Shown: positions 1-64,000 of the stretch, piece after piece
Position numbering within the stretch: the first letter of the stretch is position 1
Layout of the letters: every line of letters starts with the position of its first letter
DNA from: Arenimonas donghaensis DSM 18148 = HO3-R19
GTDB taxonomy: Bacteria; Pseudomonadota; Gammaproteobacteria; Xanthomonadales; Xanthomonadaceae
NCBI RefSeq assembly: GCF_000743535.1
Contig: NZ_AVCJ01000012.1
Span: 62,001 to 126,000, forward strand
Reading direction: 5' to 3'
Length of the DNA stretch: 64,000 nt
The notes under the pieces: model-generated
What the model was told of the DNA's origin: nothing
What the model saw: the letters and a program-made list of their open reading frames with translations, nothing else
Databases searched by the model: none
Program-made: the position numbers and the translations under genes

Positions 1-186
1 GTTGCCGTCGCCCGGCCGGGACGCGAAGACGTCGAGTTGTACGAAGGGATGGCGCATCGGGGGCTTCCTGCCCGTCAAAGTCGCGAAGATTAGCAGCCAA
101 GGACTGAATCCGGCTTCCACGCCCTTGGTTTACACTCGACGGGCCGGCGTCCCGCGCGCAGGCATCCCCCGCCAAGAACCCTGACC
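1..186. other. 5' edge, no supported gene
   Basis: This stretch precedes lysAC. Short frames cross it, but none has a plausible start or a recognisable product. A TACACT hexamer at 132-137 could be a -10 element for lysAC, but no convincing -35 element accompanies it. Nothing else is seen here. Confidence 0.4.
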
Positions 187-2811
187 ATGACTCCTGCCGC
201 GCCCGCCGCCGGTGCCGTCGCACCGGATTGGATCATCCTCAAGTTCGGAGGCACTTCGGTGTCCCGACGCCATCGCTGGGACACCATCGGTGCGCTGATG
301 AAACGGCGCGCGTCCGAAGAGGGCGCGAAGGTGCTGGTGGTGGTCTCGGCCGTGTCGGGCGTCACCAACGAACTGCAGGCCGTCTGCGACGGCCATGCCG
401 ATGCCGACGGCACCCGCATGCGCCTCCAGGCGCTGGTTGAGCGCCACCGCGATTTTTGCCGCGATGAGCTAGGTCTCGACCCGGACGCCGTGCTGGCCGA
501 ACGCCTGGCCGCGCTGGCGGCCCTGGCCATCGACCCACGCCGCGCCACCGGCGAGCTGGCCTGGCAGGCCGACGTACTGGGCCAGGGCGAACTCCTGTCC
601 TCGACCCTGGGCGTGGCCTACCTGCGCGGCCAGGGCCTGGACGTGGGCTGGACCGATTCGCGCGACTGGCTGTCCGCGCGCGCCTTGCCCAACCAGAACG
701 ACTGGGCGCGCCGGCTTTCGGCGTCCTGCGATTTCGAAAGCGATGCCGCGCTGCGCGCACGTTTCGACGCCGCGGGTCCGGCGCTGCGCATCGCTCAGGG
801 GTTCATCGCACGCGCCGAAGATGGCGGCACCGCCATCCTGGGCCGCGGCGGCTCCGATACCTCGGCCGCCTACCTCGGCGCCTTGCTCAAGGCGCGACGG
901 GTGGAAATCTGGACCGACGTGCCGGGCATGTTCAGCGCCAATCCGCGCCAGGTGCCCGACGCGCGCCTGCTGTCCCGGCTCGACTACGCCGAAGCCCAGG
1001 AGATCGCCACCACCGGCGCCAAGGTGCTGCATCCGCGCTGCATCCATCCCTGCCGGGAAGCCCGCGTGCCGCTGTGGATCCGCGACACCAGCCGGCCGGA
1101 CATGCCCGGCACGGTGATCGACGCCTCGGCGGCCACGGTGCCGGGCGTCAAGGCGATCAGCTCGCGCCGCGGCATCGTGCTGGTGTCGATGGAAACCATC
1201 GGCATGTGGCAGCAGGTCGGCTTCCTGTCGGAAGTATTCGAGCGGTTCAAGGCGCACGGCCTGTCGGTGGACCTGATCGGTTCCTCGGAAGCCAACGTCA
1301 CCGTCTCGCTCGACCCCAGCGACAACCTGGTCAACACCAACGTGCTCGACGCCCTGTGCGCCGACCTGTCGCAGGTCTGCCGGGTGAAGGTGATCGCGCC
1401 CTGCGCCGCGGTCACCCTGGTCGGGCGCGGCATGCGTTCGCTGCTGCACAAGCTGTCCGACGTCTGGGCCGAGTTCGGCCGCGAGCGCGTGCACCTGATT
1501 TCCCAGTCCTCGAACGACCTCAACCTGACCTTCGTGCTCGACGAGGACCTGGACGAGGACATGCTGCCGCGCCTGCACGCGCTGCTGGCGCAGTGCGGCG
1601 CCATGCCAATGACCGAAACCGCGGTGTTCGGCCCGAGCTGGCGCAGCCTGGACAAGCCCGCCGCCAGCCGGCCCGCGCCCTGGTGGCAACGCCTGCGTGC
1701 GCGCGTGCTCGACGTCGCCGCCGCCGGCACGCCGCGCTACGCCTACCACCTGCCGACGGTGCGCCACCGCGCCCGCGAGTTGATGGACGTGGCGGCGGTC
1801 GACCGGCGCTTGTTCGCGCTCAAGGCCAATCCGCATCCCGACATCCTGCGCACGCTTGAAGCCGAGGGCTTCGGCTTCGAGTGCGTATCGCAGGGCGAGC
1901 TCGACCACCTGTTCGCCGTGCTGCCCGCGTTGGCGCCCGACCGCGTGCTGTTCACGCCCAGTTTCGCGCCGCGCCGCGAGTTCGAGGCGGCGCTGGCGCG
2001 CGGCGTGCACGTGACGCTCGATTCGCTGGTGCCGCTGCAGCAATGGCCGGCCCTGTTCAAGGGCCGCGACATCGTGCTGCGCGTGGACCCCGGTTTCGGC
2101 CAGGGCCACCACGAAAAAGTCCGCACCGGCGGCAAGGACGCCAAGTTCGGACTGGCCGCGGAAGCGGTGGGGGCTTTCTGTGCCGCCGCCCGCGCTGCCG
2201 GTGCCCGCATCACCGGCCTGCACGCGCACATTGGCAGCGGCATCCACGATGCCCGCCACTGGCACACGGTCTACGCCAGCCTGGCGGCGATCGCCGAAGG
2301 CATCGGCACGGTGTCCTTCATCGACGTCGGCGGCGGCCTCGGCGTGGCCTACGACCCCGACGCCGAGCCTTTCGACCTGGTCGCCTACGGCAAGGCGCTG
2401 GCCGAACTCAAGTCGGCCTACCCGCACTACGCGCTGTGGGTGGAGCCGGGCCGCTACCTGGTCGCCGAGGCCGGCGTGCTGCTGCTTTCGGTGACCCAGG
2501 TGGTGGACAAGCAGGGCCAGCGCCGCATCGGTGCCGACGGCGGCATGAATGCCCTGATGCGCCCGGCGCTGTACGGCGCCTGGCACGAAATCGTCAACCT
2601 GACGCGCCTCGACGATCCGCCCGGGCCGCCCTGCGAAGTGGTGGGCCCGGTCTGCGAGTCCAGCGACGTGCTGGGCAAGCAGCGACGGCTGCCGGAGTCC
2701 AGCGCCGAAGGCGACGTGCTGTTGGTCGGCCATGCCGGCGCCTACGGCGCGGTGATGGCCAACCGCTACAACCTGCGCGCGCTGCCGCAGGAGGAAGTGA
2801 TCGATGACTGA
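187..2811 (+). CDS. lysAC: Bifunctional aspartate kinase / diaminopimelate decarboxylase
   Basis: This 874-residue fusion carries the first and last enzymes of lysine biosynthesis. The N-terminal half (about 1-460) is an aspartate kinase that phosphorylates L-aspartate; it shows the KFGGTSV substrate loop at residues 19-25 and ACT-type regulatory repeats at about 320-455. The C-terminal half (about 490-874) is a fold-type III PLP diaminopimelate decarboxylase, with FALKANPHPD carrying the PLP lysine (K546), HIGSGI, EPGRYLV and the CESSD active-site cysteine near 823. The fusion is known from Xanthomonas-type bacteria and would let lysine feed back on its own pathway through the ACT domains (family knowledge). 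The ATG at 187 leaves the kinase N-terminus complete. Its stop overlaps the murL start by 8 bases, so it probably heads an operon of peptidoglycan-precursor genes. Confidence 0.95.
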   Translation: MTPAAPAAGAVAPDWIILKFGGTSVSRRHRWDTIGALMKRRASEEGAKVLVVVSAVSGVTNELQAVCDGHADADGTRMRLQALVERHRDFCRDELGLDPDAVLAERLAALAALAIDPRRATGELAWQADVLGQGELLSSTLGVAYLRGQGLDVGWTDSRDWLSARALPNQNDWARRLSASCDFESDAALRARFDAAGPALRIAQGFIARAEDGGTAILGRGGSDTSAAYLGALLKARRVEIWTDVPGMFSANPRQVPDARLLSRLDYAEAQEIATTGAKVLHPRCIHPCREARVPLWIRDTSRPDMPGTVIDASAATVPGVKAISSRRGIVLVSMETIGMWQQVGFLSEVFERFKAHGLSVDLIGSSEANVTVSLDPSDNLVNTNVLDALCADLSQVCRVKVIAPCAAVTLVGRGMRSLLHKLSDVWAEFGRERVHLISQSSNDLNLTFVLDEDLDEDMLPRLHALLAQCGAMPMTETAVFGPSWRSLDKPAASRPAPWWQRLRARVLDVAAAGTPRYAYHLPTVRHRARELMDVAAVDRRLFALKANPHPDILRTLEAEGFGFECVSQGELDHLFAVLPALAPDRVLFTPSFAPRREFEAALARGVHVTLDSLVPLQQWPALFKGRDIVLRVDPGFGQGHHEKVRTGGKDAKFGLAAEAVGAFCAAARAAGARITGLHAHIGSGIHDARHWHTVYASLAAIAEGIGTVSFIDVGGGLGVAYDPDAEPFDLVAYGKALAELKSAYPHYALWVEPGRYLVAEAGVLLLSVTQVVDKQGQRRIGADGGMNALMRPALYGAWHEIVNLTRLDDPPGPPCEVVGPVCESSDVLGKQRRLPESSAEGDVLLVGHAGAYGAVMANRYNLRALPQEEVIDD

Positions 2812-4201
2812 CTTCGACCCGGGCGCGGTGCGCGCCTTCCGTTTCCTCGATTGCCGGTTCGATCCGGCCACCGGCGAGGCCGGCCTGGACTACGCCTTCG
2901 ACGATGGCCCGGTGATGACCGAGGTGCTGCGTTTCCCCGGCGCGCCCTTCGACCTGGACGACGAACGCGCCGGCGCCGTGCAGCGGGCGCTGCGCCTGCT
3001 GCACCTGCTGGCCGGGGTGAGCTACTACAAGGCCGCGGTGCCGCCGGATATCCGTATCGAAGCCTACGGCATCGATGACGACACGGCGGCGCTGCTGACG
3101 TCGGTGTACGAAAACGGGCTGGGTGAGTTTGCCTATCGCAATGGCATCTCGCTGCGCGGGAAGATCCACTTTCCCGTGGGGGCATCGGGACTGAAGTCCC
3201 TCCCACAAGAGACGTCGGCGCCTGTGGGAGGGACTTCAGTCCCGATGCTTTCAAAGCCCCCCCCCAAAGCCCTGGTCGCCATCGGCGGCGGCAAGGATTC
3301 CCTGGTCAGCATCGAGGCCCTGCGCGCCGCTGGCGTCGACCAAACCGTGGCCTGGGTCGGTGGTTCACCCTTGATCGCCGCCTGCGCCGCCCGCACCGGC
3401 CTGCCGACGCTCAACATCGGGCGCTCGCTGTCGCCGCTGCTGTTCGAACTCAACCGGCGCGGCGCGCTCAATGGCCACATCCCGGTGACGGCCGTGAACT
3501 CGGCCATCCTGGCGGTGGCGGCGCTGCTCACCGGCCACGACCAGGTCGTGTTCTCCAATGAACGTTCGGCCAGCTACGGCAGCCTCATCCCGGGCACCGG
3601 CGAGGTCAACCACCAGTGGTCGAAGGGATGGGACTTCGAACGCGACTTCGCGGCGCACCTGCGCAGCCACGTCGCCGCCGACCTGCACTATTACTCGCTG
3701 CTGCGACCCTTTTCCGAGCTGGCGGTGGCGCGGCAGTTCGCACGCATCGACCGCTACGACGCCCATTTCTCGAGCTGCAACCGCAACTTCCACCTGCTGG
3801 GCGAGCGGCCGGCGCAGCGTTGGTGCGGTGTCTGCCCGAAGTGCCACTTCGTGTTCCTGGCGCTGGCGCCGTTCATGCCCAAGCCGCGGCTGATGGGCAT
3901 CTTCGGCCGCAACCTGCTCGACGAACCCGAGCAGGCGGCTGGATTCGATGCGCTGATGGAATACCGCGACCACAAACCTTTCGAATGCGTCGGCGAGGGC
4001 CGGGAGTCGCGCGCGGCCATGGAGTTGCTGGCCGGCAGCCCGGCCTGGCGCGAGGACGCCTTGGTGCGGCGCTACGCCAGGGAAATCCGGCCCCAGCTCG
4101 AGCCGTCGGAGCGGGGGCTGGCGTCGCTGCTCGAACCCTCGGATGATCACGGCATCCCCGATACCGTGTGGGAGCGCCTGCGTGCGAATTTCGGAGCTTG
4201 A
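2804..4201 (+). CDS. murL: UDP-MurNAc-L-Ala-L-Glu epimerase MurL
   Basis: This 465-residue protein lies directly upstream of a MurD2-type ligase, the arrangement described in Xanthomonas. There MurL uses ATP to epimerise the terminal L-Glu of UDP-MurNAc-L-Ala-L-Glu to D-Glu, bypassing glutamate racemase. A GGGKDS motif at about residues 161-166 resembles the PP-loop of ATP pyrophosphatases, and cysteines in a CGVCPKC motif lie near 345. The ATG at 2804 has a strong GGAGG ribosome site inside the end of lysAC. Oddity: residues 127-149 are encoded by a palindromic REP-like repeat (3182-3248) read in frame, just before the ATP motif. No stop or frameshift results, so the gene is probably functional with a peptide insertion. 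The assignment rests on context and motif recall. Confidence 0.85.
3182..3248. repeat. REP-like inverted repeat inside murL
   Basis: Two arms of about 27 bases (3182-3209 and 3222-3248) are almost perfect inverted copies. They contain the core GGGACTGAAGTCCCTCCCAC and its complement, separated by about 12 bases. The same unit recurs between genes at 6421-6473, 54258-54337 and 56573-56659. Here it lies inside a coding frame and contributes about 22 codons to murL. Confidence 0.9.
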
Positions 4202-5561
4202 AGCCAAACGGGTGGCGATATGGGGCTACGGCCGCGAGGGTCGCTCGGCCCTGGCGGCCCTGCGCTGGCGCCTGCCCAGCCAGCCGGTGACGGTGTTTTG
4301 TTCGCACGACGAAGCCGAGCCGCTGCGCGACCTGCAGGACCCGGCGCTGCGCATCGAGACCAGCGTCAACGCCGCGCTGCTGGCCGAACACGAAGTAGTG
4401 GTGAAGTCGCCGGGCATCAGCCCCTACACCTCGCCCGCCGCCGACGCCGCGCTCGAAGGCGTTCGCTTCATCGGCGCCAGCGGCCTGTGGTTCGCCGAGC
4501 CGACGGCCGGCAAGCGCGTCTGCATCACCGGCAGCAAGGGCAAGTCCACGACCACGGCGCTGGTGGCGCACCTGCTGCGCGCCTCGGGCGCACGCACCGC
4601 GCTGGCCGGCAACATCGGCCTGCCCCTGCTCGAACTCCTGGACGTGCAGCCGCCGCCGGACTACTGGGCCATCGAGCTGTCCAGCTACCAGACCGGCGAA
4701 GCCAGCGACGTCGACGTGGCGGTGGTGCTGAACCTGTTCCCGGAGCACCTGGACTGGCATGGCAGCGAGGCCCGTTATTACGCCGACAAGCTGGCGCTCA
4801 TCACCCGGGCGGCGCCGCGGCTGGCGGTGCTCAATGCCGGCGACGCCCGCCTGGCCGAGCTCGACGTGCCGCCCGCCACGCGGGTGGTCTGGTTCAACCA
4901 TGCCGACGGCTGGCACCTGCGCGAGGCCATGGTCTACCGTGGCCAGCAGCCGGTCATTGATTCCCGGCACGTGCCGCTGCCGGGACGCCACAACCGCCTG
5001 AACCTTTGCGCGGCCCTGGCCACGGTCGAGGCCCTGGGCCTGGACGCGGTGGCTCTGGCGACGTCGGCGGCCAGTTTCCGCGCCTTGCCACACCGGCTGC
5101 AGTCGCTGGGGCTTCGCCATGGCATCGAGTCGGTGAACGACTCGATCTCCACCACGCCGCAGTCCACCATCGCCGCGCTCGACTGCTACCGCGGTCGCCG
5201 CGTCGCGCTCCTGGTGGGTGGCTACGACCGGGGCCTGGACTGGGGCGTGTTCGTCGAACGCATCGCCGCCGAGCCGGTGACCGCCGTCGTGACCATGGGT
5301 CAGAACGGGCCGCGCATCTTCGAGAAGCTCAAGCCGCTGGCCCAGGGCGGGCGATTCATCCTGGCCGAGGCCGACGAGGTCGAGGAGGCGGTGAAGCTGG
5401 GCTTGCAGGCCCTGGGCCACGACGGCGTGCTGCTGCTTTCGCCCGGGGCCCCCAGCTTCCCGCGCTACCGCGACCATATCGACCGGGGCCGCCACTTCGC
5501 CAAGGCCGCCGGCTTCGACCCGGACCACATCAACGCGATCCCCGGGCTCGGCGTCGCCTGA
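4182..5561 (+). CDS. murD2: UDP-MurNAc-L-Ala--L-glutamate ligase MurD2
   Basis: This Mur-ligase family protein has about 459 residues. It has the N-terminal Rossmann motif [14 protein letters not shown], the ATP loop [16 protein letters not shown] in the central domain, the ELSSYQ segment typical of MurD, and a C-terminal domain with [10 protein letters not shown]. MurD2 is known from Xanthomonas to add L-Glu, not D-Glu, to UDP-MurNAc-L-Ala, after which MurL inverts the residue. The adjacency to murL favours this over classical MurD. The GTG at 4182 is chosen because it overlaps the murL stop and places the Rossmann strand near the N-terminus; an upstream ATG at 4143 would add 13 residues lying within murL. 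It is translationally coupled to murL. Confidence 0.88.
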
Positions 5562-5632
5562 CGGCCGGTTTTCACCCAGGTTTTCGGAAAGCGGCCCTAG
5601 ACTCCCGGCTGAGTCCAAAGGAGCCCACCGCC

Positions 5633-6412
5633 ATGCGTCGTTGCCTGCTCAGCCTTGCCCTGTTTTCCCTTGCCGCGGCCGCCCAGGCCGAGCCGGTCGC
5701 CGAACCGGTGAGCTGGCAGCATGGCGGCACCACCTTCGACGGCTACCTGGTGTACGACGCCGACGAGGACGATCGCCGTCCGGGCCTGTTGATGGTGCCC
5801 AACTGGATGGGCGTTACCGATGCCGCGGTGGAAAAGGCCAAGCAGCTGGCCGACGACGACTACGTCATCCTGCTGGTGGACATGTACGGCAGCGGCGTGC
5901 GCCCGGCCAACACCGACGAAGCCGGCCAGGCCGCCGGCGCGGTGTATGCCGACCGGGTGGCGCTGCGTGGCCGCATCAATACCGCGCTGGGCGTGCTGCG
6001 CGACGCCGCCGGCCGGGCGCCGCTGGATGCCAGCCGGATCGGCGGCATCGGCTTCTGCTTCGGCGGCGCGATCATGCTGGAGCTGGCCCGCAGCGGCGCC
6101 GACGTGGCCGGCGTGGTCAGCTTCCACGGCAACCTCAACACCTCGATGCCGGCCGGCGAAGGCGACATCGATGCCAGTGTGCTGGTCCTCAACGGCGCCG
6201 CCGACAGCTACGTGCCGCAGGCGCAGATCACGAGCTTCTGGGAAGAGATGGCCACGGCCAAGGCCGACTGGCAGTTCGTCAATTTCGGCGGCGCGGTGCA
6301 CTGTTTCGCCGAAGCCGACGCGAACAGCCCGGGCTGCCTGTACGACCCCAAGGCCGCCAAGCGCGCCTACGCGATGATGGAAGACTTCTTCGATGAGCGC
6401 TTCGACGACTGA
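5633..6412 (+). CDS. Secreted dienelactone hydrolase family protein
   Basis: This alpha/beta-hydrolase has 259 residues and a clear Sec signal peptide (MRRCLLSLALFSLAAAAQA), so it is probably periplasmic. The nucleophile elbow GFCFGG carries cysteine, as in dienelactone hydrolases. The candidate acid lies in the NGAADSY segment, and the histidine in GGAVHCF near the C-terminus completes the triad. The substrate cannot be told from the sequence, since the family covers carboxymethylenebutenolidase and general esterases. The ATG at 5633 is preceded by AAAGGAG. It stands alone between murD2 and the convergent ispB, and a REP-like palindrome follows its stop. Confidence 0.85.
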   Translation: MRRCLLSLALFSLAAAAQAEPVAEPVSWQHGGTTFDGYLVYDADEDDRRPGLLMVPNWMGVTDAAVEKAKQLADDDYVILLVDMYGSGVRPANTDEAGQAAGAVYADRVALRGRINTALGVLRDAAGRAPLDASRIGGIGFCFGGAIMLELARSGADVAGVVSFHGNLNTSMPAGEGDIDASVLVLNGAADSYVPQAQITSFWEEMATAKADWQFVNFGGAVHCFAEADANSPGCLYDPKAAKRAYAMMEDFFDERFDD

Positions 6413-6420
6413 CGAGAGCC

Positions 6421-6473
6421 TGTGGGAGGGACTTCAGTCCCGAAGCGCTTCGGGACTGAAGTCCCTCCCACAA
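6421..6473. repeat. REP-like palindrome, family A
   Basis: This near-perfect inverted repeat has the core TGTGGGAGGGACTTCAGTCC and its complement around a GAAGCGCTTC centre. It lies between the convergent ends of the hydrolase gene and ispB. It belongs to the same family as the copies at 3182, 54258 and 56573. It could act as a bidirectional transcript end, but it has no T-run. Confidence 0.9.
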
Positions 6474-6483
6474 AAGCGGCCGC

Positions 6484-7482
6484 CTAGTGCCCGCGGCTGA
6501 CGGCGTAGCGGGCCAGACCGCGTAGCGCCTGCGACCAGTCGTTGTCCACAAGCACGTCGAGCGCAGCTTCGGCGCGGTCGGCGTAGTGGGCGGCCCGGTC
6601 GCGGCTGTAGCCGATGCCACCGGTCTGGCCGATGGCGGCCAGCACTTCGGGCATGGCGTCGGCATCGCCGGTTTCGATGGCCTCGCGCAGGCGGGCGCGG
6701 GTGGCGTCGTCGCAGTGGGCCATGGCGTGGATCAGGGGCAGGGTGGCCTTGCCTTCGGCCAGGTCGTCGCCCAGGTTCTTGCCCAGCGCGTCGGCGTCGG
6801 CGGTGTAGTCGAGCACGTCGTCGGCGATCTGGAAGGCCAGGCCCAGGTTCATGCCGTAGTCGTGCATGGCCTGCTGGGTGGCCTCGTCGGCGCCGGCCAG
6901 CAGCGCGCCCAGGCGCGTGGCCGCGGCGAACAGCACCGCCGTCTTGCGCTCGATGACCCTCAGGTAGGCGGCCTCGTCGGTATCCGGGTTGTGCACGTGC
7001 AGGAGCTGCAGCACCTCGCCTTCGGCGATCTGGTTGGTGGTGTCGGCCAGGATGCGCATCACCGGCATCGCGTCGAGCTCGACCATCAGCTGGAAGCTGC
7101 GCGAATACAGGAAATCGCCCACCAGCACGCTGGGCGCATTGCCCCAGAGCGCGTTGGCGGTGCGCCGGCCGCGGCGCAGGTCGGATTCGTCCACCACGTC
7201 GTCGTGCAGCAGGGTCGAGGTATGGATGAACTCGATGATCGCCGCCAGCTGGTGCGCCCTCGGGCCGCCCCCGCCCAGGGCCCGGGCGGCCAGCACCACC
7301 AGCATCGGCCGCAGGCGCTTGCCGCCGGCGGCGACGATGTGTTCGGAAATCTGGTTGATCAGCACCACGTCCGAGGCCAGGCGGCCCCGGATCAGGTCGT
7401 CGACGGCGGCCATTTCACCGGCGGCGAGGGTCTGGACCTGGGCGATGCCGGGCAGGGAGGCGGGGCGGGGCTGGGCGGACAT
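6484..7482 (-). CDS. ispB: Octaprenyl diphosphate synthase
   Basis: This trans-prenyltransferase has 332 residues and makes the polyprenyl tail of ubiquinone from FPP and IPP. Both aspartate-rich motifs are visible: the first DDxxD in LLHDDVVDESDLRRGRR, the second in IADDVLDYTAD. The GGKRLRP IPP-binding segment is also present. The length fits the long-chain class. The side chain is probably C40, as is usual for Lysobacterales, but chain length cannot be read directly. The ATG at 7482 is chosen over upstream starts because the preceding reading frame is proline/arginine-rich noise and a TATAAT lies just upstream. It is divergent from ssb. Confidence 0.93.
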   Translation of the reverse strand: MSAQPRPASLPGIAQVQTLAAGEMAAVDDLIRGRLASDVVLINQISEHIVAAGGKRLRPMLVVLAARALGGGGPRAHQLAAIIEFIHTSTLLHDDVVDESDLRRGRRTANALWGNAPSVLVGDFLYSRSFQLMVELDAMPVMRILADTTNQIAEGEVLQLLHVHNPDTDEAAYLRVIERKTAVLFAAATRLGALLAGADEATQQAMHDYGMNLGLAFQIADDVLDYTADADALGKNLGDDLAEGKATLPLIHAMAHCDDATRARLREAIETGDADAMPEVLAAIGQTGGIGYSRDRAAHYADRAEAALDVLVDNDWSQALRGLARYAVSRGH

Positions 7483-7488
7483 GGCCCG

Positions 7489-7494
7489 ATTATA
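7489..7494 (-). promoter_or_regulatory. Probable ispB -10 element (leaderless start)
   Basis: A perfect TATAAT on the minus strand ends only six bases before the ispB ATG (7482). If used, transcription would begin at or next to the A of the start codon, giving a leaderless mRNA. No good -35 hexamer is seen at the usual spacing. Confidence 0.5.
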
Positions 7495-7569
7495 CGTTTC
7501 CCGGCCCCCTCTCCGGGCGGATTCCGACCCCGGGCAGGGCAGAGGGCCGCTGGCCCGGACGACGAAGGC

Positions 7570-7578
7570 TGGCATAAT
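7570..7578 (+). promoter_or_regulatory. Probable ssb extended -10 promoter
   Basis: TG-G-CATAAT is an extended -10 element about 42 bases upstream of the ssb ATG. Both this element and the ispB one are followed by CGGGCC. The -35 region is not clear. Confidence 0.5.
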
Positions 7579-7619
7579 CGGGCCCTCACACAGTTCAAGA
7601 ACCCAAAAGGCGGATCGCC

Positions 7620-8135
7620 ATGGCGCGCGGTGTAAACAAGGTCATCCTGGTCGGCAACCTCGGCAACGACCCCGAGATGAAGTATTCGCAGGGCGGCATG
7701 GCCATCTGCACCCTGTCCCTGGCCACCACCTCGGTGCGCAAGGACAAGGAAGGCAACCAGCAGGAGCGCACCGAGTGGCACCGCGTGAAGCTGTTTGGCA
7801 AGCTCGGCGAGATCGCCGGCGAGTACCTCAAGAAGGGCCGCCAGGTGTATATCGAAGGCGAGATCCGCTACGACAAGTTCACCGGCCAGGACGGCGTTGA
7901 AAAGTACTTCACCGATATCGTCGCCAGCGAAATGCAGATGCTGGGCGGCGGTGGTGGTGAAGGCGGCGGTGGCGGTGGCGGCGGCATGCGCTCCGAGCGC
8001 CCGGCGCGCCCGGCCGGCGGCCGTTCCGGCGGCGGTGGCGGCGGCGACTACGGCAATCGCGGCGGCGGTGGTGGCGGCGGTTCGGCGCCCCAGCGCAACG
8101 ACGACCCGTTCCCGGACGACGACATCCCGTTCTGA
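7620..8135 (+). CDS. ssb: Single-stranded DNA-binding protein
   Basis: SSB has 171 residues. The OB-fold domain (about 1-110) begins ARGVNKVILVGNLGNDPE. A long glycine/arginine-rich linker follows, and the protein ends in the acidic tip DDDIPF that recruits replication and repair partners. It coats ssDNA as a tetramer in the cytoplasm (family knowledge). The glycine-rich linker explains the runs of GGC/GGT at 7945-8085. It is monocistronic or loosely joined to rfbB (30-base gap), and divergent from ispB. Confidence 0.97.
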   Translation: MARGVNKVILVGNLGNDPEMKYSQGGMAICTLSLATTSVRKDKEGNQQERTEWHRVKLFGKLGEIAGEYLKKGRQVYIEGEIRYDKFTGQDGVEKYFTDIVASEMQMLGGGGGEGGGGGGGGMRSERPARPAGGRSGGGGGGDYGNRGGGGGGGSAPQRNDDPFPDDDIPF

Positions 8136-8165
8136 TCGTCGTCCACTCCTGACAGGATTTCCAAG

Positions 8166-9221
8166 ATGCAGACCTGGCTGGTCACCGGCGGCGCCGGATT
8201 CATCGGCGGCAACTTCGTGCTCGACGCGGTGGCGTCGGGCATCCGCGTGGTCAACCTCGATGCGCTCACCTACGCCGGAAACCTCGACACGCTGTCGTCG
8301 CTGGACGGCAACGACCGCCACGTCTTCGTGCAGGGCGACATCGGCGACCGCGCCCTGGTGGACCGCCTGCTGGCCGAACACCGGCCGCAGGCCATCGTCA
8401 ACTTCGCCGCCGAAAGCCACGTCGACCGTTCCATCGACGGCCCGGCGGCCTTCGTCCAGACCAATGTCGTGGGCACGTTCGGCCTGCTCGAGGCCGCGCG
8501 CGAGTACTTCAAGGCGCTCGACGCCGGGGCCAGGGCGGCCTTCCGCTTCCTGCACGTCTCGACCGACGAGGTCTACGGTTCGCTGGGCGACGAGGGCAAG
8601 TTCACCGAGGACACGCCGTACGCGCCCAATTCGCCGTATTCGGCGTCCAAGGCCGCCTCGGACCACCTGGTGCGGGCCTACCACCACACCTACGGGCTGC
8701 CGGTGCTCACCACCAACTGCTCGAACAACTACGGCCCGTACCAGTTCCCGGAAAAGCTCATCCCGCTGGTCATCCTCAAGGCCCTGGCCGGCGAGCCACT
8801 GCCGGTATACGGCGACGGCCGCAACGTGCGCGACTGGCTGTTCGTGAAGGACCACTGCGCCGCCATCCGGCGCGTGCTCGAAGCCGGCCGCCCGGGCGAG
8901 ACCTACAACGTCGGCGGCGACGCCGAGCGACAGAACATCGAAGTGGTCAAGGCGATCTGCGCGCTGCTCGACCAGCGCCGCCCGCGTGAGGACGGCAAGC
9001 CCCGCGAATCGCAGATCACCTTCGTCAAGGACCGTCCGGGCCACGACCGCCGCTACGCCATCGACGCCAGCAAGATCCAGACCGAACTGGGCTGGCAGCC
9101 GACGGTGGACTTCGAGCAGGGCATGGCCGCCACCGTGGACTGGTACCTGGCCAACGAGGCCTGGGTGCGACGCGTGCTCGACGGCAGCTACCGGATGGAA
9201 CGCATCGGCCAGGAGGCCTGA
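8166..9221 (+). CDS. rfbB: dTDP-glucose 4,6-dehydratase
   Basis: This 351-residue SDR-family enzyme makes dTDP-4-keto-6-deoxyglucose, the second step to dTDP-L-rhamnose. The NAD loop is [11 protein letters not shown] near the N-terminus. The catalytic region has [12 protein letters not shown] and the YSASKAASD (YxxxK) motif. The C-terminal sugar-nucleotide contacts resemble known RmlB. Length is normal. It is first of four co-directional genes, rfbBACD, with stop/start contacts of 0-6 bases, so a single operon supplying rhamnose for LPS or exopolysaccharide is likely. Confidence 0.96.
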
Positions 9222-10106
9222 ATGAAGCGCAAGGGAATCATCCTCGCCGGCGGTTCCGGCACCCGGCTCTACCCGATCACCCAGTCGGTGTCCAAGCAGC
9301 TGCTGCCGGTCTACGACAAGCCGATGATCTACTACCCGCTCAGCGTGCTGATGCTGGCGGGCATCCGCGAGGTGCTGGTGATCAACACCCCGCACGAGCA
9401 GGAACTGTTCAAGCGCCTGCTGGGCGATGGCTCGCAGTGGGGCATGGACATCCGCTACGAGGCCCAGCCCAGCCCCGACGGACTGGCCCAGGCCTTCCTC
9501 ATCGGCGAGGATTTCCTTGACGGCCATCCCAGCTGCCTGGTGCTGGGCGACAACATCTTCCACGGCACCGGGCTCACCGAACGCCTGCAGCGCGCCGATG
9601 CGCGCGAGCAGGGCGCCACCGTGTTCGGCTACTGGGTGAAGGATCCCGAGCGCTACGGCGTCGCATCCTTCGACGCCGCCGGCAAGGTGGTGGACATCGA
9701 GGAAAAGCCGGCGAGCCCCAAGTCCAACTACGCCGTGACCGGCCTGTATTTCTACGACGGCCGTGCGCCGGCCTTCGCCCGCGCGCTCAAGCCGTCCCCG
9801 CGTGGCGAACTGGAAATCACCGACCTCAATCGCTGCTACCTGCAGGAAGGCGGGCTGCACCTGGAGCAGCTGGGCCGCGGTTACGCCTGGCTCGACACCG
9901 GCACCCACCAGTCCCTGCTGGAGGCCTCGACCTTCATCGAGACCATCGAGGCCCGCCAGGGCCTGCGCGTGTGCTGCCCCGAGGAAATCGCCTGGCAAAA
10001 CGGCTGGATCAACGACCAGCAGCTGCTCGGCCTGGCCGAGCCGCTGGCCAAGAATGGCTACGGCCAGTACCTGATGTCCCTGGTTGGCCGCGGGGCGGTG
10101 CCTTGA
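9222..10106 (+). CDS. rfbA: Glucose-1-phosphate thymidylyltransferase
   Basis: This 294-residue nucleotidyltransferase couples dTTP and glucose-1-phosphate to dTDP-glucose, the first step of the rhamnose pathway. The signature [11 protein letters not shown] is at the N-terminus, followed by [18 protein letters not shown], and the metal-site LGDNIFHG lies at about 107-114. It begins at the base after the rfbB stop, with AGGAGG at 9211-9216 as its ribosome site. It is probably feedback-inhibited by dTDP-rhamnose, like other RmlA proteins. Confidence 0.97.
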
Positions 10107-10660
10107 AGGTCATCGAAACCGACCTGCCGGGCTGCCTGCTGTTCGAGCCGCGCGTTTTTGGCGACGAGCGCGGTTATTTCTACGAAGCCTTCAACCACGA
10201 CAAGCTGGCGCCGCTGGGCCTGGCGCCGAAGTTCGTGCAGGGCAACGTCTCGCGTTCGGCGCGCGGCGTGCTGCGGGGGCTGCATTACCAGTGGCCCAAG
10301 CCGCAGGGCAAGTTCGTGTCGGTGCTCGAGGGCGAGGTCTGGGACGTGGCCGTGGACATCCGTCGGGGTTCGCCGACCTTCGGTCGTTGGGCCGCCGCGG
10401 TGGTCAGCGCCGAGAACAAGCGCCAGTTCTGGATACCCGAGGGATTCGCCCACGGTTTCGTGGTGCTCAGCGAGCACGCGACCTTCCACTACCTGTGCAC
10501 CGCGACCTACGACCCGCAGGCCGACGCCGCGATCCGCTGGGACGACGCCGACCTGGCGATCGACTGGCCGGTGTCCGATCCCTCGCTGTCCGGGAAAGAC
10601 GCCGCTGCGCCTTTCCTGGCCGACATTCCGGCCGACCGCCTGCCGGCCTGCGTGGACTGA
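10103..10660 (+). CDS. rfbC: dTDP-4-dehydrorhamnose 3,5-epimerase
   Basis: This 185-residue cupin-fold epimerase is the third enzyme of dTDP-rhamnose synthesis. The N-terminal segment [20 protein letters not shown], the [10 protein letters not shown] motif with the catalytic histidine, and the [13 protein letters not shown] segment are typical. The start is taken as TTG at 10103, which overlaps the rfbA stop (TTGA) and gives the usual family length. Longer frames upstream lie inside rfbA. Confidence 0.94.
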
Positions 10661-10666
10661 ACCGGC

Positions 10667-11563
10667 ATGCGCCTGTTGCTGCTGGGTGCGAACGGCCAGG
10701 TCGGCCATGAGCTACGCGAAGCCCTTGCCCCCTTGGGCGACGTGGTTTGCGCCACCCGCAGCGGCCAGCTGCCGGACGGCGGCAGGGCCGAAGCCGCGGA
10801 CCTGGCCGAGCCCGGGCGCTTGCCGGCGCTGGTCGAACGCGTGGCGCCGGACCTGGTGGTCAATGCGGCCGCCTACACCGCCGTGGACCGCGCCGAAAGC
10901 GAGCGCGAGCTGGCCTTCCGGGTCAACGCCGAGGCCCCGGGAGTCCTGGCCCGGGCCTGCGCCGCCGCCGGCATCGGCCTGGTGCACTTTTCCACCGACT
11001 ACGTCTTCGACGGCAGCCAGTCCCGGCCCTGGCGCGAAGACGACCCGACCGGTCCGCTGGGTGTTTACGGCGAGAGCAAGCTCGCCGGCGAACAGGCCAT
11101 CCGCGACAGCGGCGCGGCGCACAAGATCTTCCGGCTGTGCTGGGTCTATGGCCCACGCGGCCACAACTTCCTGCTCACGATGTTGCGGCTGGCGAAGGAG
11201 CGCGAACACCTGCGGGTGGTCGACGACCAGCGCGGCACGCCCACCAGCGCCCGGCGCATAGCGAAGGGCGTCGCCGGTGCGCTCCGGGTCATGCCCGGGT
11301 CCAGCGGCACCTGGCACCTGGCCGCCGAAGGCGAGTGCAGCTGGCACGGGTTCGCCAGCGAGATCTTCAGCCGGGCCGTGGCGCGCGGACTGCTGGCCAA
11401 GGCGCCCACGGTGGAGCCGATCACCACCGCCGGGTTCCCGACGCCAGCCCGGCGACCGGCCTATTCGCGCCTGGACACGACCGCTTTCACCCGCGATACC
11501 GGCCTTCACCTTGGTGACTGGCGTGAAGGCCTCGACGAGGCCCTGGACGCGCTTGCGCGCTAG
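10667..11563 (+). CDS. rfbD: dTDP-4-dehydrorhamnose reductase
   Basis: This 298-residue SDR enzyme completes dTDP-L-rhamnose by NAD(P)H-dependent reduction. It shows the dinucleotide motif LLLGANGQVGHEL at the N-terminus, NAAAYTAVDRAE, STDYVFDG, and the YGESKLAGE (YxxxK) catalytic pair. It is the last gene of the rfbBACD operon. The next gene starts 57 bases on and has an unrelated function. Confidence 0.96.
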   Translation: MRLLLLGANGQVGHELREALAPLGDVVCATRSGQLPDGGRAEAADLAEPGRLPALVERVAPDLVVNAAAYTAVDRAESERELAFRVNAEAPGVLARACAAAGIGLVHFSTDYVFDGSQSRPWREDDPTGPLGVYGESKLAGEQAIRDSGAAHKIFRLCWVYGPRGHNFLLTMLRLAKEREHLRVVDDQRGTPTSARRIAKGVAGALRVMPGSSGTWHLAAEGECSWHGFASEIFSRAVARGLLAKAPTVEPITTAGFPTPARRPAYSRLDTTAFTRDTGLHLGDWREGLDEALDALAR

Positions 11564-11620
11564 CGGCGCGCCCCCTATGGTTCGGCGTTGACAACAAAAA
11601 AACCGAACCAGGGGAAAAAG

Positions 11621-13603
11621 ATGAAATCAGTCATCACCGCACTGGCGCTGCTTGCCGGCGCCGGCGTGTCCGCCGCCGAGCTGCCCTCGGTCGAGCATTT
11701 CATGCGCCACGCCACTTATTCCAGCGCCCGTATCTCGCCCGGGGGCGAATACCTGGCCATTGGCGTGGATCGCGGCGGCCAGGACGTGCTGACCGTCATC
11801 CGGCTCAAGGACATGAAGCTGCTGAAGGTGAACGTGCTGCCGGACGACAAGTCCGTGTCGGGCTACCGCTGGATCAGCGACGACCGCCTGATCTTCACCG
11901 CCATCCGCAAGGTCGGCAGCTACGCCCAGCCCTTCGGCACCGGCGAGTGGTACGCCGTCAACGCCGACGGCAGCCAGCCGCGGCCGGTCATCTTCCGCGG
12001 CAGCCGCGGCGCCGCCGAGCGCAGCAAGGAAGTCTTCAACGAGTTCTTCAGCCTGCTCGACCCGCTGGTGGACGACCCCCGCAACGTGCTGATGTCCTCG
12101 AGCTCGGCGCGCTCGCGCACCGGGTCGAACACCGAACTTGTCATGGTGGACACGGTCAGCGGTTCCCGGAAGACCCTGGCGTCCGCGCCGCGGGAAAATT
12201 GCAGCATCCAGGTCGACGAGAAGAAGGCCCCGCGCTACGCCGTCTGTTTCGACCAGAAGAACGAGAAAGGCGAATACGACACCCGCACCGAGCTCTACCA
12301 GTATTCGGGTGGCGACTGGACGCTGGTGAACAACGCCCAGATGGGCGATGGCAAGCAGCTGCGGGTGGTGGGCACGGACAAGGACGGCACCATCTACGCG
12401 TCCCAGGACGACGGCAAGACCCCGGCCGCGCTGGGCACGATCGATCGCAACACCGGTGAGTTCAAGAGCCTGTTCCAGGACCCGGTGTCGGAGGTGGCTG
12501 GCTGGGTCGAGTCGCCCTCGGATGAAAGGCCGCTGGCGGTCATCACCGCGGCCGGGATCCCCAAGGTCCACGTGCTCGCTCCCGACCACGCCGACACGCA
12601 GCTTTATGCTTCGCTCGCCGATGCGTTCCCCGGCCAGCTGGTCAATTTCAGCAGCGCCAGCCGGGACGGCAGCAAGATCATCGTTTCGGTCTACAGCGAC
12701 CGCAACCCGGGCGAGCTGTACCTGTTCGATCGCGACAGTGGCCAGGCCCGGTTCCTGATGAAGGCCCGCGAGTGGGTCAATCCCGACAACTCCGCCTCGG
12801 TGCGACCCTTCGATTTCGTCAACCGGGACGGCATGCGGCTCTACGGTTACCTGACGATCCCCAAGGGCAGCGACGGCAAGAACCTGCCGCTGATCGTCAA
12901 CCCGCACGGCGGCCCGATGGGTCCGCGCGACAACTGGGGCTACAACCCGGAAACCCAGCTGTTCGCCAGCCGCGGCTACGCCACCCTGCAGGTCAACTTC
13001 CGCGGCTCCGGTGGCTTCGGCAAGGCCTTTGAGGACATGGCTTACGGCCAGTGGCACACCGGCATCATGAACGACATCATCGACGCGACGAACTGGGCCA
13101 TCGAAGAGGGCGTCGCCGACCGCGAGCGCATCTGCATCTACGGCGGCAGCTTCGGTGGTTACGCGGCGATGATGGCGCCCGCCCGTGAGCCCGACCTCTT
13201 CGCCTGTGCCTTTGGTTACGTCGGCGCCTACGACGGCGAGATCCAGATGACGCTCAGCGACACCAGCGAAAGCGAATCCGGCCGCGCCTACATGCGTCGT
13301 GCGCTGGGCGCGACCAAGAGCGAACGGGCCGAAGTGATGCCGGTCAACCACGCCGACAAGATCGACATCCCCGTGTTCCTGGCGGCCGGTGCGCGCGACC
13401 CGCGCTGCCCCCCGGAGAACACGGAAGTGATGTTCGAGGCGCTGGAGCGGGCGGGCAACAAGCCCGAGGGCATGATCATCCAGTCCGGCGAGATGCACGG
13501 CTTCTACGACGTCGAGAACCGCGTCAACCTGTACTCGAAGATGCTGGACTTCTTCGAGTCGCACATCGGCGGCAACGCCGGGCGCACGGCAGCTGCCCAC
13601 TGA
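11621..13603 (+). CDS. Secreted S9-family prolyl oligopeptidase
   Basis: This 660-residue serine peptidase begins with a signal peptide (MKSVITALALLAGAGVSA), so it is probably periplasmic or secreted. The N-terminal part is a beta-propeller-like region. The C-terminal alpha/beta-hydrolase domain has the nucleophile in GGSFGGYAAM (serine near residue 510), an Asp in AGARDPRCPP and the His in GEMHGFYD. It probably cleaves peptides from the N-terminus (DPP or acylaminoacyl type); specificity is not readable. The ATG at 11621 follows a good AGGGGAAAAAG ribosome site and is preferred over the TTG at 11588. The downstream POT peptide transporter is a plausible partner in peptide feeding. Confidence 0.92.
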   Translation: MKSVITALALLAGAGVSAAELPSVEHFMRHATYSSARISPGGEYLAIGVDRGGQDVLTVIRLKDMKLLKVNVLPDDKSVSGYRWISDDRLIFTAIRKVGSYAQPFGTGEWYAVNADGSQPRPVIFRGSRGAAERSKEVFNEFFSLLDPLVDDPRNVLMSSSSARSRTGSNTELVMVDTVSGSRKTLASAPRENCSIQVDEKKAPRYAVCFDQKNEKGEYDTRTELYQYSGGDWTLVNNAQMGDGKQLRVVGTDKDGTIYASQDDGKTPAALGTIDRNTGEFKSLFQDPVSEVAGWVESPSDERPLAVITAAGIPKVHVLAPDHADTQLYASLADAFPGQLVNFSSASRDGSKIIVSVYSDRNPGELYLFDRDSGQARFLMKAREWVNPDNSASVRPFDFVNRDGMRLYGYLTIPKGSDGKNLPLIVNPHGGPMGPRDNWGYNPETQLFASRGYATLQVNFRGSGGFGKAFEDMAYGQWHTGIMNDIIDATNWAIEEGVADRERICIYGGSFGGYAAMMAPAREPDLFACAFGYVGAYDGEIQMTLSDTSESESGRAYMRRALGATKSERAEVMPVNHADKIDIPVFLAAGARDPRCPPENTEVMFEALERAGNKPEGMIIQSGEMHGFYDVENRVNLYSKMLDFFESHIGGNAGRTAAAH

Positions 13604-13625
13604 TCCGCGGCAGCCTGCGGTGACG

Positions 13626-13658
13626 GGAAACGGCGCCCTCGCGGCGCCGTTTCCTTTT
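13626..13658. terminator. Intrinsic terminator
   Basis: The strong hairpin GGAAACGGCGCC-ctc-GCGGCGCCGTTTCC is followed by TTTTT. It sits between the convergent S9 peptidase and POT transporter genes. The T-run serves the plus strand, and the palindrome could also help end the minus-strand transcript. Confidence 0.85.
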
Positions 13659-13663
13659 TGGGT

Positions 13664-15382
13664 CTACTTGATGCCGTGCATCCAGCGCTTCACCAGCGGG
13701 CTGGCGATGGCGAACAGCAGGCCGGTGCCGACGCCCACCCAGAGCATCAGTTCGAACAGGCCGCCGTATTTCGAGCCGGCTTCAGCCATGTCGATCGCGC
13801 CGTCGGCGGGCAGGTCCAGTGCGGCCAGCTTGCCGAACTGCGCGGCGAGCACTTCCGAATAGGCCGTGGCCAGCCAGAAGGCGCCCATCATCAGGCCGAC
13901 CACGCGCGCCACCGACAGCTGGGTGACCGCGGACAGGCCGATCGGCGACAGGCACATCTCGCCGATCTCGAGCACGAAGTAGGCCAGCACCAGCCACCAG
14001 ACGCTGGCCATGACGCCACCCGAGGCCGCTTCGGCCGCGAACATGAGCGGCAGGAAGGCCAGGCCCGCGGTCACCAGGCCGATCGCCATCTTCATCGGCT
14101 TGGACGGATTGAGCCCGCGGCGGTCCAGCCAGGGCCACAGCCAGGCGAACACCGGCGACAGAATCACGATGAAAAACGCGCCCAGGAAAGTCAGCGACCC
14201 GGCGGTCTGCTTCACCATCAGCACGTCGTGCACGATGGCCACGCCGATGCCCAGGGCCAGCAGCACGACCATGGCCTTGGCCAGGCCGTCCCGGCCGCGG
14301 TCGCTCGCCCGCAGCGCCAGCACCATCAGCACCGGGCTCAGGCCCAGCGCGAAGATCGCCCAGGGCACGACGGCCTGGTAACCCTGGGGGGCGATGGCGA
14401 ACAGGTCCTTGGTGAGCATGCGGTCGGTGAAGGTGACCCAGGAACCGTAGGTCTGCTCGTACAGGGTGAAGAACACCAGCACGCCGACGATCAGGAACAC
14501 CAGCGCCAGCATCTGCTCGCGCTCCTTGCGGCTGCAGTGCTTGACCAGGAACCAGACGAACCAGGCCAGGAAGGCGATGGCGATCAGGTGCATCGCGCCG
14601 TGCACGGTCCAGGTGCGCTGGATCAGCTGCCAGACCAGGGCCACGCCGCCGAGGCTGCCCAGGTAGATCCAGATCTCGCGGCTGAAGGGGCCGACCCGCT
14701 GTCGCAGCTTCGCCGGGTCGTTGGGCTCGGCCTGGCCCATCAGGTACTTCTGGCCCCACAGGAAAACCACGAGGCCGGCGACCATGCCGATGCCGGCGGC
14801 GCCGAAGCCATATTTCCAGCCGTAGGTTTCACCCAGGAAGGCGCAGACCAGGCTGGCGAACATCGCCCCGACGTTGATGCCCGCGTAGAAAACCGTGAAG
14901 CCGGAATCGAGCCGCGGGTCGTTGAGCGGATAAAGCCGGCCCACGATCGTCGAGATGTTGGGCTTGAGGAAACCCACGCCCATGATGATCAGCGCCAGCG
15001 ACAGGTAGAACACCTGCAGCGCGCCGTCGTCGCGGACGATCACGCCGTCCACCAGCCGCGCCTGCTCGCCCTCGAAGGCCATGCCCAGGTGGCCCAGCAC
15101 CAGCAGCACCGCGCCGAAGACCACCGCCTTGCGCATGCCCAGGTAACGATCGGCCAGCAGGCCGCCGATGACCGGCACCGCATAGACCAGGCCGCCGTAG
15201 GCACCCAGCAGGTCCAGGCCCAGTTCGTCGGTGAACAGGTGGTACTTGAGCAGGTACAGCAGCAGCAGCGCCTTCATGCCGTAGAACGAGAATCGTTCCC
15301 ACATCTCGGTGAAGAAGCAGATGTACAGGCCCTTGGGGTGGCCCAGGAAATCGCTGTGGACGGGAAGGGTGGACTGGGTCAC
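13664..15382 (-). CDS. POT-family proton-dependent peptide transporter
   Basis: This 572-residue MFS-type inner-membrane protein of the PTR2/POT family imports di- and tripeptides with protons. Typical features are FFTEMWERFSFYGMKALLLLYL in the first helix (the ExxER-type proton motif), GGLLADRYLGMRKAVV, and many hydrophobic helices, more than the usual 12 with a central insertion common in long bacterial POTs. The start is GTG at 15382. Flanked by two secreted S9 peptidases, it fits a protein-scavenging life style. Confidence 0.92.
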   Translation of the reverse strand: MTQSTLPVHSDFLGHPKGLYICFFTEMWERFSFYGMKALLLLYLLKYHLFTDELGLDLLGAYGGLVYAVPVIGGLLADRYLGMRKAVVFGAVLLVLGHLGMAFEGEQARLVDGVIVRDDGALQVFYLSLALIIMGVGFLKPNISTIVGRLYPLNDPRLDSGFTVFYAGINVGAMFASLVCAFLGETYGWKYGFGAAGIGMVAGLVVFLWGQKYLMGQAEPNDPAKLRQRVGPFSREIWIYLGSLGGVALVWQLIQRTWTVHGAMHLIAIAFLAWFVWFLVKHCSRKEREQMLALVFLIVGVLVFFTLYEQTYGSWVTFTDRMLTKDLFAIAPQGYQAVVPWAIFALGLSPVLMVLALRASDRGRDGLAKAMVVLLALGIGVAIVHDVLMVKQTAGSLTFLGAFFIVILSPVFAWLWPWLDRRGLNPSKPMKMAIGLVTAGLAFLPLMFAAEAASGGVMASVWWLVLAYFVLEIGEMCLSPIGLSAVTQLSVARVVGLMMGAFWLATAYSEVLAAQFGKLAALDLPADGAIDMAEAGSKYGGLFELMLWVGVGTGLLFAIASPLVKRWMHGIK

Positions 15383-15491
15383 GGTCTGGCTCCGGTGGCG
15401 GTCGGCCGAGTATAGGGGCGCAGGGGCCGGCTGGCTTTGCTTCCCGCGGGCGGCCTGCCTACCATGGCGGCTGGTTCCCGAGGATCACGAC

Positions 15492-17567
15492 ATGGCCCTG
15501 CGTTCCCTGCTCACGGCGCTCCTGGCGCCCGCCCTGCTGGCTTCCACGGCACATGCCGCCAAACCCTTCGACGCCCGCGACCTGGTCACGCTCGAACGCG
15601 TGTCCTCGCCGACGCTGTCGCCCGATGGCCGGCACCTGCTGGTGACGGTGCGCCAGACCGATTACGAGGCCAACAAGGCCAGCACCGGCCTGTGGATCGA
15701 GGACCTGTTCGCGCGCGATGCCGCGCCGCCGGTCCGCTTCACCCCGGAAGGGTTCGGGGCCAGCAGCGCGGCGTTTTCACCGGATGGCGACGTGGTGTAC
15801 TTCCTGTCCTCGAAGTCGGGCTCCTCGCAGCTGTGGAAGCAGGCGATCGGCAAGGGCGAGCCGGTGCAGGCCAGCGACTACCCGCTGCCGGTCGGTACGT
15901 TCAAGCTCTCGCCCGATGGCGGGGCCGTGGCGCTGAGCTTCGACGTGTTCACCGACTGCGACACCCTGGCCTGCACCCAGGCCAGGCTCGATGCGAGCGC
16001 GGCCGGCAAGACCAGCGGCGTGCTTTACGACGGCCTGTTCGTGCGCCACTGGGATACCTGGAAGGACGGTCGCCGCGCCCAGCTGTTCGTCGCCGGCCTG
16101 GACGCCGAGGGCAAGGCGGCGGGTGAACCGGTGCGCGTGAGCGCCGGCGTCGAGGGCGACGTGCCCGCCAAACCCTTCGGTGGCAAGGAAGACTACGCCT
16201 GGGCCCCGGACGGTGCCTCGCTGGTGTTCGCCGCCAAGGCCGTGGGCCGCGAGGAGGCCTGGTCCACCGACTACGACCTCTACCACGTGCCTGCCGACGG
16301 CCAGGCCGCGCCGCGCAACCTGACCGACGCCAACCCGGCGCTCGACGGCGGACCGGTGTTCAGCGCCGACGGCAAGACCCTTTATTACCGGGCCATGAAG
16401 CGCCCGGGCTTCGAAGCCGACCGGTTGGCGCTGATGGCCATGGACCTGGCCAGCGGCGAGACCCGCGAGATCGCGCCGCAATGGGATCGTTCGGCCAGCA
16501 ACATCACGCTGTCGGCGGACGGCAAGTCGATCTACACCACCACCAACGACGTCGGCACCTACGCGTTGTTCAAGGTCGACATCGCCAGTGGCCAGGCGGA
16601 GAAGATCATCGGCGGCGGCACGGTCGGCGGCTACGACCTGGTCGGCGACACCCTGGCCTACACCTTCGAGGACCTCGATTCCCCGGCCCAGGCCTTCGTG
16701 GCCCGCGCCGATGGCAGCCAGGCACGGCAGGTCACCCGCAACAACCAGGACGTGCTGGCCGGCATCGACTTCGGCGGCTACGAACAGTTCAGCTTCAAGG
16801 GCTGGAACGACGAAACCGTGCATGGCTACGTCGTCAAGCCGGCGGGCTTCGAGGCAGGCAAGCAGTACCCTGTGGCCTTCCTGATCCACGGCGGCCCGCA
16901 GGGCAGCTTCGGCAACAATTTCCATTACCGCTGGAACGCGCAGACCTATGCCGGCGCCGGTTTCGCGGTGGTGATGATCGATTTCCACGGATCCACCGGC
17001 TACGGCCAGGCCTTCACCGATTCCATCAGCGGCGACTGGGGCGGCAAGCCGCTCGAGGACCTGCAAAAGGGCTGGGCGGCGGCGCAGGAAAAATATGCCT
17101 TCCTCGACGGCGACCGCGCCTGTGCATTGGGCGGCAGCTACGGCGGCTACATGGTGGCCTGGATCGCCGGCAACTGGCCGGACGGCTTTGACTGCCTGGT
17201 CAACCATGCCGGCGTGGTGGACACCCGCATCATGGGCTTCAACACCGAGGAGCTGTGGTTCACCGAATGGGAGAACAGCGGGACGCCGGTGCAGTCGCCG
17301 GAGGCCTACGAGAAGTTCAACCCGATCAATCACGTCGGCAAGTGGAAGACGCCGATGCTGGTGATCCACGGCCAACTCGACTACCGCGTGCTCGTCGAAC
17401 AGGGCCTGGCTTCGTTCTCGGCCGCCCAGCGCCAGGGCGTGCCCAGCCAGCTGCTGTATTTCCCGGACGAGAACCATTGGGTGCTCAAGCCGCAGAACAG
17501 CGTCATGTGGCACGACACCGTCAACGCCTGGCTCAAGCGCTGGACCGCGGAATCCGCCGAGGAGTGA
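15492..17567 (+). CDS. Secreted S9-family peptidase (dipeptidyl aminopeptidase-like)
   Basis: This 691-residue serine peptidase has an N-terminal signal peptide (MALRSLLTALLAPALLASTAHA). WD40/beta-propeller-like repeats marked by SPDG motifs (about 30-420) precede the C-terminal hydrolase domain with GGSYGGYMVAW (serine near residue 549), GQLDYRV (acid) and DENHWV (histidine). It resembles acylaminoacyl or dipeptidyl peptidases from Xanthomonas relatives. The ATG at 15492 is preceded by GAGGATCACGAC. It overlaps nothing, but its stop is one base from the FNR-like regulator gene, so the two are probably co-transcribed. Confidence 0.92.
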   Translation: MALRSLLTALLAPALLASTAHAAKPFDARDLVTLERVSSPTLSPDGRHLLVTVRQTDYEANKASTGLWIEDLFARDAAPPVRFTPEGFGASSAAFSPDGDVVYFLSSKSGSSQLWKQAIGKGEPVQASDYPLPVGTFKLSPDGGAVALSFDVFTDCDTLACTQARLDASAAGKTSGVLYDGLFVRHWDTWKDGRRAQLFVAGLDAEGKAAGEPVRVSAGVEGDVPAKPFGGKEDYAWAPDGASLVFAAKAVGREEAWSTDYDLYHVPADGQAAPRNLTDANPALDGGPVFSADGKTLYYRAMKRPGFEADRLALMAMDLASGETREIAPQWDRSASNITLSADGKSIYTTTNDVGTYALFKVDIASGQAEKIIGGGTVGGYDLVGDTLAYTFEDLDSPAQAFVARADGSQARQVTRNNQDVLAGIDFGGYEQFSFKGWNDETVHGYVVKPAGFEAGKQYPVAFLIHGGPQGSFGNNFHYRWNAQTYAGAGFAVVMIDFHGSTGYGQAFTDSISGDWGGKPLEDLQKGWAAAQEKYAFLDGDRACALGGSYGGYMVAWIAGNWPDGFDCLVNHAGVVDTRIMGFNTEELWFTEWENSGTPVQSPEAYEKFNPINHVGKWKTPMLVIHGQLDYRVLVEQGLASFSAAQRQGVPSQLLYFPDENHWVLKPQNSVMWHDTVNAWLKRWTAESAEE

Positions 17568-17568
17568 A

Positions 17569-18327
17569 ATGAGCGCCGACCTGTTCGACCTCGACCGGCT
17601 GCGGCAAAGCTGCGCGCAGTGCTCGCTGCACGTGCTGTGCCTGCCGGCCGGCATCGGTGGCCGCGACCTGGAGCAGCTCGATGAAATCGTGCGCACGCGA
17701 CGGCCGCTTGGCAAGGGCGACACGCTTTTCCGTGCGGGCCAGTCCCTGGGCTCGCTGTTCGTGGCGCGCGAAGGGGCCTTCAAGACCGTGGCCATCGACG
17801 CCGAGGGCGAGCAGCAGGTCGTCGGCTTCCACCTGCCGGGCGAGCTGATGGGCCTGGACGCGATGGGTAGCGGAAAACATGCCTGCGAGGCCGAGGCGCT
17901 ATCGCCCGCCAGCGTCTGCGAAATCCCGATGGCCCAGCTCGAGTCGGTGTGCCGGGCGGTGCCCGGCCTCCAGCACCAGCTGCTGCGCATCATCGGCCAG
18001 GGCATCAACCGCGACCAGTCGCACCTGGAAATGCTGGGGCGCCGCCAGGCCCACGAGCGGCTGGCGCTGTTCCTGCACGGCCTGTCCGAACGCTACAAGC
18101 TGCTCGGGCAGCCCAGCGACGTGCTCACTTTGCCGATGAGCCGCGAAGACATCGCCAGCTACCTGGGCCTGGTCATCGAAACGGTCAGCCGAACCCTGAC
18201 CAAGCTGCAGGACGAAGGCGTCATTGCCGTGCGTGGCCGGCAGGTGAAGATCCTCGACCGGGAGCGGCTTGATGAACTGGTCCACGCGCCGGCACCCACC
18301 GCGGCCAAGGCCCGCGGCCAGCGCTGA
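17569..18327 (+). CDS. FNR-type oxygen-sensing regulator (paralogue 1)
   Basis: This 252-residue Crp/Fnr-family activator has three N-terminal cysteines, C15, C18 and C24 (SCAQCSLHVLC), and C117 in SVCEIP. The 93-residue spacing from the third to the fourth cysteine equals that of E. coli FNR, so a [4Fe-4S] oxygen sensor is expected. The cyclic-nucleotide-type beta-barrel is at about 35-150. The C-terminal helix-turn-helix has ETVSRTLTKL, the E-x-x-S-R reading head that recognises TTGAT half-sites. It is a candidate controller of the FNR boxes at 29-56.6 kb; a second FNR lies at 54347-55096. It is co-directional with the upstream peptidase. Confidence 0.93.
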   Translation: MSADLFDLDRLRQSCAQCSLHVLCLPAGIGGRDLEQLDEIVRTRRPLGKGDTLFRAGQSLGSLFVAREGAFKTVAIDAEGEQQVVGFHLPGELMGLDAMGSGKHACEAEALSPASVCEIPMAQLESVCRAVPGLQHQLLRIIGQGINRDQSHLEMLGRRQAHERLALFLHGLSERYKLLGQPSDVLTLPMSREDIASYLGLVIETVSRTLTKLQDEGVIAVRGRQVKILDRERLDELVHAPAPTAAKARGQR

Positions 18328-18344
18328 GTGCAAGGGGCGAAGTC

Positions 18345-18794
18345 ATGTCGCCCGTAAACTACGAAGTCCGACTCCTTCGCTCCGGCGACGAGTCGACGCT
18401 GGAACGCGTGGAGCCGGACGTCTTCGACAACCCGGTCCAGCCGGACCTGGCGGCACGGTACCTGGCGGATCCGAACAACCTTTTGGCGGTGGCGATCCGG
18501 GACGGCGAAGTGGTCGGCATGGCCTCCGGGCTGATGTACCTGCACCCCGACAAGCCGCTACAGCTATTCGTCAATGAAGTCGGCGTCGCAGCAAGCTGCC
18601 GTGGCCAGGGCATGGGCAAACGACTGGTGCAGGCCTTGCTGGAGCAGGCCCGGATCCGTGGGTGCACGGAGGCATGGGTAGCTACCGAGCTTGCCAACGC
18701 ACCGGCCCGCGCCCTGTATGCCGCCATGAAAGGTGCCGAAGATGCCGACCATGCGGTTATATACACTTGGAGGCTTGCAGGGCTGGGAAGCTGA
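18345..18794 (+). CDS. GNAT-family N-acetyltransferase
   Basis: This 149-residue acetyltransferase has the acetyl-CoA loop SCRGQGMGKRLVQALLE (R/Q-x-x-G-x-G/A) and a preceding beta strand LFVNEVGVAA. Its layout (DVFDNPVQPDLAARYLADPNN near the N-terminus) resembles the AAC(3)-I aminoglycoside acetyltransferase branch, but sequence reading cannot settle whether the substrate is a drug. It begins 17 bases after the FNR gene. Its base composition matches the chromosome rather than the adjacent cassette island. Confidence 0.8.
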   Translation: MSPVNYEVRLLRSGDESTLERVEPDVFDNPVQPDLAARYLADPNNLLAVAIRDGEVVGMASGLMYLHPDKPLQLFVNEVGVAASCRGQGMGKRLVQALLEQARIRGCTEAWVATELANAPARALYAAMKGAEDADHAVIYTWRLAGLGS

Positions 18795-19049
18795 AGCAAA
18801 GTGCGTCGAGATGTCGGCTTCCAACCCTAAGCGGACATCTGCATTCGGCGATTCACGATGGGCAGGAGCCAAACCATGGCGGCTTTTCGCACACCGCGAC
18901 TGTCCGGGATTGCGCCAGATTGTTTACCGGACAGTAGCGGCCTAAACTCGCAACGGTCATCTGCGGGCAATTGGCGACAAACCGATCGAATGTATAAACG
19001 GAAAGATCTGTACGTATGTTCGTTGGGCCGAAGTGGAGCGGGGACGAAA
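18795..19049. other. Gene-free left flank of the cassette array
   Basis: No convincing gene is present. The stretch holds CTAAGCGGACATCTGCATTCG at about 18828-18848, whose parts recur in rearranged, inverted form in the right flank (GAATGTCCGCT...CCGAATGCGGACG, 20160-20190). The minus-strand frame spanning 18853-19590 has no ribosome site and crosses two cassettes, so it is not accepted. Confidence 0.4.
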
Positions 19050-19334
19050 ATGTCGAGATATCTATCAGCCCAGGCCGCAGCAAGGATGATTGAGTCGGCG
19101 TTTGCTCCGCTTCGTCGCGTCGCCGAGCCATGGGACTACGAGTACCGGGTTCGCTTTCGGGTGTTCGATGCAGACAATGCGCCACTGATCTCAATGGACG
19201 AAGTACTCCGTCCAGTGTTTGAGGATCCGGAACGACTTGAGTCATTGCTGAAATGCGCTCGCGAACGAGTAGAAGCCAAGGGCGTAAAGTTGGATCCGTG
19301 GTCACTGTCCGGCCCGCCCGAGTCAGCAACCTAA
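19050..19334 (+). CDS. Cassette 1: hypothetical protein
   Basis: This 94-residue protein of unknown function starts at ATG 19050 after a GGAGCGGGG ribosome site. It contains one predicted helix-rich N-terminal segment (SRYLSAQAAARMIESAFAPL) and an acidic middle part; no motif is recognised. Its TAA stop lies inside the left end of an attC-like site (19329-19384), as is usual for integron cassettes. Base composition is clearly lower in GC than the chromosome, supporting transfer. Confidence 0.6.
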   Translation: MSRYLSAQAAARMIESAFAPLRRVAEPWDYEYRVRFRVFDADNAPLISMDEVLRPVFEDPERLESLLKCARERVEAKGVKLDPWSLSGPPESAT

Positions 19335-19384
19335 TCAGTCGTTCATGCCGACGCGTTCGGCGTGGGTGAACTCGGGTGTTAGGC
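19329..19384. repeat. attC-like site 1
   Basis: The left core is ACCTAAT (one mismatch to RYYYAAC) and the right core is GTTAGGC (perfect GTTRRRY). GTTCA and TGAAC inner arms surround a GCCGA/TCGGC hairpin. The segment TGAACTCGGGTGTTAGGC closely resembles the common attC end TTAACTCGGGCGTTAGGC. This reads as an integron recombination site. Confidence 0.75.
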
Positions 19385-19387
19385 ATC

Positions 19388-19471
19388 GGTCTAGGCGCAC
19401 GACAGAAATAGGAGGTGTCAAGGAATCTTTGGCTAGTGGGGAGCAGTGCAGGTTCGACTCCTGCTGGGACC
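19388..19471 (+). other. tRNA-like 3' half inside cassette 2
   Basis: GCAGG-TTCGACT-CCTGC (about 19447-19463) is a perfect T-arm with the canonical TTCGANT loop. It is followed by TGGGACC, as an acceptor 3' strand would be. GGTCTAG at 19388 pairs with it only in part, and no proper seven-base anticodon loop can be drawn. It is probably a tRNA remnant or tRNA-mimic rather than a working tRNA. Confidence 0.35.
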
Positions 19472-19576
19472 GTTTTACTCTCAGCCCTCTTTGCATTGGT
19501 GGCAGTGAAATACGTTGTATACCGCTTACTAGCAATGCCCAGCGTGGGGGATTTATCCACGAAAGAGGATAACTGT

Positions 19577-19684
19577 ATGAGTAAATTCAAGGTAATGCTT
19601 GCGTCGGCTATGGGTACGCTTTATGGGCTGGGAGTAAGTGGTCTTGCGGGTTGCCTGCTAACCAAAGATTCTTTGTCGCCTTAG
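19577..19684 (+). CDS. Cassette 2: small hydrophobic peptide
   Basis: This is a possible 35-residue protein whose middle (VMLASAMGTLYGLGVSGLAGCLL) is hydrophobic enough for one membrane segment. The LAGC would fit a lipobox if it were a very short lipoprotein. The ATG at 19577 has GAGG eight bases upstream. The stop sits in the left core of the next attC-like site, as expected for a cassette gene. The function is unknown and the short length limits confidence. Confidence 0.4.
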   Translation: MSKFKVMLASAMGTLYGLGVSGLAGCLLTKDSLSP

Positions 19685-19732
19685 GAATCAGTGAAGCCGA
19701 CGCCTTGGGTGCGGCTTCACTAGGGTGTAAGC
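19678..19732. repeat. attC-like site 2 (degenerate)
   Basis: A perfect inverted pair AGTGAAGCC/GGCTTCACT surrounds a GACGCCTTGGGTGC spacer. The outer cores are GCCTTAG on the left and GTGTAAGC on the right, the latter departing from GTTRRRY. The layout matches the other two sites, so this is probably a decayed attC. Confidence 0.55.
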
Positions 19733-19756
19733 ACTTTTCAAACGAGCGAGGTAGGG

Positions 19757-20062
19757 ATGGGACACAACGACCACGTCGAGGATGACGGCGGCTTCTCCGA
19801 CTTCCTTCAAGAGATCATTGATGGTGGACACCTTGAAGGCGCTGCACTTGGAATCACGAAATTGGCAATTGACAAAGGCTCTGACGCGCTCTCGGCAAAA
19901 CAGCGCTTCGTCTTTGAGCGTGACGTTCTAGGTGAGTTTGTTAAGGACGGATGCTCTCGCTGTGAGAGCAATATCCCCTGGTCTGAAATGTATGCAGCGC
20001 TGGACAACGGAGGTCTGTGTAACTATTGCTGGCACATGTCGGAGAAAATCAAACACGAGTGA
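19757..20062 (+). CDS. Cassette 3: hypothetical protein with a zinc-ribbon-like C-terminus
   Basis: This 101-residue protein starts at ATG 19757 after a GAGGTAGGG ribosome site. The C-terminal third carries two cysteine pairs, GCSRCES and LCNYCWH, about 24 residues apart, which could bind zinc. The N-terminal part is acidic (GHNDHVEDDGGFSDFLQE). No family is recognised. The gene lies between attC-like sites 2 and 3 and is lower in GC than its surroundings, so it is probably a mobile cassette gene. Confidence 0.65.
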   Translation: MGHNDHVEDDGGFSDFLQEIIDGGHLEGAALGITKLAIDKGSDALSAKQRFVFERDVLGEFVKDGCSRCESNIPWSEMYAALDNGGLCNYCWHMSEKIKHE

Positions 20063-20069
20063 AGATTGT

Positions 20070-20129
20070 GCCTAGGAACGCATTCAAGCCATCTCCGTTC
20101 CGCGGTGCGGCTTGATTCGGGCGTTAGTT
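20070..20129. repeat. attC-like site 3
   Basis: The left core is GCCTAGG and the right core GTTAGTT. The inner arms TTCAAGCC and GGCTTGA are inverted around ATCTCCGTTCCGCGGTGC. The right end TTGATTCGGGCGTTAG is close to the usual attC end. This is the last site of the array; no integrase gene is near it. Confidence 0.7.
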
Positions 20130-20206
20130 AACCAATGGGCGCAAGTTGGACGGCCAGACGAGAATGTCCGCTCCTGGCCGAATGCGGACGTCGCGCACCA
20201 GCAGCT

Positions 20207-20920
20207 TCAGATCGATCGGCATCCCAGTGCTTCGAGCACCGCATGGATCGCCGGCTGGCCGGCAAGCCAGGGCGCGGCCAACGTGACGATGCCGGCCGAT
20301 GCGATGAAGGCCGCTGCGCCGTAGCGCCAGGCGCGCCTGGCCAGCAGTTGGCCCAGGCGCGCGCCGCTCCAGGTGATGGGCACCATGGTCGCCATCGTGC
20401 CCAGGCCGAAGCTGGCCATCACCAGCGCGCCGTGCAGGGCGCTGGCCTCGAGCCAGGCGGCGACCAGCACGGTGCTCGACAGGCCGCAGGGCAGCCAGCC
20501 CCACAGCAGGCCCTGGGCCCAAGGGCGCCAGGGGCCGTGTGTCGGCAGGCGTGATTGCAGCGGCTTCAGGAAACGCCAGAACCAGGCGCCGCCGCGCGAG
20601 AGAAAGCCCAGCTTGCGCGGCCAGAGCAGCCGGATCGCGACCAGGATGAGCACGCCGCCCATGGCCATGCGCAGGCCGGTGGCCAGGGCCTCGGAGCGTG
20701 CGAGCAGCAGCAGGCCACCGCCGAAGGCGCCGACCAGCGCGCCAGCCAGGGTGTAGCCCAGCACGCGGCCGCCGTTGAGCGCGAAAGCGGTGCCCAGGCC
20801 GGGTTTGGGCGCGGTGGCGGCCAGGCCCGTCGCGATGCCACCGCACATGGCGATGCAGTGCACGCCGCCGAGCAGGCCGGTGAGCAGCGCGGCGCCCAGT
20901 ACGAGCAGGTCGACCGGCAT
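20207..20920 (-). CDS. TauE/SafE-family membrane protein of the cco locus
   Basis: This 237-residue inner-membrane protein has about six hydrophobic segments, GGVHCIAMCGG in the first loop and GWLPCGLSS in the second. These cysteine-bearing motifs are typical of the UreH/SafE-like proteins encoded at the ends of ccoGHIS clusters and linked to metal handling for oxidase assembly (family knowledge). A transport substrate cannot be read. The ATG at 20920 overlaps the ccoS stop by one base (TGATG), so it is co-translated with it. It is the last gene of the cco operon, next to the cassette array. Confidence 0.85.
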   Translation of the reverse strand: MPVDLLVLGAALLTGLLGGVHCIAMCGGIATGLAATAPKPGLGTAFALNGGRVLGYTLAGALVGAFGGGLLLLARSEALATGLRMAMGGVLILVAIRLLWPRKLGFLSRGGAWFWRFLKPLQSRLPTHGPWRPWAQGLLWGWLPCGLSSTVLVAAWLEASALHGALVMASFGLGTMATMVPITWSGARLGQLLARRAWRYGAAAFIASAGIVTLAAPWLAGQPAIHAVLEALGCRSI

Positions 20921-21132
20921 CAGTCGGCGTCGCGCGGGTCTTGAGGCGGGGACCGCTCGCGCGTGTTGCCTGCGTCGGGGGGCGGGGCGGGGCGATCGTC
21001 GTCGCGCAGCATGTCCAGGGCTGGGGTGTCGAGGTCGTCGAACTGGCCGCGGCGCACCGCCCACAGGAACGCCCAGATCGCGCCGGCGAGCAGCAGCAGG
21101 GACACCGGGATCAGGGCGAGCAGGATGTTCAA
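20920..21132 (-). CDS. ccoS: cbb3 oxidase assembly protein CcoS
   Basis: This small 70-residue protein has one N-terminal membrane helix (ILLALIPVSLLLLAGAIWAFLWAV) followed by RRGQFDDLDTPALDML, the hallmark of CcoS. CcoS helps insert haem b and copper into the cbb3 oxidase (family knowledge). The start is TTG at 21132, overlapping the ccoI stop as TTGA. A proline- and arginine-rich tail follows the conserved part. Confidence 0.92.
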   Translation of the reverse strand: MNILLALIPVSLLLLAGAIWAFLWAVRRGQFDDLDTPALDMLRDDDRPAPPPDAGNTRERSPPQDPRDAD

Positions 21133-23501
21133 GCAAGTTCCCCGTGCGGGCGCCCCAGGCGCAGGGCGTTGGCGGTGACGATCAGCGAGGAGGCGGCCAT
21201 GCCCAGCGCCGCCAGCCCGGGGCTGACCCAGCCCAGGGCCGCGAAGGGCAGGGCGACGACATTGTAGGCCAGGGCCCAGGCCAGGTTCTGGCCGATGATC
21301 CGGCGCGTGCGGCGCGCCAGCCGCACCGACTGCGGCAGCCGCAGCAGCGACGGCCCCGCGAGCACGAGGTCGGCGGAACGATGCGCGAGCGGCGCGCCGC
21401 CGGCCATCGCCACGGACACATCGGCACCGGCCAGCACCGGCGCGTCGTTGAGGCCGTCGCCGACCGCCAGTACGCGGTGACCGTTCGCCTGCAGCGCTCG
21501 CACGATCGCCAGTTTGTCTTCCGGCGATTGCCGGGACGCGACGTCGGTGATGCCAAGCTGGTCGGCCACGGCGGCGACGCGGGTCGCGCCATCGCCGCTG
21601 ACCAGCCGGGGCTGCAGCCCGAGTTCGCGCAGCGCCGCCACGGCTTCGCCGGCCTCCGGACGCACCGGATCGGTGGTCTCGAAGCGGGCAAGGGCGCGGG
21701 CGCCGTCGCCCAGCCAAAGCGCGCCGTCGTCGGCCCGGCCTGCGGCATAGTCGGCGCGGCCAAGGCGATAGGCGCGTCCGTCCACCTCGCCCTGGACGCC
21801 CTGGCCCGGCACGGTGCGCACCGCCGTCGCGACCGGGCCATCGGGCAGGGCGAAGGCCAGCGCCAGCGGGTGGCCGGCATTGCATTCCAGCGCCGCGGCG
21901 ATGCGGCGCCATTGGCCGATGTCGCCTTCGATAGCCTCGGCATGCAGCAGGCGCGGTTGGCCAAGGGTCAGCGTGCCGGTCTTGTCCAACACCACGACGT
22001 CGGCCCGGGCCAGGTTTTCCAGGGCATCGGCGCCGAGCGCGAGCACGCCCCAGCGGGCCAGCGTGCCATGCGCGGTGGCCAGGGCCGTCGGCACCGCCAG
22101 CGACAGCGCGCAGGGGCAGCTGACCACCAGCACGGCCAGCGCGATTTCGAAGGCGCGTTCGGGCTGCACCTGCCACCAGGCCCAGAACACCAGGCCGGCC
22201 ACGACGAACAACGAGACGACGAAACGCCTCGCCACCGCGTCGGCGAAATGGGCGACGCGCGGTCGCGAGGCCTGGGCGCGGTCCACGGCCCGCACCAGCT
22301 GGGAGAGCCGGGTGTCGGAGCCGGTGCGCTGCACCCGCAGGCGCAGCGGCGCTTCGCGGCATGTGCTGCCGGCATAGAGCGCGTCGCCGGCCTGCTTGTC
22401 CACCGCGGTGGCCTCGCCGGTCAGCAGTGATTCGTCCAGCGCGGCGGCGTCCCCGATCAGCTCGCCATCGGCGGGCACGGTGTCGCCGGCGGCCACCTGC
22501 ACCACGTCGCCGGCGGACAATGCGGACACCGGCACCTGTTCGCGGCCGCCGGCCGTCTCGCGCCAGGCCAGCGCCGGCTGCGCACGCGCCAGGGTGTCCA
22601 GGCGCGCACTGGCCTGGCGCCGCGCCATGCGTTCCAGGAAGCGCGCGGCCAGCAGGAAGAGCACGAACATCACCGCGGCGTCGAACCAGACGTGGGCGCC
22701 GCCGCGCAGGGTTTCCACCAGGCTGGCGAAATAGGCCAGCAGCACCGAGCTCGCCACCAGGGTGTCCATGCCCGGCCGGCGCTCGCGCAGTTCGGTCGCC
22801 ATGCCGGCGATGAAAGGCCAGCCGGAGAAAAACACCACCGGCGTCGAGACCAGGAAAGTGATCCAGCGGAAGAAGTCGCGGGTGGCCGGCGCCATTTCGT
22901 TGGCCGTGTCCAGGTACAGCGCCTCGGCGAACATCATCGCCTGCGTGGCGCCCAGGGCCGCCACGCCCAGGCGGGCGATCATGCGGTTGCGTTCGCGCCG
23001 GCGCTCGCGTTCCGCGGCTTCGCCCTGGGCCAGGTGCGGGCGGTAGCCGAGCGCGGCCAGGCGGGCCAGCACCTGCGAAAGCGGCGTGCGCTCCGGGTCC
23101 CAGGCGATGCGCACCCGGCCCGTCACGGCATTGGCGCCGGCATCGCTCACGCCTGGTTCGCGGCGCAGGGCGTGGTCGATGAGCCAGGCGCAGGCGGCGC
23201 AGTGCATGCCTTCGCAGACGACGGTGATTTCGCGGCCTTGCGGGGTTTCGATGGCGTGGTCGGCCTGGACATCGGCGCGGTCCCAGGCGCTGTAGTCCGT
23301 GGTCGCCAGCGCGACGCGGCCCCCGGCGGAATCGCGCAGGCGGTAGTAGTCGGCCAGGCCGGCGTCGCGGATCCAGTTGGCGGCGGCGCCGCAGCCCGTG
23401 CAGCAGACCTGCTGCCGTGCGCCGTCCACCTGCACGTGCACGGGATCAGCAGGCAGGGGTTCGCCGCAGTGGAAACAGCCGGGTATCGGGCGTGCGGTCA
23501 C
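21129..23501 (-). CDS. ccoI: Copper-translocating P1B-type ATPase CcoI
   Basis: This 790-residue copper ATPase supplies or exports copper for cbb3 oxidase assembly. In order it shows an N-terminal cysteine-rich region (GCFHCGEPL, CCTGC), an HMA-like domain with GMHCAACAW, membrane helices with the CPC motif in SCPCALSLA, the phosphorylation motif DKTGTLT, and the hinge GDGLNDAPVL. The start is GTG at 23501, overlapping the ccoH stop (GTGA); longer frames upstream lie inside ccoH. It is part of the ccoGHIS block behind ccoNOQP. Confidence 0.95.
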   Translation of the reverse strand: MTARPIPGCFHCGEPLPADPVHVQVDGARQQVCCTGCGAAANWIRDAGLADYYRLRDSAGGRVALATTDYSAWDRADVQADHAIETPQGREITVVCEGMHCAACAWLIDHALRREPGVSDAGANAVTGRVRIAWDPERTPLSQVLARLAALGYRPHLAQGEAAERERRRERNRMIARLGVAALGATQAMMFAEALYLDTANEMAPATRDFFRWITFLVSTPVVFFSGWPFIAGMATELRERRPGMDTLVASSVLLAYFASLVETLRGGAHVWFDAAVMFVLFLLAARFLERMARRQASARLDTLARAQPALAWRETAGGREQVPVSALSAGDVVQVAAGDTVPADGELIGDAAALDESLLTGEATAVDKQAGDALYAGSTCREAPLRLRVQRTGSDTRLSQLVRAVDRAQASRPRVAHFADAVARRFVVSLFVVAGLVFWAWWQVQPERAFEIALAVLVVSCPCALSLAVPTALATAHGTLARWGVLALGADALENLARADVVVLDKTGTLTLGQPRLLHAEAIEGDIGQWRRIAAALECNAGHPLALAFALPDGPVATAVRTVPGQGVQGEVDGRAYRLGRADYAAGRADDGALWLGDGARALARFETTDPVRPEAGEAVAALRELGLQPRLVSGDGATRVAAVADQLGITDVASRQSPEDKLAIVRALQANGHRVLAVGDGLNDAPVLAGADVSVAMAGGAPLAHRSADLVLAGPSLLRLPQSVRLARRTRRIIGQNLAWALAYNVVALPFAALGWVSPGLAALGMAASSLIVTANALRLGRPHGELA

Positions 23502-23995
23502 GGCGCCGCAAGCGCGGGCGCCAGCTCGACCTCGGCGTCGCCGGGATGGTAGCGCCCGACCAGGCGCCAGCTGCCGTCCGCTGCGATCAGGCGCAGCTGC
23601 CAGACGTGGCTGCCGGCCACCGGGCCGTTGGTGCGCCAACCGTCCCGGTCGGGCAGGAGCTGCAGCTGCCGGTCCAGGGTGGATTCCAGCGGATGCACCA
23701 GCTGCAGTGCCGGTGCCTGCGGGCCGGTGGCCTGGTCCAGCCTGAGCAGGGCGCTGCCTTCGTCCAGGCGCAGGGTCGCCGTCAGCCCGCGGCGGGCGGC
23801 TTCGGCATCGGCGTCGATCGAGGCCACCTGGACCTGGGCGGTGCGCCGCACCGGATCGGGGTCGGCGTCAACGGCGCTCTCGCCGGACACCACGATCAGC
23901 GTCCAGATGCCGGCCAGGATGGTCGCCAGTGGAATGGCCAGCACCAGCCAGAGCACGGGGTTGCGGCGAAAGCCGGACGTGGATTCAGTGCTCAT
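23498..23995 (-). CDS. ccoH: cbb3 oxidase assembly protein CcoH (FixH)
   Basis: This 165-residue protein has a single N-terminal membrane helix (VLWLVLAIPLATILAGIWTLIVV) and a periplasmic FixH-type domain. The helix sequence and the place between ccoG and ccoI identify it. FixH interacts with CcoI and the oxidase subunits during assembly (family knowledge). Start and stop codons overlap both neighbours (ATGA and GTGA). The C-terminal half is longer and more divergent than in short FixH proteins. Confidence 0.88.
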   Translation of the reverse strand: MSTESTSGFRRNPVLWLVLAIPLATILAGIWTLIVVSGESAVDADPDPVRRTAQVQVASIDADAEAARRGLTATLRLDEGSALLRLDQATGPQAPALQLVHPLESTLDRQLQLLPDRDGWRTNGPVAGSHVWQLRLIAADGSWRLVGRYHPGDAEVELAPALAAP

Positions 23996-25548
23996 CAAAA
24001 AGGCCCGAAGAAGCGGGTTTCCTCGGTCTCGCTGACGCCTTCGGCATCCGACTCGACGATGAGGTTGAGGTCGACCCGGCCCCTGGCCAGGCCGGCCGGG
24101 GCGCGAAGGGTCACCGGCACGGTCAGCACTTCTTCGGCGGCCGCCATGTGCACTGCGCCGGACTCGGCCAGGGTGATGCCTTCCGGCCCCTCGATACGGA
24201 TGGTGAACTGGCGCGGCACGATGTCCTTGTTGACGATGCGCACGGTGTAGGCGTTCTCGATACTGCCGTCCGCCGCGGTGCGGTACAAGGCGTTTCGGTC
24301 GCGCAGGACGTCCACGATCAGCGGACTGCGCTGCGCGATGCCAACCGCGAAGCCGATCGCCAGCGCCACCAGCAGGCCACCGTAAATAAGGATGCGCGGG
24401 CGCAACACCCGCACGTGCTTGCCCTCGACCGCGTTCTGCGAGGTATAGCGGATGAGCCCATGGGGATAGCCCATCTTGTCCATCACCATGTCGCAGGCGT
24501 CCACGCAGGCGCCGCAGGCGATGCACTCGTATTGCAGGCCATTGCGGATGTCGATGCCGGTCGGGCAGACCTGCACGCAGATGGTGCAGTCGATGCAGTC
24601 GCCCAGGTCCTCGGATGAAGTCACTTGCGGAGGCGGCGGCAGGCCGTGCTGTTCATCGACCACCAGGCCGGTGGTGGCGCGGGCGCCGAGCTGCAGGTCG
24701 GCGGCGCTGCGGTGCTGGGCGGCATGCACGACGGCGCTGGTGGCGACGTCGAGCGGTAGCAGGCCACGGGCGCGTTCGAGCACGGAAGCCAGCTTGCCCT
24801 TCTTGCGCGGACCGCGGGGTTCGCCGCGCAGCGGGTCGTAGGCGATGATCAGGGTGTTGCGGTCGAACATCGCGCCCTGGAAGCGGGCGTAGGGACACAT
24901 GTACTTGCACACCTGTTCGCGCAGGACGCCGGCATTGCCCCAGGTGGCCAGCGAATAGAACAGCACCCAGAAGATCTCCCAGCCACCCCATTCGAAGGGG
25001 TAGAGGCGCAGGCCGAGGTCGCGGATGGGCGTGAAGTAACCGACGAAGGTGAAGCCGGTCCACAGCGCGAAGACCAGCCACAGGATGTGTTTGCTGCCTT
25101 TGCGAAGGGCCTTCTCGCGGGACCAGGGCCCGTTGTCGAGCTTCATGCGCTTGTTGCGGTCGCCTTCGGTCCAGCGCTCCATCCAGATGAAGACTTCGGT
25201 CCACACCGTCTGCGGGCAGGCGTAGCCACACCAGAGCCGGCCGGCGACGGCCGTGAAGAAGAACAGCGACAGGCCGGCCATGATCAGCAGCAGGGCCAGG
25301 TACAGGAAGTCCTGCGGCCAGAACACCAGCCCGAACACGTAGAACTTGCGCGCCGGCAGGTCCCAGAGCACGGCCTGGCGATCGTCCCACTGCAGCCAGG
25401 CGACGCCGTAGTACATGCCCAGCAGCCAGAGCACCGCGGCCTTGCGCAGCCGCTGGGTGAAGCCGTCCTGTTCGCGGGGGTAGATCTTTTTCTCGGAGAC
25501 GTACAGGGAAACGTCTTCGACGAGCTCGCTGGGGATCTTGCGGGCCAC
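23995..25548 (-). CDS. ccoG: Polyferredoxin CcoG (FixG)
   Basis: This 517-residue membrane iron-sulfur protein is involved in copper reduction for cbb3 assembly. It has about five membrane segments, the quinone-type motif CGYACPQTVWTE, the cysteine loop CKYMCPYARFQ, and two 4Fe-4S motifs, CIDCTICVQVCP and CIACGACVDACD. An Ig-like C-terminal domain follows (about 400-517). Oddity: between RGPRKKG and LGDCIDC there are roughly 60 extra residues compared with the Pseudomonas form I recall, making the protein longer than usual. The stop overlaps the ccoH start. Confidence 0.94.
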   Translation of the reverse strand: MARKIPSELVEDVSLYVSEKKIYPREQDGFTQRLRKAAVLWLLGMYYGVAWLQWDDRQAVLWDLPARKFYVFGLVFWPQDFLYLALLLIMAGLSLFFFTAVAGRLWCGYACPQTVWTEVFIWMERWTEGDRNKRMKLDNGPWSREKALRKGSKHILWLVFALWTGFTFVGYFTPIRDLGLRLYPFEWGGWEIFWVLFYSLATWGNAGVLREQVCKYMCPYARFQGAMFDRNTLIIAYDPLRGEPRGPRKKGKLASVLERARGLLPLDVATSAVVHAAQHRSAADLQLGARATTGLVVDEQHGLPPPPQVTSSEDLGDCIDCTICVQVCPTGIDIRNGLQYECIACGACVDACDMVMDKMGYPHGLIRYTSQNAVEGKHVRVLRPRILIYGGLLVALAIGFAVGIAQRSPLIVDVLRDRNALYRTAADGSIENAYTVRIVNKDIVPRQFTIRIEGPEGITLAESGAVHMAAAEEVLTVPVTLRAPAGLARGRVDLNLIVESDAEGVSETEETRFFGPF

Positions 25549-25551
25549 GGC

Positions 25552-25845
25552 TCAGTCCTTCGCCAGTGGCTTGTTGAACCGGCTTGCCGGCCGCAGCAGG
25601 ATCCAGGTGAACAGGCTGCTGGCCGCGGTGCAGGCCCAGAACATGAAGAAACCGATCGTGTAACCCAGGCCGCGGCTGATGTCGATGTCCGGGAAGGTCA
25701 TGTCGCGCAGGGTCAGCGGGTCAACGACGGCGAAGAACACCATCGTCGCCACGCCGGCGGCGAAGAAGCTTGGCCAAAGGATCGCCCCGAGCCGCTGTGC
25801 GAGCGGGCGGGGCGGGTGGTCGAAGCGTTCGACGGGCGGGCTCAT
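25552..25845 (-). CDS. Hypothetical two-helix membrane protein in the cco operon
   Basis: This 97-residue protein has two hydrophobic segments (ILWPSFFAAGVATMVFFAVV and GYTIGFFMFWACTAASSLFTW). It lies between ccoP and ccoG, overlapping the ccoP stop and ending three bases before ccoG. No known Cco subunit matches it. Its size and position suggest a small oxidase-associated or assembly protein, but this is inference from context. Confidence 0.75.
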   Translation of the reverse strand: MSPPVERFDHPPRPLAQRLGAILWPSFFAAGVATMVFFAVVDPLTLRDMTFPDIDISRGLGYTIGFFMFWACTAASSLFTWILLRPASRFNKPLAKD

Positions 25846-26765
25846 GGTGCGTCGGGCGGCTCGTCGGCGTCGCGGTGCGAAATCGACCAGACGTAGGCGC
25901 CGACCAGGCGGCTGCGGGTGTCGCCGATGATCGGTCCATGCGCCGGCATCATGCCGTTACGGCCATTGCGGATGCCTTCGCTGATGGTGGCGAAATCGCC
26001 GCCGTACAGCCAGGTGTCGTCGGTCAGGTTGGGCGCGCCGAGGATCGCATTGCCCTTGCCGTCGACGCCGTGGCAGGCCGCGCAGACGCCGGCGAACTTC
26101 GCCTTGCCGGCTTCGGCCAGGGCCGGGTCGGCCTTGATGCCGGCCAGGCTCTGCACGTAGGTCGCGACTTCGGTGACGCCGACGTCACCGCCGATGGCCG
26201 CGGCCAGCGGGGGCATCGCCGCCTGGCGGCCCTGGACGATCGAAGCCAGGATCTGGTCGGGCGAGCCGCCCCAGAGCCAGTCGCCGTCGGTGAGGTTCGG
26301 GAAGCCCTTGGCGCCGCGGGCGTCGGAACCGTGGCACTGGGCGCAGTGGTTCTGGAACAGGCGTGCGCCGAAGGCGAGCGCGTCGTCGTGCCGGGCGATG
26401 TCATCGATGGGCATCGCGTCGAAGCGTCCGAAGGCGTCGGCCAGGCGGGCGTCGGCCTCGGATTTGTCGGCGTCGTGCTCCTTGGCCGAGGTCCAGCCCG
26501 AGGTGCCGGCGAAATTGCCCATGCCGGGATACCAGGCCAGGTAGCCGATCGAGAAGACGATGGTCAGCCAGAACAGGATGATCCACCAGCGCGGCAGCGG
26601 CTTGTTGTATTCGGTGAGGTCGCCATCCCAGACATGGCCGGTGGTTTCGGCGTTGTTGCGGGCTTCGTCGCCGCGGCGCTTGGACGTCCACCACAGCAGC
26701 CAGGCGCAGCCGGCGATGTTCAGGGCAACGAGGAAAATGACGAACAGGGACCAGCCGGTAGTCAT
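25842..26765 (-). CDS. ccoP: cbb3 oxidase dihaem subunit CcoP
   Basis: This 307-residue membrane-anchored cytochrome c is subunit III of cbb3 oxidase. Two N-terminal hydrophobic segments (one at the start, one in WIILFWLTIVFSIGYLAWYPG) precede two haem c motifs, CAQCH and CAACH, each in a cytochrome c domain. It passes electrons from soluble cytochrome to CcoO/CcoN. The ATG overlaps the ccoQ stop (ATGA). The size is normal for the family. Confidence 0.96.
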   Translation of the reverse strand: MTTGWSLFVIFLVALNIAGCAWLLWWTSKRRGDEARNNAETTGHVWDGDLTEYNKPLPRWWIILFWLTIVFSIGYLAWYPGMGNFAGTSGWTSAKEHDADKSEADARLADAFGRFDAMPIDDIARHDDALAFGARLFQNHCAQCHGSDARGAKGFPNLTDGDWLWGGSPDQILASIVQGRQAAMPPLAAAIGGDVGVTEVATYVQSLAGIKADPALAEAGKAKFAGVCAACHGVDGKGNAILGAPNLTDDTWLYGGDFATISEGIRNGRNGMMPAHGPIIGDTRSRLVGAYVWSISHRDADEPPDAP

Positions 26766-26905
26766 GGGGTGTTCTCGCTCTGGTCTTCTTCCAGGGGCTG
26801 TCTGGCGGCGGCGTCGAACTCGGGCTTGCGCTTGCGGCTGTAGGCCCAGGCGACGCCGACCAGGAACAGGATGAGCAGCACGACGGTGGAAATGCCGGCG
26901 ACCAT
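26762..26905 (-). CDS. ccoQ: cbb3 oxidase small subunit CcoQ
   Basis: This 47-residue protein has one membrane helix (ISTVVLLILFLVGVAWAY) followed by SRKRKPEFDAAA, the standard CcoQ pattern. The ATG at 26905 comes just after the ccoO stop, and the TGA overlaps the ccoP start. CcoQ stabilises the oxidase complex. Position and topology make the call firm despite the small size. Confidence 0.93.
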   Translation of the reverse strand: MVAGISTVVLLILFLVGVAWAYSRKRKPEFDAAARQPLEEDQSENTP

Positions 26906-26906
26906 G

Positions 26907-27512
26907 TCAGTTCACCGGCGCGTGCTTGCCGAGGCCCTGCAGGTAGGCGATCAGCGCGTCCATCTCGGACTTGCCCGCCACCGCAGCCGCGGCACCGTCG
27001 ATGTCTTCGGCGGTGTAGGGGTCGCCGAGCGTTTGCAGGGCGCGCATGTTGCGGGTCACCGCGCCGGGGTCGACCGCGGTCTCGGCCAGCCAGGGATATC
27101 CCGGCATGTTCGAGACCGGTACAACGTCGCGTGGGTTGATCAGGTGCACCCGGTGCCAGTCGTCGGAATACCGGCCGCCGACGCGCGCCAGGTCCGGGCC
27201 GGTGCGCTTGCTTCCCCACTGGAAGGGACGGTCGTAGACCGATTCGCCCGCCATCGAATAATGGCCGTAGCGCTCGGTTTCGTGGCGCAGGGTGCGGATC
27301 ATCTGCGAGTGGCAGTTGTAGCAGCCCTCGCGCACGTAGATGTCGCGGCCGGCCAGTTCCAGCGCCGGGTAGGGTTTCATCCCCGGCATCGGCTTGACCG
27401 TCTCGGCCTGGTACATCAGCGGCACGATCTCGGCGAGGCCGCCGAAGCTGATGACGATGGCGATCAGGATCGCCATCCAGCCGACATTGGTTTCGATCTT
27501 CTCGTGGCTCAT
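26907..27512 (-). CDS. ccoO: cbb3 oxidase monohaem subunit CcoO
   Basis: This 201-residue membrane-anchored cytochrome c is subunit II of cbb3 oxidase. One N-terminal membrane helix ([21 protein letters not shown]) precedes the haem motif in [14 protein letters not shown]. The [24 protein letters not shown] segment is strongly conserved in the family. It follows ccoN by nine bases in the same operon. Confidence 0.97.
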
Positions 27513-27521
27513 GTCGGGTCC

Positions 27522-28964
27522 TCAGGCGTGCGACTGGGCGGCGGGCGGAAGCACGGGCGACTCGACCCGGCCCTTGGCCAGGCGGAAGGTGCGCACGGTG
27601 TTCACGCTCATCAGCACCATGCCGGCGATCACCAGCAGGCCGCCAAGCAGGCGCACCAGGTAGTAGGGGTAGTTGAATTCGACGATCTCGGCAAAGGCGT
27701 AGGTGAGCGTGCCGTCGCTGTTCGCGGCGCGCGCCATCAGACCCTGGTAGATGCCGGCGATCCACATCGACACGGTGTAGAGCACCACGCCGATGGTGTG
27801 CACCCAGAAGTGCTGGTCGATCATGCGGATGCTGGCCATTTCCTTCAGGCCCAGGCAGCGCGGGATCAGCATGTAGATCGAGCCGATGGAGATCATCGCC
27901 ACCCAGCCGAGCGCGCCCGAATGCACGTGGCCGATGGTCCAGTCGGTGTAGTGGCTGAGCGCGTTGACGGTCTTGATCGACATCATCGGGCCCTCGAAGG
28001 TGCTCATCATGTAGAACGAGATGGCGACGACGAGGAACTTGATGATCGGATCGGTGCGCAGCTTATGCCAGGCGCCCGAGAGCGTCATGATGCCGTTGAT
28101 CGCGCCGCCCCAGCTGGGCGCCAGCAGGATCAGCGAGAACACCATGCCGACCGACTGCACCCAGTCGGGCAGGGCGGTGTAATGGAGATGATGCGGGCCG
28201 GCCCACATGTAGATGGCGATCAGCGCCCAGAAGTGCACGATCGACAGCCGGTAGCTGTAGATCGGGCGGTTGGCCTGGCGCGGCACGAAGTAATACATCA
28301 TGCCCAGGAAGCCGGCGGTCAGGAAGAAGCCGACCGCGTTGTGGCCGTACCACCACTGCACCATCGCGTCGACGGCGCCGGAATAGACCGGGTAGCTGTG
28401 CCAGAGCCCGGCGGGCATGGCCAGCGAATTGACGATGTGCAGCAGGGCCACGGCGATGATGTAGGCGCCGTAGAACCAGTTCGCCACGAAGATGTGCCGG
28501 ACCCGGCGCTTGGCCAGCGTGCCGAAGAAGATGTAGCCGTAGGCCACCCAGACCAGGGTGATCAGGACGTCGATGGGCCAGGCGAGCTCCGCGTACTCCT
28601 TGCCCTGGGTATAGCCCAGCGGCAGGGTGACGGCCGCGGCCACGATGACCAGTTGCCAGCCCCAGAAGACGAAGGCGGCGAGCTTGTCCGAAAGCAGCCG
28701 GACGTGGCTGGTTCGCTGCACCACGTACAGGCTGGTCGCGAACAGGGCGCATCCGCCGAACGCGAAGATGACCGCGTTGGTGTGCAGCGGCCGCAGGCGG
28801 CCGAAGCTGAACCAGGGCAGGTCGAAGTTCAGCGCCGGCCAGTACAGCTGGGCGGCGATGATCACCCCCACCAGCATGCCGACCACGCCCCAGACCACGG
28901 TCATCACCGCGAACTGCAGCACGACCTTGTCGTTGTAGGTATCCACCTTGTTGTCCAGCGTCAT
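27522..28964 (-). CDS. ccoN: cbb3 oxidase catalytic subunit CcoN
   Basis: This 480-residue haem-copper oxidase subunit I reduces oxygen at low tension and pumps protons. It has about twelve membrane helices. Metal-ligand histidines lie in [36 protein letters not shown] and the [13 protein letters not shown] loop, with further ones in [18 protein letters not shown]. It is first gene of ccoNOQP. A clean FNR box (29019-29032) lies 55 bases upstream of the ATG, consistent with microaerobic induction. Confidence 0.98.
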
Positions 28965-29018
28965 CGGAGCTTCCCCGTCTTCTTCGCGCCATTATCCCCA
29001 ACCCGGCAGGGCGCCGGA

Positions 29019-29032
29019 TTGACCTTGGTCAA
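29019..29032 (-). promoter_or_regulatory. FNR box upstream of ccoN
   Basis: TTGACCTTGGTCAA is a near-perfect FNR/ANR palindrome 55 bases from the ccoN ATG. It lies between ccoN and the end of the sco gene. It is the best match among the boxes in this window. Confidence 0.85.
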
Positions 29033-29072
29033 GGCGCATTTTTCCGGGCCATGGCTGTCCCGGGAGACGGGC

Positions 29073-29660
29073 TCAGGAGGCGGGTGCCGCCAGCGCCGCC
29101 TTCACGGCGGCCAGGAAGGCCGGATCCGTCACGCTGCCCAGGGTTTCCGTGCGCGCCAGGACGCGACCCTCGGCATCGAGCAGCACCAGGGCCGAGGTGT
29201 GGTTGAACTCGCCGTCGGCCAGGGGCCGGTAGCGGATGCCCAGCACGGCGGCCAGGCGGCGGACACCGCCCGCTTCGGTGCGGGCCAGGGTCCAGCGGTC
29301 CCCTGGCAGGCGGCGCTTGTCGAAAACCGACTTCAGGGCCGCCGGGTCGTCGCGGGCGGGGTCGAGGCTGACCAGCAGCACCTGCAGGCGCTCGCGTTCA
29401 GCCGGCGACAGCGCATGCTCGACGCCCTTGGCGCTGTCGATGATCAGCGGGCAGACATAGCGGCAGGAGGTGTAGAACATCGCCACCAGCCGCACCCGGC
29501 CGCGGCCATCGGCAAGCTGGAAGTCCCTGCCGTCCTGGTTGGTGTAGGCATCGGCCAGGCGATAGATCGAATCGCCGGGAACCGTGGCATCGGAAGCGGC
29601 AGGCAGCGGGCCGGCCGACAGCGCCAGCACCAGGCCGAAGATGAGGGTGCGCAGGCTCAT
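29073..29660 (-). CDS. SCO1/SenC-family copper chaperone
   Basis: This 195-residue secreted protein has a thioredoxin-like SCO fold and begins with a signal peptide ending near SAGPLPAASD. Copper ligands appear as CxxxC in FYTSCRYVCPL and a distal histidine in FNHTSALVLLD. SCO proteins deliver copper to oxidases. Directly behind nirK-nirV, it may instead serve the copper nitrite reductase (inference). The ATG overlaps the nirV stop (ATGA), so the three genes form an operon. Confidence 0.9.
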   Translation of the reverse strand: MSLRTLIFGLVLALSAGPLPAASDATVPGDSIYRLADAYTNQDGRDFQLADGRGRVRLVAMFYTSCRYVCPLIIDSAKGVEHALSPAERERLQVLLVSLDPARDDPAALKSVFDKRRLPGDRWTLARTEAGGVRRLAAVLGIRYRPLADGEFNHTSALVLLDAEGRVLARTETLGSVTDPAFLAAVKAALAAPAS

Positions 29661-30439
29661 GGCGTGTCTCCAGTCAGGTCGCGGGCGCAGCGGAAGCCCA
29701 GGTTGCCGGTGGTGTCCTGCGCCTGCAGGGCCGACAGCATGGCCACCCGCATCAGCACCGCGTAGTTCTCGCGGTCGTCCATGGACAGGGCGCCGGCGCC
29801 GCAGAACTGCAGTTTGTCCGGGTCGCCCTGTTCACGGTTGTCGGGCGAGACCAGCATCGCGGCGTAATCGTCCACCCATTCCCAGACCAGGCCATGCAGG
29901 TCCTGTACGCCGTAGATGTCGGTCGGGCCCTGGCCGACGTCGGCCAGGGCCTGGTTCGATGGCCGGGAGTACCAGGCGAGGATGCGTTCGCGCCAGGCGG
30001 GGTCCTTGCGGGCGTCGGCGCGTGTTTCGTCGGCCGCCGCCGCGAACTCCCACTCGGCCCAGGTCGGCAGCCGCGCCCCCTGGGCTTCGCAATAGGCCTG
30101 GGCAGCGAACCAGCTGACTTGCACCACCGGCTGCTGCGGGCCAGCGTTGCCGAGCTCTGTGGGACCGGCCCAGTGCTGCAGGTAGCGCTGTTCGGCGAAC
30201 AGCGCCGGGGCCTGGCCGCGGCGCCAGTCGGCATGACGCCGCACAAAGTCCAGGAACTGAGCATTGGTGACCGGCCGTCGCTGCAGTTCGAAGGGTGCGA
30301 CCTTCACCAAGCCCCCCGTGTCCTCGTAACGCAGCACCGACCTGAATTCGCCGCCCGGCAGCCGGGCCCAGTCCTGCCCGGCAGCGAGGCCGGGCAGGGG
30401 AAGCAGGGCCAGCAACAGGAGGCAGGCGGCCTGTTTCAT
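29657..30439 (-). CDS. nirV: NirV-like formylglycine-generating-enzyme family protein
   Basis: This 260-residue protein has a signal peptide and an FGE/SUMF1-type fold. Typical segments include VTNAQFLDFVRRH, VVQVSWFAAQAYCEAQGARLPTWAEWEF and GLVWEWVDDY, and it ends NLGFRCARDL. Such genes next to copper nitrite reductases are called nirV; their role is unproven, perhaps in maturation. The start lies two bases after the nirK stop, so it is co-transcribed and expected to be FNR-controlled with nirK. Confidence 0.85.
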   Translation of the reverse strand: MKQAACLLLLALLPLPGLAAGQDWARLPGGEFRSVLRYEDTGGLVKVAPFELQRRPVTNAQFLDFVRRHADWRRGQAPALFAEQRYLQHWAGPTELGNAGPQQPVVQVSWFAAQAYCEAQGARLPTWAEWEFAAAADETRADARKDPAWRERILAWYSRPSNQALADVGQGPTDIYGVQDLHGLVWEWVDDYAAMLVSPDNREQGDPDKLQFCGAGALSMDDRENYAVLMRVAMLSALQAQDTTGNLGFRCARDLTGDTP

Positions 30440-30441
30440 GC

Positions 30442-31971
30442 TCAGTGCGCCGCGCCTTCGCCGCGCTCCGTATTGGCGCGCACCTTGGCTACGTCCTCCT
30501 TGCTGACCTTGCCACCGGGGTTGCCCCAGCTATTGAGCGCGTAAGTGAGGATGTTGGCCACCTCGTCGTCGGTGAGCTGGCTCATCGGCGGCATCACGGA
30601 GTTGTAGTCCTCGCCATTGACCTTGACCGGACCGGACAGGCCGTTGAGCACGATGGCTGCGAGTTCATCATGCGAACGCGTCATCCAGTCCGACTTGGCC
30701 AACGGCGGGAATACGCCCGTCATGCCGGCGCCTTCGATGCCGTGGCAGGTGGAGCAGGTGCCGGCAAACAGCGCCTTGCCAGCGGCCACCTGGTCTTCCA
30801 GCGTCAGCGTGCCCGATGCCTGGGCAGCGGCGGCCTGGGCCACCGGCTGCATGCTGGCGGCCTTGTCGCCCAGGTAGACGTGGTCGACTTCCTTGCCCGA
30901 ATAGATGCTCTTGTCCTCTTCACCATCCACCTGCAGGATGCCCAGCGCGCCCTTGTTGAAGGCGCGGAAGATCGAGTGGTCGACCAGCACGTAGCTGCCC
31001 GGCACTTCGAGGTGGAAGTCGGCGATCATCGCGCCGCCGGCGGGGATCAGGGTGGTCTGGACGTTTTCCTGGTAGCGGGTGCCGCCCTCGTACCAGACCT
31101 TGTCGAAGATCTCGCCGATCACGTGGAAGCTCGATACCAGGTTCGGGCCGCCATTGCCGACGTACAGGCGCACGTCCTCGCCGACGTTGGCCTTGATGGC
31201 CTTGTCGCCGGTGAGCGCGTTCTCCGACCCGTTGAACAGCACGTAGGTGGCGTTCTCGTCGATCGCCCGCTGCATGTCGAAGGGCGCGTGGCCCTTCTCG
31301 CGGTATTTGGTGGTTGTGTAGAAGTCGCCCTGCATGACGTAGAACTCCTTGTCCACCGGCGGCATGCCTTCGGGTGGCTCGACCAGGATAAGGCCGTACA
31401 TGCCGTTGGCGATGTGCATGCCCACCGGCGCCGTCGCGCAGTGGTAGACGTAAAGGCCGGCATTGAGCGCCTTGAAGGTGAACTGCGAGCCATGGCCCGG
31501 CGCGGTGAACGTCGACGCTGCGCCGCCACCCGGACCGGTGACGCCGTGCAGGTCGATGTTGTGGGGCATCTTCGAGTCGGGATGGTTGTGCAGGTGGAAT
31601 TCCACCGTGTCGCCCTGGCGCACCCGGATGAAGCTGCCTGGCACGGTGCCGCCGAATGTCCAGAACGTATAGGTGACGCCTTCGGCGATTTCCAGATCGA
31701 CCTCGCGGACCTCCAGTTCGACCTTCACCTTCGCAGGGTAGTCGCGGTTGGTCGGCGGGGGAACGTGGGGCGGCGAGGTCAACACGGCTTCGATCATTTC
31801 GCCCTGAGGCGGTCCGAAATCACCCTTGCGTGAACCGCCCGTGTCCGCGGAGCCAGCCGCGCGCTTGGCGACGACCGCTTCGTGGGCGTCCAGTTCGGAA
31901 TTGGGATTGTCGCGGCAGCCGGCGAGGGCCAGGGCGGCGGCAATGGACAGGACGAGCAGTGGGCGCTTCAT
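30442..31971 (-). CDS. nirK: Copper nitrite reductase NirK with C-terminal cytochrome c
   Basis: This 509-residue enzyme reduces nitrite to NO in the periplasm. The N-terminus has a lipobox (ALALAGC, C18), so it is probably a lipoprotein. Two cupredoxin domains (about 60-385) carry copper ligands in [18 protein letters not shown] and LVDHSIF. A C-terminal cytochrome c domain (about 395-505) has C406-STC-H410, giving a built-in electron donor as in haem-containing NirK of Ralstonia pickettii type. This haem domain is similar along its length to the N-terminal domain of the nearby NirS. The ATG at 31971 has GGAGACTCCACC before it. An FNR box lies 74 bases upstream. Confidence 0.95.
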
Positions 31972-32044
31972 GGTGGAGTCTCCGGTCGTGTGGCGTTCTG
32001 GCGATTCGATGCGGACAGCTTGCTGCCTATTCGCACGGCGTTCG

Positions 32045-32058
32045 TTGATGCACGTCAA
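32045..32058 (-). promoter_or_regulatory. FNR box upstream of nirK
   Basis: TTGATGCACGTCAA lies 74 bases from the nirK ATG in the divergent nirK-porin region. The TTGAT half-site matches the FNR consensus exactly. Confidence 0.8.
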
Positions 32059-32134
32059 GAAAGACCCATGAGGCCCAGTCTGGACGCAATTCATGCCGAA
32101 GTGAATGCCAGCGATGAGAAGAATTCGCCAAGGC

Positions 32135-32148
32135 TTGACCTGGCTCAA
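32135..32148 (+). promoter_or_regulatory. FNR-like box upstream of the porin gene
   Basis: TTGACCTGGCTCAA lies 66 bases from the porin ATG. One position of the right half departs from RTCAA. It suggests that the porin is also induced without oxygen. Confidence 0.6.
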
Positions 32149-32214
32149 TGGCCGCGCCGGCAGTGGCGTGCAAGCTCGCCAGGACCCGATCCGGGCCTGT
32201 CTTGGACTCCCCGC

Positions 32215-33414
32215 ATGAACCTCAGGACCTGCATCTCCCTGGCACTCGCCGTTTCCGGGCTACCGGCAGCCGTCGCCGCCGGGCCCGTCGAGGACGGGTG
32301 GTCCGGCCACCTGCGCTATCGCCATGAATCGGTGGACGACCAGGCCTTCGCACGCGATGCCCGTGCCGACACCCTGCGCCTGCGACTGGGCTTCCGCCAT
32401 GGCCTGGGCCATGGCCTGGCGGCGGGGCTGGAGTTCGAGGGCATCATCGGCACCGATGACCGCTACAACTCCACCGCCAACGGCGAAACCAGCTATCCGG
32501 TGGTGGCCGATCCGGCCGGGCTGGAGGTCAACCAGGCCTGGTTGCGCTGGCAGGGTGCCGCGGGCGGTGCGACGCTGGGACGGCAGCGCCTGCTGCTGGA
32601 CAACCAGCGCTTCGTCGGCAACGTCGGCTGGCGCCAGAACGAACAGACCTACGACGGGGTCGTTGCGGATTTCGCGCCGCGCCCGGGATTGGTGCTGCGC
32701 TACGCCTGGCTCGATCGCGTGCATCGCGTGTTCAGCGACGAAGCCCGCGATCCGCTGGCCCGCGAGCGGCGGCTCGACGCACACCTGGTGAACGCGAGCT
32801 GGCAGGCTTCCGGCGCCACGGTGGTGGCCTATGGCTACTGGTTCGAGGACGAGGACGTGGCCACGGCCTCGACACGCACGCTGGGCCTTCGCTGGACCGG
32901 AAGCCACGACCTGGCGTCGGCGAAACTGGGCTGGACGCTCGAATACGCGAAGCAGCGGGACCACGCGGGCAACCCGCGGGTCGTGGATGCCGGGTATTTC
33001 CTGGTCGAACCCTCGGTCGCGGCCTGGGGCCTGACCGCGAAGCTGGGCTGGGAGCAACTGGGCGGCAATGGCAGCACCGCGTTCCAGACGCCGTTGGCGA
33101 CGCTGCATGCCTTCAATGGCTGGGCCGACAAGTTCCTGGTGACGCCGGTGAACGGGCTGGACGACCGCTACGCGTCGGTGTCGGGCAAGTTCGGCAGCGG
33201 GCGCCTGCAGGACAAGCTGGCCTGGACGCTGGCCTGGCACGACTTCGACGCGGACCTTGGCGGTGCCGACTACGGCCGGGAATGGGACGCGTCGCTGTCC
33301 TTCCCGTTGCCCGGCGGCTTCTCCGGCCTGGTCAAACTGGCCGACTACCGCAGCCAGGGCTTCGCCCGCGATACGCGCAAGGTGTGGCTGCAGATCGAGC
33401 GCAGCTGGCCCTGA
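32215..33414 (+). CDS. Outer-membrane beta-barrel porin
   Basis: This 399-residue protein has a signal peptide ([20 protein letters not shown]) and many alternating amphipathic strands. It ends in the aromatic-rich [10 protein letters not shown] rather than a classic C-terminal phenylalanine. It resembles the alginate-export/OprD-like porin group: segments such as [25 protein letters not shown] look like those proteins. The solute is unknown. Lying between nirK and nirS with its own FNR-like box, it may admit nitrite or a carbon source during denitrification; this is inference. The ATG at 32215 is preferred because the signal peptide starts there. Confidence 0.8.
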
Positions 33415-33424
33415 GCCCGGCACG

Positions 33425-33485
33425 CCCCTGTAGGAGCGCCTTCAGGCGCGACAGGCTTCGCGCCTGAAGGCGCTCCTACAGGGGC
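33425..33485. repeat. REP-like palindrome, family B
   Basis: This inverted repeat has the core TGTAGGAGCGCCTTCAGGCG and its complement around ACAGGCTT. It lies between the convergent porin and nirS genes, next to a terminator. It is related to the copy at 59787-59872 and to the nested copy within 56573-56659. Confidence 0.9.
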
Positions 33486-33488
33486 ACG

Positions 33489-33518
33489 AAAAAAGGCCCC
33501 GCATCGCGGGGCCTTTAT
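33489..33518. terminator. Bidirectional intrinsic terminator
   Basis: The hairpin AAGGCCCCGC-atc-GCGGGGCCTT is flanked by an A-run on the left and TTTATTCTTT on the right. It can end both the porin transcript (plus) and the nirS transcript (minus). Confidence 0.88.
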
Positions 33519-33537
33519 TCTTTCCGGGGTGCGTGGG

Positions 33538-35791
<2,254 letters not shown>

Positions 35792-35849
35792 ATGCCGGCA
35801 CGCCCATGCCGTCGTACGGTGCGTCATCGACTCCAGACAGGTGAACAAG

Positions 35850-38045
35850 ATGTCCCTCGCCCCTCTCGCGCTCGCCCTGGCGGCGGCCTTGTCGCCCTCC
35901 ACCGGGGACGACACGCTGCGCACGCTCGACGCCGTGGTGGTGGTCGGCAGCCGCAGCGCCGAACCCGTGAAACAGGTGGTGGGGGCCGTCAGTCGGATCG
36001 ATCGCGAGGCCATGGAACGACGCGGCGTGCAGGGCATCGAAGACCTGGCGCGACTGCTGCCGGGCGTGGATGTCAGCGCGGATGCGAATCGTTTCGGAGC
36101 CCAGGGATTCAACGTGCGCGGACTGGAAGGCAACCGGGTCGGCGTGGAGCTCGACGGCGTGCCGCTGCCCGATGGCTTCGGCGTCGGCCAGTTCGCGCTG
36201 GCCGGACGCGACCTGGTCGAACTGGGCATCGTCGACCGGGTCGAGGTCTTGCGTGGCCCGGCCTCGACCCTGCACGGCAGCAAGGCCCTGGCCGGCGTGG
36301 TGGCCTACTGGACCCTGGATCCGGCCGAAGCGGCCTGGTCTGGCGAGCAAGCCCGGTGGCAGGGAACGGCACGCGCCGGGGCGGGCAGCCGCGATCATTC
36401 GCGCTGGCTGTCGGCGCGGATGATCGCGCGCAGCGACGACCAGCGCCTGTCCGCGCTGGTGTCGCTGGGCCGCCGCCAGGGCGAACAGATGAAAAACAGT
36501 GCCGACGACCCGGCGTTCGCCGCCAATCCCGCCGATTTCCGCAACGACAGCGCGTTGGCCCGGCTGAGCCTGGATGCCGGCGCCATGGGTCGCTGGAGCG
36601 CCATCGTCGAACGTGCCGAAGGTCGCCGGACCACCGACGTGCAATCGCAGCTCTTCGGCCCTGGCCGGTTCGCCACCACCTACGCCCTCACCGGTGACGA
36701 CCGCTACGAGCGGCTTCGCGCCAGCCTCGGTGGCGAATGGCAGCAGGTGGGTCCCTTGGGCCCGGTGCGGCTGCTGCTCTATCGGCAGGACAGCCGTAGC
36801 GACCAGTTCAGCGACCAGTTCCGCCTGGCCGACCGGGCCACGCCTTTCCTGTCGCGCCGCGAGCGCCGCTTCGTGTTCGGGCAGGAAAGCACCGGCCTTG
36901 AGGTCAACGCGCAATGGCGGGGTGAGTGGCTCGGACTACAGCACTGGCAGGTGTTCGGCATCGACCTGGCGCGGCACGACTACCGCGGCTACCGCGATGG
37001 CATCGAAACCAACCTCGCCACCGGCACCAGCAGCAACGTCATCATCGGCGAGGTATTCCCGCTGCGTGATTTCCCCAATAGCCGCGCCGACGAGATCGGC
37101 CTGTTCTGGCAGGACGAAATCCGCTTCGGTGGCCAGTGGGCGTTGGTGCCCGGCCTGCGTTGGGAAAGCTACCGCCTGCGCGCGCACCCCGACCGGCTGT
37201 GGTCTGACGACAATCCCGGGGTGGTGCCGGTGTCCCTGGACAACGACCAGGTCACGCCGAAGCTGGGCCTTCGCTGGAACCGCGGGCCGCTGGGCCTGTA
37301 CGCGCAATACACGCGGGGATTCCGCGCGCCGCCCTTCAGCGACGTCAACATCGGCCTGAACCTGCCCACCTTCAACTACATCGCGCTGCCCAATCCCGGG
37401 CTTGAGCCCGAGCGCAGTGAAGGTCTCGAGCTCGGGCTGCGCTGGAACGGTGAATTCCTGGCCGGCACGGTGGCGGTGTACGAGAATCGCTACCGCGACC
37501 TGATCGAATCGCGTGCCAACCTCGGCCGCAACCCAAGCGGGCAACTGGTGTTCCAGTCGGTCAATCGGGACCGGGCACGTATCCGGGGCATCGAACTCGA
37601 AGGCCGCTGGTGGCTGGAGTCGCTGTCGGCGCACGCCCGGGGCTGGTACCTCGACGCCGTGGCCTCATGGGCGCAAGGAGACGACACCTCGCGTTCGCTG
37701 CCGATCAATTCGGTGCCGCCACCGCGCGCCAGCCTCGGCGCCGGGTTCGAGTCGGTCGATGGGCGTTGGGGTTCGGAGCTGCGCCTGACCGGCGTGGAAC
37801 AGGTTTCGCGTGCCGACCAGAGCGCCGGGCCACTGTTCCTGCCGCCGGGCTATTCCACCTGGGACCTGCACGCCTGGGCGTCGGTGGGAGAGCAGCTACG
37901 GCTGAACCTTTCGGTGTTCAACCTGACCAACCGCACCGCCTGGGACTGGTCGGCGCTGCGGGGCTTGCCGGCCGATGCCGATGACATCGCCTTCCATTCC
38001 CGTCCCGCACGGGGCGTGAGCCTGGGCCTGGTAGTCGATTTCTAG
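35850..38045 (+). CDS. TonB-dependent outer-membrane receptor
   Basis: This 731-residue receptor has a short signal-like N-terminus (MSLAPLALALAAAL). The TonB box region is followed by a plug domain (about 25-150) with GVQGIEDLARLLPGVDV, GFNVRGLEGNRVGVELDGVPLPD and VEVLRGPASTLHGSKALAGVV. The 22-stranded barrel has LRWNRGPLGLYAQYTRGFRAPPFSD and an NPGLEPERSEGLELGLRW motif, common in haem/haemoglobin-type receptors. The substrate is probably haem, iron-siderophore or copper, not decidable here. It is divergent from nirS with an FNR box 59 bases upstream, so its cargo may be a metal needed for denitrification (inference). An in-frame GTG at 35841 is an alternative start. Confidence 0.88.
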   Translation: MSLAPLALALAAALSPSTGDDTLRTLDAVVVVGSRSAEPVKQVVGAVSRIDREAMERRGVQGIEDLARLLPGVDVSADANRFGAQGFNVRGLEGNRVGVELDGVPLPDGFGVGQFALAGRDLVELGIVDRVEVLRGPASTLHGSKALAGVVAYWTLDPAEAAWSGEQARWQGTARAGAGSRDHSRWLSARMIARSDDQRLSALVSLGRRQGEQMKNSADDPAFAANPADFRNDSALARLSLDAGAMGRWSAIVERAEGRRTTDVQSQLFGPGRFATTYALTGDDRYERLRASLGGEWQQVGPLGPVRLLLYRQDSRSDQFSDQFRLADRATPFLSRRERRFVFGQESTGLEVNAQWRGEWLGLQHWQVFGIDLARHDYRGYRDGIETNLATGTSSNVIIGEVFPLRDFPNSRADEIGLFWQDEIRFGGQWALVPGLRWESYRLRAHPDRLWSDDNPGVVPVSLDNDQVTPKLGLRWNRGPLGLYAQYTRGFRAPPFSDVNIGLNLPTFNYIALPNPGLEPERSEGLELGLRWNGEFLAGTVAVYENRYRDLIESRANLGRNPSGQLVFQSVNRDRARIRGIELEGRWWLESLSAHARGWYLDAVASWAQGDDTSRSLPINSVPPPRASLGAGFESVDGRWGSELRLTGVEQVSRADQSAGPLFLPPGYSTWDLHAWASVGEQLRLNLSVFNLTNRTAWDWSALRGLPADADDIAFHSRPARGVSLGLVVDF

Positions 38046-38061
38046 GCTCAATCACCCGCGG

Positions 38062-38075
38062 TTGACCGAGGTCAT
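38062..38075 (+). promoter_or_regulatory. FNR box upstream of the CM-UbiT gene
   Basis: TTGACCGAGGTCAT lies 26 bases from the first ATG (38102) and just after the receptor stop. The last base departs from the consensus. At this distance it could overlap the promoter, so activation versus repression is uncertain. Confidence 0.7.
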
Positions 38076-38101
38076 GGCGCAGTGCCCGGACGGACGCTGC
38101 A

Positions 38102-38905
38102 ATGCGCGCCATGACCCACCTGCCCCTGGCCGTCAGCCTGCTGCGTCACGGCGTCGACGGCATCGATGATGCGATGTTGCTGCTCGTGGCCGGCCGGCGC
38201 CGGCTCGTGGCCAGGCTGGCCGCCGGCAAACGCCGTGCGGGCCTGCCCGCACGCGATCCGGCCCGCGAAGACCAGGTCCTGGCCCGCGGACAAGGGCTGG
38301 CGCGCCGCCTGGGGCTGCCGCCCGGGCTGGCGCGGGGCCAGTTGGAGCTTTTGATCGCCGATGCCTGCCGCCTGCAGGATCCCGAGTCCGGAGAGACCAT
38401 GAGCGCAAACTCCCCCCGATCCCCGCTGCGCTGGTTCCCGCCCCCGCGTCGCTGGGCGCCGCTGCTTCGCCTGGTGCCCGCGCCCTGGCAGCGGCAGGCC
38501 ATGGAACGAGTCGTGGGTCGCCTGCTGGCCCAGCCCATCGGCGTCGGAGACCTGGAGTTCATGCAGGGTCGCCGCCTCGGCATCGAGGTCAGCGACCTGG
38601 GCCTGGCCTGGGTGCTTGAACTCGACGGCGAGCGCTTGCGAGTCGTCGAAGGCGAGGCCGAGGCCAGCGTGCGTGGCAGCGCCACCGACCTGCTGTTGCT
38701 CGCCAGCCGCCTGGAAGACGCCGACTCGCTGTTTTTCCAGCGTCGGCTTGAAGTCACCGGCGACACCGAGCTCGGTCTCACCGCGCGCAACCTGCTTGAC
38801 CGTCTTCCCTGGGAGTCGGTGCCGCTGGGCGTGCGCATCCTGCTGAACCGTGGCGCCCGTGCTGCTCGCTCCGCCCGTGAAGCCTGGCAGGGCGATGCGG
38901 CGTGA
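38102..38905 (+). CDS. ubiT: Chorismate mutase-UbiT fusion (anaerobic ubiquinone factor)
   Basis: This 267-residue protein has two parts. Residues 10-93 align without gaps to an AroQ chorismate mutase: R15, R32, K43, D52, R55, E56 and Q92 match the E. coli P-protein catalytic residues R11, R28, K39, D48, R51, E52 and Q88 at identical spacing; only S84 is replaced (A88). Residues 105-260 form an SCP2-type UbiT domain with WFPPPRRWAPLLRLVPAPWQRQAMERVVGRLL and the strand pattern of YhbT/UbiT, a lipid-binding factor for oxygen-independent ubiquinone synthesis. An in-frame ATG at 38399 follows GGAGAG seven bases upstream, so the UbiT part could also be made alone. It is first of ubiT-nadA-nadB, with overlapping stops and starts. 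Confidence 0.88.
   Translation: MRAMTHLPLAVSLLRHGVDGIDDAMLLLVAGRRRLVARLAAGKRRAGLPARDPAREDQVLARGQGLARRLGLPPGLARGQLELLIADACRLQDPESGETMSANSPRSPLRWFPPPRRWAPLLRLVPAPWQRQAMERVVGRLLAQPIGVGDLEFMQGRRLGIEVSDLGLAWVLELDGERLRVVEGEAEASVRGSATDLLLLASRLEDADSLFFQRRLEVTGDTELGLTARNLLDRLPWESVPLGVRILLNRGARAARSAREAWQGDAA
38390..38401 (+). promoter_or_regulatory. Internal ribosome site and start for UbiT alone
   Basis: GGAGAG-acc-ATG lies in frame within the fusion gene, exactly at the linker between the mutase and UbiT domains. It is stronger than the site before the first ATG (38102), so a separate 168-residue UbiT is possible. Confidence 0.55.
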
Positions 38906-39906
38906 ATCCCGTCTGGCGCGACGAACTAGTGACCGAATACGCGGGCCTGGCCGACAGGCTCGAACGCCTGCTGCCCTGCGTTGAAGTCCCCATGCACCTG
39001 CCCTGGATCGACGCGATCCAGGCGCTCAAGCGCGATCGCGGCGCCGTGCTCATGGCACATAGCTACCAATCACCCGAAATATTCCACGGCGTTGCTGACG
39101 TCACCGGCGACTCGCTCGCACTGGCGCAGGCCGCGGCCGACTGCGATGCCGAGATCGTGGTCCTGTGCGGCGTGCACTTCATGGCCGAGACGGCGAAGAT
39201 CCTGGCGCCACGGATGAAGGTGCTGATTCCGGATCCGCTGGCGGGATGTTCGCTTGCCGAATCAATCAATGCTGCCGACGTGCGTGCGCTGCGGGCCCGG
39301 CATCCGGGCTCGCCGGTGGTCACCTACGTCAACACCAGCGCCGAAGTGAAGGCCGAATCCGACGCCTGCTGCACGTCGGCCAACGCCGTCCAGGTAGTCG
39401 AGGCGATGGGGGCGGACAAAGTGATCTTCCTGCCCGACCGGTACCTCGGTTCGCATGTCGCGAGCCAGACGGACGTGCAGCTGGTGCTGTGGGATGGCCG
39501 CTGCGAGGTGCACGAAACGTTTACCGCGGCCGAAGCCCGCCATGCCCGAAAGCGATTCGACGCGAGGCTGGTCGCGCATCCCGAGTGTCCGCCCGAGGTG
39601 CTCGCGGAGGCCGACTTCGTCGGTTCAACCAGCGCCATGGGTGCCTGGCTCGAACGTGAACAGCCCGAGCGTGTGGCGCTGATCACCGAGTGCTCCATGG
39701 CCGACAACCTGCGGCTTCGTTTCCCGGCGACGCAGTTCATCAAACCCTGCAACCTGTGCCCGCACATGAAGCGCATCACCCTGCAGAACATCCACGCCTG
39801 CCTGCGTGACATGGCACCCGAGGTCACGGTGCCGGAGCGCGTGGCCGCGCGGGCGCGCCGTGCGCTTGAACGTATGTTGGCGGTGGGTAGGGACGAGCGC
39901 GTCTGA
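38902..39906 (+). CDS. nadA: Quinolinate synthase
   Basis: This 334-residue [4Fe-4S] enzyme condenses iminoaspartate with dihydroxyacetone phosphate to quinolinate in NAD synthesis. Recognisable segments are MAHSYQSPEIFHGVADVTGDSLALA, YVNTSAEVKAESDACCTSANA (cluster cysteine), FLPDRYLG, and CNLCPHMKRITL near the C-terminus. The start is GTG at 38902, overlapping the ubiT stop (GTGA). Its place behind ubiT suggests FNR-driven transcription. NadA is oxygen-sensitive because of its cluster. Confidence 0.95.
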   Translation: MNPVWRDELVTEYAGLADRLERLLPCVEVPMHLPWIDAIQALKRDRGAVLMAHSYQSPEIFHGVADVTGDSLALAQAAADCDAEIVVLCGVHFMAETAKILAPRMKVLIPDPLAGCSLAESINAADVRALRARHPGSPVVTYVNTSAEVKAESDACCTSANAVQVVEAMGADKVIFLPDRYLGSHVASQTDVQLVLWDGRCEVHETFTAAEARHARKRFDARLVAHPECPPEVLAEADFVGSTSAMGAWLEREQPERVALITECSMADNLRLRFPATQFIKPCNLCPHMKRITLQNIHACLRDMAPEVTVPERVAARARRALERMLAVGRDERV

Positions 39907-39926
39907 GCACGAATACGTCGCCGCTG

Positions 39927-41402
39927 GTGGTCGTGGGTGCCGGTGTTGCCGGCCTTTGCGTGGCGCTGGCGGCGGCGCCGCGGCCGGTGATCCTGGTGAG
40001 CCGCAGCCGGGGACCGTCCGGCACGGCCAGCGCCATGGCCCAGGGCGGCATCGCCGCGGCCGTGGGGCCGGGCGACGAGGCCGTCTGCCACGCCGCCGAT
40101 ACGCTGGTTGCAGGTGCCTGCCACAACGACGTGGGTGCGGTGCTGGACCTGGCGCTTTCAGCGCCGGGCGCCATCGACTGGCTTGTCTCCCTGGGCGTGC
40201 CGTTCGACCGCGGCAGCAACGGCATGCTTTCGCTGGGCCGCGAGGGGGGTCACGACCGCGCGCGTATCGTGCACGCCGGCGGTGACGCCACCGGGCGGGA
40301 AATAATGAAAGTGTTGTGCACAGCGGTGTTCGCCTCGTCGCACGTGCATTGGCTTGCCGGGAATACCCTGGAAGCCATCGGCCTCTCGGCCGGCGGGCGC
40401 GTGGCGGCCGTTCGCGTCCGCGATTCCGCGGGTCGCGTGGAGCCACTTCAGGCTGCCGACCTTGTGCTGGCGACGGGAGGCATAGGTGGGCTGTTCACAT
40501 GCACTACCAATCCCGAAGGCTCCGATGGTGCCGGACTTGCCCTTGCATTGGCGGCGGGTGCGAAGGGCCGTGACCTCGAATTCATCCAGTGGCACCCCAC
40601 GGCCTTTGCAGTGCCCTCGGGCCGGCACCTGCCACTGATCACCGAGGCGCTGCGCGGCGCGGGCGCGGAACTGGTCGATGACGAGGGGAACAGGCTCATG
40701 CGGGGCACGCACCCGCTTGGCGACCTTGCCCCGCGCGACGTCGTTGCGCGCTGCCTGTGGCGCCATCGCCAGGCCGGCAGACGTGTCTGGCTTGATGCCC
40801 GCAAGCTGCTCGAGCCGGCCTGGCACCAGTTCCCGGGCGTGCTGGCTACCTGCGCCGAGCAGGGCATCGATCCCCGGCGCGAATTGATCCCGGTGACGCC
40901 GGCAGTGCACTTCCACATGGGCGGCATCGCGGTCGATCCACAAGGGAACAGCAACCTTCCCGGGCTGCATGCCGTCGGCGAGGTCGCATGCAGCGGCGTG
41001 CATGGCGCCAACCGGCTGGCGAGCAATTCGCTGCTCGAGGGTGTCGTGTGCGGGCACGCGCTCGGCGCAAGGCTTGGCAAAAGCGGTGGCCGTGGCGGAT
41101 CGGCCGCACGCTGGGTGGACGCTGGTGCCGTGCCGACACCGGCGGTGGGGAGATCGTTGTCAGCGATGCTTACGGACGCACTGGGTCCTTTGCGCAGCGG
41201 GAGGACCCTGGCGGCGGCCGTGGATGCGATCGGCGCCGACCCGGCGATGGCCTGCAGCTGGCAGGGTCGGCTGGCGCTGCGCATGCTGGTTCCGGCGCTG
41301 GCGCGCACGCGGTCGCTGGGCGCGCACTTTCGCGTGGATTCAGCGGCCAACCACAACATACGGCAGGGCATCGAAACGGATGCGTACGGCGAAATCGCTT
41401 GA
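39927..41402 (+). CDS. nadB: L-aspartate oxidase
   Basis: This flavoenzyme of about 491 residues oxidises L-aspartate to iminoaspartate for NadA, using oxygen or, without it, fumarate (family knowledge). The FAD loop VVVGAGVAGLCVAL is at the very N-terminus. SRGPSGTASAMAQGGIAAA, EFIQWHPTAF, HFHMGGIAVD and GANRLASNSLLEG are family motifs. The start is uncertain: GTG 39927 leaves little before the Rossmann strand, while a CTG at 39903 would overlap the nadA stop (CTGA) and add eight residues. It is co-transcribed with nadA. Confidence 0.92.
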   Translation: MVVGAGVAGLCVALAAAPRPVILVSRSRGPSGTASAMAQGGIAAAVGPGDEAVCHAADTLVAGACHNDVGAVLDLALSAPGAIDWLVSLGVPFDRGSNGMLSLGREGGHDRARIVHAGGDATGREIMKVLCTAVFASSHVHWLAGNTLEAIGLSAGGRVAAVRVRDSAGRVEPLQAADLVLATGGIGGLFTCTTNPEGSDGAGLALALAAGAKGRDLEFIQWHPTAFAVPSGRHLPLITEALRGAGAELVDDEGNRLMRGTHPLGDLAPRDVVARCLWRHRQAGRRVWLDARKLLEPAWHQFPGVLATCAEQGIDPRRELIPVTPAVHFHMGGIAVDPQGNSNLPGLHAVGEVACSGVHGANRLASNSLLEGVVCGHALGARLGKSGGRGGSAARWVDAGAVPTPAVGRSLSAMLTDALGPLRSGRTLAAAVDAIGADPAMACSWQGRLALRMLVPALARTRSLGAHFRVDSAANHNIRQGIETDAYGEIA

Positions 41403-41465
41403 TACGCGGCAGGTCATGCCCCACATTGGCGGCAGAATACTTGCATCTTCCCCTATCGCTACCCC

Positions 41466-41981
41466 ATGAACGTGTCCCAGTCCTTCGATCGCAGCCAGCT
41501 CCTGGAGTGCGCCAGCGGCGCCATGTTTGGCCCGGGTGGCGCGCGCCTGCCGTCCGACCCGATGCTGATGTTCGACCGCATCACGGAAATCAGCGAAACC
41601 GGCGGCAAACACGGCAAGGGATACATCCGCGCCGAACTCGACATCCGTCCAGACCTCTGGTTCTTCGCCTGCCACTTCACGGACGACCCGGTGATGCCGG
41701 GCTGCCTGGGCCTCGACGCCATGTGGCAGCTGGCCGGCTTCTTCCTCCCCTGGCTCGGCGAGCCAGGTCGCGGTCGCGCGCTGGGCGTGGGCCAGGTGAA
41801 ATTCACCGGCCAGGTGTTGCCATCCGCCAAGCTGGTGACCTACGAAATCGACATACGGCGCGTCGTGCGGGGTCGCCTGAAGATGGTAATCGCCGATGGT
41901 CGAACGCTTGTTGACGGCCGCGAGATCTATACCGCCGAAGAGCTTCGCGTCGGCCTGTTTACCTCCACCGAAGGCATGTAG
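41466..41981 (+). CDS. fabA: 3-hydroxydecanoyl-ACP dehydratase/isomerase
   Basis: This 171-residue hot-dog-fold enzyme introduces the cis double bond in anaerobic-type unsaturated fatty acid synthesis. Catalytic features are [24 protein letters not shown] with the histidine and a conserved aspartate, and [15 protein letters not shown] at the N-terminus. Length matches E. coli FabA. It is paired with fabB two bases downstream, and lies 63 bases after nadB, so read-through from the FNR-linked ubiT promoter is possible. Confidence 0.97.
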
Positions 41982-41983
41982 CC

Positions 41984-43195
41984 ATGCGTCGCATCGCGAT
42001 TACGGGCATGGGAATCGTCTCCTGCCTGGGCAACCAGCTTGACAGGGTTTCGACGGCATTGCGTAACGGTCTCTCCGGCATCCGGCGTGACGATGCCGCG
42101 GCCGAAGCCGGATTGCGCAGCCAGGTCTCGGGGGCCCCGGACATCGACCTGCCAGCCCGCATAGACCGCAAGGTGCTGCGCTTCATGGGCGACGGTGCGG
42201 CGTTCGCGCACGTGGCGATGCAGGATGCGATCGCCGATGCCGGGCTCGATGATTCCCAGGTGCGTTCCGAGCGTACCGGCCTCTTTGCGGGGTCGGGCGG
42301 GGGTTCGACCCAGTGGCAGGTGGAGGCGGCGGACCTGTTGCGCAACCGTGGCGTCCGAAAGGTCGGGCCGTACATGGTGCCGCGTACGATGGGTTCGACG
42401 GTCTCCGCCAACCTGGCGACGGCCTTCGGCATCCGCGGCGCCAGCTATTCGATTTCGGCAGCCTGCGCCACGTCGGCGCACTGCATCGGTGCCGCCGCCG
42501 ACCTGATCCGCGCCGGCCGCCAGGACATCATGTTCGCCGGCGGCGGCGAGGAGTTGCACTGGTCGCTGAGCTTGCAGTTCGACGCGATGGGCGCGCTGTC
42601 AACGCGCCACAATGAAACCCCGGCCACGGCGTCGCGTCCCTACGACGCCACCCGCGATGGCTTCGTCATCGCCGGCGGCGGCGGCATGCTGGTGCTGGAA
42701 GACTTCGACCACGCCGTCGCCCGCGGCGCCCGCATCCATGCGGAGCTGCTGGGTTACGGCGTGACCTCGGACGGTGCCGACATGGTCGCGCCCTCCGGTG
42801 AAGGCGCCGTGCGCTGCATGCGCATGGCGATGAAGGACATCCAGGCGCCGGTGGATTACCTCAATACCCACGGAACCTCAACGCCGTTGGGCGACCTGGT
42901 CGAACTGCGCGCCGTGCGCGAAGCCTTTGGTGTCGACGTACCGCCGCTCTCGTCGACCAAGGCCCTGTCCGGGCATTCGCTGGGCGCGGCCAGCGTGCAC
43001 GAGGCGATCTACTGCCTGCTGATGATGCGCGACCGGTTCATGGCCGGCTCGGCCAATATCAGCGAACCGGACCCGCAGGCCGGGGGTTTTCCCATCCTGC
43101 GTGAAAGCCGAGAGGCCACGCTGCGCACGGTGATGTCCAACAGCTTCGGCTTCGGCGGCACCAACGCCTGCCTGGTGTTCGGCGCCGCCGGCTGA
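41984..43195 (+). CDS. fabB: 3-oxoacyl-ACP synthase I
   Basis: This 403-residue beta-ketoacyl-ACP synthase partners FabA in making unsaturated fatty acids. The catalytic cysteine is in [14 protein letters not shown], the two histidines in [11 protein letters not shown] and [10 protein letters not shown]. The C-terminal [13 protein letters not shown] is typical. It is tightly coupled to fabA, as in many gammaproteobacteria, and convergent with ubiV. Confidence 0.97.
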
Positions 43196-43200
43196 CCGGG

Positions 43201-44079
43201 TCAGCCAGGCGGAAGCCCGGGTTTCCCCGGCAGCCCCTGCCAATAGCCATTGACCGCGCCCCGGCGCGGTGGCGCCAGCGGCGATTCTCGCGCCAGGTCG
43301 AAATGTTCGACGACCTCACGCATTCCCGAGGCCTGCGGATACAGGCGCAGCAGGCCCACGCCGAGCGCACGCAGCGCCGGCAATTCGGGGCCGAGGTCGG
43401 TGATTTCCTCGCCAAGTACCTGGATGCCGTTGATGCGCAGGAAGGGCGTGCCCTCGCGCGTGGCAAGCGGCAGGCCATCGGGATGTTCGATGCAGCGGAA
43501 ACCGCAGGCGTCCTTGGGCACGTCCAGCGCACGGGCGGTGAAACAGCGGGCGGAATAAGACAACGGCAGGCGGCCCCAGGCGATCAACTCCAGCTCGGGC
43601 AATGCATGGCCTTGCGCCGCATGCGCGGCCAGCAGATCGTCCACCTGCCCGTGGCCCTGCTCGACGCCGGGCACCCAGCGCCTCAGGCCATCTTCGACCA
43701 GCATGGCCAGCGTGACGTGGTTGTAGATATTCAGGCTTGGTCCGGCAACGAAGGGCAGGCCTTGTTCACGACACAGCTGCACCGCGGTCAGGTCGTTGGC
43801 TTCGATCCAGAAGCCGCCGTGCGCCATCATGCGCTGGATCGCATTGAGCTCCGATTCGGCTTCGACCAGGGCCAGGCTCGACAACACGACCTCCTTGCCG
43901 GCCGCCGCCAGCTCGTCGGCCAGCGAGATCCAGTCGCGGGTTCCCAATTCGCGACGCTTGCTGCAGACGGTTTCGCCCAGGTAGAAGACGTCGACCGGCC
44001 AGCCGGCCGCTTCGCGGTAGAAGGCCAGTGTGCGCTCGCGGGGCCAGAAATATTGCAGGGGTCCGAGGCTGAGTTTCAT
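43201..44079 (-). CDS. ubiV: Anaerobic ubiquinone hydroxylase subunit UbiV (U32 family)
   Basis: This 292-residue U32-peptidase-like iron-sulfur protein works with UbiU to hydroxylate ubiquinone precursors without oxygen. Cysteines for the [4Fe-4S] cluster are seen in GETVCSKRREL and in ARCFTARALDVPKDACGFRC. The N-terminus LSLGPLQYFWPRE is the usual UbiV start. The ATG at 44079 lies four bases after the ubiU stop. The gene is in the ubiU operon, controlled by the FNR box at 45138. Confidence 0.93.
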   Translation of the reverse strand: MKLSLGPLQYFWPRERTLAFYREAAGWPVDVFYLGETVCSKRRELGTRDWISLADELAAAGKEVVLSSLALVEAESELNAIQRMMAHGGFWIEANDLTAVQLCREQGLPFVAGPSLNIYNHVTLAMLVEDGLRRWVPGVEQGHGQVDDLLAAHAAQGHALPELELIAWGRLPLSYSARCFTARALDVPKDACGFRCIEHPDGLPLATREGTPFLRINGIQVLGEEITDLGPELPALRALGVGLLRLYPQASGMREVVEHFDLARESPLAPPRRGAVNGYWQGLPGKPGLPPG

Positions 44080-44083
44080 GTGG

Positions 44084-45082
44084 TCAGTGCCAGGCGCGGT
44101 GGTAGGGGCCGAGGGTGGTCTGGTGGCCTTCGGCATGAGCGGACAGGGCCTTCTGCCAGCCGGGCTGGAGTCGCCAGTTGTCCGGATCGGCACGATGCCG
44201 GTCGATGGCGTCGCGCCAGGTGCGCGTGACCGCCGACACGTAGGCGACGCCGCGCTGGCGACCTTCGATCTTCAGCGCCGCGATGCCGGCCTTGGCGAGT
44301 TGCGGCAACAGTTCGAGCGTGTTGAGGCTGGTGGGCTCTTCAAGCGCGTGGAACGTTTCGCCGCCGACCGTGAAGCGGCCCTTGCACACGGTCGGGTAGG
44401 CAGCGGGTTCTCCCGGGGCGTAACGATCCATCAGCAGCCCGTTGAGTCTTACGCCGCGATCGCCACCCTCGTGTTCCTCCCACCGCACGAATCGTGCCGG
44501 CGAGCACACGCCGTGGCGGTTGGGCGAGGCGCCGGTGACGTAACTCGATAGCTGACAGCGGCCCTCGACCATGATGCAAAGGCTGCCGAAGGCGAATACC
44601 TCCAGGGGCACCGGCGAACGCTCGCAAAGGCGCTCTACCTGCTGCAGCGAAAGCACCCGGGGCAACACCGCGCGGCTTATGCCGAAGCGTTCGTGCATGT
44701 AGCGCAGCGCCGGTGCCGTGGTGGCCGACCCCTGGACGGAAAGGTGCCGGGCGAGCTGCGGATGCTCGCGCATGGCGTGCTCGAGAACCGCCATTTCGGC
44801 AGCGATGATCGCGTCGCAGCCCAGCGCCGCGGCGTGGTCCACGGCGGCCTGCCATACGCGCAGGCGCGATGTTTCCGGATAGGTGTTCAGGGCCAGGTAG
44901 ACCTTGCGGCCGCGCTGGTGCGCGTAGGCGATGCCGGCCCGGAGTTCGGAGTCGTCGAAGTTCAGGCCGGGGAAGGCGCGGGCATTGGTCTGGTCCCGGA
45001 AGCCGGCGTAGACCGCATCGGCGCCGGCATCGATCGCCGCGTGCAGGGCCGGCAAGTTTCCGGCGGGGCAGACCAGTTGCAT
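44084..45082 (-). CDS. ubiU: Anaerobic ubiquinone hydroxylase subunit UbiU (U32 family)
   Basis: This 332-residue U32-family protein is the partner of UbiV. It starts QLVCPAGNLPALHAAIDAGA. The cluster cysteines lie in SLCIMVEGRCQLSSYV, HGVCSPA and YPTVCKGRF, the pattern of E. coli UbiU. The complex needs a hydroxyl donor other than oxygen. It is first gene of ubiUV, with an FNR box 55 bases upstream of its ATG. Confidence 0.95.
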   Translation of the reverse strand: MQLVCPAGNLPALHAAIDAGADAVYAGFRDQTNARAFPGLNFDDSELRAGIAYAHQRGRKVYLALNTYPETSRLRVWQAAVDHAAALGCDAIIAAEMAVLEHAMREHPQLARHLSVQGSATTAPALRYMHERFGISRAVLPRVLSLQQVERLCERSPVPLEVFAFGSLCIMVEGRCQLSSYVTGASPNRHGVCSPARFVRWEEHEGGDRGVRLNGLLMDRYAPGEPAAYPTVCKGRFTVGGETFHALEEPTSLNTLELLPQLAKAGIAALKIEGRQRGVAYVSAVTRTWRDAIDRHRADPDNWRLQPGWQKALSAHAEGHQTTLGPYHRAWH

Positions 45083-45137
45083 CGCGCTCTCCTGGATGGG
45101 GTCCGGTGATGCTGCCCCCTGACTGGCTGGCGCGTCA

Positions 45138-45151
45138 TTGACCTGGGTCAG
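45138..45151 (-). promoter_or_regulatory. FNR box upstream of ubiU
   Basis: TTGACCTGGGTCAG lies 55 bases from the ubiU ATG and 65 bases from the divergent gene at 45217. One outer base departs from the consensus. It may serve both directions. Confidence 0.75.
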
Positions 45152-45216
45152 TTACCGTTGCGGGCGAATGGGGGAGCATGGGTCCCACCGGCCACGGCCG
45201 CGCACGGAACTCCGCC

Positions 45217-45729
45217 ATGAAACGACTCCCTGGCAATACCCTGTTGATGTTGCTGCTGGCGGTCGTCCCGGGATTGGCCACGTGCAGTGAAACGGTGCCT
45301 GCCCGTCTGGAACCTGCCGCAGCCCCTGTCGAAGTGGAGCACGAGGCACATGCCGCCCACGAGGCCCTCGACGAAGCCACTCCGGCCCGGCGCTGGCTTC
45401 CCGACGCGCCGCTGAGCCGCGGCATGCAGCGCGTGCGTTCAGCCACGGAGACCTTGGGCCACGGCAGCCACGGTCATCTCGATGATGCCCAGGTGCGTGG
45501 TATCGCTGCGGAACTGAAGGCGGCCGTGGACATGATGTTCGCCGAGTGCAAGCTCGATCCCGAGCCCGATGCGGCGCTGCACCCGCTGCTGGCGCGGGTG
45601 CTCATGGCCAGCAATACGCTGTCGGAATCCGGCTACGACGCCACTGCACTGGCCGAACTGCAAGCCGTGGTCGCCCGCTATCCGCTGTTGTTCGACGATC
45701 CTGCCTGGAGCGCGTCCCAAAGCGACTGA
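45217..45729 (+). CDS. Hypothetical secreted protein divergent from ubiUV
   Basis: This 170-residue protein has a signal peptide (LPGNTLLMLLLAVVPGLAT). The rest is helical, with a histidine-rich stretch VEHEAHAAHEALDE and a conserved-looking core MFAECKLDPEPDAALHPLLARVL. It may be a helical-bundle metal- or haem-binding periplasmic protein, and from memory it resembles small proteins labelled DnrO in this group, unconfirmed. It shares the FNR box at 45138 with ubiU. Its 3' end overlaps the convergent ubiD by 52 bases. Confidence 0.7.
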   Translation: MKRLPGNTLLMLLLAVVPGLATCSETVPARLEPAAAPVEVEHEAHAAHEALDEATPARRWLPDAPLSRGMQRVRSATETLGHGSHGHLDDAQVRGIAAELKAAVDMMFAECKLDPEPDAALHPLLARVLMASNTLSESGYDATALAELQAVVARYPLLFDDPAWSASQSD

Positions 45730-47165
45730 ACGCGGCGCTCAACCGCCGGGTCGGGCACGATCGCTTCGCTCCATGGGCGGCTGGTCTCGCCGGGCAGTTT
45801 GCGCGTGGCGTCCAGTCCGAGCTTGGAGCCCAGGTTGGGCGCAGGGCTGGAGAAGTCGAGGTAGTCGATCGGCGTGTTTTCCACCAGCAGGCAGTCGCGA
45901 GCCGGGTCCGTGCGTGTGGACAGCGCCCAGAGCACCTGAGACCAGTCGCGGACGTCGATGTCGTCGTCGGTGACGATAACGAACTTGGTGTAGGTGAACT
46001 GCCGAAGGTAGGACCAGATGCCCATCATGATCCGACGAGCGTGCCCGGGGTACTGCTTGCGGATGCTGACTACCGCGATCCGGTAGGAGCAGGCTTCCGG
46101 GGGCAGGTAGAAGTCCACGATCTCCGGGAAGACCTTGCGCAGGATCGGCACGAAGACATCATTGAGCGCCGAGCTGAGCACCGAGGGTTCGTCTTCCGGA
46201 GCCCGTCCCATGTAGCTGCCGTGGTAGATCGCTTCGCGGCGCATTCGCAACCGACTGACGGTCAGGACAGGGAACTCGCCCTGGGCGTTGTAATAGCCGG
46301 TGTGATCGCCGAAGGGGCCTTCGGTCGCGGTGTCACCCGGCTCGATGAAACCTTCCAGCACGATTTCCGCGCCCGCCGGGGCATCCAGGCCGGTCAGGGC
46401 GCTGTGCCATACGCGCGTGCGCGCCCCGCGCAACAGTCCTGCGAATTCGTACTCCGACAGCGTGTCGGGTACCGGTGCCACCGCGGCAAGCATCGTCGCC
46501 GGATCGGCGCCGATCGCAACCAGAACCGGGAAAGGCCGGTCGGGAAACGCGGCGCGGAAATCAGCGAAATCCAGGGCGCCACCGCGGTGCGGCAGCCAGC
46601 GCATGATCACCCGGTTACGGCCCAGCAGCTGCTGCCGGTAGATGGCGACGTTCTGCCGCGGCTGGCGGGTACCGCGGGTGACCACCAGGCCGAAGGTGAT
46701 CAGGCGGGCGACGTCGCCCGGCCAGCAGCGCTGGATCGGCAGCGAGCCCAGGTCGATGTCGTTGCCTTCGATCACGATCTCGTTGAAGCCGGCCTCGTTG
46801 GTCACCCGGGGCGCGACATGCGCCAGCTGCGCCAGCTCCGGCCAGGTCGACAGGGCATTGCGAAGGCTTGATGGCCAGCGTGGTTCCTTGATCGACGCGA
46901 GAAGCTCCCCCAGCTCGCGCAGCGAGGCCAGCGGCCGCCCACCCAGCGCCAGCTCGATGCGGTCGCGATGGCCGAACAGGTTGCCCAGCAGGGCATGACG
47001 CGAACCCACGGGGTTGCGCATCAACAGTGCCGGACCGCCCGCGCGCAGAACATGGCGGCACAGCGCCGTGCTTTCCAGCTCCGGATCCACCGGCGCGCCG
47101 AGTTCCAGCAGCTGGCGACGTCGCGACAGCTCGCCGAGGAAGCCGCGCAGGTCGTGGTGGCTCAT
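45678..47165 (-). CDS. ubiD: UbiD-family (prenylated-FMN) decarboxylase
   Basis: This 495-residue decarboxylase of 3-octaprenyl-4-hydroxybenzoate in ubiquinone synthesis is recognised from EGPFGDHTGYYNAQGEFPVLTVSRLRMR and the E-x-x-R/D-type motif around NDVFVPILRKVFPEIVDFYLPPE. Length agrees with E. coli UbiD. The ATG at 47165 overlaps the stop of the upstream cysteine-synthase-like gene (ATGA). Being in an FNR-driven operon together with nnrS, it may be the anaerobic supply of this step; another ubiD may exist elsewhere. It overlaps the convergent secreted-protein gene. Confidence 0.92.
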   Translation of the reverse strand: MSHHDLRGFLGELSRRRQLLELGAPVDPELESTALCRHVLRAGGPALLMRNPVGSRHALLGNLFGHRDRIELALGGRPLASLRELGELLASIKEPRWPSSLRNALSTWPELAQLAHVAPRVTNEAGFNEIVIEGNDIDLGSLPIQRCWPGDVARLITFGLVVTRGTRQPRQNVAIYRQQLLGRNRVIMRWLPHRGGALDFADFRAAFPDRPFPVLVAIGADPATMLAAVAPVPDTLSEYEFAGLLRGARTRVWHSALTGLDAPAGAEIVLEGFIEPGDTATEGPFGDHTGYYNAQGEFPVLTVSRLRMRREAIYHGSYMGRAPEDEPSVLSSALNDVFVPILRKVFPEIVDFYLPPEACSYRIAVVSIRKQYPGHARRIMMGIWSYLRQFTYTKFVIVTDDDIDVRDWSQVLWALSTRTDPARDCLLVENTPIDYLDFSSPAPNLGSKLGLDATRKLPGETSRPWSEAIVPDPAVERRVQSLWDALQAGSSNNSG

Positions 47166-48217
47166 GCGTTCAGGCGTTGCATCAGCGTCGCCCTGGCGTC
47201 GGCCATGTTGATTCCCTGTCGTGCCAACCAGTCCGGATCGAACAGGCTTTCGGCGTAACGTTCGCCACGGTCGCACAGCAGGCTCACGATGGCGCCGTGT
47301 TCGCCGCGCTTTCGCATGCCTGCGGCCAGGCGCAGGCAGGCCACCAGGTTGGTGCCCGAACTGCCGCCGTAGCGACGGCCCAGCGCCTGTTCGAGCCACC
47401 AACAGGCGGCGATCGAGTCGGCATCGTCCACTTCTTCGACGGCATCGACCACGTCGTAGATGAAGCCGGGTTCGGCATGGCCCCGACCGATGCCCTCGAC
47501 CAGCGTTGGCTGGCTGGCGACGGCCGCGGCGTCGCGCGTGTGCCAGCCGACGGCGAAAGCGCCGCCGGTGGGTTCGGCGACGCAGACCCGGGTATCCAGG
47601 CGCCGGTAGCGCAGGTAGCGGCCCAGCGTGGCCGAGGTGCCGCCGGTGCCGGCGCCGCAGACCACCCAGGCCGGCTCAGGGTCGGGTTCCAGCGCCAGCT
47701 GGGCCAGGATCGATTCGGCGATGTTGTTGTTGCCGCGCCAGTCGGTGGCGCGTTCGGCCAGGCCGAACTGGTCCAGGTAACACAGCCCTTCGCGGTCGGC
47801 GCGCTCACGCGCCATCCGGCTGGCGTCCAGGCCCGGTGGCAGCAACACGCATTCGGCGCCCAGCGAGCGGATCAGGCGCACCTTGGCTGGCGCCGTGCAG
47901 TCGGGCATCACGGCCTGGAAACGCAGCCCCAGCAGCCGGGCGAACCAGGCTTCGGAAATCGCGGTGCTGCCCGAGGACGCGTCGATGACGCCCTGGCCTT
48001 CGCGCAGACGGCCGTTGCACAGCGCGTACAGGTAAAGCGAACGCGCCAGCCGATGCTTGAGGCTGCCGGTCGGATGCGCCGCCTCGTCCTTGAAGTAGAA
48101 ACGGATGCCCGGGAACGCCGGCAGGTCCAGGCGCAGCAGGTGGGTGTCGGCCGAACGCGCGGCTTCCTGGGCGAGACAGGCCAGGGCCTGCTTGAGCCAG
48201 GTTCGACTGGCGATCAT
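47162..48217 (-). CDS. PLP-dependent cysteine synthase/desulfhydrase family protein
   Basis: This 351-residue fold-type II PLP enzyme has its PLP lysine in HPTGSLKHR, an altered substrate loop DASSGSTAIS (TSGNTG in CysK), and the phosphate loop GAGTGGTSATLG. It resembles the cysteine-synthase-like proteins of the Cds1/desulfhydrase branch rather than CysK or CysM. It may make or break cysteine. It lies in a five-gene overlapping operon with nnrS and ubiD; cysteine-derived sulfide or sulfur supply during NO stress is one possible role (inference). Confidence 0.82.
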   Translation of the reverse strand: MIASRTWLKQALACLAQEAARSADTHLLRLDLPAFPGIRFYFKDEAAHPTGSLKHRLARSLYLYALCNGRLREGQGVIDASSGSTAISEAWFARLLGLRFQAVMPDCTAPAKVRLIRSLGAECVLLPPGLDASRMARERADREGLCYLDQFGLAERATDWRGNNNIAESILAQLALEPDPEPAWVVCGAGTGGTSATLGRYLRYRRLDTRVCVAEPTGGAFAVGWHTRDAAAVASQPTLVEGIGRGHAEPGFIYDVVDAVEEVDDADSIAACWWLEQALGRRYGGSSGTNLVACLRLAAGMRKRGEHGAIVSLLCDRGERYAESLFDPDWLARQGINMADARATLMQRLNA

Positions 48218-50142
48218 GCCGCTGCGGCCTTTTCGATCAAGGCCATCGCCTGGCGTTCGAGGTAGTCGAAATACATCTCGAGATAGCTGATGCCGTTGCC
48301 GGTATCGAGCAGGAAGGGATTCATCAGCGTGTGGCGCAGGATCACCAGGCGGTCGTCGTCTTCGCCGCCAGCGTCGAGCGTGGCCGGGTCCAGGCCCAGG
48401 GCTTCGAGCGCCCGCGTGGTTTCTTCGGCGCCCATCACTTCCGGCTGCAGCGTGGTCATCGACCCGAAGAACTCGCGCGACTGCACCGGCTGCCCTGGGT
48501 CGTAGCTGAGGCTGCGATGGAGGGCGCGGACGAAGCGGTTCATGGTCGCCACGTCGGTGTTGCCGGCAGGGTTGAGCGCCAGGCAGACCAGGTTCGAATC
48601 GGGCTCGAACGGCAGCTTGCAGACCAGGCGTCCCTGCATGCGCGCCGAAAAGCGGGTCGCGGCGGTGCGGAAGGCTTCGGTGGCGACGATGGATTCGCGC
48701 GGCAAGGCGCCGAAGTTCTCGTGGTCCAGCGGCAGCACCTTGTGGGTGACGTAGACCGCGGCCGCGGCGGCGCCGGGCTTGGAGCCTTCCGGGATGTAGC
48801 GTCCCAGCTGGCGGAAACGCTGGAAGTAGTCCGGGCTTTGGTCGGTACTGAACACGTAGTCGGCGTCTTCCGCCAGCAGCTGCATCGCCCGCTGGTCACG
48901 GCACAGGAAGGCGCCGGCACCGTAGGGGATGTAGCCCAGCTTGTGCGGGTCCACCGTGATCGAATCCGCGCGACCCAGTGCCGCGACCGCGGCATGCACT
49001 TCCGGCGCGGGGAAGTCGCGGAACTCCTCGCGCATGTCCTGGAGCGGGCGCAGGCCGCCGTCAGGCTGGCGGAACAGCGTGGTCAGGTAGCCGCCCCAGG
49101 CGGCATCGACGTGCACGGCGAACCCCAGGCCATGTCCAGCCCAGCGCTCGCGAGCATCCACCAGTTCGTGCAGCGGATCGATGGTGCCGAACTCGGTGCT
49201 GCCCATCACGCCGACCACCATCAGCACGGGCTCCCGTTCGCGCTGGCAGCGCGCCAGCATTTCCTCCAGGGCGTCGGTATCGGTGCGCATGCCGCGTTCG
49301 GGCACGAGCTGCAGCTGGGCGCGGCCCAGCCCGGTCAGTTTCATGCCCTTGGACCAGGAGTAGTGGGCGGTGACCGGGGCGAAGACGCGGGGGGAACGCA
49401 AATCCGGGTGTGCGGCAAGGAAGCCGGCCAGGCCCAGGCTTTCGAGGCGGTGGCCGGCCAGCCGCGCACGCCACTGCCGGCGTTCGCGCGGCGGGCAGGA
49501 AGCCAGGAAAGCGTTCCACTGGTCGACCAGCGCCACCACCGACTTCGAATCCAGGTTGAACGCGCTCCAGTCGTCATCGGGCAGGACGATGCCCGGCGGC
49601 GCCGACGCTCGCAGCGCCACCGGGAACGCCTTGCAGGCCAGGGCCAGGCGCAGGGCCTGGAAGTTGGCGAGGGTGCCACCCGAGGTCAGGTGGCCGAAAG
49701 CGCAATCGGGTCGCGCGGGGTCGTCCACGTAACCGAACATCCGGGCCAGCTGCAGCCCGGCCTTGAGCTCCATGTCGATCGTCACCGGCGCCGCGTCGAT
49801 GCTGACGTTGTTCGGGTTGTACGGCAGGGTCAGGAACTGGGCCGCCAGGCCGGGAAGCAGCAGGTCCGACACCATGTGGCCGATGTAACGCGGGCTGTGG
49901 AAGGGCACGGACCGCTTGAGCGAAGCCGACAGCGCATGCAGCTCCCGGCGCATGCGCGCCTCGAAGTCGCGGAAGGCCGGTTCGCCGGCGGCGCCGGTCG
50001 GGATCGCGGGTGGGTCCTCGGGATGGACGTTGCGGCGCCAGTAAACGTGGTCGCGCAGGAACTCGACGACGAGCTTTTCCAGCAGGGCGTCGTTTTCGCC
50101 ATAGGGGCCGAGGAAACAGGGGTGGATGGACGGTGAGGTCAT
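48214..50142 (-). CDS. TyrDC-like group II PLP-dependent amino-acid decarboxylase
   Basis: This 642-residue decarboxylase is longer than GadB and close in length and layout to the enterococcal tyrosine decarboxylase. Shared landmarks are RYIGHMVSDLLLPGLAA, HYSWSKGMKLTGLG, VVGVMGSTEFGTIDPLHEL, VHVDAAWGGY and the PLP lysine in TVDPHKLGYIPYGAG. Aromatic amino acids (tyrosine or similar) are the likely substrates, but this is inference. The ATG at 50142 overlaps the SirB2 stop, and its stop overlaps the next gene. A role in acid or redox stress under denitrification would fit its FNR-linked operon. Confidence 0.85.
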   Translation of the reverse strand: MTSPSIHPCFLGPYGENDALLEKLVVEFLRDHVYWRRNVHPEDPPAIPTGAAGEPAFRDFEARMRRELHALSASLKRSVPFHSPRYIGHMVSDLLLPGLAAQFLTLPYNPNNVSIDAAPVTIDMELKAGLQLARMFGYVDDPARPDCAFGHLTSGGTLANFQALRLALACKAFPVALRASAPPGIVLPDDDWSAFNLDSKSVVALVDQWNAFLASCPPRERRQWRARLAGHRLESLGLAGFLAAHPDLRSPRVFAPVTAHYSWSKGMKLTGLGRAQLQLVPERGMRTDTDALEEMLARCQREREPVLMVVGVMGSTEFGTIDPLHELVDARERWAGHGLGFAVHVDAAWGGYLTTLFRQPDGGLRPLQDMREEFRDFPAPEVHAAVAALGRADSITVDPHKLGYIPYGAGAFLCRDQRAMQLLAEDADYVFSTDQSPDYFQRFRQLGRYIPEGSKPGAAAAAVYVTHKVLPLDHENFGALPRESIVATEAFRTAATRFSARMQGRLVCKLPFEPDSNLVCLALNPAGNTDVATMNRFVRALHRSLSYDPGQPVQSREFFGSMTTLQPEVMGAEETTRALEALGLDPATLDAGGEDDDRLVILRHTLMNPFLLDTGNGISYLEMYFDYLERQAMALIEKAAAA

Positions 50143-50540
50143 GTCGCCAGCCCCTGCAGGATGCCCAGCGGGTGGTGCGCACGGGCGACGAAATACATGA
50201 AGGCGAAGGTCGCCAGTGCGCCGGCGTAGAACAGCGCCCGCGCGCGAGGGCTGCGCGCGCGCTTGAGCGCCAGGCTGCCCAGAACGACGTAAAGCACCAG
50301 CAGGGCCAGCTTCACCGACAGCCAGGGCACGACGAAGGGGTTGAGCTTGAGCGCGGTGAGCAGCATCAGCGCCGCCGTCAGCAGCACCGTGTCGATGGTG
50401 TAGCTCAGGTAGCGCAGGGGTGCCACCATCGCCCACTTCACGCCGGCCAGGACCAGGGCGCCCCGCACCGCGAACAGGCCGACGCTGGCCAGCACCGCGG
50501 CGATGTGCACCATCTTTATCTGGAAGTAGAACTCGATCAT
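50139..50540 (-). CDS. SirB2-family membrane protein
   Basis: This 133-residue protein has four membrane segments starting FYFQIKMVHIAAVLASVGLFAVRG, the SirB2 pattern. The family's function is unknown; members are found in Salmonella and in many respiratory gene clusters. It lies between nnrS and the decarboxylase with overlapping ends, so it is part of the same transcript. The ATG at 50540 gives the normal family N-terminus. Confidence 0.85.
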   Translation of the reverse strand: MIEFYFQIKMVHIAAVLASVGLFAVRGALVLAGVKWAMVAPLRYLSYTIDTVLLTAALMLLTALKLNPFVVPWLSVKLALLVLYVVLGSLALKRARSPRARALFYAGALATFAFMYFVARAHHPLGILQGLAT

Positions 50541-50550
50541 CGACAGGTCC

Positions 50551-51756
50551 TCAGCCCGGGCGCCCGTCGGCACGCGGCGTGGCATAGATCCATAGCGAAC
50601 GCATCACCCAGGGCAGGAACACCAGCACCCAGCCGATGCTTGCGGCGAGGAACCAGGGCGCCGGGTTGGCGGCCAGCTCCGAGCCCACGCGCACCACCGC
50701 CACGACCTGCATGCCGATGAAGGCCAGCGCCGGGATATTGCCCAGCACCAGCGGCCGGCCCGAATGGCCCTGGGTGACACGCGTCACCATCGCCACCAGC
50801 AGGCTGCCGAAGAAACCGATGGACACGGCATGCACCGGGCCGCGGCCCAGGGTGAATTCGCCGGTGCCGAAGAACCAAAGGCTCTGCGCGGCGTACAGGG
50901 CCAGCGCGATCGGCAGCCAGGCATAGCCAATGAACAACACGCGCAGCAGCGGCGGCGCCTTGGCGCGCGGCCACCAGCGCCACAGCGCCAGGCCGGTGAT
51001 CGCCAGCAGCGGCAGGTCGACCAGCCACAGCCACTGGTACAAATGCGCCAGCTCAAGCGCCAGGTGGCCAAGCCACAGGGGCCAACTGGCGGCGAGCAGC
51101 CACATCGGACGCCATGACCGGTACCCGGCCACCACGTTGCCCGCGAAGAACGGGAACATGCGGTGCGCCACCGTCGAATAGACCGGCACCAGCAGCCCGA
51201 AGGTGCCGATCTTGAGCATCGCGAAGGCCAGCCGCGGTTCCTGGGGAAAGTGCAGGTAGGCAACGAAGGCCAGCAGGCCGGCCAGGCCCATCAGCAGGCC
51301 GGCGAAGCAGGACACGGCGTGCCAGTTGCCGCTGCGGTCCCGCGCCAGCCAGCCGGCCAGTACGGCCATCGCCGCGATCCAGCCGGCGAGCGTGTTGACC
51401 ACGCCGATGTGCAGCAACAGGGCGGATCCGGTCACCAGTCCGAGCAGGGTCAGCCCCTGGCCCAGCACCAGGCCCAGGCCCACCGGCAGGTAGTGCCAGC
51501 GACTGGCCTCGGCCTGCGCCATCCAGCGCGGGAACACCGTCAGCAGGAAGCCGAAGATGAAGGTCGGCAGCACCTGGTACTGCATGATGAAGGCATGCAT
51601 CCATCCCGCCGGCACCGCCGGCGCGGGCAGCAGGCCGCCCAGCCAGCCGGTCCACCAGGCCATCGCCGCCAGCACGTTGGCGGCGCCGATGAAGAACAGC
51701 AGGCGATGCGGCGCGGCGGCCAGCGGAAACGGAGCGGGGAGGGCGGCGACGGCCAT
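50551..51756 (-). CDS. nnrS: NnrS-family haem-copper membrane protein
   Basis: This 401-residue inner-membrane protein has about twelve hydrophobic segments. NnrS proteins bind haem and copper and protect cells from NO and its iron complexes (family knowledge). Histidines in HAFIMQYQVLPTFIFGFLLT, STVAHRMFPFF and GRGPVHAVSIGFFGSLL fit the family. It is first gene of a five-gene operon (nnrS-sirB2-decarboxylase-PLP enzyme-ubiD), with an FNR box 58 bases upstream. The ATG at 51756 precedes the first conserved helix. Confidence 0.93.
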   Translation of the reverse strand: MAVAALPAPFPLAAAPHRLLFFIGAANVLAAMAWWTGWLGGLLPAPAVPAGWMHAFIMQYQVLPTFIFGFLLTVFPRWMAQAEASRWHYLPVGLGLVLGQGLTLLGLVTGSALLLHIGVVNTLAGWIAAMAVLAGWLARDRSGNWHAVSCFAGLLMGLAGLLAFVAYLHFPQEPRLAFAMLKIGTFGLLVPVYSTVAHRMFPFFAGNVVAGYRSWRPMWLLAASWPLWLGHLALELAHLYQWLWLVDLPLLAITGLALWRWWPRAKAPPLLRVLFIGYAWLPIALALYAAQSLWFFGTGEFTLGRGPVHAVSIGFFGSLLVAMVTRVTQGHSGRPLVLGNIPALAFIGMQVVAVVRVGSELAANPAPWFLAASIGWVLVFLPWVMRSLWIYATPRADGRPG

Positions 51757-51813
51757 GTCGGGAGTCCTGGAACCAACGTGGCCCCACTGTCGCCCGCCGG
51801 ACGGCCGGGCGCC

Positions 51814-51827
51814 TTGACGCAAGTCAT
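51814..51827 (-). promoter_or_regulatory. FNR box upstream of nnrS
   Basis: TTGACGCAAGTCAT lies 58 bases from the nnrS ATG, between nnrS and the norZ terminator. The outer right base departs from the consensus. Confidence 0.75.
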
Positions 51828-51844
51828 TCGCATCGCCCATGGGC

Positions 51845-51872
51845 AAAAAAAAGGGGCCACCGAAGTGGCCCC
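51845..51872 (-). terminator. Intrinsic terminator of norZ
   Basis: On the minus strand, GGGGCCAC-ttcg-GTGGCCCC is followed by eight T residues. It lies 29 bases past the norZ stop and separates it from the nnrS operon, so nnrS relies on its own promoter. Confidence 0.93.
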
Positions 51873-51900
51873 GTCAATCACGCTTCGGAGAAACCAGGGA

Positions 51901-54180
51901 TCAGCGTGCCGATTCCGTGGCGCCATCCACGGGCACCGGTACCGATTTCGGGGCGATCCACAGGCGCAGTACGAACCAGGCCAGGGCCAGGGCACCGACG
52001 CTGAAGAGCGTATCGCCGGGCACGCGCATCCAGACCAGCATGTCCACGATCGGCTGCTGCATGAACTCGGCCGAACGCGCGAACCAGTAGCCATGGTTCA
52101 TCGCCGCGTTGACCTGCAGGATGCCCAGCGGCAGCAGGGTGAACAGCGCCATGCCCGACAGGCCGATGTTGAGCGACCAGAACGCGGTGCGCAGCGGCGC
52201 TTCGGGCCAGATCGCCTGCGGCTTCATGCCGCGCAGGCAGAACAGCATCAGGCCGATGCCGAGCATGCCGTACACGCCGAACAGCGCGGTGTGGCCATGC
52301 AGCGGGGTCAGGTTCAGGCCCTGCATGTAGTACAGCGGCAGCGGCGGGTTGATGAGGAACCCGAACAGGCCGGCGCCCACGAGGTTCCAGAACGCCACCG
52401 CGACGAAGAACAGGATCGGCCACTTGTAGCGCTGCATCCACGGCGTCGACTTGCCCAGCTTGAAGGTGTGGTACGCCTCGAAGCCGACATAGGCCAGCGG
52501 CACCACTTCCAGGGCGGAGAACGAGGCTCCCAGCGCGATCACCGCGGTCGGCGTGCCGGTGAAGTACAGGTGGTGCAGGGTGCCCAGCACGCCGCCGGCC
52601 ATGAACACGATGGTGGCGAAGAGCACGGCGATCGTCGCCGTCGTGGTCTTGATCAGGCCCAGCTTGGTGAACAGGAAGGCGATGACGGCGGTGGCGAACA
52701 CTTCGAAGAAGCCTTCGACCCACAGATGCACGACCCACCAGCGCCAGTATTCGACCATCGACAGGTGGGTGTGTTCGCCCCAGAGCAGGCCGGCGCCGTA
52801 GAACAGGCCGATCGCGACGGTGGAGAGGAACAGCAGGGTGGTGATGGACTTGGACTCGCCGCCCATGCGGATGGCCGGCACCAGGCAGCGGCCCACCAGC
52901 GTCAGCCAGATGCCCAGGCCCAGGAACAGGAACCACTGCCAGAAGCGGCCCAGGTCCACGTACTCCCAGCCCTGGTGGCCGAACCAGAAGTTGTTGGCCA
53001 GCCCCAGCTTCTGCATCACCGCGAACCACTGGCCCGCGAACGAACCGACCACGATGATGATCAGGCAGACCCAGAGCACGTTGACGCCCAGCGCCTGGTA
53101 CTTGGGTTCATGCCCGGAAATCGCCGGTCCGATGTACAGGCCCATGCCCAGCCAGGCAGTGGCGATCCACAGCACCGCCAGCTGCGTGTGCCAGGTGCGG
53201 GTCAGCGAGTAGGGCAGGATTTCCGACAGCGCGAAACCGTAGAAGTCCTGGCCTTCGACCTGATAGTGCGCGGTCATCGCGCCGAGCAGGATCTGGGTGA
53301 GGAACAGAGCGACCACGAGCCAGAAATACTTCGCGGTGGCCTTCATCGACGGCGTCACCTTCACTTCGGCGAGCGGGTCGGTCAGCGGCAGCTTCGGGTC
53401 CTCGTCGCGCTCGTGGTTGACGGCGTAGTGCCAGCCGAGCAGGGCGATGCCGGCGATCAGGAACAGCACGCTGAAGACGGTCCACATCAGCAGGTTCGAC
53501 GGCGGCTCGTTGCCCACCAGCGGGTCGTAGGGCCAGTTGTTGGTGTAACTGATCTCCTTGCCCGGGCGCTGCGTCACCGCGGTCCAGGACGTCCACCAGT
53601 AAAAGGCCGTCATCTGCCGGCGGTGCTCGGCGTCGGCGACCGTGGCTTCCTTCATCGCATAGGCTTCGCGCAGCGACCGGGTGGCCGGGTCGTTGCTGAA
53701 CAGGCTCTGGTAGTGCGCGGAGACGTTGTTGATGGCCGCCAGGCGGTCGTCGTCGATGACGATGGTGCCGTTGGCCTCGTCGAAGGTGTTGGTGCGCAGC
53801 ATGTCCTGCAGACGCGACTGCAACGCGGCCTGTTCGGGCTTGCCCAGGGCGTCGTAGCCGGGGGCGGAGTACTCGGCGCGGGCCCAGCGGTCGAGGATCT
53901 CGACGGCTTCGCGATGCAGCCAGTCGGCGGTCCAGTCGGGCGCGACGTAACCGCCGTGTCCCCAGATGGATCCCAATTGCTGGCCACCGATGGACTGCCA
54001 GACCACGCGGCCGGTCTGGATGTCGTCGCGGGTGAAGACCACCTCGCCGGAGGTGGTGACCACCTGTTCCGGTATCGGGGGCATGACGCGGTGGATTTCG
54101 CTGCCTACCCAAAGCAGGGCGGAAAACGAAACCACCAGCAGGGCGGCAAGGCCCAACCACAGTTTCTTGGTGCTGCTCAT
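51901..54180 (-). CDS. norZ: Quinol-dependent nitric oxide reductase (qNOR)
   Basis: This 759-residue single-subunit NO reductase has the N-terminal fused NorC-like extension lacking a haem c motif (VVWQSIGGQQLGSIWGHGGYVAPDW) and about fourteen membrane helices. Metal-site histidines and glutamates appear in TRTWHTQLAVLWIATAWLGMGLY, EHTHLSMVEYWRWWVVHLWVEGFFEVFAT and the LHHLYFTGTP loop. It takes electrons from quinol and makes N2O. It is transcribed alone, with an FNR box 55 bases upstream and a terminator behind. Its need for ubiquinol without oxygen links it to ubiTUV. Confidence 0.96.
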   Translation of the reverse strand: MSSTKKLWLGLAALLVVSFSALLWVGSEIHRVMPPIPEQVVTTSGEVVFTRDDIQTGRVVWQSIGGQQLGSIWGHGGYVAPDWTADWLHREAVEILDRWARAEYSAPGYDALGKPEQAALQSRLQDMLRTNTFDEANGTIVIDDDRLAAINNVSAHYQSLFSNDPATRSLREAYAMKEATVADAEHRRQMTAFYWWTSWTAVTQRPGKEISYTNNWPYDPLVGNEPPSNLLMWTVFSVLFLIAGIALLGWHYAVNHERDEDPKLPLTDPLAEVKVTPSMKATAKYFWLVVALFLTQILLGAMTAHYQVEGQDFYGFALSEILPYSLTRTWHTQLAVLWIATAWLGMGLYIGPAISGHEPKYQALGVNVLWVCLIIIVVGSFAGQWFAVMQKLGLANNFWFGHQGWEYVDLGRFWQWFLFLGLGIWLTLVGRCLVPAIRMGGESKSITTLLFLSTVAIGLFYGAGLLWGEHTHLSMVEYWRWWVVHLWVEGFFEVFATAVIAFLFTKLGLIKTTTATIAVLFATIVFMAGGVLGTLHHLYFTGTPTAVIALGASFSALEVVPLAYVGFEAYHTFKLGKSTPWMQRYKWPILFFVAVAFWNLVGAGLFGFLINPPLPLYYMQGLNLTPLHGHTALFGVYGMLGIGLMLFCLRGMKPQAIWPEAPLRTAFWSLNIGLSGMALFTLLPLGILQVNAAMNHGYWFARSAEFMQQPIVDMLVWMRVPGDTLFSVGALALAWFVLRLWIAPKSVPVPVDGATESAR

Positions 54181-54234
54181 GACGACTCTCCTTGCAGGAT
54201 GCCGTCATGGTCCGGACCTGGCCCGGACCCGTCA

Positions 54235-54248
54235 CTGACACAGGTCAA
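54235..54248 (-). promoter_or_regulatory. FNR box upstream of norZ
   Basis: CTGACACAGGTCAA lies 55 bases from the norZ ATG. One outer base differs from TTGAC. The same spacing is seen for ccoN and ubiU. Confidence 0.75.
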
Positions 54249-54257
54249 GCGGCCCCC

Positions 54258-54337
54258 TTGTGGGAGGGACTTCAGTCCCGAAGCCCTTAGCTCTTGGCCT
54301 GTGGTCAAGAGCATCGGGACTCAAGTCCCTCCCACAA
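54258..54337. repeat. REP-like palindrome, family A
   Basis: The arms TTGTGGGAGGGACTTCAGTC and its complement (one mismatch, ACTCAAGT) are separated by about 34 bases that contain a smaller GGCCTGTGGTC stem. It sits between norZ and fnr. Confidence 0.88.
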
Positions 54338-54346
54338 GGGCGCGGG

Positions 54347-55096
54347 CTAGTTGCGCAGGACGGCCATGGCCAGGGCTTCGAGGCGGTCGCGGTCGATGAT
54401 TTCCAGTTCGCGGCGGTCGACCTTGACCATGCCCTCTTCCTGCAGGCGCCGCAGCACCCGGCTCACCGTTTCCGGGGCCAGCCGCAGGTAGTTGGCGATG
54501 TCGGTGCGGGTCATGGTCAGGTGCAGGCGCGTGCCGGAGAACCCGCGTTGGGCGAAGCGCCGCGACAGCGCCACCAGGAAGGCGGCCATGCGCTGGTCGG
54601 CGCTGTAGTCCCCGGCCAGCAGGGCGGCCTTGCCGATGTCCTGGCTGAGCAGCCGGAACAGCTGGGCCTGCAGCCCGGGCATGCGCGTGGCCAGCAGCGC
54701 CATCTTCGGGAACGAGAACCGGCACAGCATCACCGTGTCCAGCGCCACCGCATTGCAGGGGTAGCGCGACTGGCTGATGGCATTGAGCCCGATGATCTCG
54801 CCCGGCAGGTGGAAGCCCAGCACCTGTTCGTGGCCGGTGGCGTCGAGCACGTAGGTCTTGACCGTGCCGGCGCGAACGGCGGCGATGGCGTTGAACTCGT
54901 CGCCCTCGCGGAAAATGTGTTCGCCTTCGTGGAATGGGCCGACGTGTTCGACCAGCACGTGCAGGTCCATCAGGTCCGACTTGTTGTACCCCTGGGACAG
55001 GCAGGCGTCGGAGAACGCACAGGTGCTGCAGAAATGAAGGGCGTCGCCGTCGTCGGCGATGGGATTGTGCCGGGGTCGGCGCGCCGTGGGGCTCAC
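54347..55096 (-). CDS. fnr: FNR/ANR-type oxygen-sensing regulator (paralogue 2)
   Basis: This 249-residue activator has C23, C26, C32 (FCSTCAFSDAC) and C125 (VMLCRF), exactly the FNR spacing, so it should bind an oxygen-labile [4Fe-4S] cluster. The sensor barrel is at about 45-160. MTRTDIANYLRLAPETVSRVLRRL is the helix-turn-helix with the E-x-x-S-R contacts for TTGAT. GFHLPGEIIGLNAI and RRFAQRGFS are strongly FNR-like. It starts at GTG 55096, 20 bases after hemN, a common FNR/ANR arrangement. It is the more FNR-like of the two paralogues and the best candidate for the boxes nearby. Confidence 0.95.
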   Translation of the reverse strand: MSPTARRPRHNPIADDGDALHFCSTCAFSDACLSQGYNKSDLMDLHVLVEHVGPFHEGEHIFREGDEFNAIAAVRAGTVKTYVLDATGHEQVLGFHLPGEIIGLNAISQSRYPCNAVALDTVMLCRFSFPKMALLATRMPGLQAQLFRLLSQDIGKAALLAGDYSADQRMAAFLVALSRRFAQRGFSGTRLHLTMTRTDIANYLRLAPETVSRVLRRLQEEGMVKVDRRELEIIDRDRLEALAMAVLRN

Positions 55097-55115
55097 GCGG
55101 ACGGCCCTTCGGGGT

Positions 55116-56519
55116 TCAGATGGCCTTGGAGAACCGGGTCGGTTCGGCCTGGGGCTGGTGCAGGTAGCGATCGAAACATGCGGCGATGATACGCAGCAGC
55201 AGGCGGCCGCGCGAGGTGGCCCTGATCCGGGTCGCCGACACGTCCACCAGGCCATCGGCCTTGAGTGGGGCCAGGCGGGCCAGTTCCTGGGCGAAATAGC
55301 GCCCGAAATCGATCTCGTGGCGCTCTTCCAGCGCCGGGATGTCCACTTCGCCCTGGCACATCAGCTGCTGGATCAGGTCGGCGCGCAGCTCGTCGTCGGC
55401 GTCGAGCTGCATGCCGCGCCAGGTCGGCAGGTGGCCGTTGTCGATGGCGATTTCCCAGCTCGGCAGGTCGCGCGGGTTCTGGCTGTAGGTGCCCCCGACG
55501 TGGCTGATGGCGCTGACGCCCAGCCCGACCAGGTCGCAGTCGGCGTGGGTGGTGTAGCCCATGAAGTTGCGGTGCAGGCCACCCCGCTCCTGGGCGACGG
55601 ACAGGTCGTCTTCGGGCAGGGCGAAATGGTCCATGCCGACGTAGCGGTAGCCGGCCGCCGACAGCTTCTCGATGGCCAGCTGCAGCAGGCCCAGCTTGTC
55701 TTCGGGGCTGGGCAGCTGGGAGGGGTCTATCTGCTTTTGCGGGCGGAACAGCTGCGGCATGTGGGCGTAGCTGTACACGGCCAGGCGGTCGGGTCGGGTG
55801 GCGATGACCGTGTCCAGGGTCTTGCCGAAGCCGGCCCGGGTCTGCAGCGGCAGGCCGTAGATCAGGTCCACGTTCACCGAGCGGAAGCCGTGCTGCCGGC
55901 AGGCGTCGATCACCGCCTGGGTTTCCTCGACCGACTGGATCCGGTTCACCGCCGCCTGCACCGTCGGGTCGAAGTCCTGCACGCCCAGGCTGGCGCGGTT
56001 GAAGCCCATGAAGGCCAGAGCCTCGATGTCGCCCTTGTCGACGAAGCGCGGGTCGAGTTCGATCGAAAAATCGCGCGCCGGCGATTGGCTGAAGCGGAAA
56101 TGGGTATCCAGGCTTTCGAGCAGTTCGCCGATCTGGCCGGCGCTGAAGAAATTCGGGGTGCCGCCGCCCAGGTGCAGCTGGATCACTTCGCGGTCGCGGT
56201 CGAACAGCGGTCCCAGCATCGCCACCTCGCGCACCAGGCGCGCCAGGTAGGTACCGGCCCGGGCCTTGTCGCGGGTGATGATGCGGTTGCAGCCGCAGTA
56301 GAAACACGGACTGAAGCAGAAGGGCACGTGCGCGTAGAGCGACAGTCGGCGCGGGATCGGGTCGTCGTTGCTCAGCCGGGCCGCTCGGGCGAACTCGGCC
56401 GCCCCGAAGCCCGGCGTGAACTGCGGCGCGGTCGGGTAAGACGTATAGCGCGGACCGGGCCGGTCGTAGCGGCGCAGCAGGTCGGCATCGAAGGGAGGGA
56501 TTGCGGCCATGGCAGGCAT
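55116..56519 (-). CDS. hemN: Oxygen-independent coproporphyrinogen III oxidase
   Basis: This 467-residue radical-SAM enzyme makes protoporphyrinogen IX without oxygen. The SAM cluster motif is in PFCFSPCFYCGCNRI (C-x3-C-x2-C), preceded by YTSYPTAPQF and SLYAHVPFC; LHLGGGTPNF and GFNRASLGVQDF follow. Length is typical of HemN rather than HemW. The ATG at 56519 or 56510 may be used. An FNR box lies 27 bases upstream and fnr follows downstream. It provides haem for the cytochromes encoded nearby. Confidence 0.96.
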   Translation of the reverse strand: MPAMAAIPPFDADLLRRYDRPGPRYTSYPTAPQFTPGFGAAEFARAARLSNDDPIPRRLSLYAHVPFCFSPCFYCGCNRIITRDKARAGTYLARLVREVAMLGPLFDRDREVIQLHLGGGTPNFFSAGQIGELLESLDTHFRFSQSPARDFSIELDPRFVDKGDIEALAFMGFNRASLGVQDFDPTVQAAVNRIQSVEETQAVIDACRQHGFRSVNVDLIYGLPLQTRAGFGKTLDTVIATRPDRLAVYSYAHMPQLFRPQKQIDPSQLPSPEDKLGLLQLAIEKLSAAGYRYVGMDHFALPEDDLSVAQERGGLHRNFMGYTTHADCDLVGLGVSAISHVGGTYSQNPRDLPSWEIAIDNGHLPTWRGMQLDADDELRADLIQQLMCQGEVDIPALEERHEIDFGRYFAQELARLAPLKADGLVDVSATRIRATSRGRLLLRIIAACFDRYLHQPQAEPTRFSKAI

Positions 56520-56545
56520 CGTGCCGCCAGGCGGCCAAGCCCGCC

Positions 56546-56559
56546 TTGACCTCCGTCAA
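56546..56559 (-). promoter_or_regulatory. FNR box upstream of hemN
   Basis: TTGACCTCCGTCAA has both half-sites intact. It lies 27 bases before the hemN ATG, closer than the other boxes, so the transcript leader must be very short or the site has another role. Confidence 0.78.
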
Positions 56560-56572
56560 GCCAGGCATCCCC

Positions 56573-56659
56573 TCTGTGGGAGGGACTTCAGTCCCGATGC
56601 CTTTTCCGCAGGAGCGGCTTTAGCCGCGAAAGGCTTCGGGACTGAAGTCCCTCCCACAG
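56573..56659. repeat. REP-like palindrome, family A with nested family B
   Basis: The outer arms are the family A core (CTGTGGGAGGGACTTCAGTC and complement). The loop holds a family B-like hairpin, GCAGGAGCGGCTTTAGCCGC (56608-56627). This is a composite of the two repeat types, between hemN and corA. Confidence 0.88.
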
Positions 56660-56669
56660 AAGCGAAGTA

Positions 56670-57659
56670 TCACAGCCACTTGGCGCGGCGCAGCAGGACG
56701 AACAGCCCGCCGACGACGGCCAGCGTGGCGCCCACCACCACCGGGTAGCCGAAGCGTCCGGCGAACTCGGGCATGTGCGGGAAATTCATTCCGTACCAGC
56801 TGGCCACCAGCGTCGGCGCCGCCAGCAGGGCCGCCCAGCCGGCCAGGCGTTTGACCACTTCGCCCTGGGATACGGTGACCAGGGCCAGGTTGACCGACAT
56901 CGCCGCCGTCAGCATCTCGCGCAGGGTGTCGGTGGCTTCGTTCACCCGCAAGGTGTGGTCGTAGATGTCGCGGAAGTAGAGCCGCATTTCCTCGCCCACC
57001 AGCTGGGTGTGCACGCGGGTGAGCTGGCCGGTGATGTCCTGCATCGGGGCCACCGCCAGCCGCAGCGTGGTGACCCGGCGCTTGAGGTCGTAGAGCTTGC
57101 GGACCGTGTCGCGGCTGAAGCTCTCGGCGAAGATGTCCTGTTCGAGGTCGTTGAGCTGGTCGCGGAACGCGTCGACGATCGGCAGGTAGTTGTCGACGAT
57201 GAAGTCGAGCACCGCGTACAGCCCGTAGGACGGGCCAAGCGCCAGCAGTTCGGGCTCGCGTTCGACCCGGGCCCGCACCGTGTTGTAGGACAGCGAGGTG
57301 CCGTGGCGCACCGTCACCAGGAAACGCGGCCCGACGAACAGGTGGGTTTCACCGAACGAAACAACGTTATCCAGCACCTGTGCCGTGTGCACCGCGATGA
57401 ACAGCGAGTTGCCGTAGGCCTCGATCTTGGGCCGCTGGTGGGCGTGGTGGGCGTCCTCGATGGCCAGGTCGTGCAGGTTGAACTCCACCTGCAGCTTGTC
57501 CAGCAGCGCTTCGTCGGGCTCGTACAGACCGACCCAGACGAAGCTGCCGTCGTCCACCGCCAGCACGTCGCTGATGGTGTCCAGGTCGATGTCGCTGCGG
57601 GTTCCGTCGCGCGCGTAGCGGACGCAGTTGACGACGGTGGGCGAGGCGGGGGCATCCAT
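56670..57659 (-). CDS. corA: CorA-family magnesium/cobalt transporter
   Basis: This 329-residue metal channel has a large cytoplasmic N-terminal domain and two C-terminal membrane helices. The signature YGMNFPHMPE lies between them, and ALLAAPTLVASW forms the first helix. The short basic tail RRAKWL is typical. It carries Mg2+ into the cell. It starts four bases before the stop of the DUF4105 gene, so co-transcription is possible. Confidence 0.95.
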   Translation of the reverse strand: MDAPASPTVVNCVRYARDGTRSDIDLDTISDVLAVDDGSFVWVGLYEPDEALLDKLQVEFNLHDLAIEDAHHAHQRPKIEAYGNSLFIAVHTAQVLDNVVSFGETHLFVGPRFLVTVRHGTSLSYNTVRARVEREPELLALGPSYGLYAVLDFIVDNYLPIVDAFRDQLNDLEQDIFAESFSRDTVRKLYDLKRRVTTLRLAVAPMQDITGQLTRVHTQLVGEEMRLYFRDIYDHTLRVNEATDTLREMLTAAMSVNLALVTVSQGEVVKRLAGWAALLAAPTLVASWYGMNFPHMPEFAGRFGYPVVVGATLAVVGGLFVLLRRAKWL

Positions 57660-57663
57660 GTGC

Positions 57664-58875
57664 CTACTGTGCCTCGTCCCCCCGCTTCGGGTCCATGGTG
57701 CGCAGCAGCGCCCAGTGCAGGGGCAGCAGGAGCAGCACCCACTCGACGTTTTCCTGGGGCAGGAAAGGCAGGAACTTGAGGAAGCCCGCCAGGGCGGCGC
57801 CGCCGGCGACGAGCCACAGCAGTATCCGGAATCGGCGCGTCGGCCTGCGTCCGCGCAGCGCCGCCCAGGCGCCGGGCAGCAGGAACAGGCACAGCGGACT
57901 CAGCAGCAGCAGGTTCTCGTTGCCGTGGCCAGCCACGTGGGCGGTGCCGAGCCAGATGAAGGCCATCAGTGCGCCGGCCAGGCCGGCCAGCAGCCAGAAC
58001 ACCAGGGCGCCGGCGGCCAGGGCGCGCGGCGCCCGCTTGCCGCCCACCACCACCAGCAGCGCCAGGGGGAGCCCGGCGAACAGGGCGGGCGTGCGCAGCC
58101 GCGGCGCTTCGGCGGGCGGCGGCACCAGTCGGTGCGGCAGCAGTTGCTGTTCGGCCTTCACCAGCGGCCGGCCATCCTCGCGCTTCACTTCGCGCAGGGC
58201 GTCGCGCAGGCGCATGGGGATGAAAGCTTCGTCCCAGCGCGACAGCGGGCGGTCGGCGTGGCCGGACAGGCCGACGTGGAAGCCCAGGGCCATCCACGGG
58301 GCGGGCGCCGCCAGGCGCACGGATTCGCTGCGGTGGGTATTGCCCTGCGAGCGGCCGCTGAGCTGGGCCCGCAGTTGGCCGCCCAGGGCTTCGTCGACGG
58401 CATCGCGGACCCGGGTCGAACAATTGGCGGTGTAGTAGTCGTAGGTGTAGCGGGCGTTTTCGGGGCGGGCGTTTTCGGCCAGGCGTGCCGCCATCCGGCG
58501 CGCCTCCTCCGGGTCCAGGTCGAGCCATTGGATGACCGCGCCGCGACCGGTGCGTTCGTAATAAGCCAGGTCGCTGGCCATCGGCAGCACTTCGAGCCGG
58601 TACTCCATGCGCCCACGGATGAAGTTCCAGTGGAAGCCGGGTTCGTCCAGGTCGAAGAAGCCGAAGTTGTACGACAGCGGGTAGGGCGCCGCGGCGTCGT
58701 CGACGATGATGGCGTTGTGGCCGAAGCGTTCCCAGAAGATCTCGCCCGGCTCCATGGTCAGCACGCCGATGCGCGGCGCGGCCAGGGCCAGGGCCGGCAC
58801 GACCCAGGCAAGCAGGGCAAGCAGCAACCAGGCGGGTTTCCAGGCGCCGGGGCGCCTGCCGTCAGTCCTCGCCAT
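57664..58875 (-). CDS. DUF4105 membrane protein
   Basis: This 403-residue protein has an N-terminal signal or anchor helix (AWLLLALLAWVVPALALA), a periplasmic domain with GEIFWERFGHNAIIV, LSYNFGFFD and YTYDYYTANCSTRVRDA (a papain-like Cys/His pattern), and five or six C-terminal membrane helices. This matches the DUF4105 family, of unknown function. NlpC/P60-like peptidase activity is suggested by the N-C-S and H residues (inference). The ATG overlaps the end of corC. Confidence 0.82.
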   Translation of the reverse strand: MARTDGRRPGAWKPAWLLLALLAWVVPALALAAPRIGVLTMEPGEIFWERFGHNAIIVDDAAAPYPLSYNFGFFDLDEPGFHWNFIRGRMEYRLEVLPMASDLAYYERTGRGAVIQWLDLDPEEARRMAARLAENARPENARYTYDYYTANCSTRVRDAVDEALGGQLRAQLSGRSQGNTHRSESVRLAAPAPWMALGFHVGLSGHADRPLSRWDEAFIPMRLRDALREVKREDGRPLVKAEQQLLPHRLVPPPAEAPRLRTPALFAGLPLALLVVVGGKRAPRALAAGALVFWLLAGLAGALMAFIWLGTAHVAGHGNENLLLLSPLCLFLLPGAWAALRGRRPTRRFRILLWLVAGGAALAGFLKFLPFLPQENVEWVLLLLPLHWALLRTMDPKRGDEAQ

Positions 58876-59710
58876 GCACGCTGACCACGAAGGTGTGGAC
58901 GCGGCGCTGGTCGGCGCGGCCGACGCGGAAGTGGAACCGGCCCAGGGCGAGCTCCTCGCCGGCCTCCGGCAGGTGGCCGATGGCCGCGGTGACCAGGCCG
59001 CCGATCGTGTCGTATTCATCTTCCGGGAAATCGGCGCCGAAGCGCTCGTTGAAATCCTCGATCGGGGTCAGCGCGTCCACCAGGTACTGGCCGTCGGCCT
59101 GGGCGGCGATGAGCTTGGTCTCGTCGGCGTCGTCGTGCTCGTCGTCGATTTCGCCGACGATCTGCTCGAGCACGTCCTCGATGGTGACCAGGCCGGCGAC
59201 GCCGCCGTGTTCGTCCACGACGATGGCCATGTGGTTGCGCGAGAGCCGGAATTCCTTGAGCAGCACGTTCAGGCGCTTGGATTCCGGGATCAGCACCGCC
59301 GGGCGAAGCAGTTCGCGCACGCTGCCGGGCCCGCCGTCGGTGACCATGCCGCGCAGCAGGTCCTTGGCCAGCAGGATGCCCAGGATTTCGTCACGGTCGT
59401 CGCCGTGCACCGGGAAACGGGAGTGGCCGGACTCGACCACCAGGTGCATCAGGTCCAGGAACTTCGCATCGATGGGCAGGGACACCATCTGCGACCGGGG
59501 CACCATGATGTCGCCGACCTGCTGTTCGGACACCGACAGGGCGCCCTCGAGCATCTTCAGGGTATCGGCCTCGAGCAGGCCGTTGGCTTGGGCCTCGCGC
59601 AGGATCTCGACGAGGTCCTCGCGGGTTTCGGGTTCGCCGGAAAAGGCCTGGCTCAGGCGTTCAAGCCACGAGCGGCGTTCCGGCGGGCTACTAGGGGAAT
59701 CTTCGGACAT
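58862..59710 (-). CDS. corC: CorC/HlyC-family CBS-domain protein
   Basis: This 282-residue protein has two CBS domains (VGDIMVPRSQMVSLP... and ...NHMAIVVDEHGGVAGLVTIEDVLEQIVGEI) and a C-terminal CorC_HlyC domain (about 200-280). It is the YbeX protein, linked to magnesium efflux and ribosome maturation in E. coli. The ATG at 59710 is chosen over a TTG at 59731. The order ybeX-ybeY-phoH-miaB is a conserved cluster, here with a REP repeat inserted before ybeY. Confidence 0.94.
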   Translation of the reverse strand: MSEDSPSSPPERRSWLERLSQAFSGEPETREDLVEILREAQANGLLEADTLKMLEGALSVSEQQVGDIMVPRSQMVSLPIDAKFLDLMHLVVESGHSRFPVHGDDRDEILGILLAKDLLRGMVTDGGPGSVRELLRPAVLIPESKRLNVLLKEFRLSRNHMAIVVDEHGGVAGLVTIEDVLEQIVGEIDDEHDDADETKLIAAQADGQYLVDALTPIEDFNERFGADFPEDEYDTIGGLVTAAIGHLPEAGEELALGRFHFRVGRADQRRVHTFVVSVHGED

Positions 59711-59786
59711 TTCGGGGTTCAGGGGCGCCAAGGGGGCGGGGATGCAAGTCTAACCGGAACCCGGGAAGGCTTCATTTCCGCCTGGA

Positions 59787-59872
59787 CCCCTGTAGGAGCG
59801 GCTTCAGCCGCGAATCTTTTGCTTGGCCTTTGGCCAAGAAGAACTTCGCGGCTGAAGCCGCTCCTACAGGGT
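59787..59872. repeat. REP-like palindrome, family B
   Basis: The arms TGTAGGAGCGGCTTCAGCCG and complement are separated by about 35 bases with an inner GGCCTTTGGCC stem. It ends three bases before the ybeY stop and splits the otherwise tight ybeX-ybeY pair. Confidence 0.9.
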
Positions 59873-59875
59873 CGG

Positions 59876-60337
59876 TCAATACGGGTCGGGGAAGCCCAGC
59901 CCGGCCAGGATCTCGCGTTCGAGCAGCTCCATCGCCTCGGCCTCGCGCTCGTCGTCGTGGTCCAGGCCCAGCAGGTGCAGCACGCCGTGCACGGTGAGGT
60001 GGGCGTAGTGGGCGGCCAGGTCCTTGCCCTGTTCGCGGGCCTCGCGGGCAACCACCGGGGCGCAGATGACCAGGTCGCCCAGCAGCGGCAGGTTGACGCC
60101 CTCGGGCAGGTCCACCGGGAAGCTGAGCACGTTGGTGGCGTAGTCCTTGCCGCGGTAGTGCCGGTTCAGGGCCCGGCCTTCCTTGGCGTCGACCACGCGG
60201 ATGGCCAGGTCGCCGCGCCGGATCCGGTCGCGGGCGGCGGCTTCGGCCCAGCGGCGGAAGCTGACGGCGGCCGGCAGGCCTTTTCGCGGCAGGCCGTAGC
60301 TGACGCCGACGTCGAGATCCAGCGGTTTCCGGCTCAT
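59876..60337 (-). CDS. ybeY: Endoribonuclease YbeY
   Basis: This 153-residue zinc RNase is needed for 16S rRNA 3'-end maturation and ribosome quality control. The metal motif [13 protein letters not shown] (H-x3-H-x5-H) is present, as is the conserved [12 protein letters not shown]. The ATG overlaps the phoH stop. Length is normal. Confidence 0.96.
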
Positions 60338-61308
60338 TCCTGCGACTCCTTGCCGTCCCGGGCATCGTAGGCCCGCACGATGCGTGCCACCAGCGGGTGG
60401 CGGACCACGTCGCGGGCCGTGAAGAAGGTGAAGCTGATGCCGTCGACGCCGCGCAGCACGTCGATGCCGTCGCGCAGGCCGGACTTCTGGTGCTTGGGCA
60501 GGTCGATCTGGCTCAGGTCGCCGGTGACCACCGCGGTGGAACCGAAGCCGATGCGGGTCAGGAACATCTTCATCTGTTCGATGGTGGTGTTCTGGGCTTC
60601 GTCGAGGATGACGAAGGCGTCGTTGAGCGTGCGGCCGCGCATGTAGGCCAGCGGCGCGACTTCGATGACGTTGCGCTCGAGCAGCTTGGCGACCTTCTCG
60701 ACGCCGAGCATCTCGTACAGCGCGTCGTAGAGCGGCCGCAGGTAGGGGTCGACCTTCTGGCTGAGGTCGCCGGGCAGGAAGCCCAGCTTCTCGCCGGCTT
60801 CGACCGCCGGCCGCACCAGCAGCACGCGCTGGACCCGGCTTTCGTTCAGGGCCTCGACCGCCATGGCCACGGCCAGGAAGGTCTTGCCGGTGCCGGCCGG
60901 GCCGATGCCGAAGTTGATGTCGTGGGTGGCGATGGCATGCAGGTACTTCTGCTGGTTGTCGCCACGGCCGCGGATGGTGCCGCGCTTGACCCGCACCGCG
61001 ACCTCCTGCGGCGCGAAGCCCTGCTCGAGCCGGTCCATGCTCGATTCGCCCATGCGCAGGTGCAGCTTGTGCGGGTCCAGGGTCTCGGTCGCGGTTTCCT
61101 CGTACAGCGCGTGCAGCAGTTTTTCGGTCGCCTCCACCGGCTTGTCTTCGCCGGTGACCCGGAAGACGTGGCCACGGTTGGCGATCTCGACGCCCATGCG
61201 CAGCTCGATCTGCCGGAGATGCTCGTCGAAGGGGCCGGCCAGGTTTGCCAGCCGCTCGACGTCCTGCGGCTCCAGCACGAAGTCCCGGTGCGTCCTGTGT
61301 TTGCTCAT
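60334..61308 (-). CDS. phoH: PhoH-family ATPase
   Basis: This 324-residue protein is of the PhoH-like (YbeZ) family. An N-terminal KH-like part precedes the Walker A motif [11 protein letters not shown] and the Walker [11 protein letters not shown]. It is an RNA-linked NTPase that partners YbeY. The start overlaps the end of miaB by four bases. The family role is inferred from E. coli YbeZ. Confidence 0.95.
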
Positions 61309-62642
61309 ACGACTTTGCCGCGCAGGGAGTTGGTGCGCGCTTCGGTGATGCGCACGTCGATGAACTGGCCGACCAGGCGCGGGTGGCCGGGGAAATTGAC
61401 GTTGCGCATGTTCTCGGTCTTGCCGGTCAGTTCGGCCGGGTCCTTGGCGCTGGGGCCTTCGACCAGGACGCGTTGCACGCTGCCCACCATCGCCTCGGCG
61501 TAGCGGCGGGCATTGTCGTTGATCGCGGCCTGCAGGCGCTGCAGGCGCGCGCTGGCGACGTCGGCGGGCACCTCGTCGTGCAGGTTGGCGGCCGGCGTGC
61601 CGGGGCGGCGCGAGTAGGCGAAGGAGTAGCTCTGGTCGAAGCCGATGTCGTCGATCAGCTTCATCGTCGCCTCGAAGTCGCGGTCGGTTTCGCCCGGGAA
61701 GCCGACGATGAAGTCCGAGCTGATCGTGATGTCGGGGCGGGCTTCGCGCAGGCGGCGGATCTTGGCCTTGTACTCGAGCGTGGTGTGGCCGCGCTTCATC
61801 GCCGCCAGGATGCGGTCCGAGCCCGACTGCACCGGCAGGTGCAGGAACGCCGCCAGCTCGGGCACGTCGCGGTGCGCCTCGATCAGGCTGTCGGTGAATT
61901 CCACCGGGTGCGACGTGGTGTAGCGGATGCGGCCGATGCCTTCGAGCTGGGCGATGGCACGCACCAGCAGGGCCAGGTCGGCTTCGTCGCCGTCCACGGT
62001 GGCGCCGCGGTAGGCGTTGACGTTCTGGCCCAGCAGGTGGATTTCGCGCACGCCCTGGGCGGCGAGCTGGGCGCATTCGAGCAGCACGTCGTCGAAGGGG
62101 CGGCTGACCTCCTCGCCGCGGGTGTAGGGCACCACGCAGAACGAGCAGTACTTCGAACAGCCCTCGATGATCGAGACGTAGGCCGACGGACCTTCCGCGC
62201 GTGGCTCGGGCAGGCGGTCGAACTTCTCGATCTCGGGGAAGCTGATGTCCACCTGGGCGCGGCCCTCGGCGCGGCGGGCGTCGATCATCGCCGGCAGCCG
62301 GTGCAGGGTCTGCGGGCCGAACACGAGGTCGACGTAGGGCGCGCGCTTGAGGATGGCGTCGCCTTCCTGGCTGGCGACGCAGCCGCCGACGCCGATCAGC
62401 ACCGGCTTGTCGCGCTTGAGGTGCTTCCATCGGCCGAGCTGGGAGAAGACTTTCTCCTGGGCGCGTTCGCGGATTGAGCAGGTGTTGACCAGGATGACGT
62501 CGGCCTCGGCCTCGTCGCTGGTCAGTTCCAGGCCGTGTTCGACGGCGAGCACGTCGGCCATGCGGGCCGAGTCGTACTCGTTCATCTGGCAACCGTGGGT
62601 CTTGATGTAGAGCTTGCCTTTGGCAGGCGAAGTCCCGGGCAT
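61305..62642 (-). CDS. miaB: tRNA-2-methylthio-N6-dimethylallyladenosine synthase
   Basis: This 445-residue radical-SAM methylthiotransferase modifies A37 of tRNA. The N-terminal cluster cysteines are in [20 protein letters not shown] and GGCVASQEG. The radical-SAM motif is [11 protein letters not shown], and a TRAM domain closes the protein. The ATG at 62642 is preferred; longer frames are proline/arginine-rich noise. A TACAAT (62676-62681, minus strand) is a plausible -10. It heads the miaB-phoH-ybeY run. Confidence 0.96.
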
Positions 62643-62675
62643 GGCGGCGGTTAATCCGTTCCGGAAAGGGGCGCC

Positions 62676-62681
62676 ATTGTA
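62676..62681 (-). promoter_or_regulatory. Probable miaB -10 element
   Basis: TACAAT lies on the minus strand 33 bases before the miaB ATG, within a GGGCGC-TACAAT-GGCGCC stretch. No clear -35 element is seen. Confidence 0.45.
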
Positions 62682-62794
62682 GCGCCCGGTGGCTGTCCTG
62701 GCCGGCCGGCAGGGTCCGTTGTTCATGCAGGACCGGTCATTTTCCCGGCCCGAAGCCTTGGCAATTGCCCCGGCAAGGAGTAAACCTCGCCGCC

Positions 62795-63664
62795 ATGGAC
62801 CCTCGTTTGCCCCTGCTGGCCTGCCTGCTGCTGGCCGCCGCCTCGCCGGCGGCGGCCGGCACGCTCTACCGCTGCACCGGTGCCGACGGCGTGCCCAACT
62901 ACACCGGCAAGAAGGTCGCCGGCTCGAGCTGCAAGGTGGTTTCCACCTACTCCGCGGCGGACGCGAGGCCAAAGGCGCCGCCGCCTGCGGCGGCGTCGGG
63001 CGGTGGCGGCTCCGGCGGCAAGCCGGCGCGGGCCGTGCGCTTCCAGACGGCCTCGGCCGGCCAGGCGCTGGCGCCGGCGGCGGCCGGGTCCGGGGCCAAG
63101 GTGACCCGCGGCGCCGTCTACAAGTACGAACGCGACGGCGTCACGCACTACACCAACGTCCCGCAGCCGGGCACCGGTGCCCAGATGTTGTTCAGCTACG
63201 TCGAGACCTGCTACGCCTGCGGCCTGCTGCCCGGCGTGGACTTCGGCAGCGTGCGGCTGAACATGGACGCCTATTCGGGCGAGGTGAAGGCCGCGGCCGA
63301 GGAGTTCGGGGTGGAGGAGGCCGTGGTGCGGGCCATCATCCACGCCGAATCCGCGTTCCGGCCCAATGCGGTCTCGCATGCCGGCGCCCAGGGACTGATG
63401 CAGCTGATCCCGGCCACGGCGGCCCGCTTCGGCGTCACCGACGTCTTCGAACCCAACCAGAACATCCGCGGTGGCGTGCAGTACCTGGCCTGGCTGCTCA
63501 AGCGCTACAACGGCGACCTGACCCTGGCCGCCGCCGGCTACAACGCCGGTGAAGGTGCCGTCGACCGCCACGGCGGCGTGCCCCCGTACGCGGAAACCCA
63601 GCGTTACGTCCAGCGCGTGGGCCAGCTGGCCGACCGCTACCGCGGCGCCCTCGCCGGGCGCTGA
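62795..63664 (+). CDS. Lytic transglycosylase (SLT domain)
   Basis: This 289-residue secreted enzyme has a signal peptide ([20 protein letters not shown]), a DUF4124-like N-terminal part ([18 protein letters not shown]) and a linker rich in alanine and glycine. A C-terminal goose-type lysozyme domain has the catalytic glutamate in [26 protein letters not shown] and the [12 protein letters not shown] motif. It cleaves peptidoglycan glycan strands. It is divergent from miaB. Confidence 0.93.
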
Positions 63665-63708
63665 CGCCCCCGGTCCGGCCCCGGCCGGGACCCTCGATGG
63701 CGCCGGCG

Positions 63709-63738
63709 TTGTCGCTCTCGCGCCCCGTCCGCTACAAT
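63709..63738 (+). promoter_or_regulatory. Probable petA promoter
   Basis: TTGTCG (63709-63714) and TACAAT (63733-63738) are separated by 18 bases, a good sigma-70 pair. A TSS near 63745 would give a leader of about 65 bases before the petA ATG. Confidence 0.65.
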
Positions 63739-63811
63739 TGCGCGTCTTTGCCGGCCCCGGGTGGGCTGGCTGCCGTTTTTCAGCCACTTAGCAAACGTTT
63801 CGGAGAGCCGG

Positions 63812-64000
63812 ATGGCTAACCAAGGGGTCAACACGGGGCGTCGCCGCTTCCTGACTGCAAGCACCGCCGTGGTCGGCGCGGTGGGCGTCGGGTTCGCCGC
63901 GGTGCCGTTCATCAGTTCCTGGAAGCCCAGTGCACGGGCCCAGACGGCCGGTGCCCCGGTCGAGGTCGACATCAGCAAGATCGAGCTCGAGCCCGGCATG
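63812..64000 (+). CDS. petA: Ubiquinol-cytochrome c reductase Rieske subunit (partial)
   Basis: The first 63 codons of the Rieske iron-sulfur protein of the bc1 complex are present before the window ends. The N-terminus has the twin-arginine-type motif GRRRFLTAST followed by the hydrophobic AVVGAVGVGFAAVPFISSW helix, and then PVEVDISKIELEPGM, which is typical. The cluster-binding part is outside the window. CGGAGAG precedes the ATG at 63812. It probably heads petABC. Confidence 0.93.
   Translation, partial: MANQGVNTGRRRFLTASTAVVGAVGVGFAAVPFISSWKPSARAQTAGAPVEVDISKIELEPGM

Follow-up and report, generated by a model that had tools for sequence, protein, structure and literature searches.

Why should a chorismate mutase be joined to the lipid carrier of a ubiquinone pathway? 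A gene of this make-up lies in a 64,000-nucleotide stretch of the Arenimonas donghaensis DSM 18148 = HO3-R19 genome (2.98 Mb, 51 contigs), hereafter the window. A link between the two partners is offered by recent work in Escherichia coli. As far as the accessible text of the sources goes, prephenate is reported to be the hydroxyl oxygen donor of UbiU/UbiV in this organism (PMC11574389, citing PNAS 2024), having been proposed as a possible oxygen donor by Arias-Cartin 2023 (PMC10470549). The earlier note on this DNA had pointed to the prephenate dependence of the E. coli U32 hydroxylases RlhA and TrhP, which matches the consulted portion of Sakai 2019 (PMC6599085).

A chorismate mutase domain fused in frame to UbiT

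The fusion gene (38102..38905, + strand) encodes 267 amino acids in one open frame. Translation may begin only at the second ATG (38111), which is matched by a start codon at the same alignment place in several of the 18 relatives inspected. Residues 14–92 (38141..38377, +) form an AroQ chorismate mutase (CM) domain as judged by a Pfam CM_2 match (PF01817; 47.2 bits, cut-off 27), alignment to the E. coli CM 1ecm and the structural model, and residues 122–238 (38465..38815, +) form a UbiT SCP2-type lipid-carrier domain recognized by NCBIfam NF047962 (127.7 bits, cut-off 46.9), with Pfam SCP2 matching residues 146–233 (58 bits, cut-off 21.3). The two domains thus share a frame, as had been claimed: the protein runs without a stop through both, each above its curated cut-off. 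By its profile scores, the fused CM domain is outside the named NCBIfam CM subfamilies, no equivalog model having reached its cut-off (best 42.2 versus 120 bits).

The linker (38375-38440) carries an in-frame ATG (38399..38401, +; residue 100) with GGAGAG ahead of it, a possible second start for UbiT alone. Such an ATG is found in 65 of 69 aligned fusions, against 31 expected, and is accompanied by a Shine-Dalgarno-like 4-mer in only 15; judging from this pattern, it may be a vestige or a second start still in use. The alignment of 69 fusions, used throughout, comprises the window protein and 68 of 80 named loci. Excluded from it were the frame-broken L110, four loci with the CM part missing from the extracted sequence (L106, L108, L121, L133) and seven near-copies (L069, L076, L083, L088, L095, L097, L116).

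Distribution and loss of the fusion

When 397 Lysobacterales genomes were searched, the matches listed included the full-length fusion in 58, full length being taken as a query start at 2–4 and an end at 276–279, counted by hand; the same genomes include three partial forms and at least 35 with UbiT alone. No fusion was found outside Lysobacterales in samples of the class (369 genomes) or the phylum (398 genomes). A closer survey of 61 genomes, the window's own included, placed 24 above the UbiT cut-off: 20 encode CM and UbiT in one frame, three encode UbiT without CM, and in one, G003 (in all likelihood locus L110 of Arenimonas daejeonensis), the frame is broken, with CM and UbiT in different frames. 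The fusion spans several Lysobacterales families, and its named carriers include Arenimonas, Lysobacter, Thermomonas, Stenotrophomonas, Pseudoxanthomonas, Dyella, Rhodanobacter, Frateuria and Dokdonella, together with Xanthomonas chitinilytica; 80 named loci were retained, of which 79 are in-frame fusions. Two neighbouring genes in place of a fusion are excluded by the single stop-free frame and by the 20 of 24 UbiT genomes with a one-frame CM–UbiT; an assembly accident is excluded by the identical architecture in many named genera. One Lysobacterales-type fusion (L109) is labelled Erythrobacter sp. 34-65-8, an alphaproteobacterial genus, and probably represents a mis-binned contig.

In the UbiT tree, 20 chosen fused rows fall into one group with support of 100/99, placed next to unfused members of one other Lysobacterales family. 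Six rows without a fused CM nest within the fused group, one of them on a long branch, and their placement looks as CM losses would. The UbiT proteins of L234 and L235 (G065, G101; family f11) lack CM and nest in the fused group beside G317, a tree position that raises the possibility of another CM loss.

Individual genomes depart from this architecture. In G340 and G283, the CM domain has been lost, ubiT and the U32 proteins are retained and PheA is present in each, which implies that PheA can suffice and that the fused CM is dispensable there. CM and UbiT are separate genes on one contig in G317, 35 kb apart (CM at L237 3794-4306; UbiT at L236); the CM retains R, R, K, D, R, E and Q when its sequence is read by eye, and the arrangement is perhaps a natural split of the fusion. 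G214 holds a decayed fusion and no U32 protein. In G047 (L253 8073-9665), CM and linker persist with no ubiT nearby and no U32 protein, and the active-site Lys reads as Arg; this CM is perhaps a decaying remnant.

Co-occurrence with UbiU and UbiV

A UbiU-type U32 protein was detected in all 68 fusion genomes (67 in-frame and one frame-broken), each with at most two U32 proteins, and in none of seven UbiT-less relatives, a hand-picked few of many, in the same U32-family search of 80 genomes. The 68 comprise 58 genomes from the order survey and ten from the 61-genome survey, G003 included. The co-occurrence of AroQ–SCP2 fusions with ubiU/ubiV, which the earlier note put forward as a check, thus holds through the UbiU-type protein, and no fusion genome among the 68 was encountered without any ubiU/ubiV. 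The UbiU type was assigned, by comparison with the window, to the strong match of ~185–208 bits (two fragmentary exceptions). A weaker UbiV-type match was seen in 50 of the 68 and missed in 18; the U32 model missed even the window genome's own UbiV in the 80-genome search, yet found it in a single-genome search. There, both PF01136 (U32) matches are UbiU and UbiV, so that the genome holds ubiU and ubiV alongside its UbiT. No third U32 protein appeared in any of the 80 genomes searched, and hence neither RlhA nor TrhP was detected in them.

Genomic surroundings and putative regulation

On the 3' side of the fusion, nadA, nadB, fabA and fabB (+) are followed by the U32 hydroxylase subunit genes ubiV (43201..44079, −; NF047965, 341.4 bits, cut-off 275) and ubiU (44084..45082, −; NF047963, 525.6 bits, cut-off 440), and then by a ubiD-family decarboxylase gene of the shared ubiquinone pathway (45678..47402, −; profile match). 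The UbiD frame has ~76 residues ahead of the family match and probably an overcalled start. An FNR-type box, TTGACcgagGTCAT (38062..38075, +), is centred 33 bp before the ATG at 38102 and departs by one mismatch from what we take to be the FNR consensus; a second FNR-type box, also one mismatch off, precedes ubiU. The fusion had been described as lying under an FNR box near ubiU/ubiV. The box, imperfect as it is, and the proximity stand, with ubiU ~5.2 kb away; a shared operon does not, as ubiU is on the opposite strand and nadA, nadB, fabA and fabB lie between.

Across the 80 fusions, FNR-like boxes precede 24, the window's own included, against a background of 6.4%, and were not found before the other 56. 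The gene ubiU lies inside the fetched stretch in 63 of the 80 named loci, 0.9–6.9 kb from the fusion and in 62 cases on the other strand; for the remaining 17 it is absent from the stretch, several of these stretches being ended by contig ends. The window also encodes a copper nitrite reductase, a cbb3 oxidase, NnrS, NorB and an FNR-type regulator (17569..18327, +; 215.7 bits, below the Fnr model cut-off of 228), a set that fits a denitrifier; the regulator is likely the reader of the FNR-type boxes. Two side observations concern this region: the copper nitrite reductase (30442-32148, −) has a cytochrome c-like C-terminal stretch, with a ccoP model match at residues 454-541, and at 33529-35781 (+) and 33538-35643 (−) a 701-residue cytochrome-c-like frame lies opposite a 750-residue frame, likely a high-GC shadow frame.

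Conservation and predicted fold of the chorismate mutase domain

A phmmer comparison aligned the domain with the E. coli CM 1ecm without gaps and at a constant offset of +4 (E 0.011). The catalytic set of the E. coli enzyme, which we take to be R11, R28, K39, D48, R51, E52, S84 and Q88, is largely preserved: R11/R28/K39/D48/R51/E52/Q88 correspond to R15/R32/K43/D52/R55/E56/Q92 of the fusion, and S84 aligns with A88, leaving the eighth active-site residue changed. Seven of eight AroQ catalytic residues at E. coli P-protein spacing, as had been read from the window sequence, is thus what the ungapped alignment gives as well.

The 69 aligned fusions extend this picture. R15, R32, K43, R55 and E56 do not vary, Q92 is kept in 68 and D52 in 64 (N in five), and the position of S84 is occupied by A or G in 68. 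Eight of the 83 columns tie at the top as invariant (R15, D19, D22, R32, K43, R55, E56, R62), and all seven catalytic positions rank within the 13 most conserved, ranks as low as these being reached in 0 of 300,000 random draws. Column entropy averages 1.59 bits over the CM domain against 1.04 bits over UbiT, even though the catalytic columns are conserved, suggesting that the pocket is held as the rest of the CM domain drifts. Calculated for five pairs, of which one is close to saturation, the CM-domain dN/dS was 0.10–0.27.

AlphaFold2 run on the 69 sequences returned a model with a mean pLDDT of 88.7, in which N-terminal helices at residues 9–46, 53–70 and 74–92 are followed by a mixed α/β part. 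The best Foldseek match of the model was the UbiJ-SCP2 structure 6h6o_A; the match to E. coli CM 1ecm_A had an rmsd of 1.1 Å, a TM score of 0.86 by target length and an E of 4.7e-3. The AroQ fold foreseen for the N-terminal part was recovered as a three-helix protomer in this single-chain model.

Stand-alone chorismate mutase genes beside ubiT

A stand-alone CM gene directly adjoins ubiT in five of 114 unfused ubiT neighbourhoods, in five families other than those of the fusion, and no further CM was seen in the set, the other 109 being without one. Not counted among the 114 are L178 and L237, which have a CM alone, L253, which has no ubiT, and L270-L272, members of the fused lineage whose CM has been lost or has decayed. 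Of the 114, 32 span less than 15 kb and 94 show ubiU or ubiV, so a few of the "UbiT" proteins could be other SCP2 proteins. No more than 72 bp separates the open frames of the adjacent CM and ubiT, which in one pair overlap, and the domain matches lie 156–320 bp apart; the CM is on the strand opposite to ubiT in L174, L175, L177 and L218 and on the same strand in L176. Five such adjacencies have a chance probability of ~5e-7, assuming two CMs per 3 Mb and ignoring kinship. In the UbiT tree, the adjacent-CM rows are drawn in several places, on long branches, with labels counted against the fused rows only; a single origin may still apply. All five adjacent CMs keep R15, R32, K43, R55 and E56. 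Neither D52 nor Q92 is aligned in L174, L175, L176 and L177, only L218 having both, so these four may not be ordinary mutases, and what they catalyse is less certain than for the fusions.

Among 76 hand-picked genomes that are at least 90% complete and have a UbiT match (75 unfused plus G029), a CM lies beside ubiT in five of the seven unfused genomes without a CM–prephenate dehydratase (CM-PDT) protein versus none of the 68 with one (Fisher 1.2e-6, kinship ignored); the CM-PDT protein is the sole CM_2 in each of the 68, and so none of these has a CM beside ubiT. G029 (Lysobacter sp. GX 14042) has no CM_2 apart from the fusion, a search for prephenate dehydratase (PDT) found none there, and the sole PDH_N match is barely at the cut-off (26.5 bits, in a 621-residue frame). 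Likewise, the CM adjoining ubiT is the only CM_2 in G650 and G597, and PDT is absent. The other three adjacent-CM genomes have another CM elsewhere: on a protein read as DAHP-synthase-like in G457, on a frame with a weak PDH_N match in G565, and next to a separate PDT gene in G703. Two genomes with ubiT, G724 (99% complete) and G728 (94%), had no CM_2, PDT or PDH detected. G728 holds ubiU and ubiV; in G724, the 18 kb leading up to the contig end near ubiT showed neither gene. CM_2, PDT and PDH are all present in their nearest sampled kin, G621 and G628, and the lack of CM in the pair is possibly an assembly gap, a lost aromatic cluster or a real exception. A PheA-type CM-PDT protein is also encoded in the window's genome, and one CM each was found in the five UbiT-less relatives checked (G008, G012, G062, G075, G089).

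A putative dedicated prephenate source

Based on these sequence comparisons, we consider it likely that the CM–UbiT fusion is a dedicated prephenate source for the oxygen-independent ubiquinone pathway. In the proposed mechanism, the AroQ domain would turn chorismate into prephenate, and the UbiT domain joined to it would carry the hydrophobic ubiquinone intermediate; UbiU/UbiV would take the hydroxyl oxygen from prephenate and place it, without O2, on the UbiT-held ring. The fusion would be the pathway's own oxygen-donor supply, separate from the Phe-pathway mutase PheA, and would probably be switched on by FNR at low oxygen. The earlier note had arrived at the same reading from the window, and it gains support from the conserved catalytic residues, the co-occurrence with UbiU-type proteins in 68 of 68 genomes, the CM–ubiT adjacency in five families, and G029. 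Our confidence is slightly lowered by the four of five adjacent CMs that are without two catalytic residues and by the three genomes with another CM.

Two alternatives are about equally improbable. The CM domain could have a structural role, helping to assemble the UbiTUV complex by dimerization or docking without any need for catalysis. AroQ is an intertwined dimer and would dimerize UbiT, and the greater average variability of the CM columns would suit such a part; a docking role does not account for catalytic pocket residues being among the most conserved CM positions, nor could the stand-alone CMs beside ubiT in five families tether UbiT by fusion, and the G317 CM keeps its seven residues though apart from UbiT. 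The AroQ scaffold could also bind or catalyse something else, as a prephenate sensor or carrier or as a chorismate/isochorismate lyase. Lyases such as PchB share the AroQ fold, and the replacement of S84 by A or G in nearly all fusions, along with the changed or missing D52 and Q92 in four of five adjacent CMs, is in line with another activity; against this, the remaining E. coli CM residues are kept in the fusions at identical spacing and the profile scores fall on chorismate mutase families. Weakest of all is the idea, in part an alternative of the earlier note, that the CM domain draws chorismate away from 4-hydroxybenzoate or supplies aromatic amino acid synthesis and was joined to UbiT by operon accident: chorismate is a shared precursor and the same genome has a PheA-type CM-PDT, but the comparative evidence makes the idea very improbable, as each UbiT-less relative checked has a single CM, the fused CM persists in G029 though PDT is absent there and the sole PDH_N match is just at the cut-off, and draining chorismate would presumably starve the partner's own pathway.

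Returning to the dedicated prephenate source, a broader proposal is that the oxygen-independent ubiquinone machinery recurrently includes a prephenate supply on which selection can act, with the Lysobacterales fusion bringing donor and acceptor together on UbiU/UbiV and CM-PDT-less members of five other families keeping a CM-type gene beside ubiT; toward this we lean by a narrow measure. That prephenate acts as an organic oxygen donor has been reported only recently, in E. coli, and the fusion, the CM–ubiT adjacency and the PDT-less genomes that keep a CM constitute evidence from nature for such chemistry and point to an organization of donor supply. The fusions are, moreover, single-chain constructs made by nature, and hosts whose Phe pathway is reduced allow direct tests of prephenate use by UbiU/UbiV.

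Comparison with known systems

We found no report of a CM–UbiT fusion in the searchable full-text literature, nor a full-text paper combining "chorismate mutase" with "UbiT"; the PNAS 2024 paper and subscription journals lie outside that scope, and a prior mention is possible there. The accessible text of two ubiTUV surveys (PMC6747719, PMC11707229) mentions no CM fusion and contains chorismate solely in the reference lists. No precedent for an enzyme that makes an organic oxygen donor at the hydroxylase site was found in the literature searched.

With the AroQ domain of the E. coli P-protein (1ecm), the fusion shares the predicted fold, seven of eight active-site residues and their spacing; it differs in having A at the position of S84 and UbiT as partner instead of prephenate dehydratase. 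RlhA and TrhP are, like UbiU/UbiV, U32 proteins with a need for prephenate, which in E. coli comes from PheA/TyrA, with no fused CM mentioned in the consulted portion of the source (PMC6599085); in the window's genome, PF01136 finds only UbiU and UbiV. Like E. coli UbiT (YhbT), as described in the accessible text of PMC6747719, the protein has an SCP2 carrier domain, co-occurs with ubiU/ubiV and is preceded by an FNR-type box. E. coli UbiT is a stand-alone protein of 174 residues, whereas here an AroQ mutase is fused ahead of UbiT. Another parallel is the UbiT–UbiU fusion of Zymomonas mobilis (Pelosi 2019, PMC6747719, same portion of text), in which ubiT has likewise fused with another gene of this pathway; there the partner is the hydroxylase subunit UbiU, whereas here it is a putative oxygen-donor-making enzyme.
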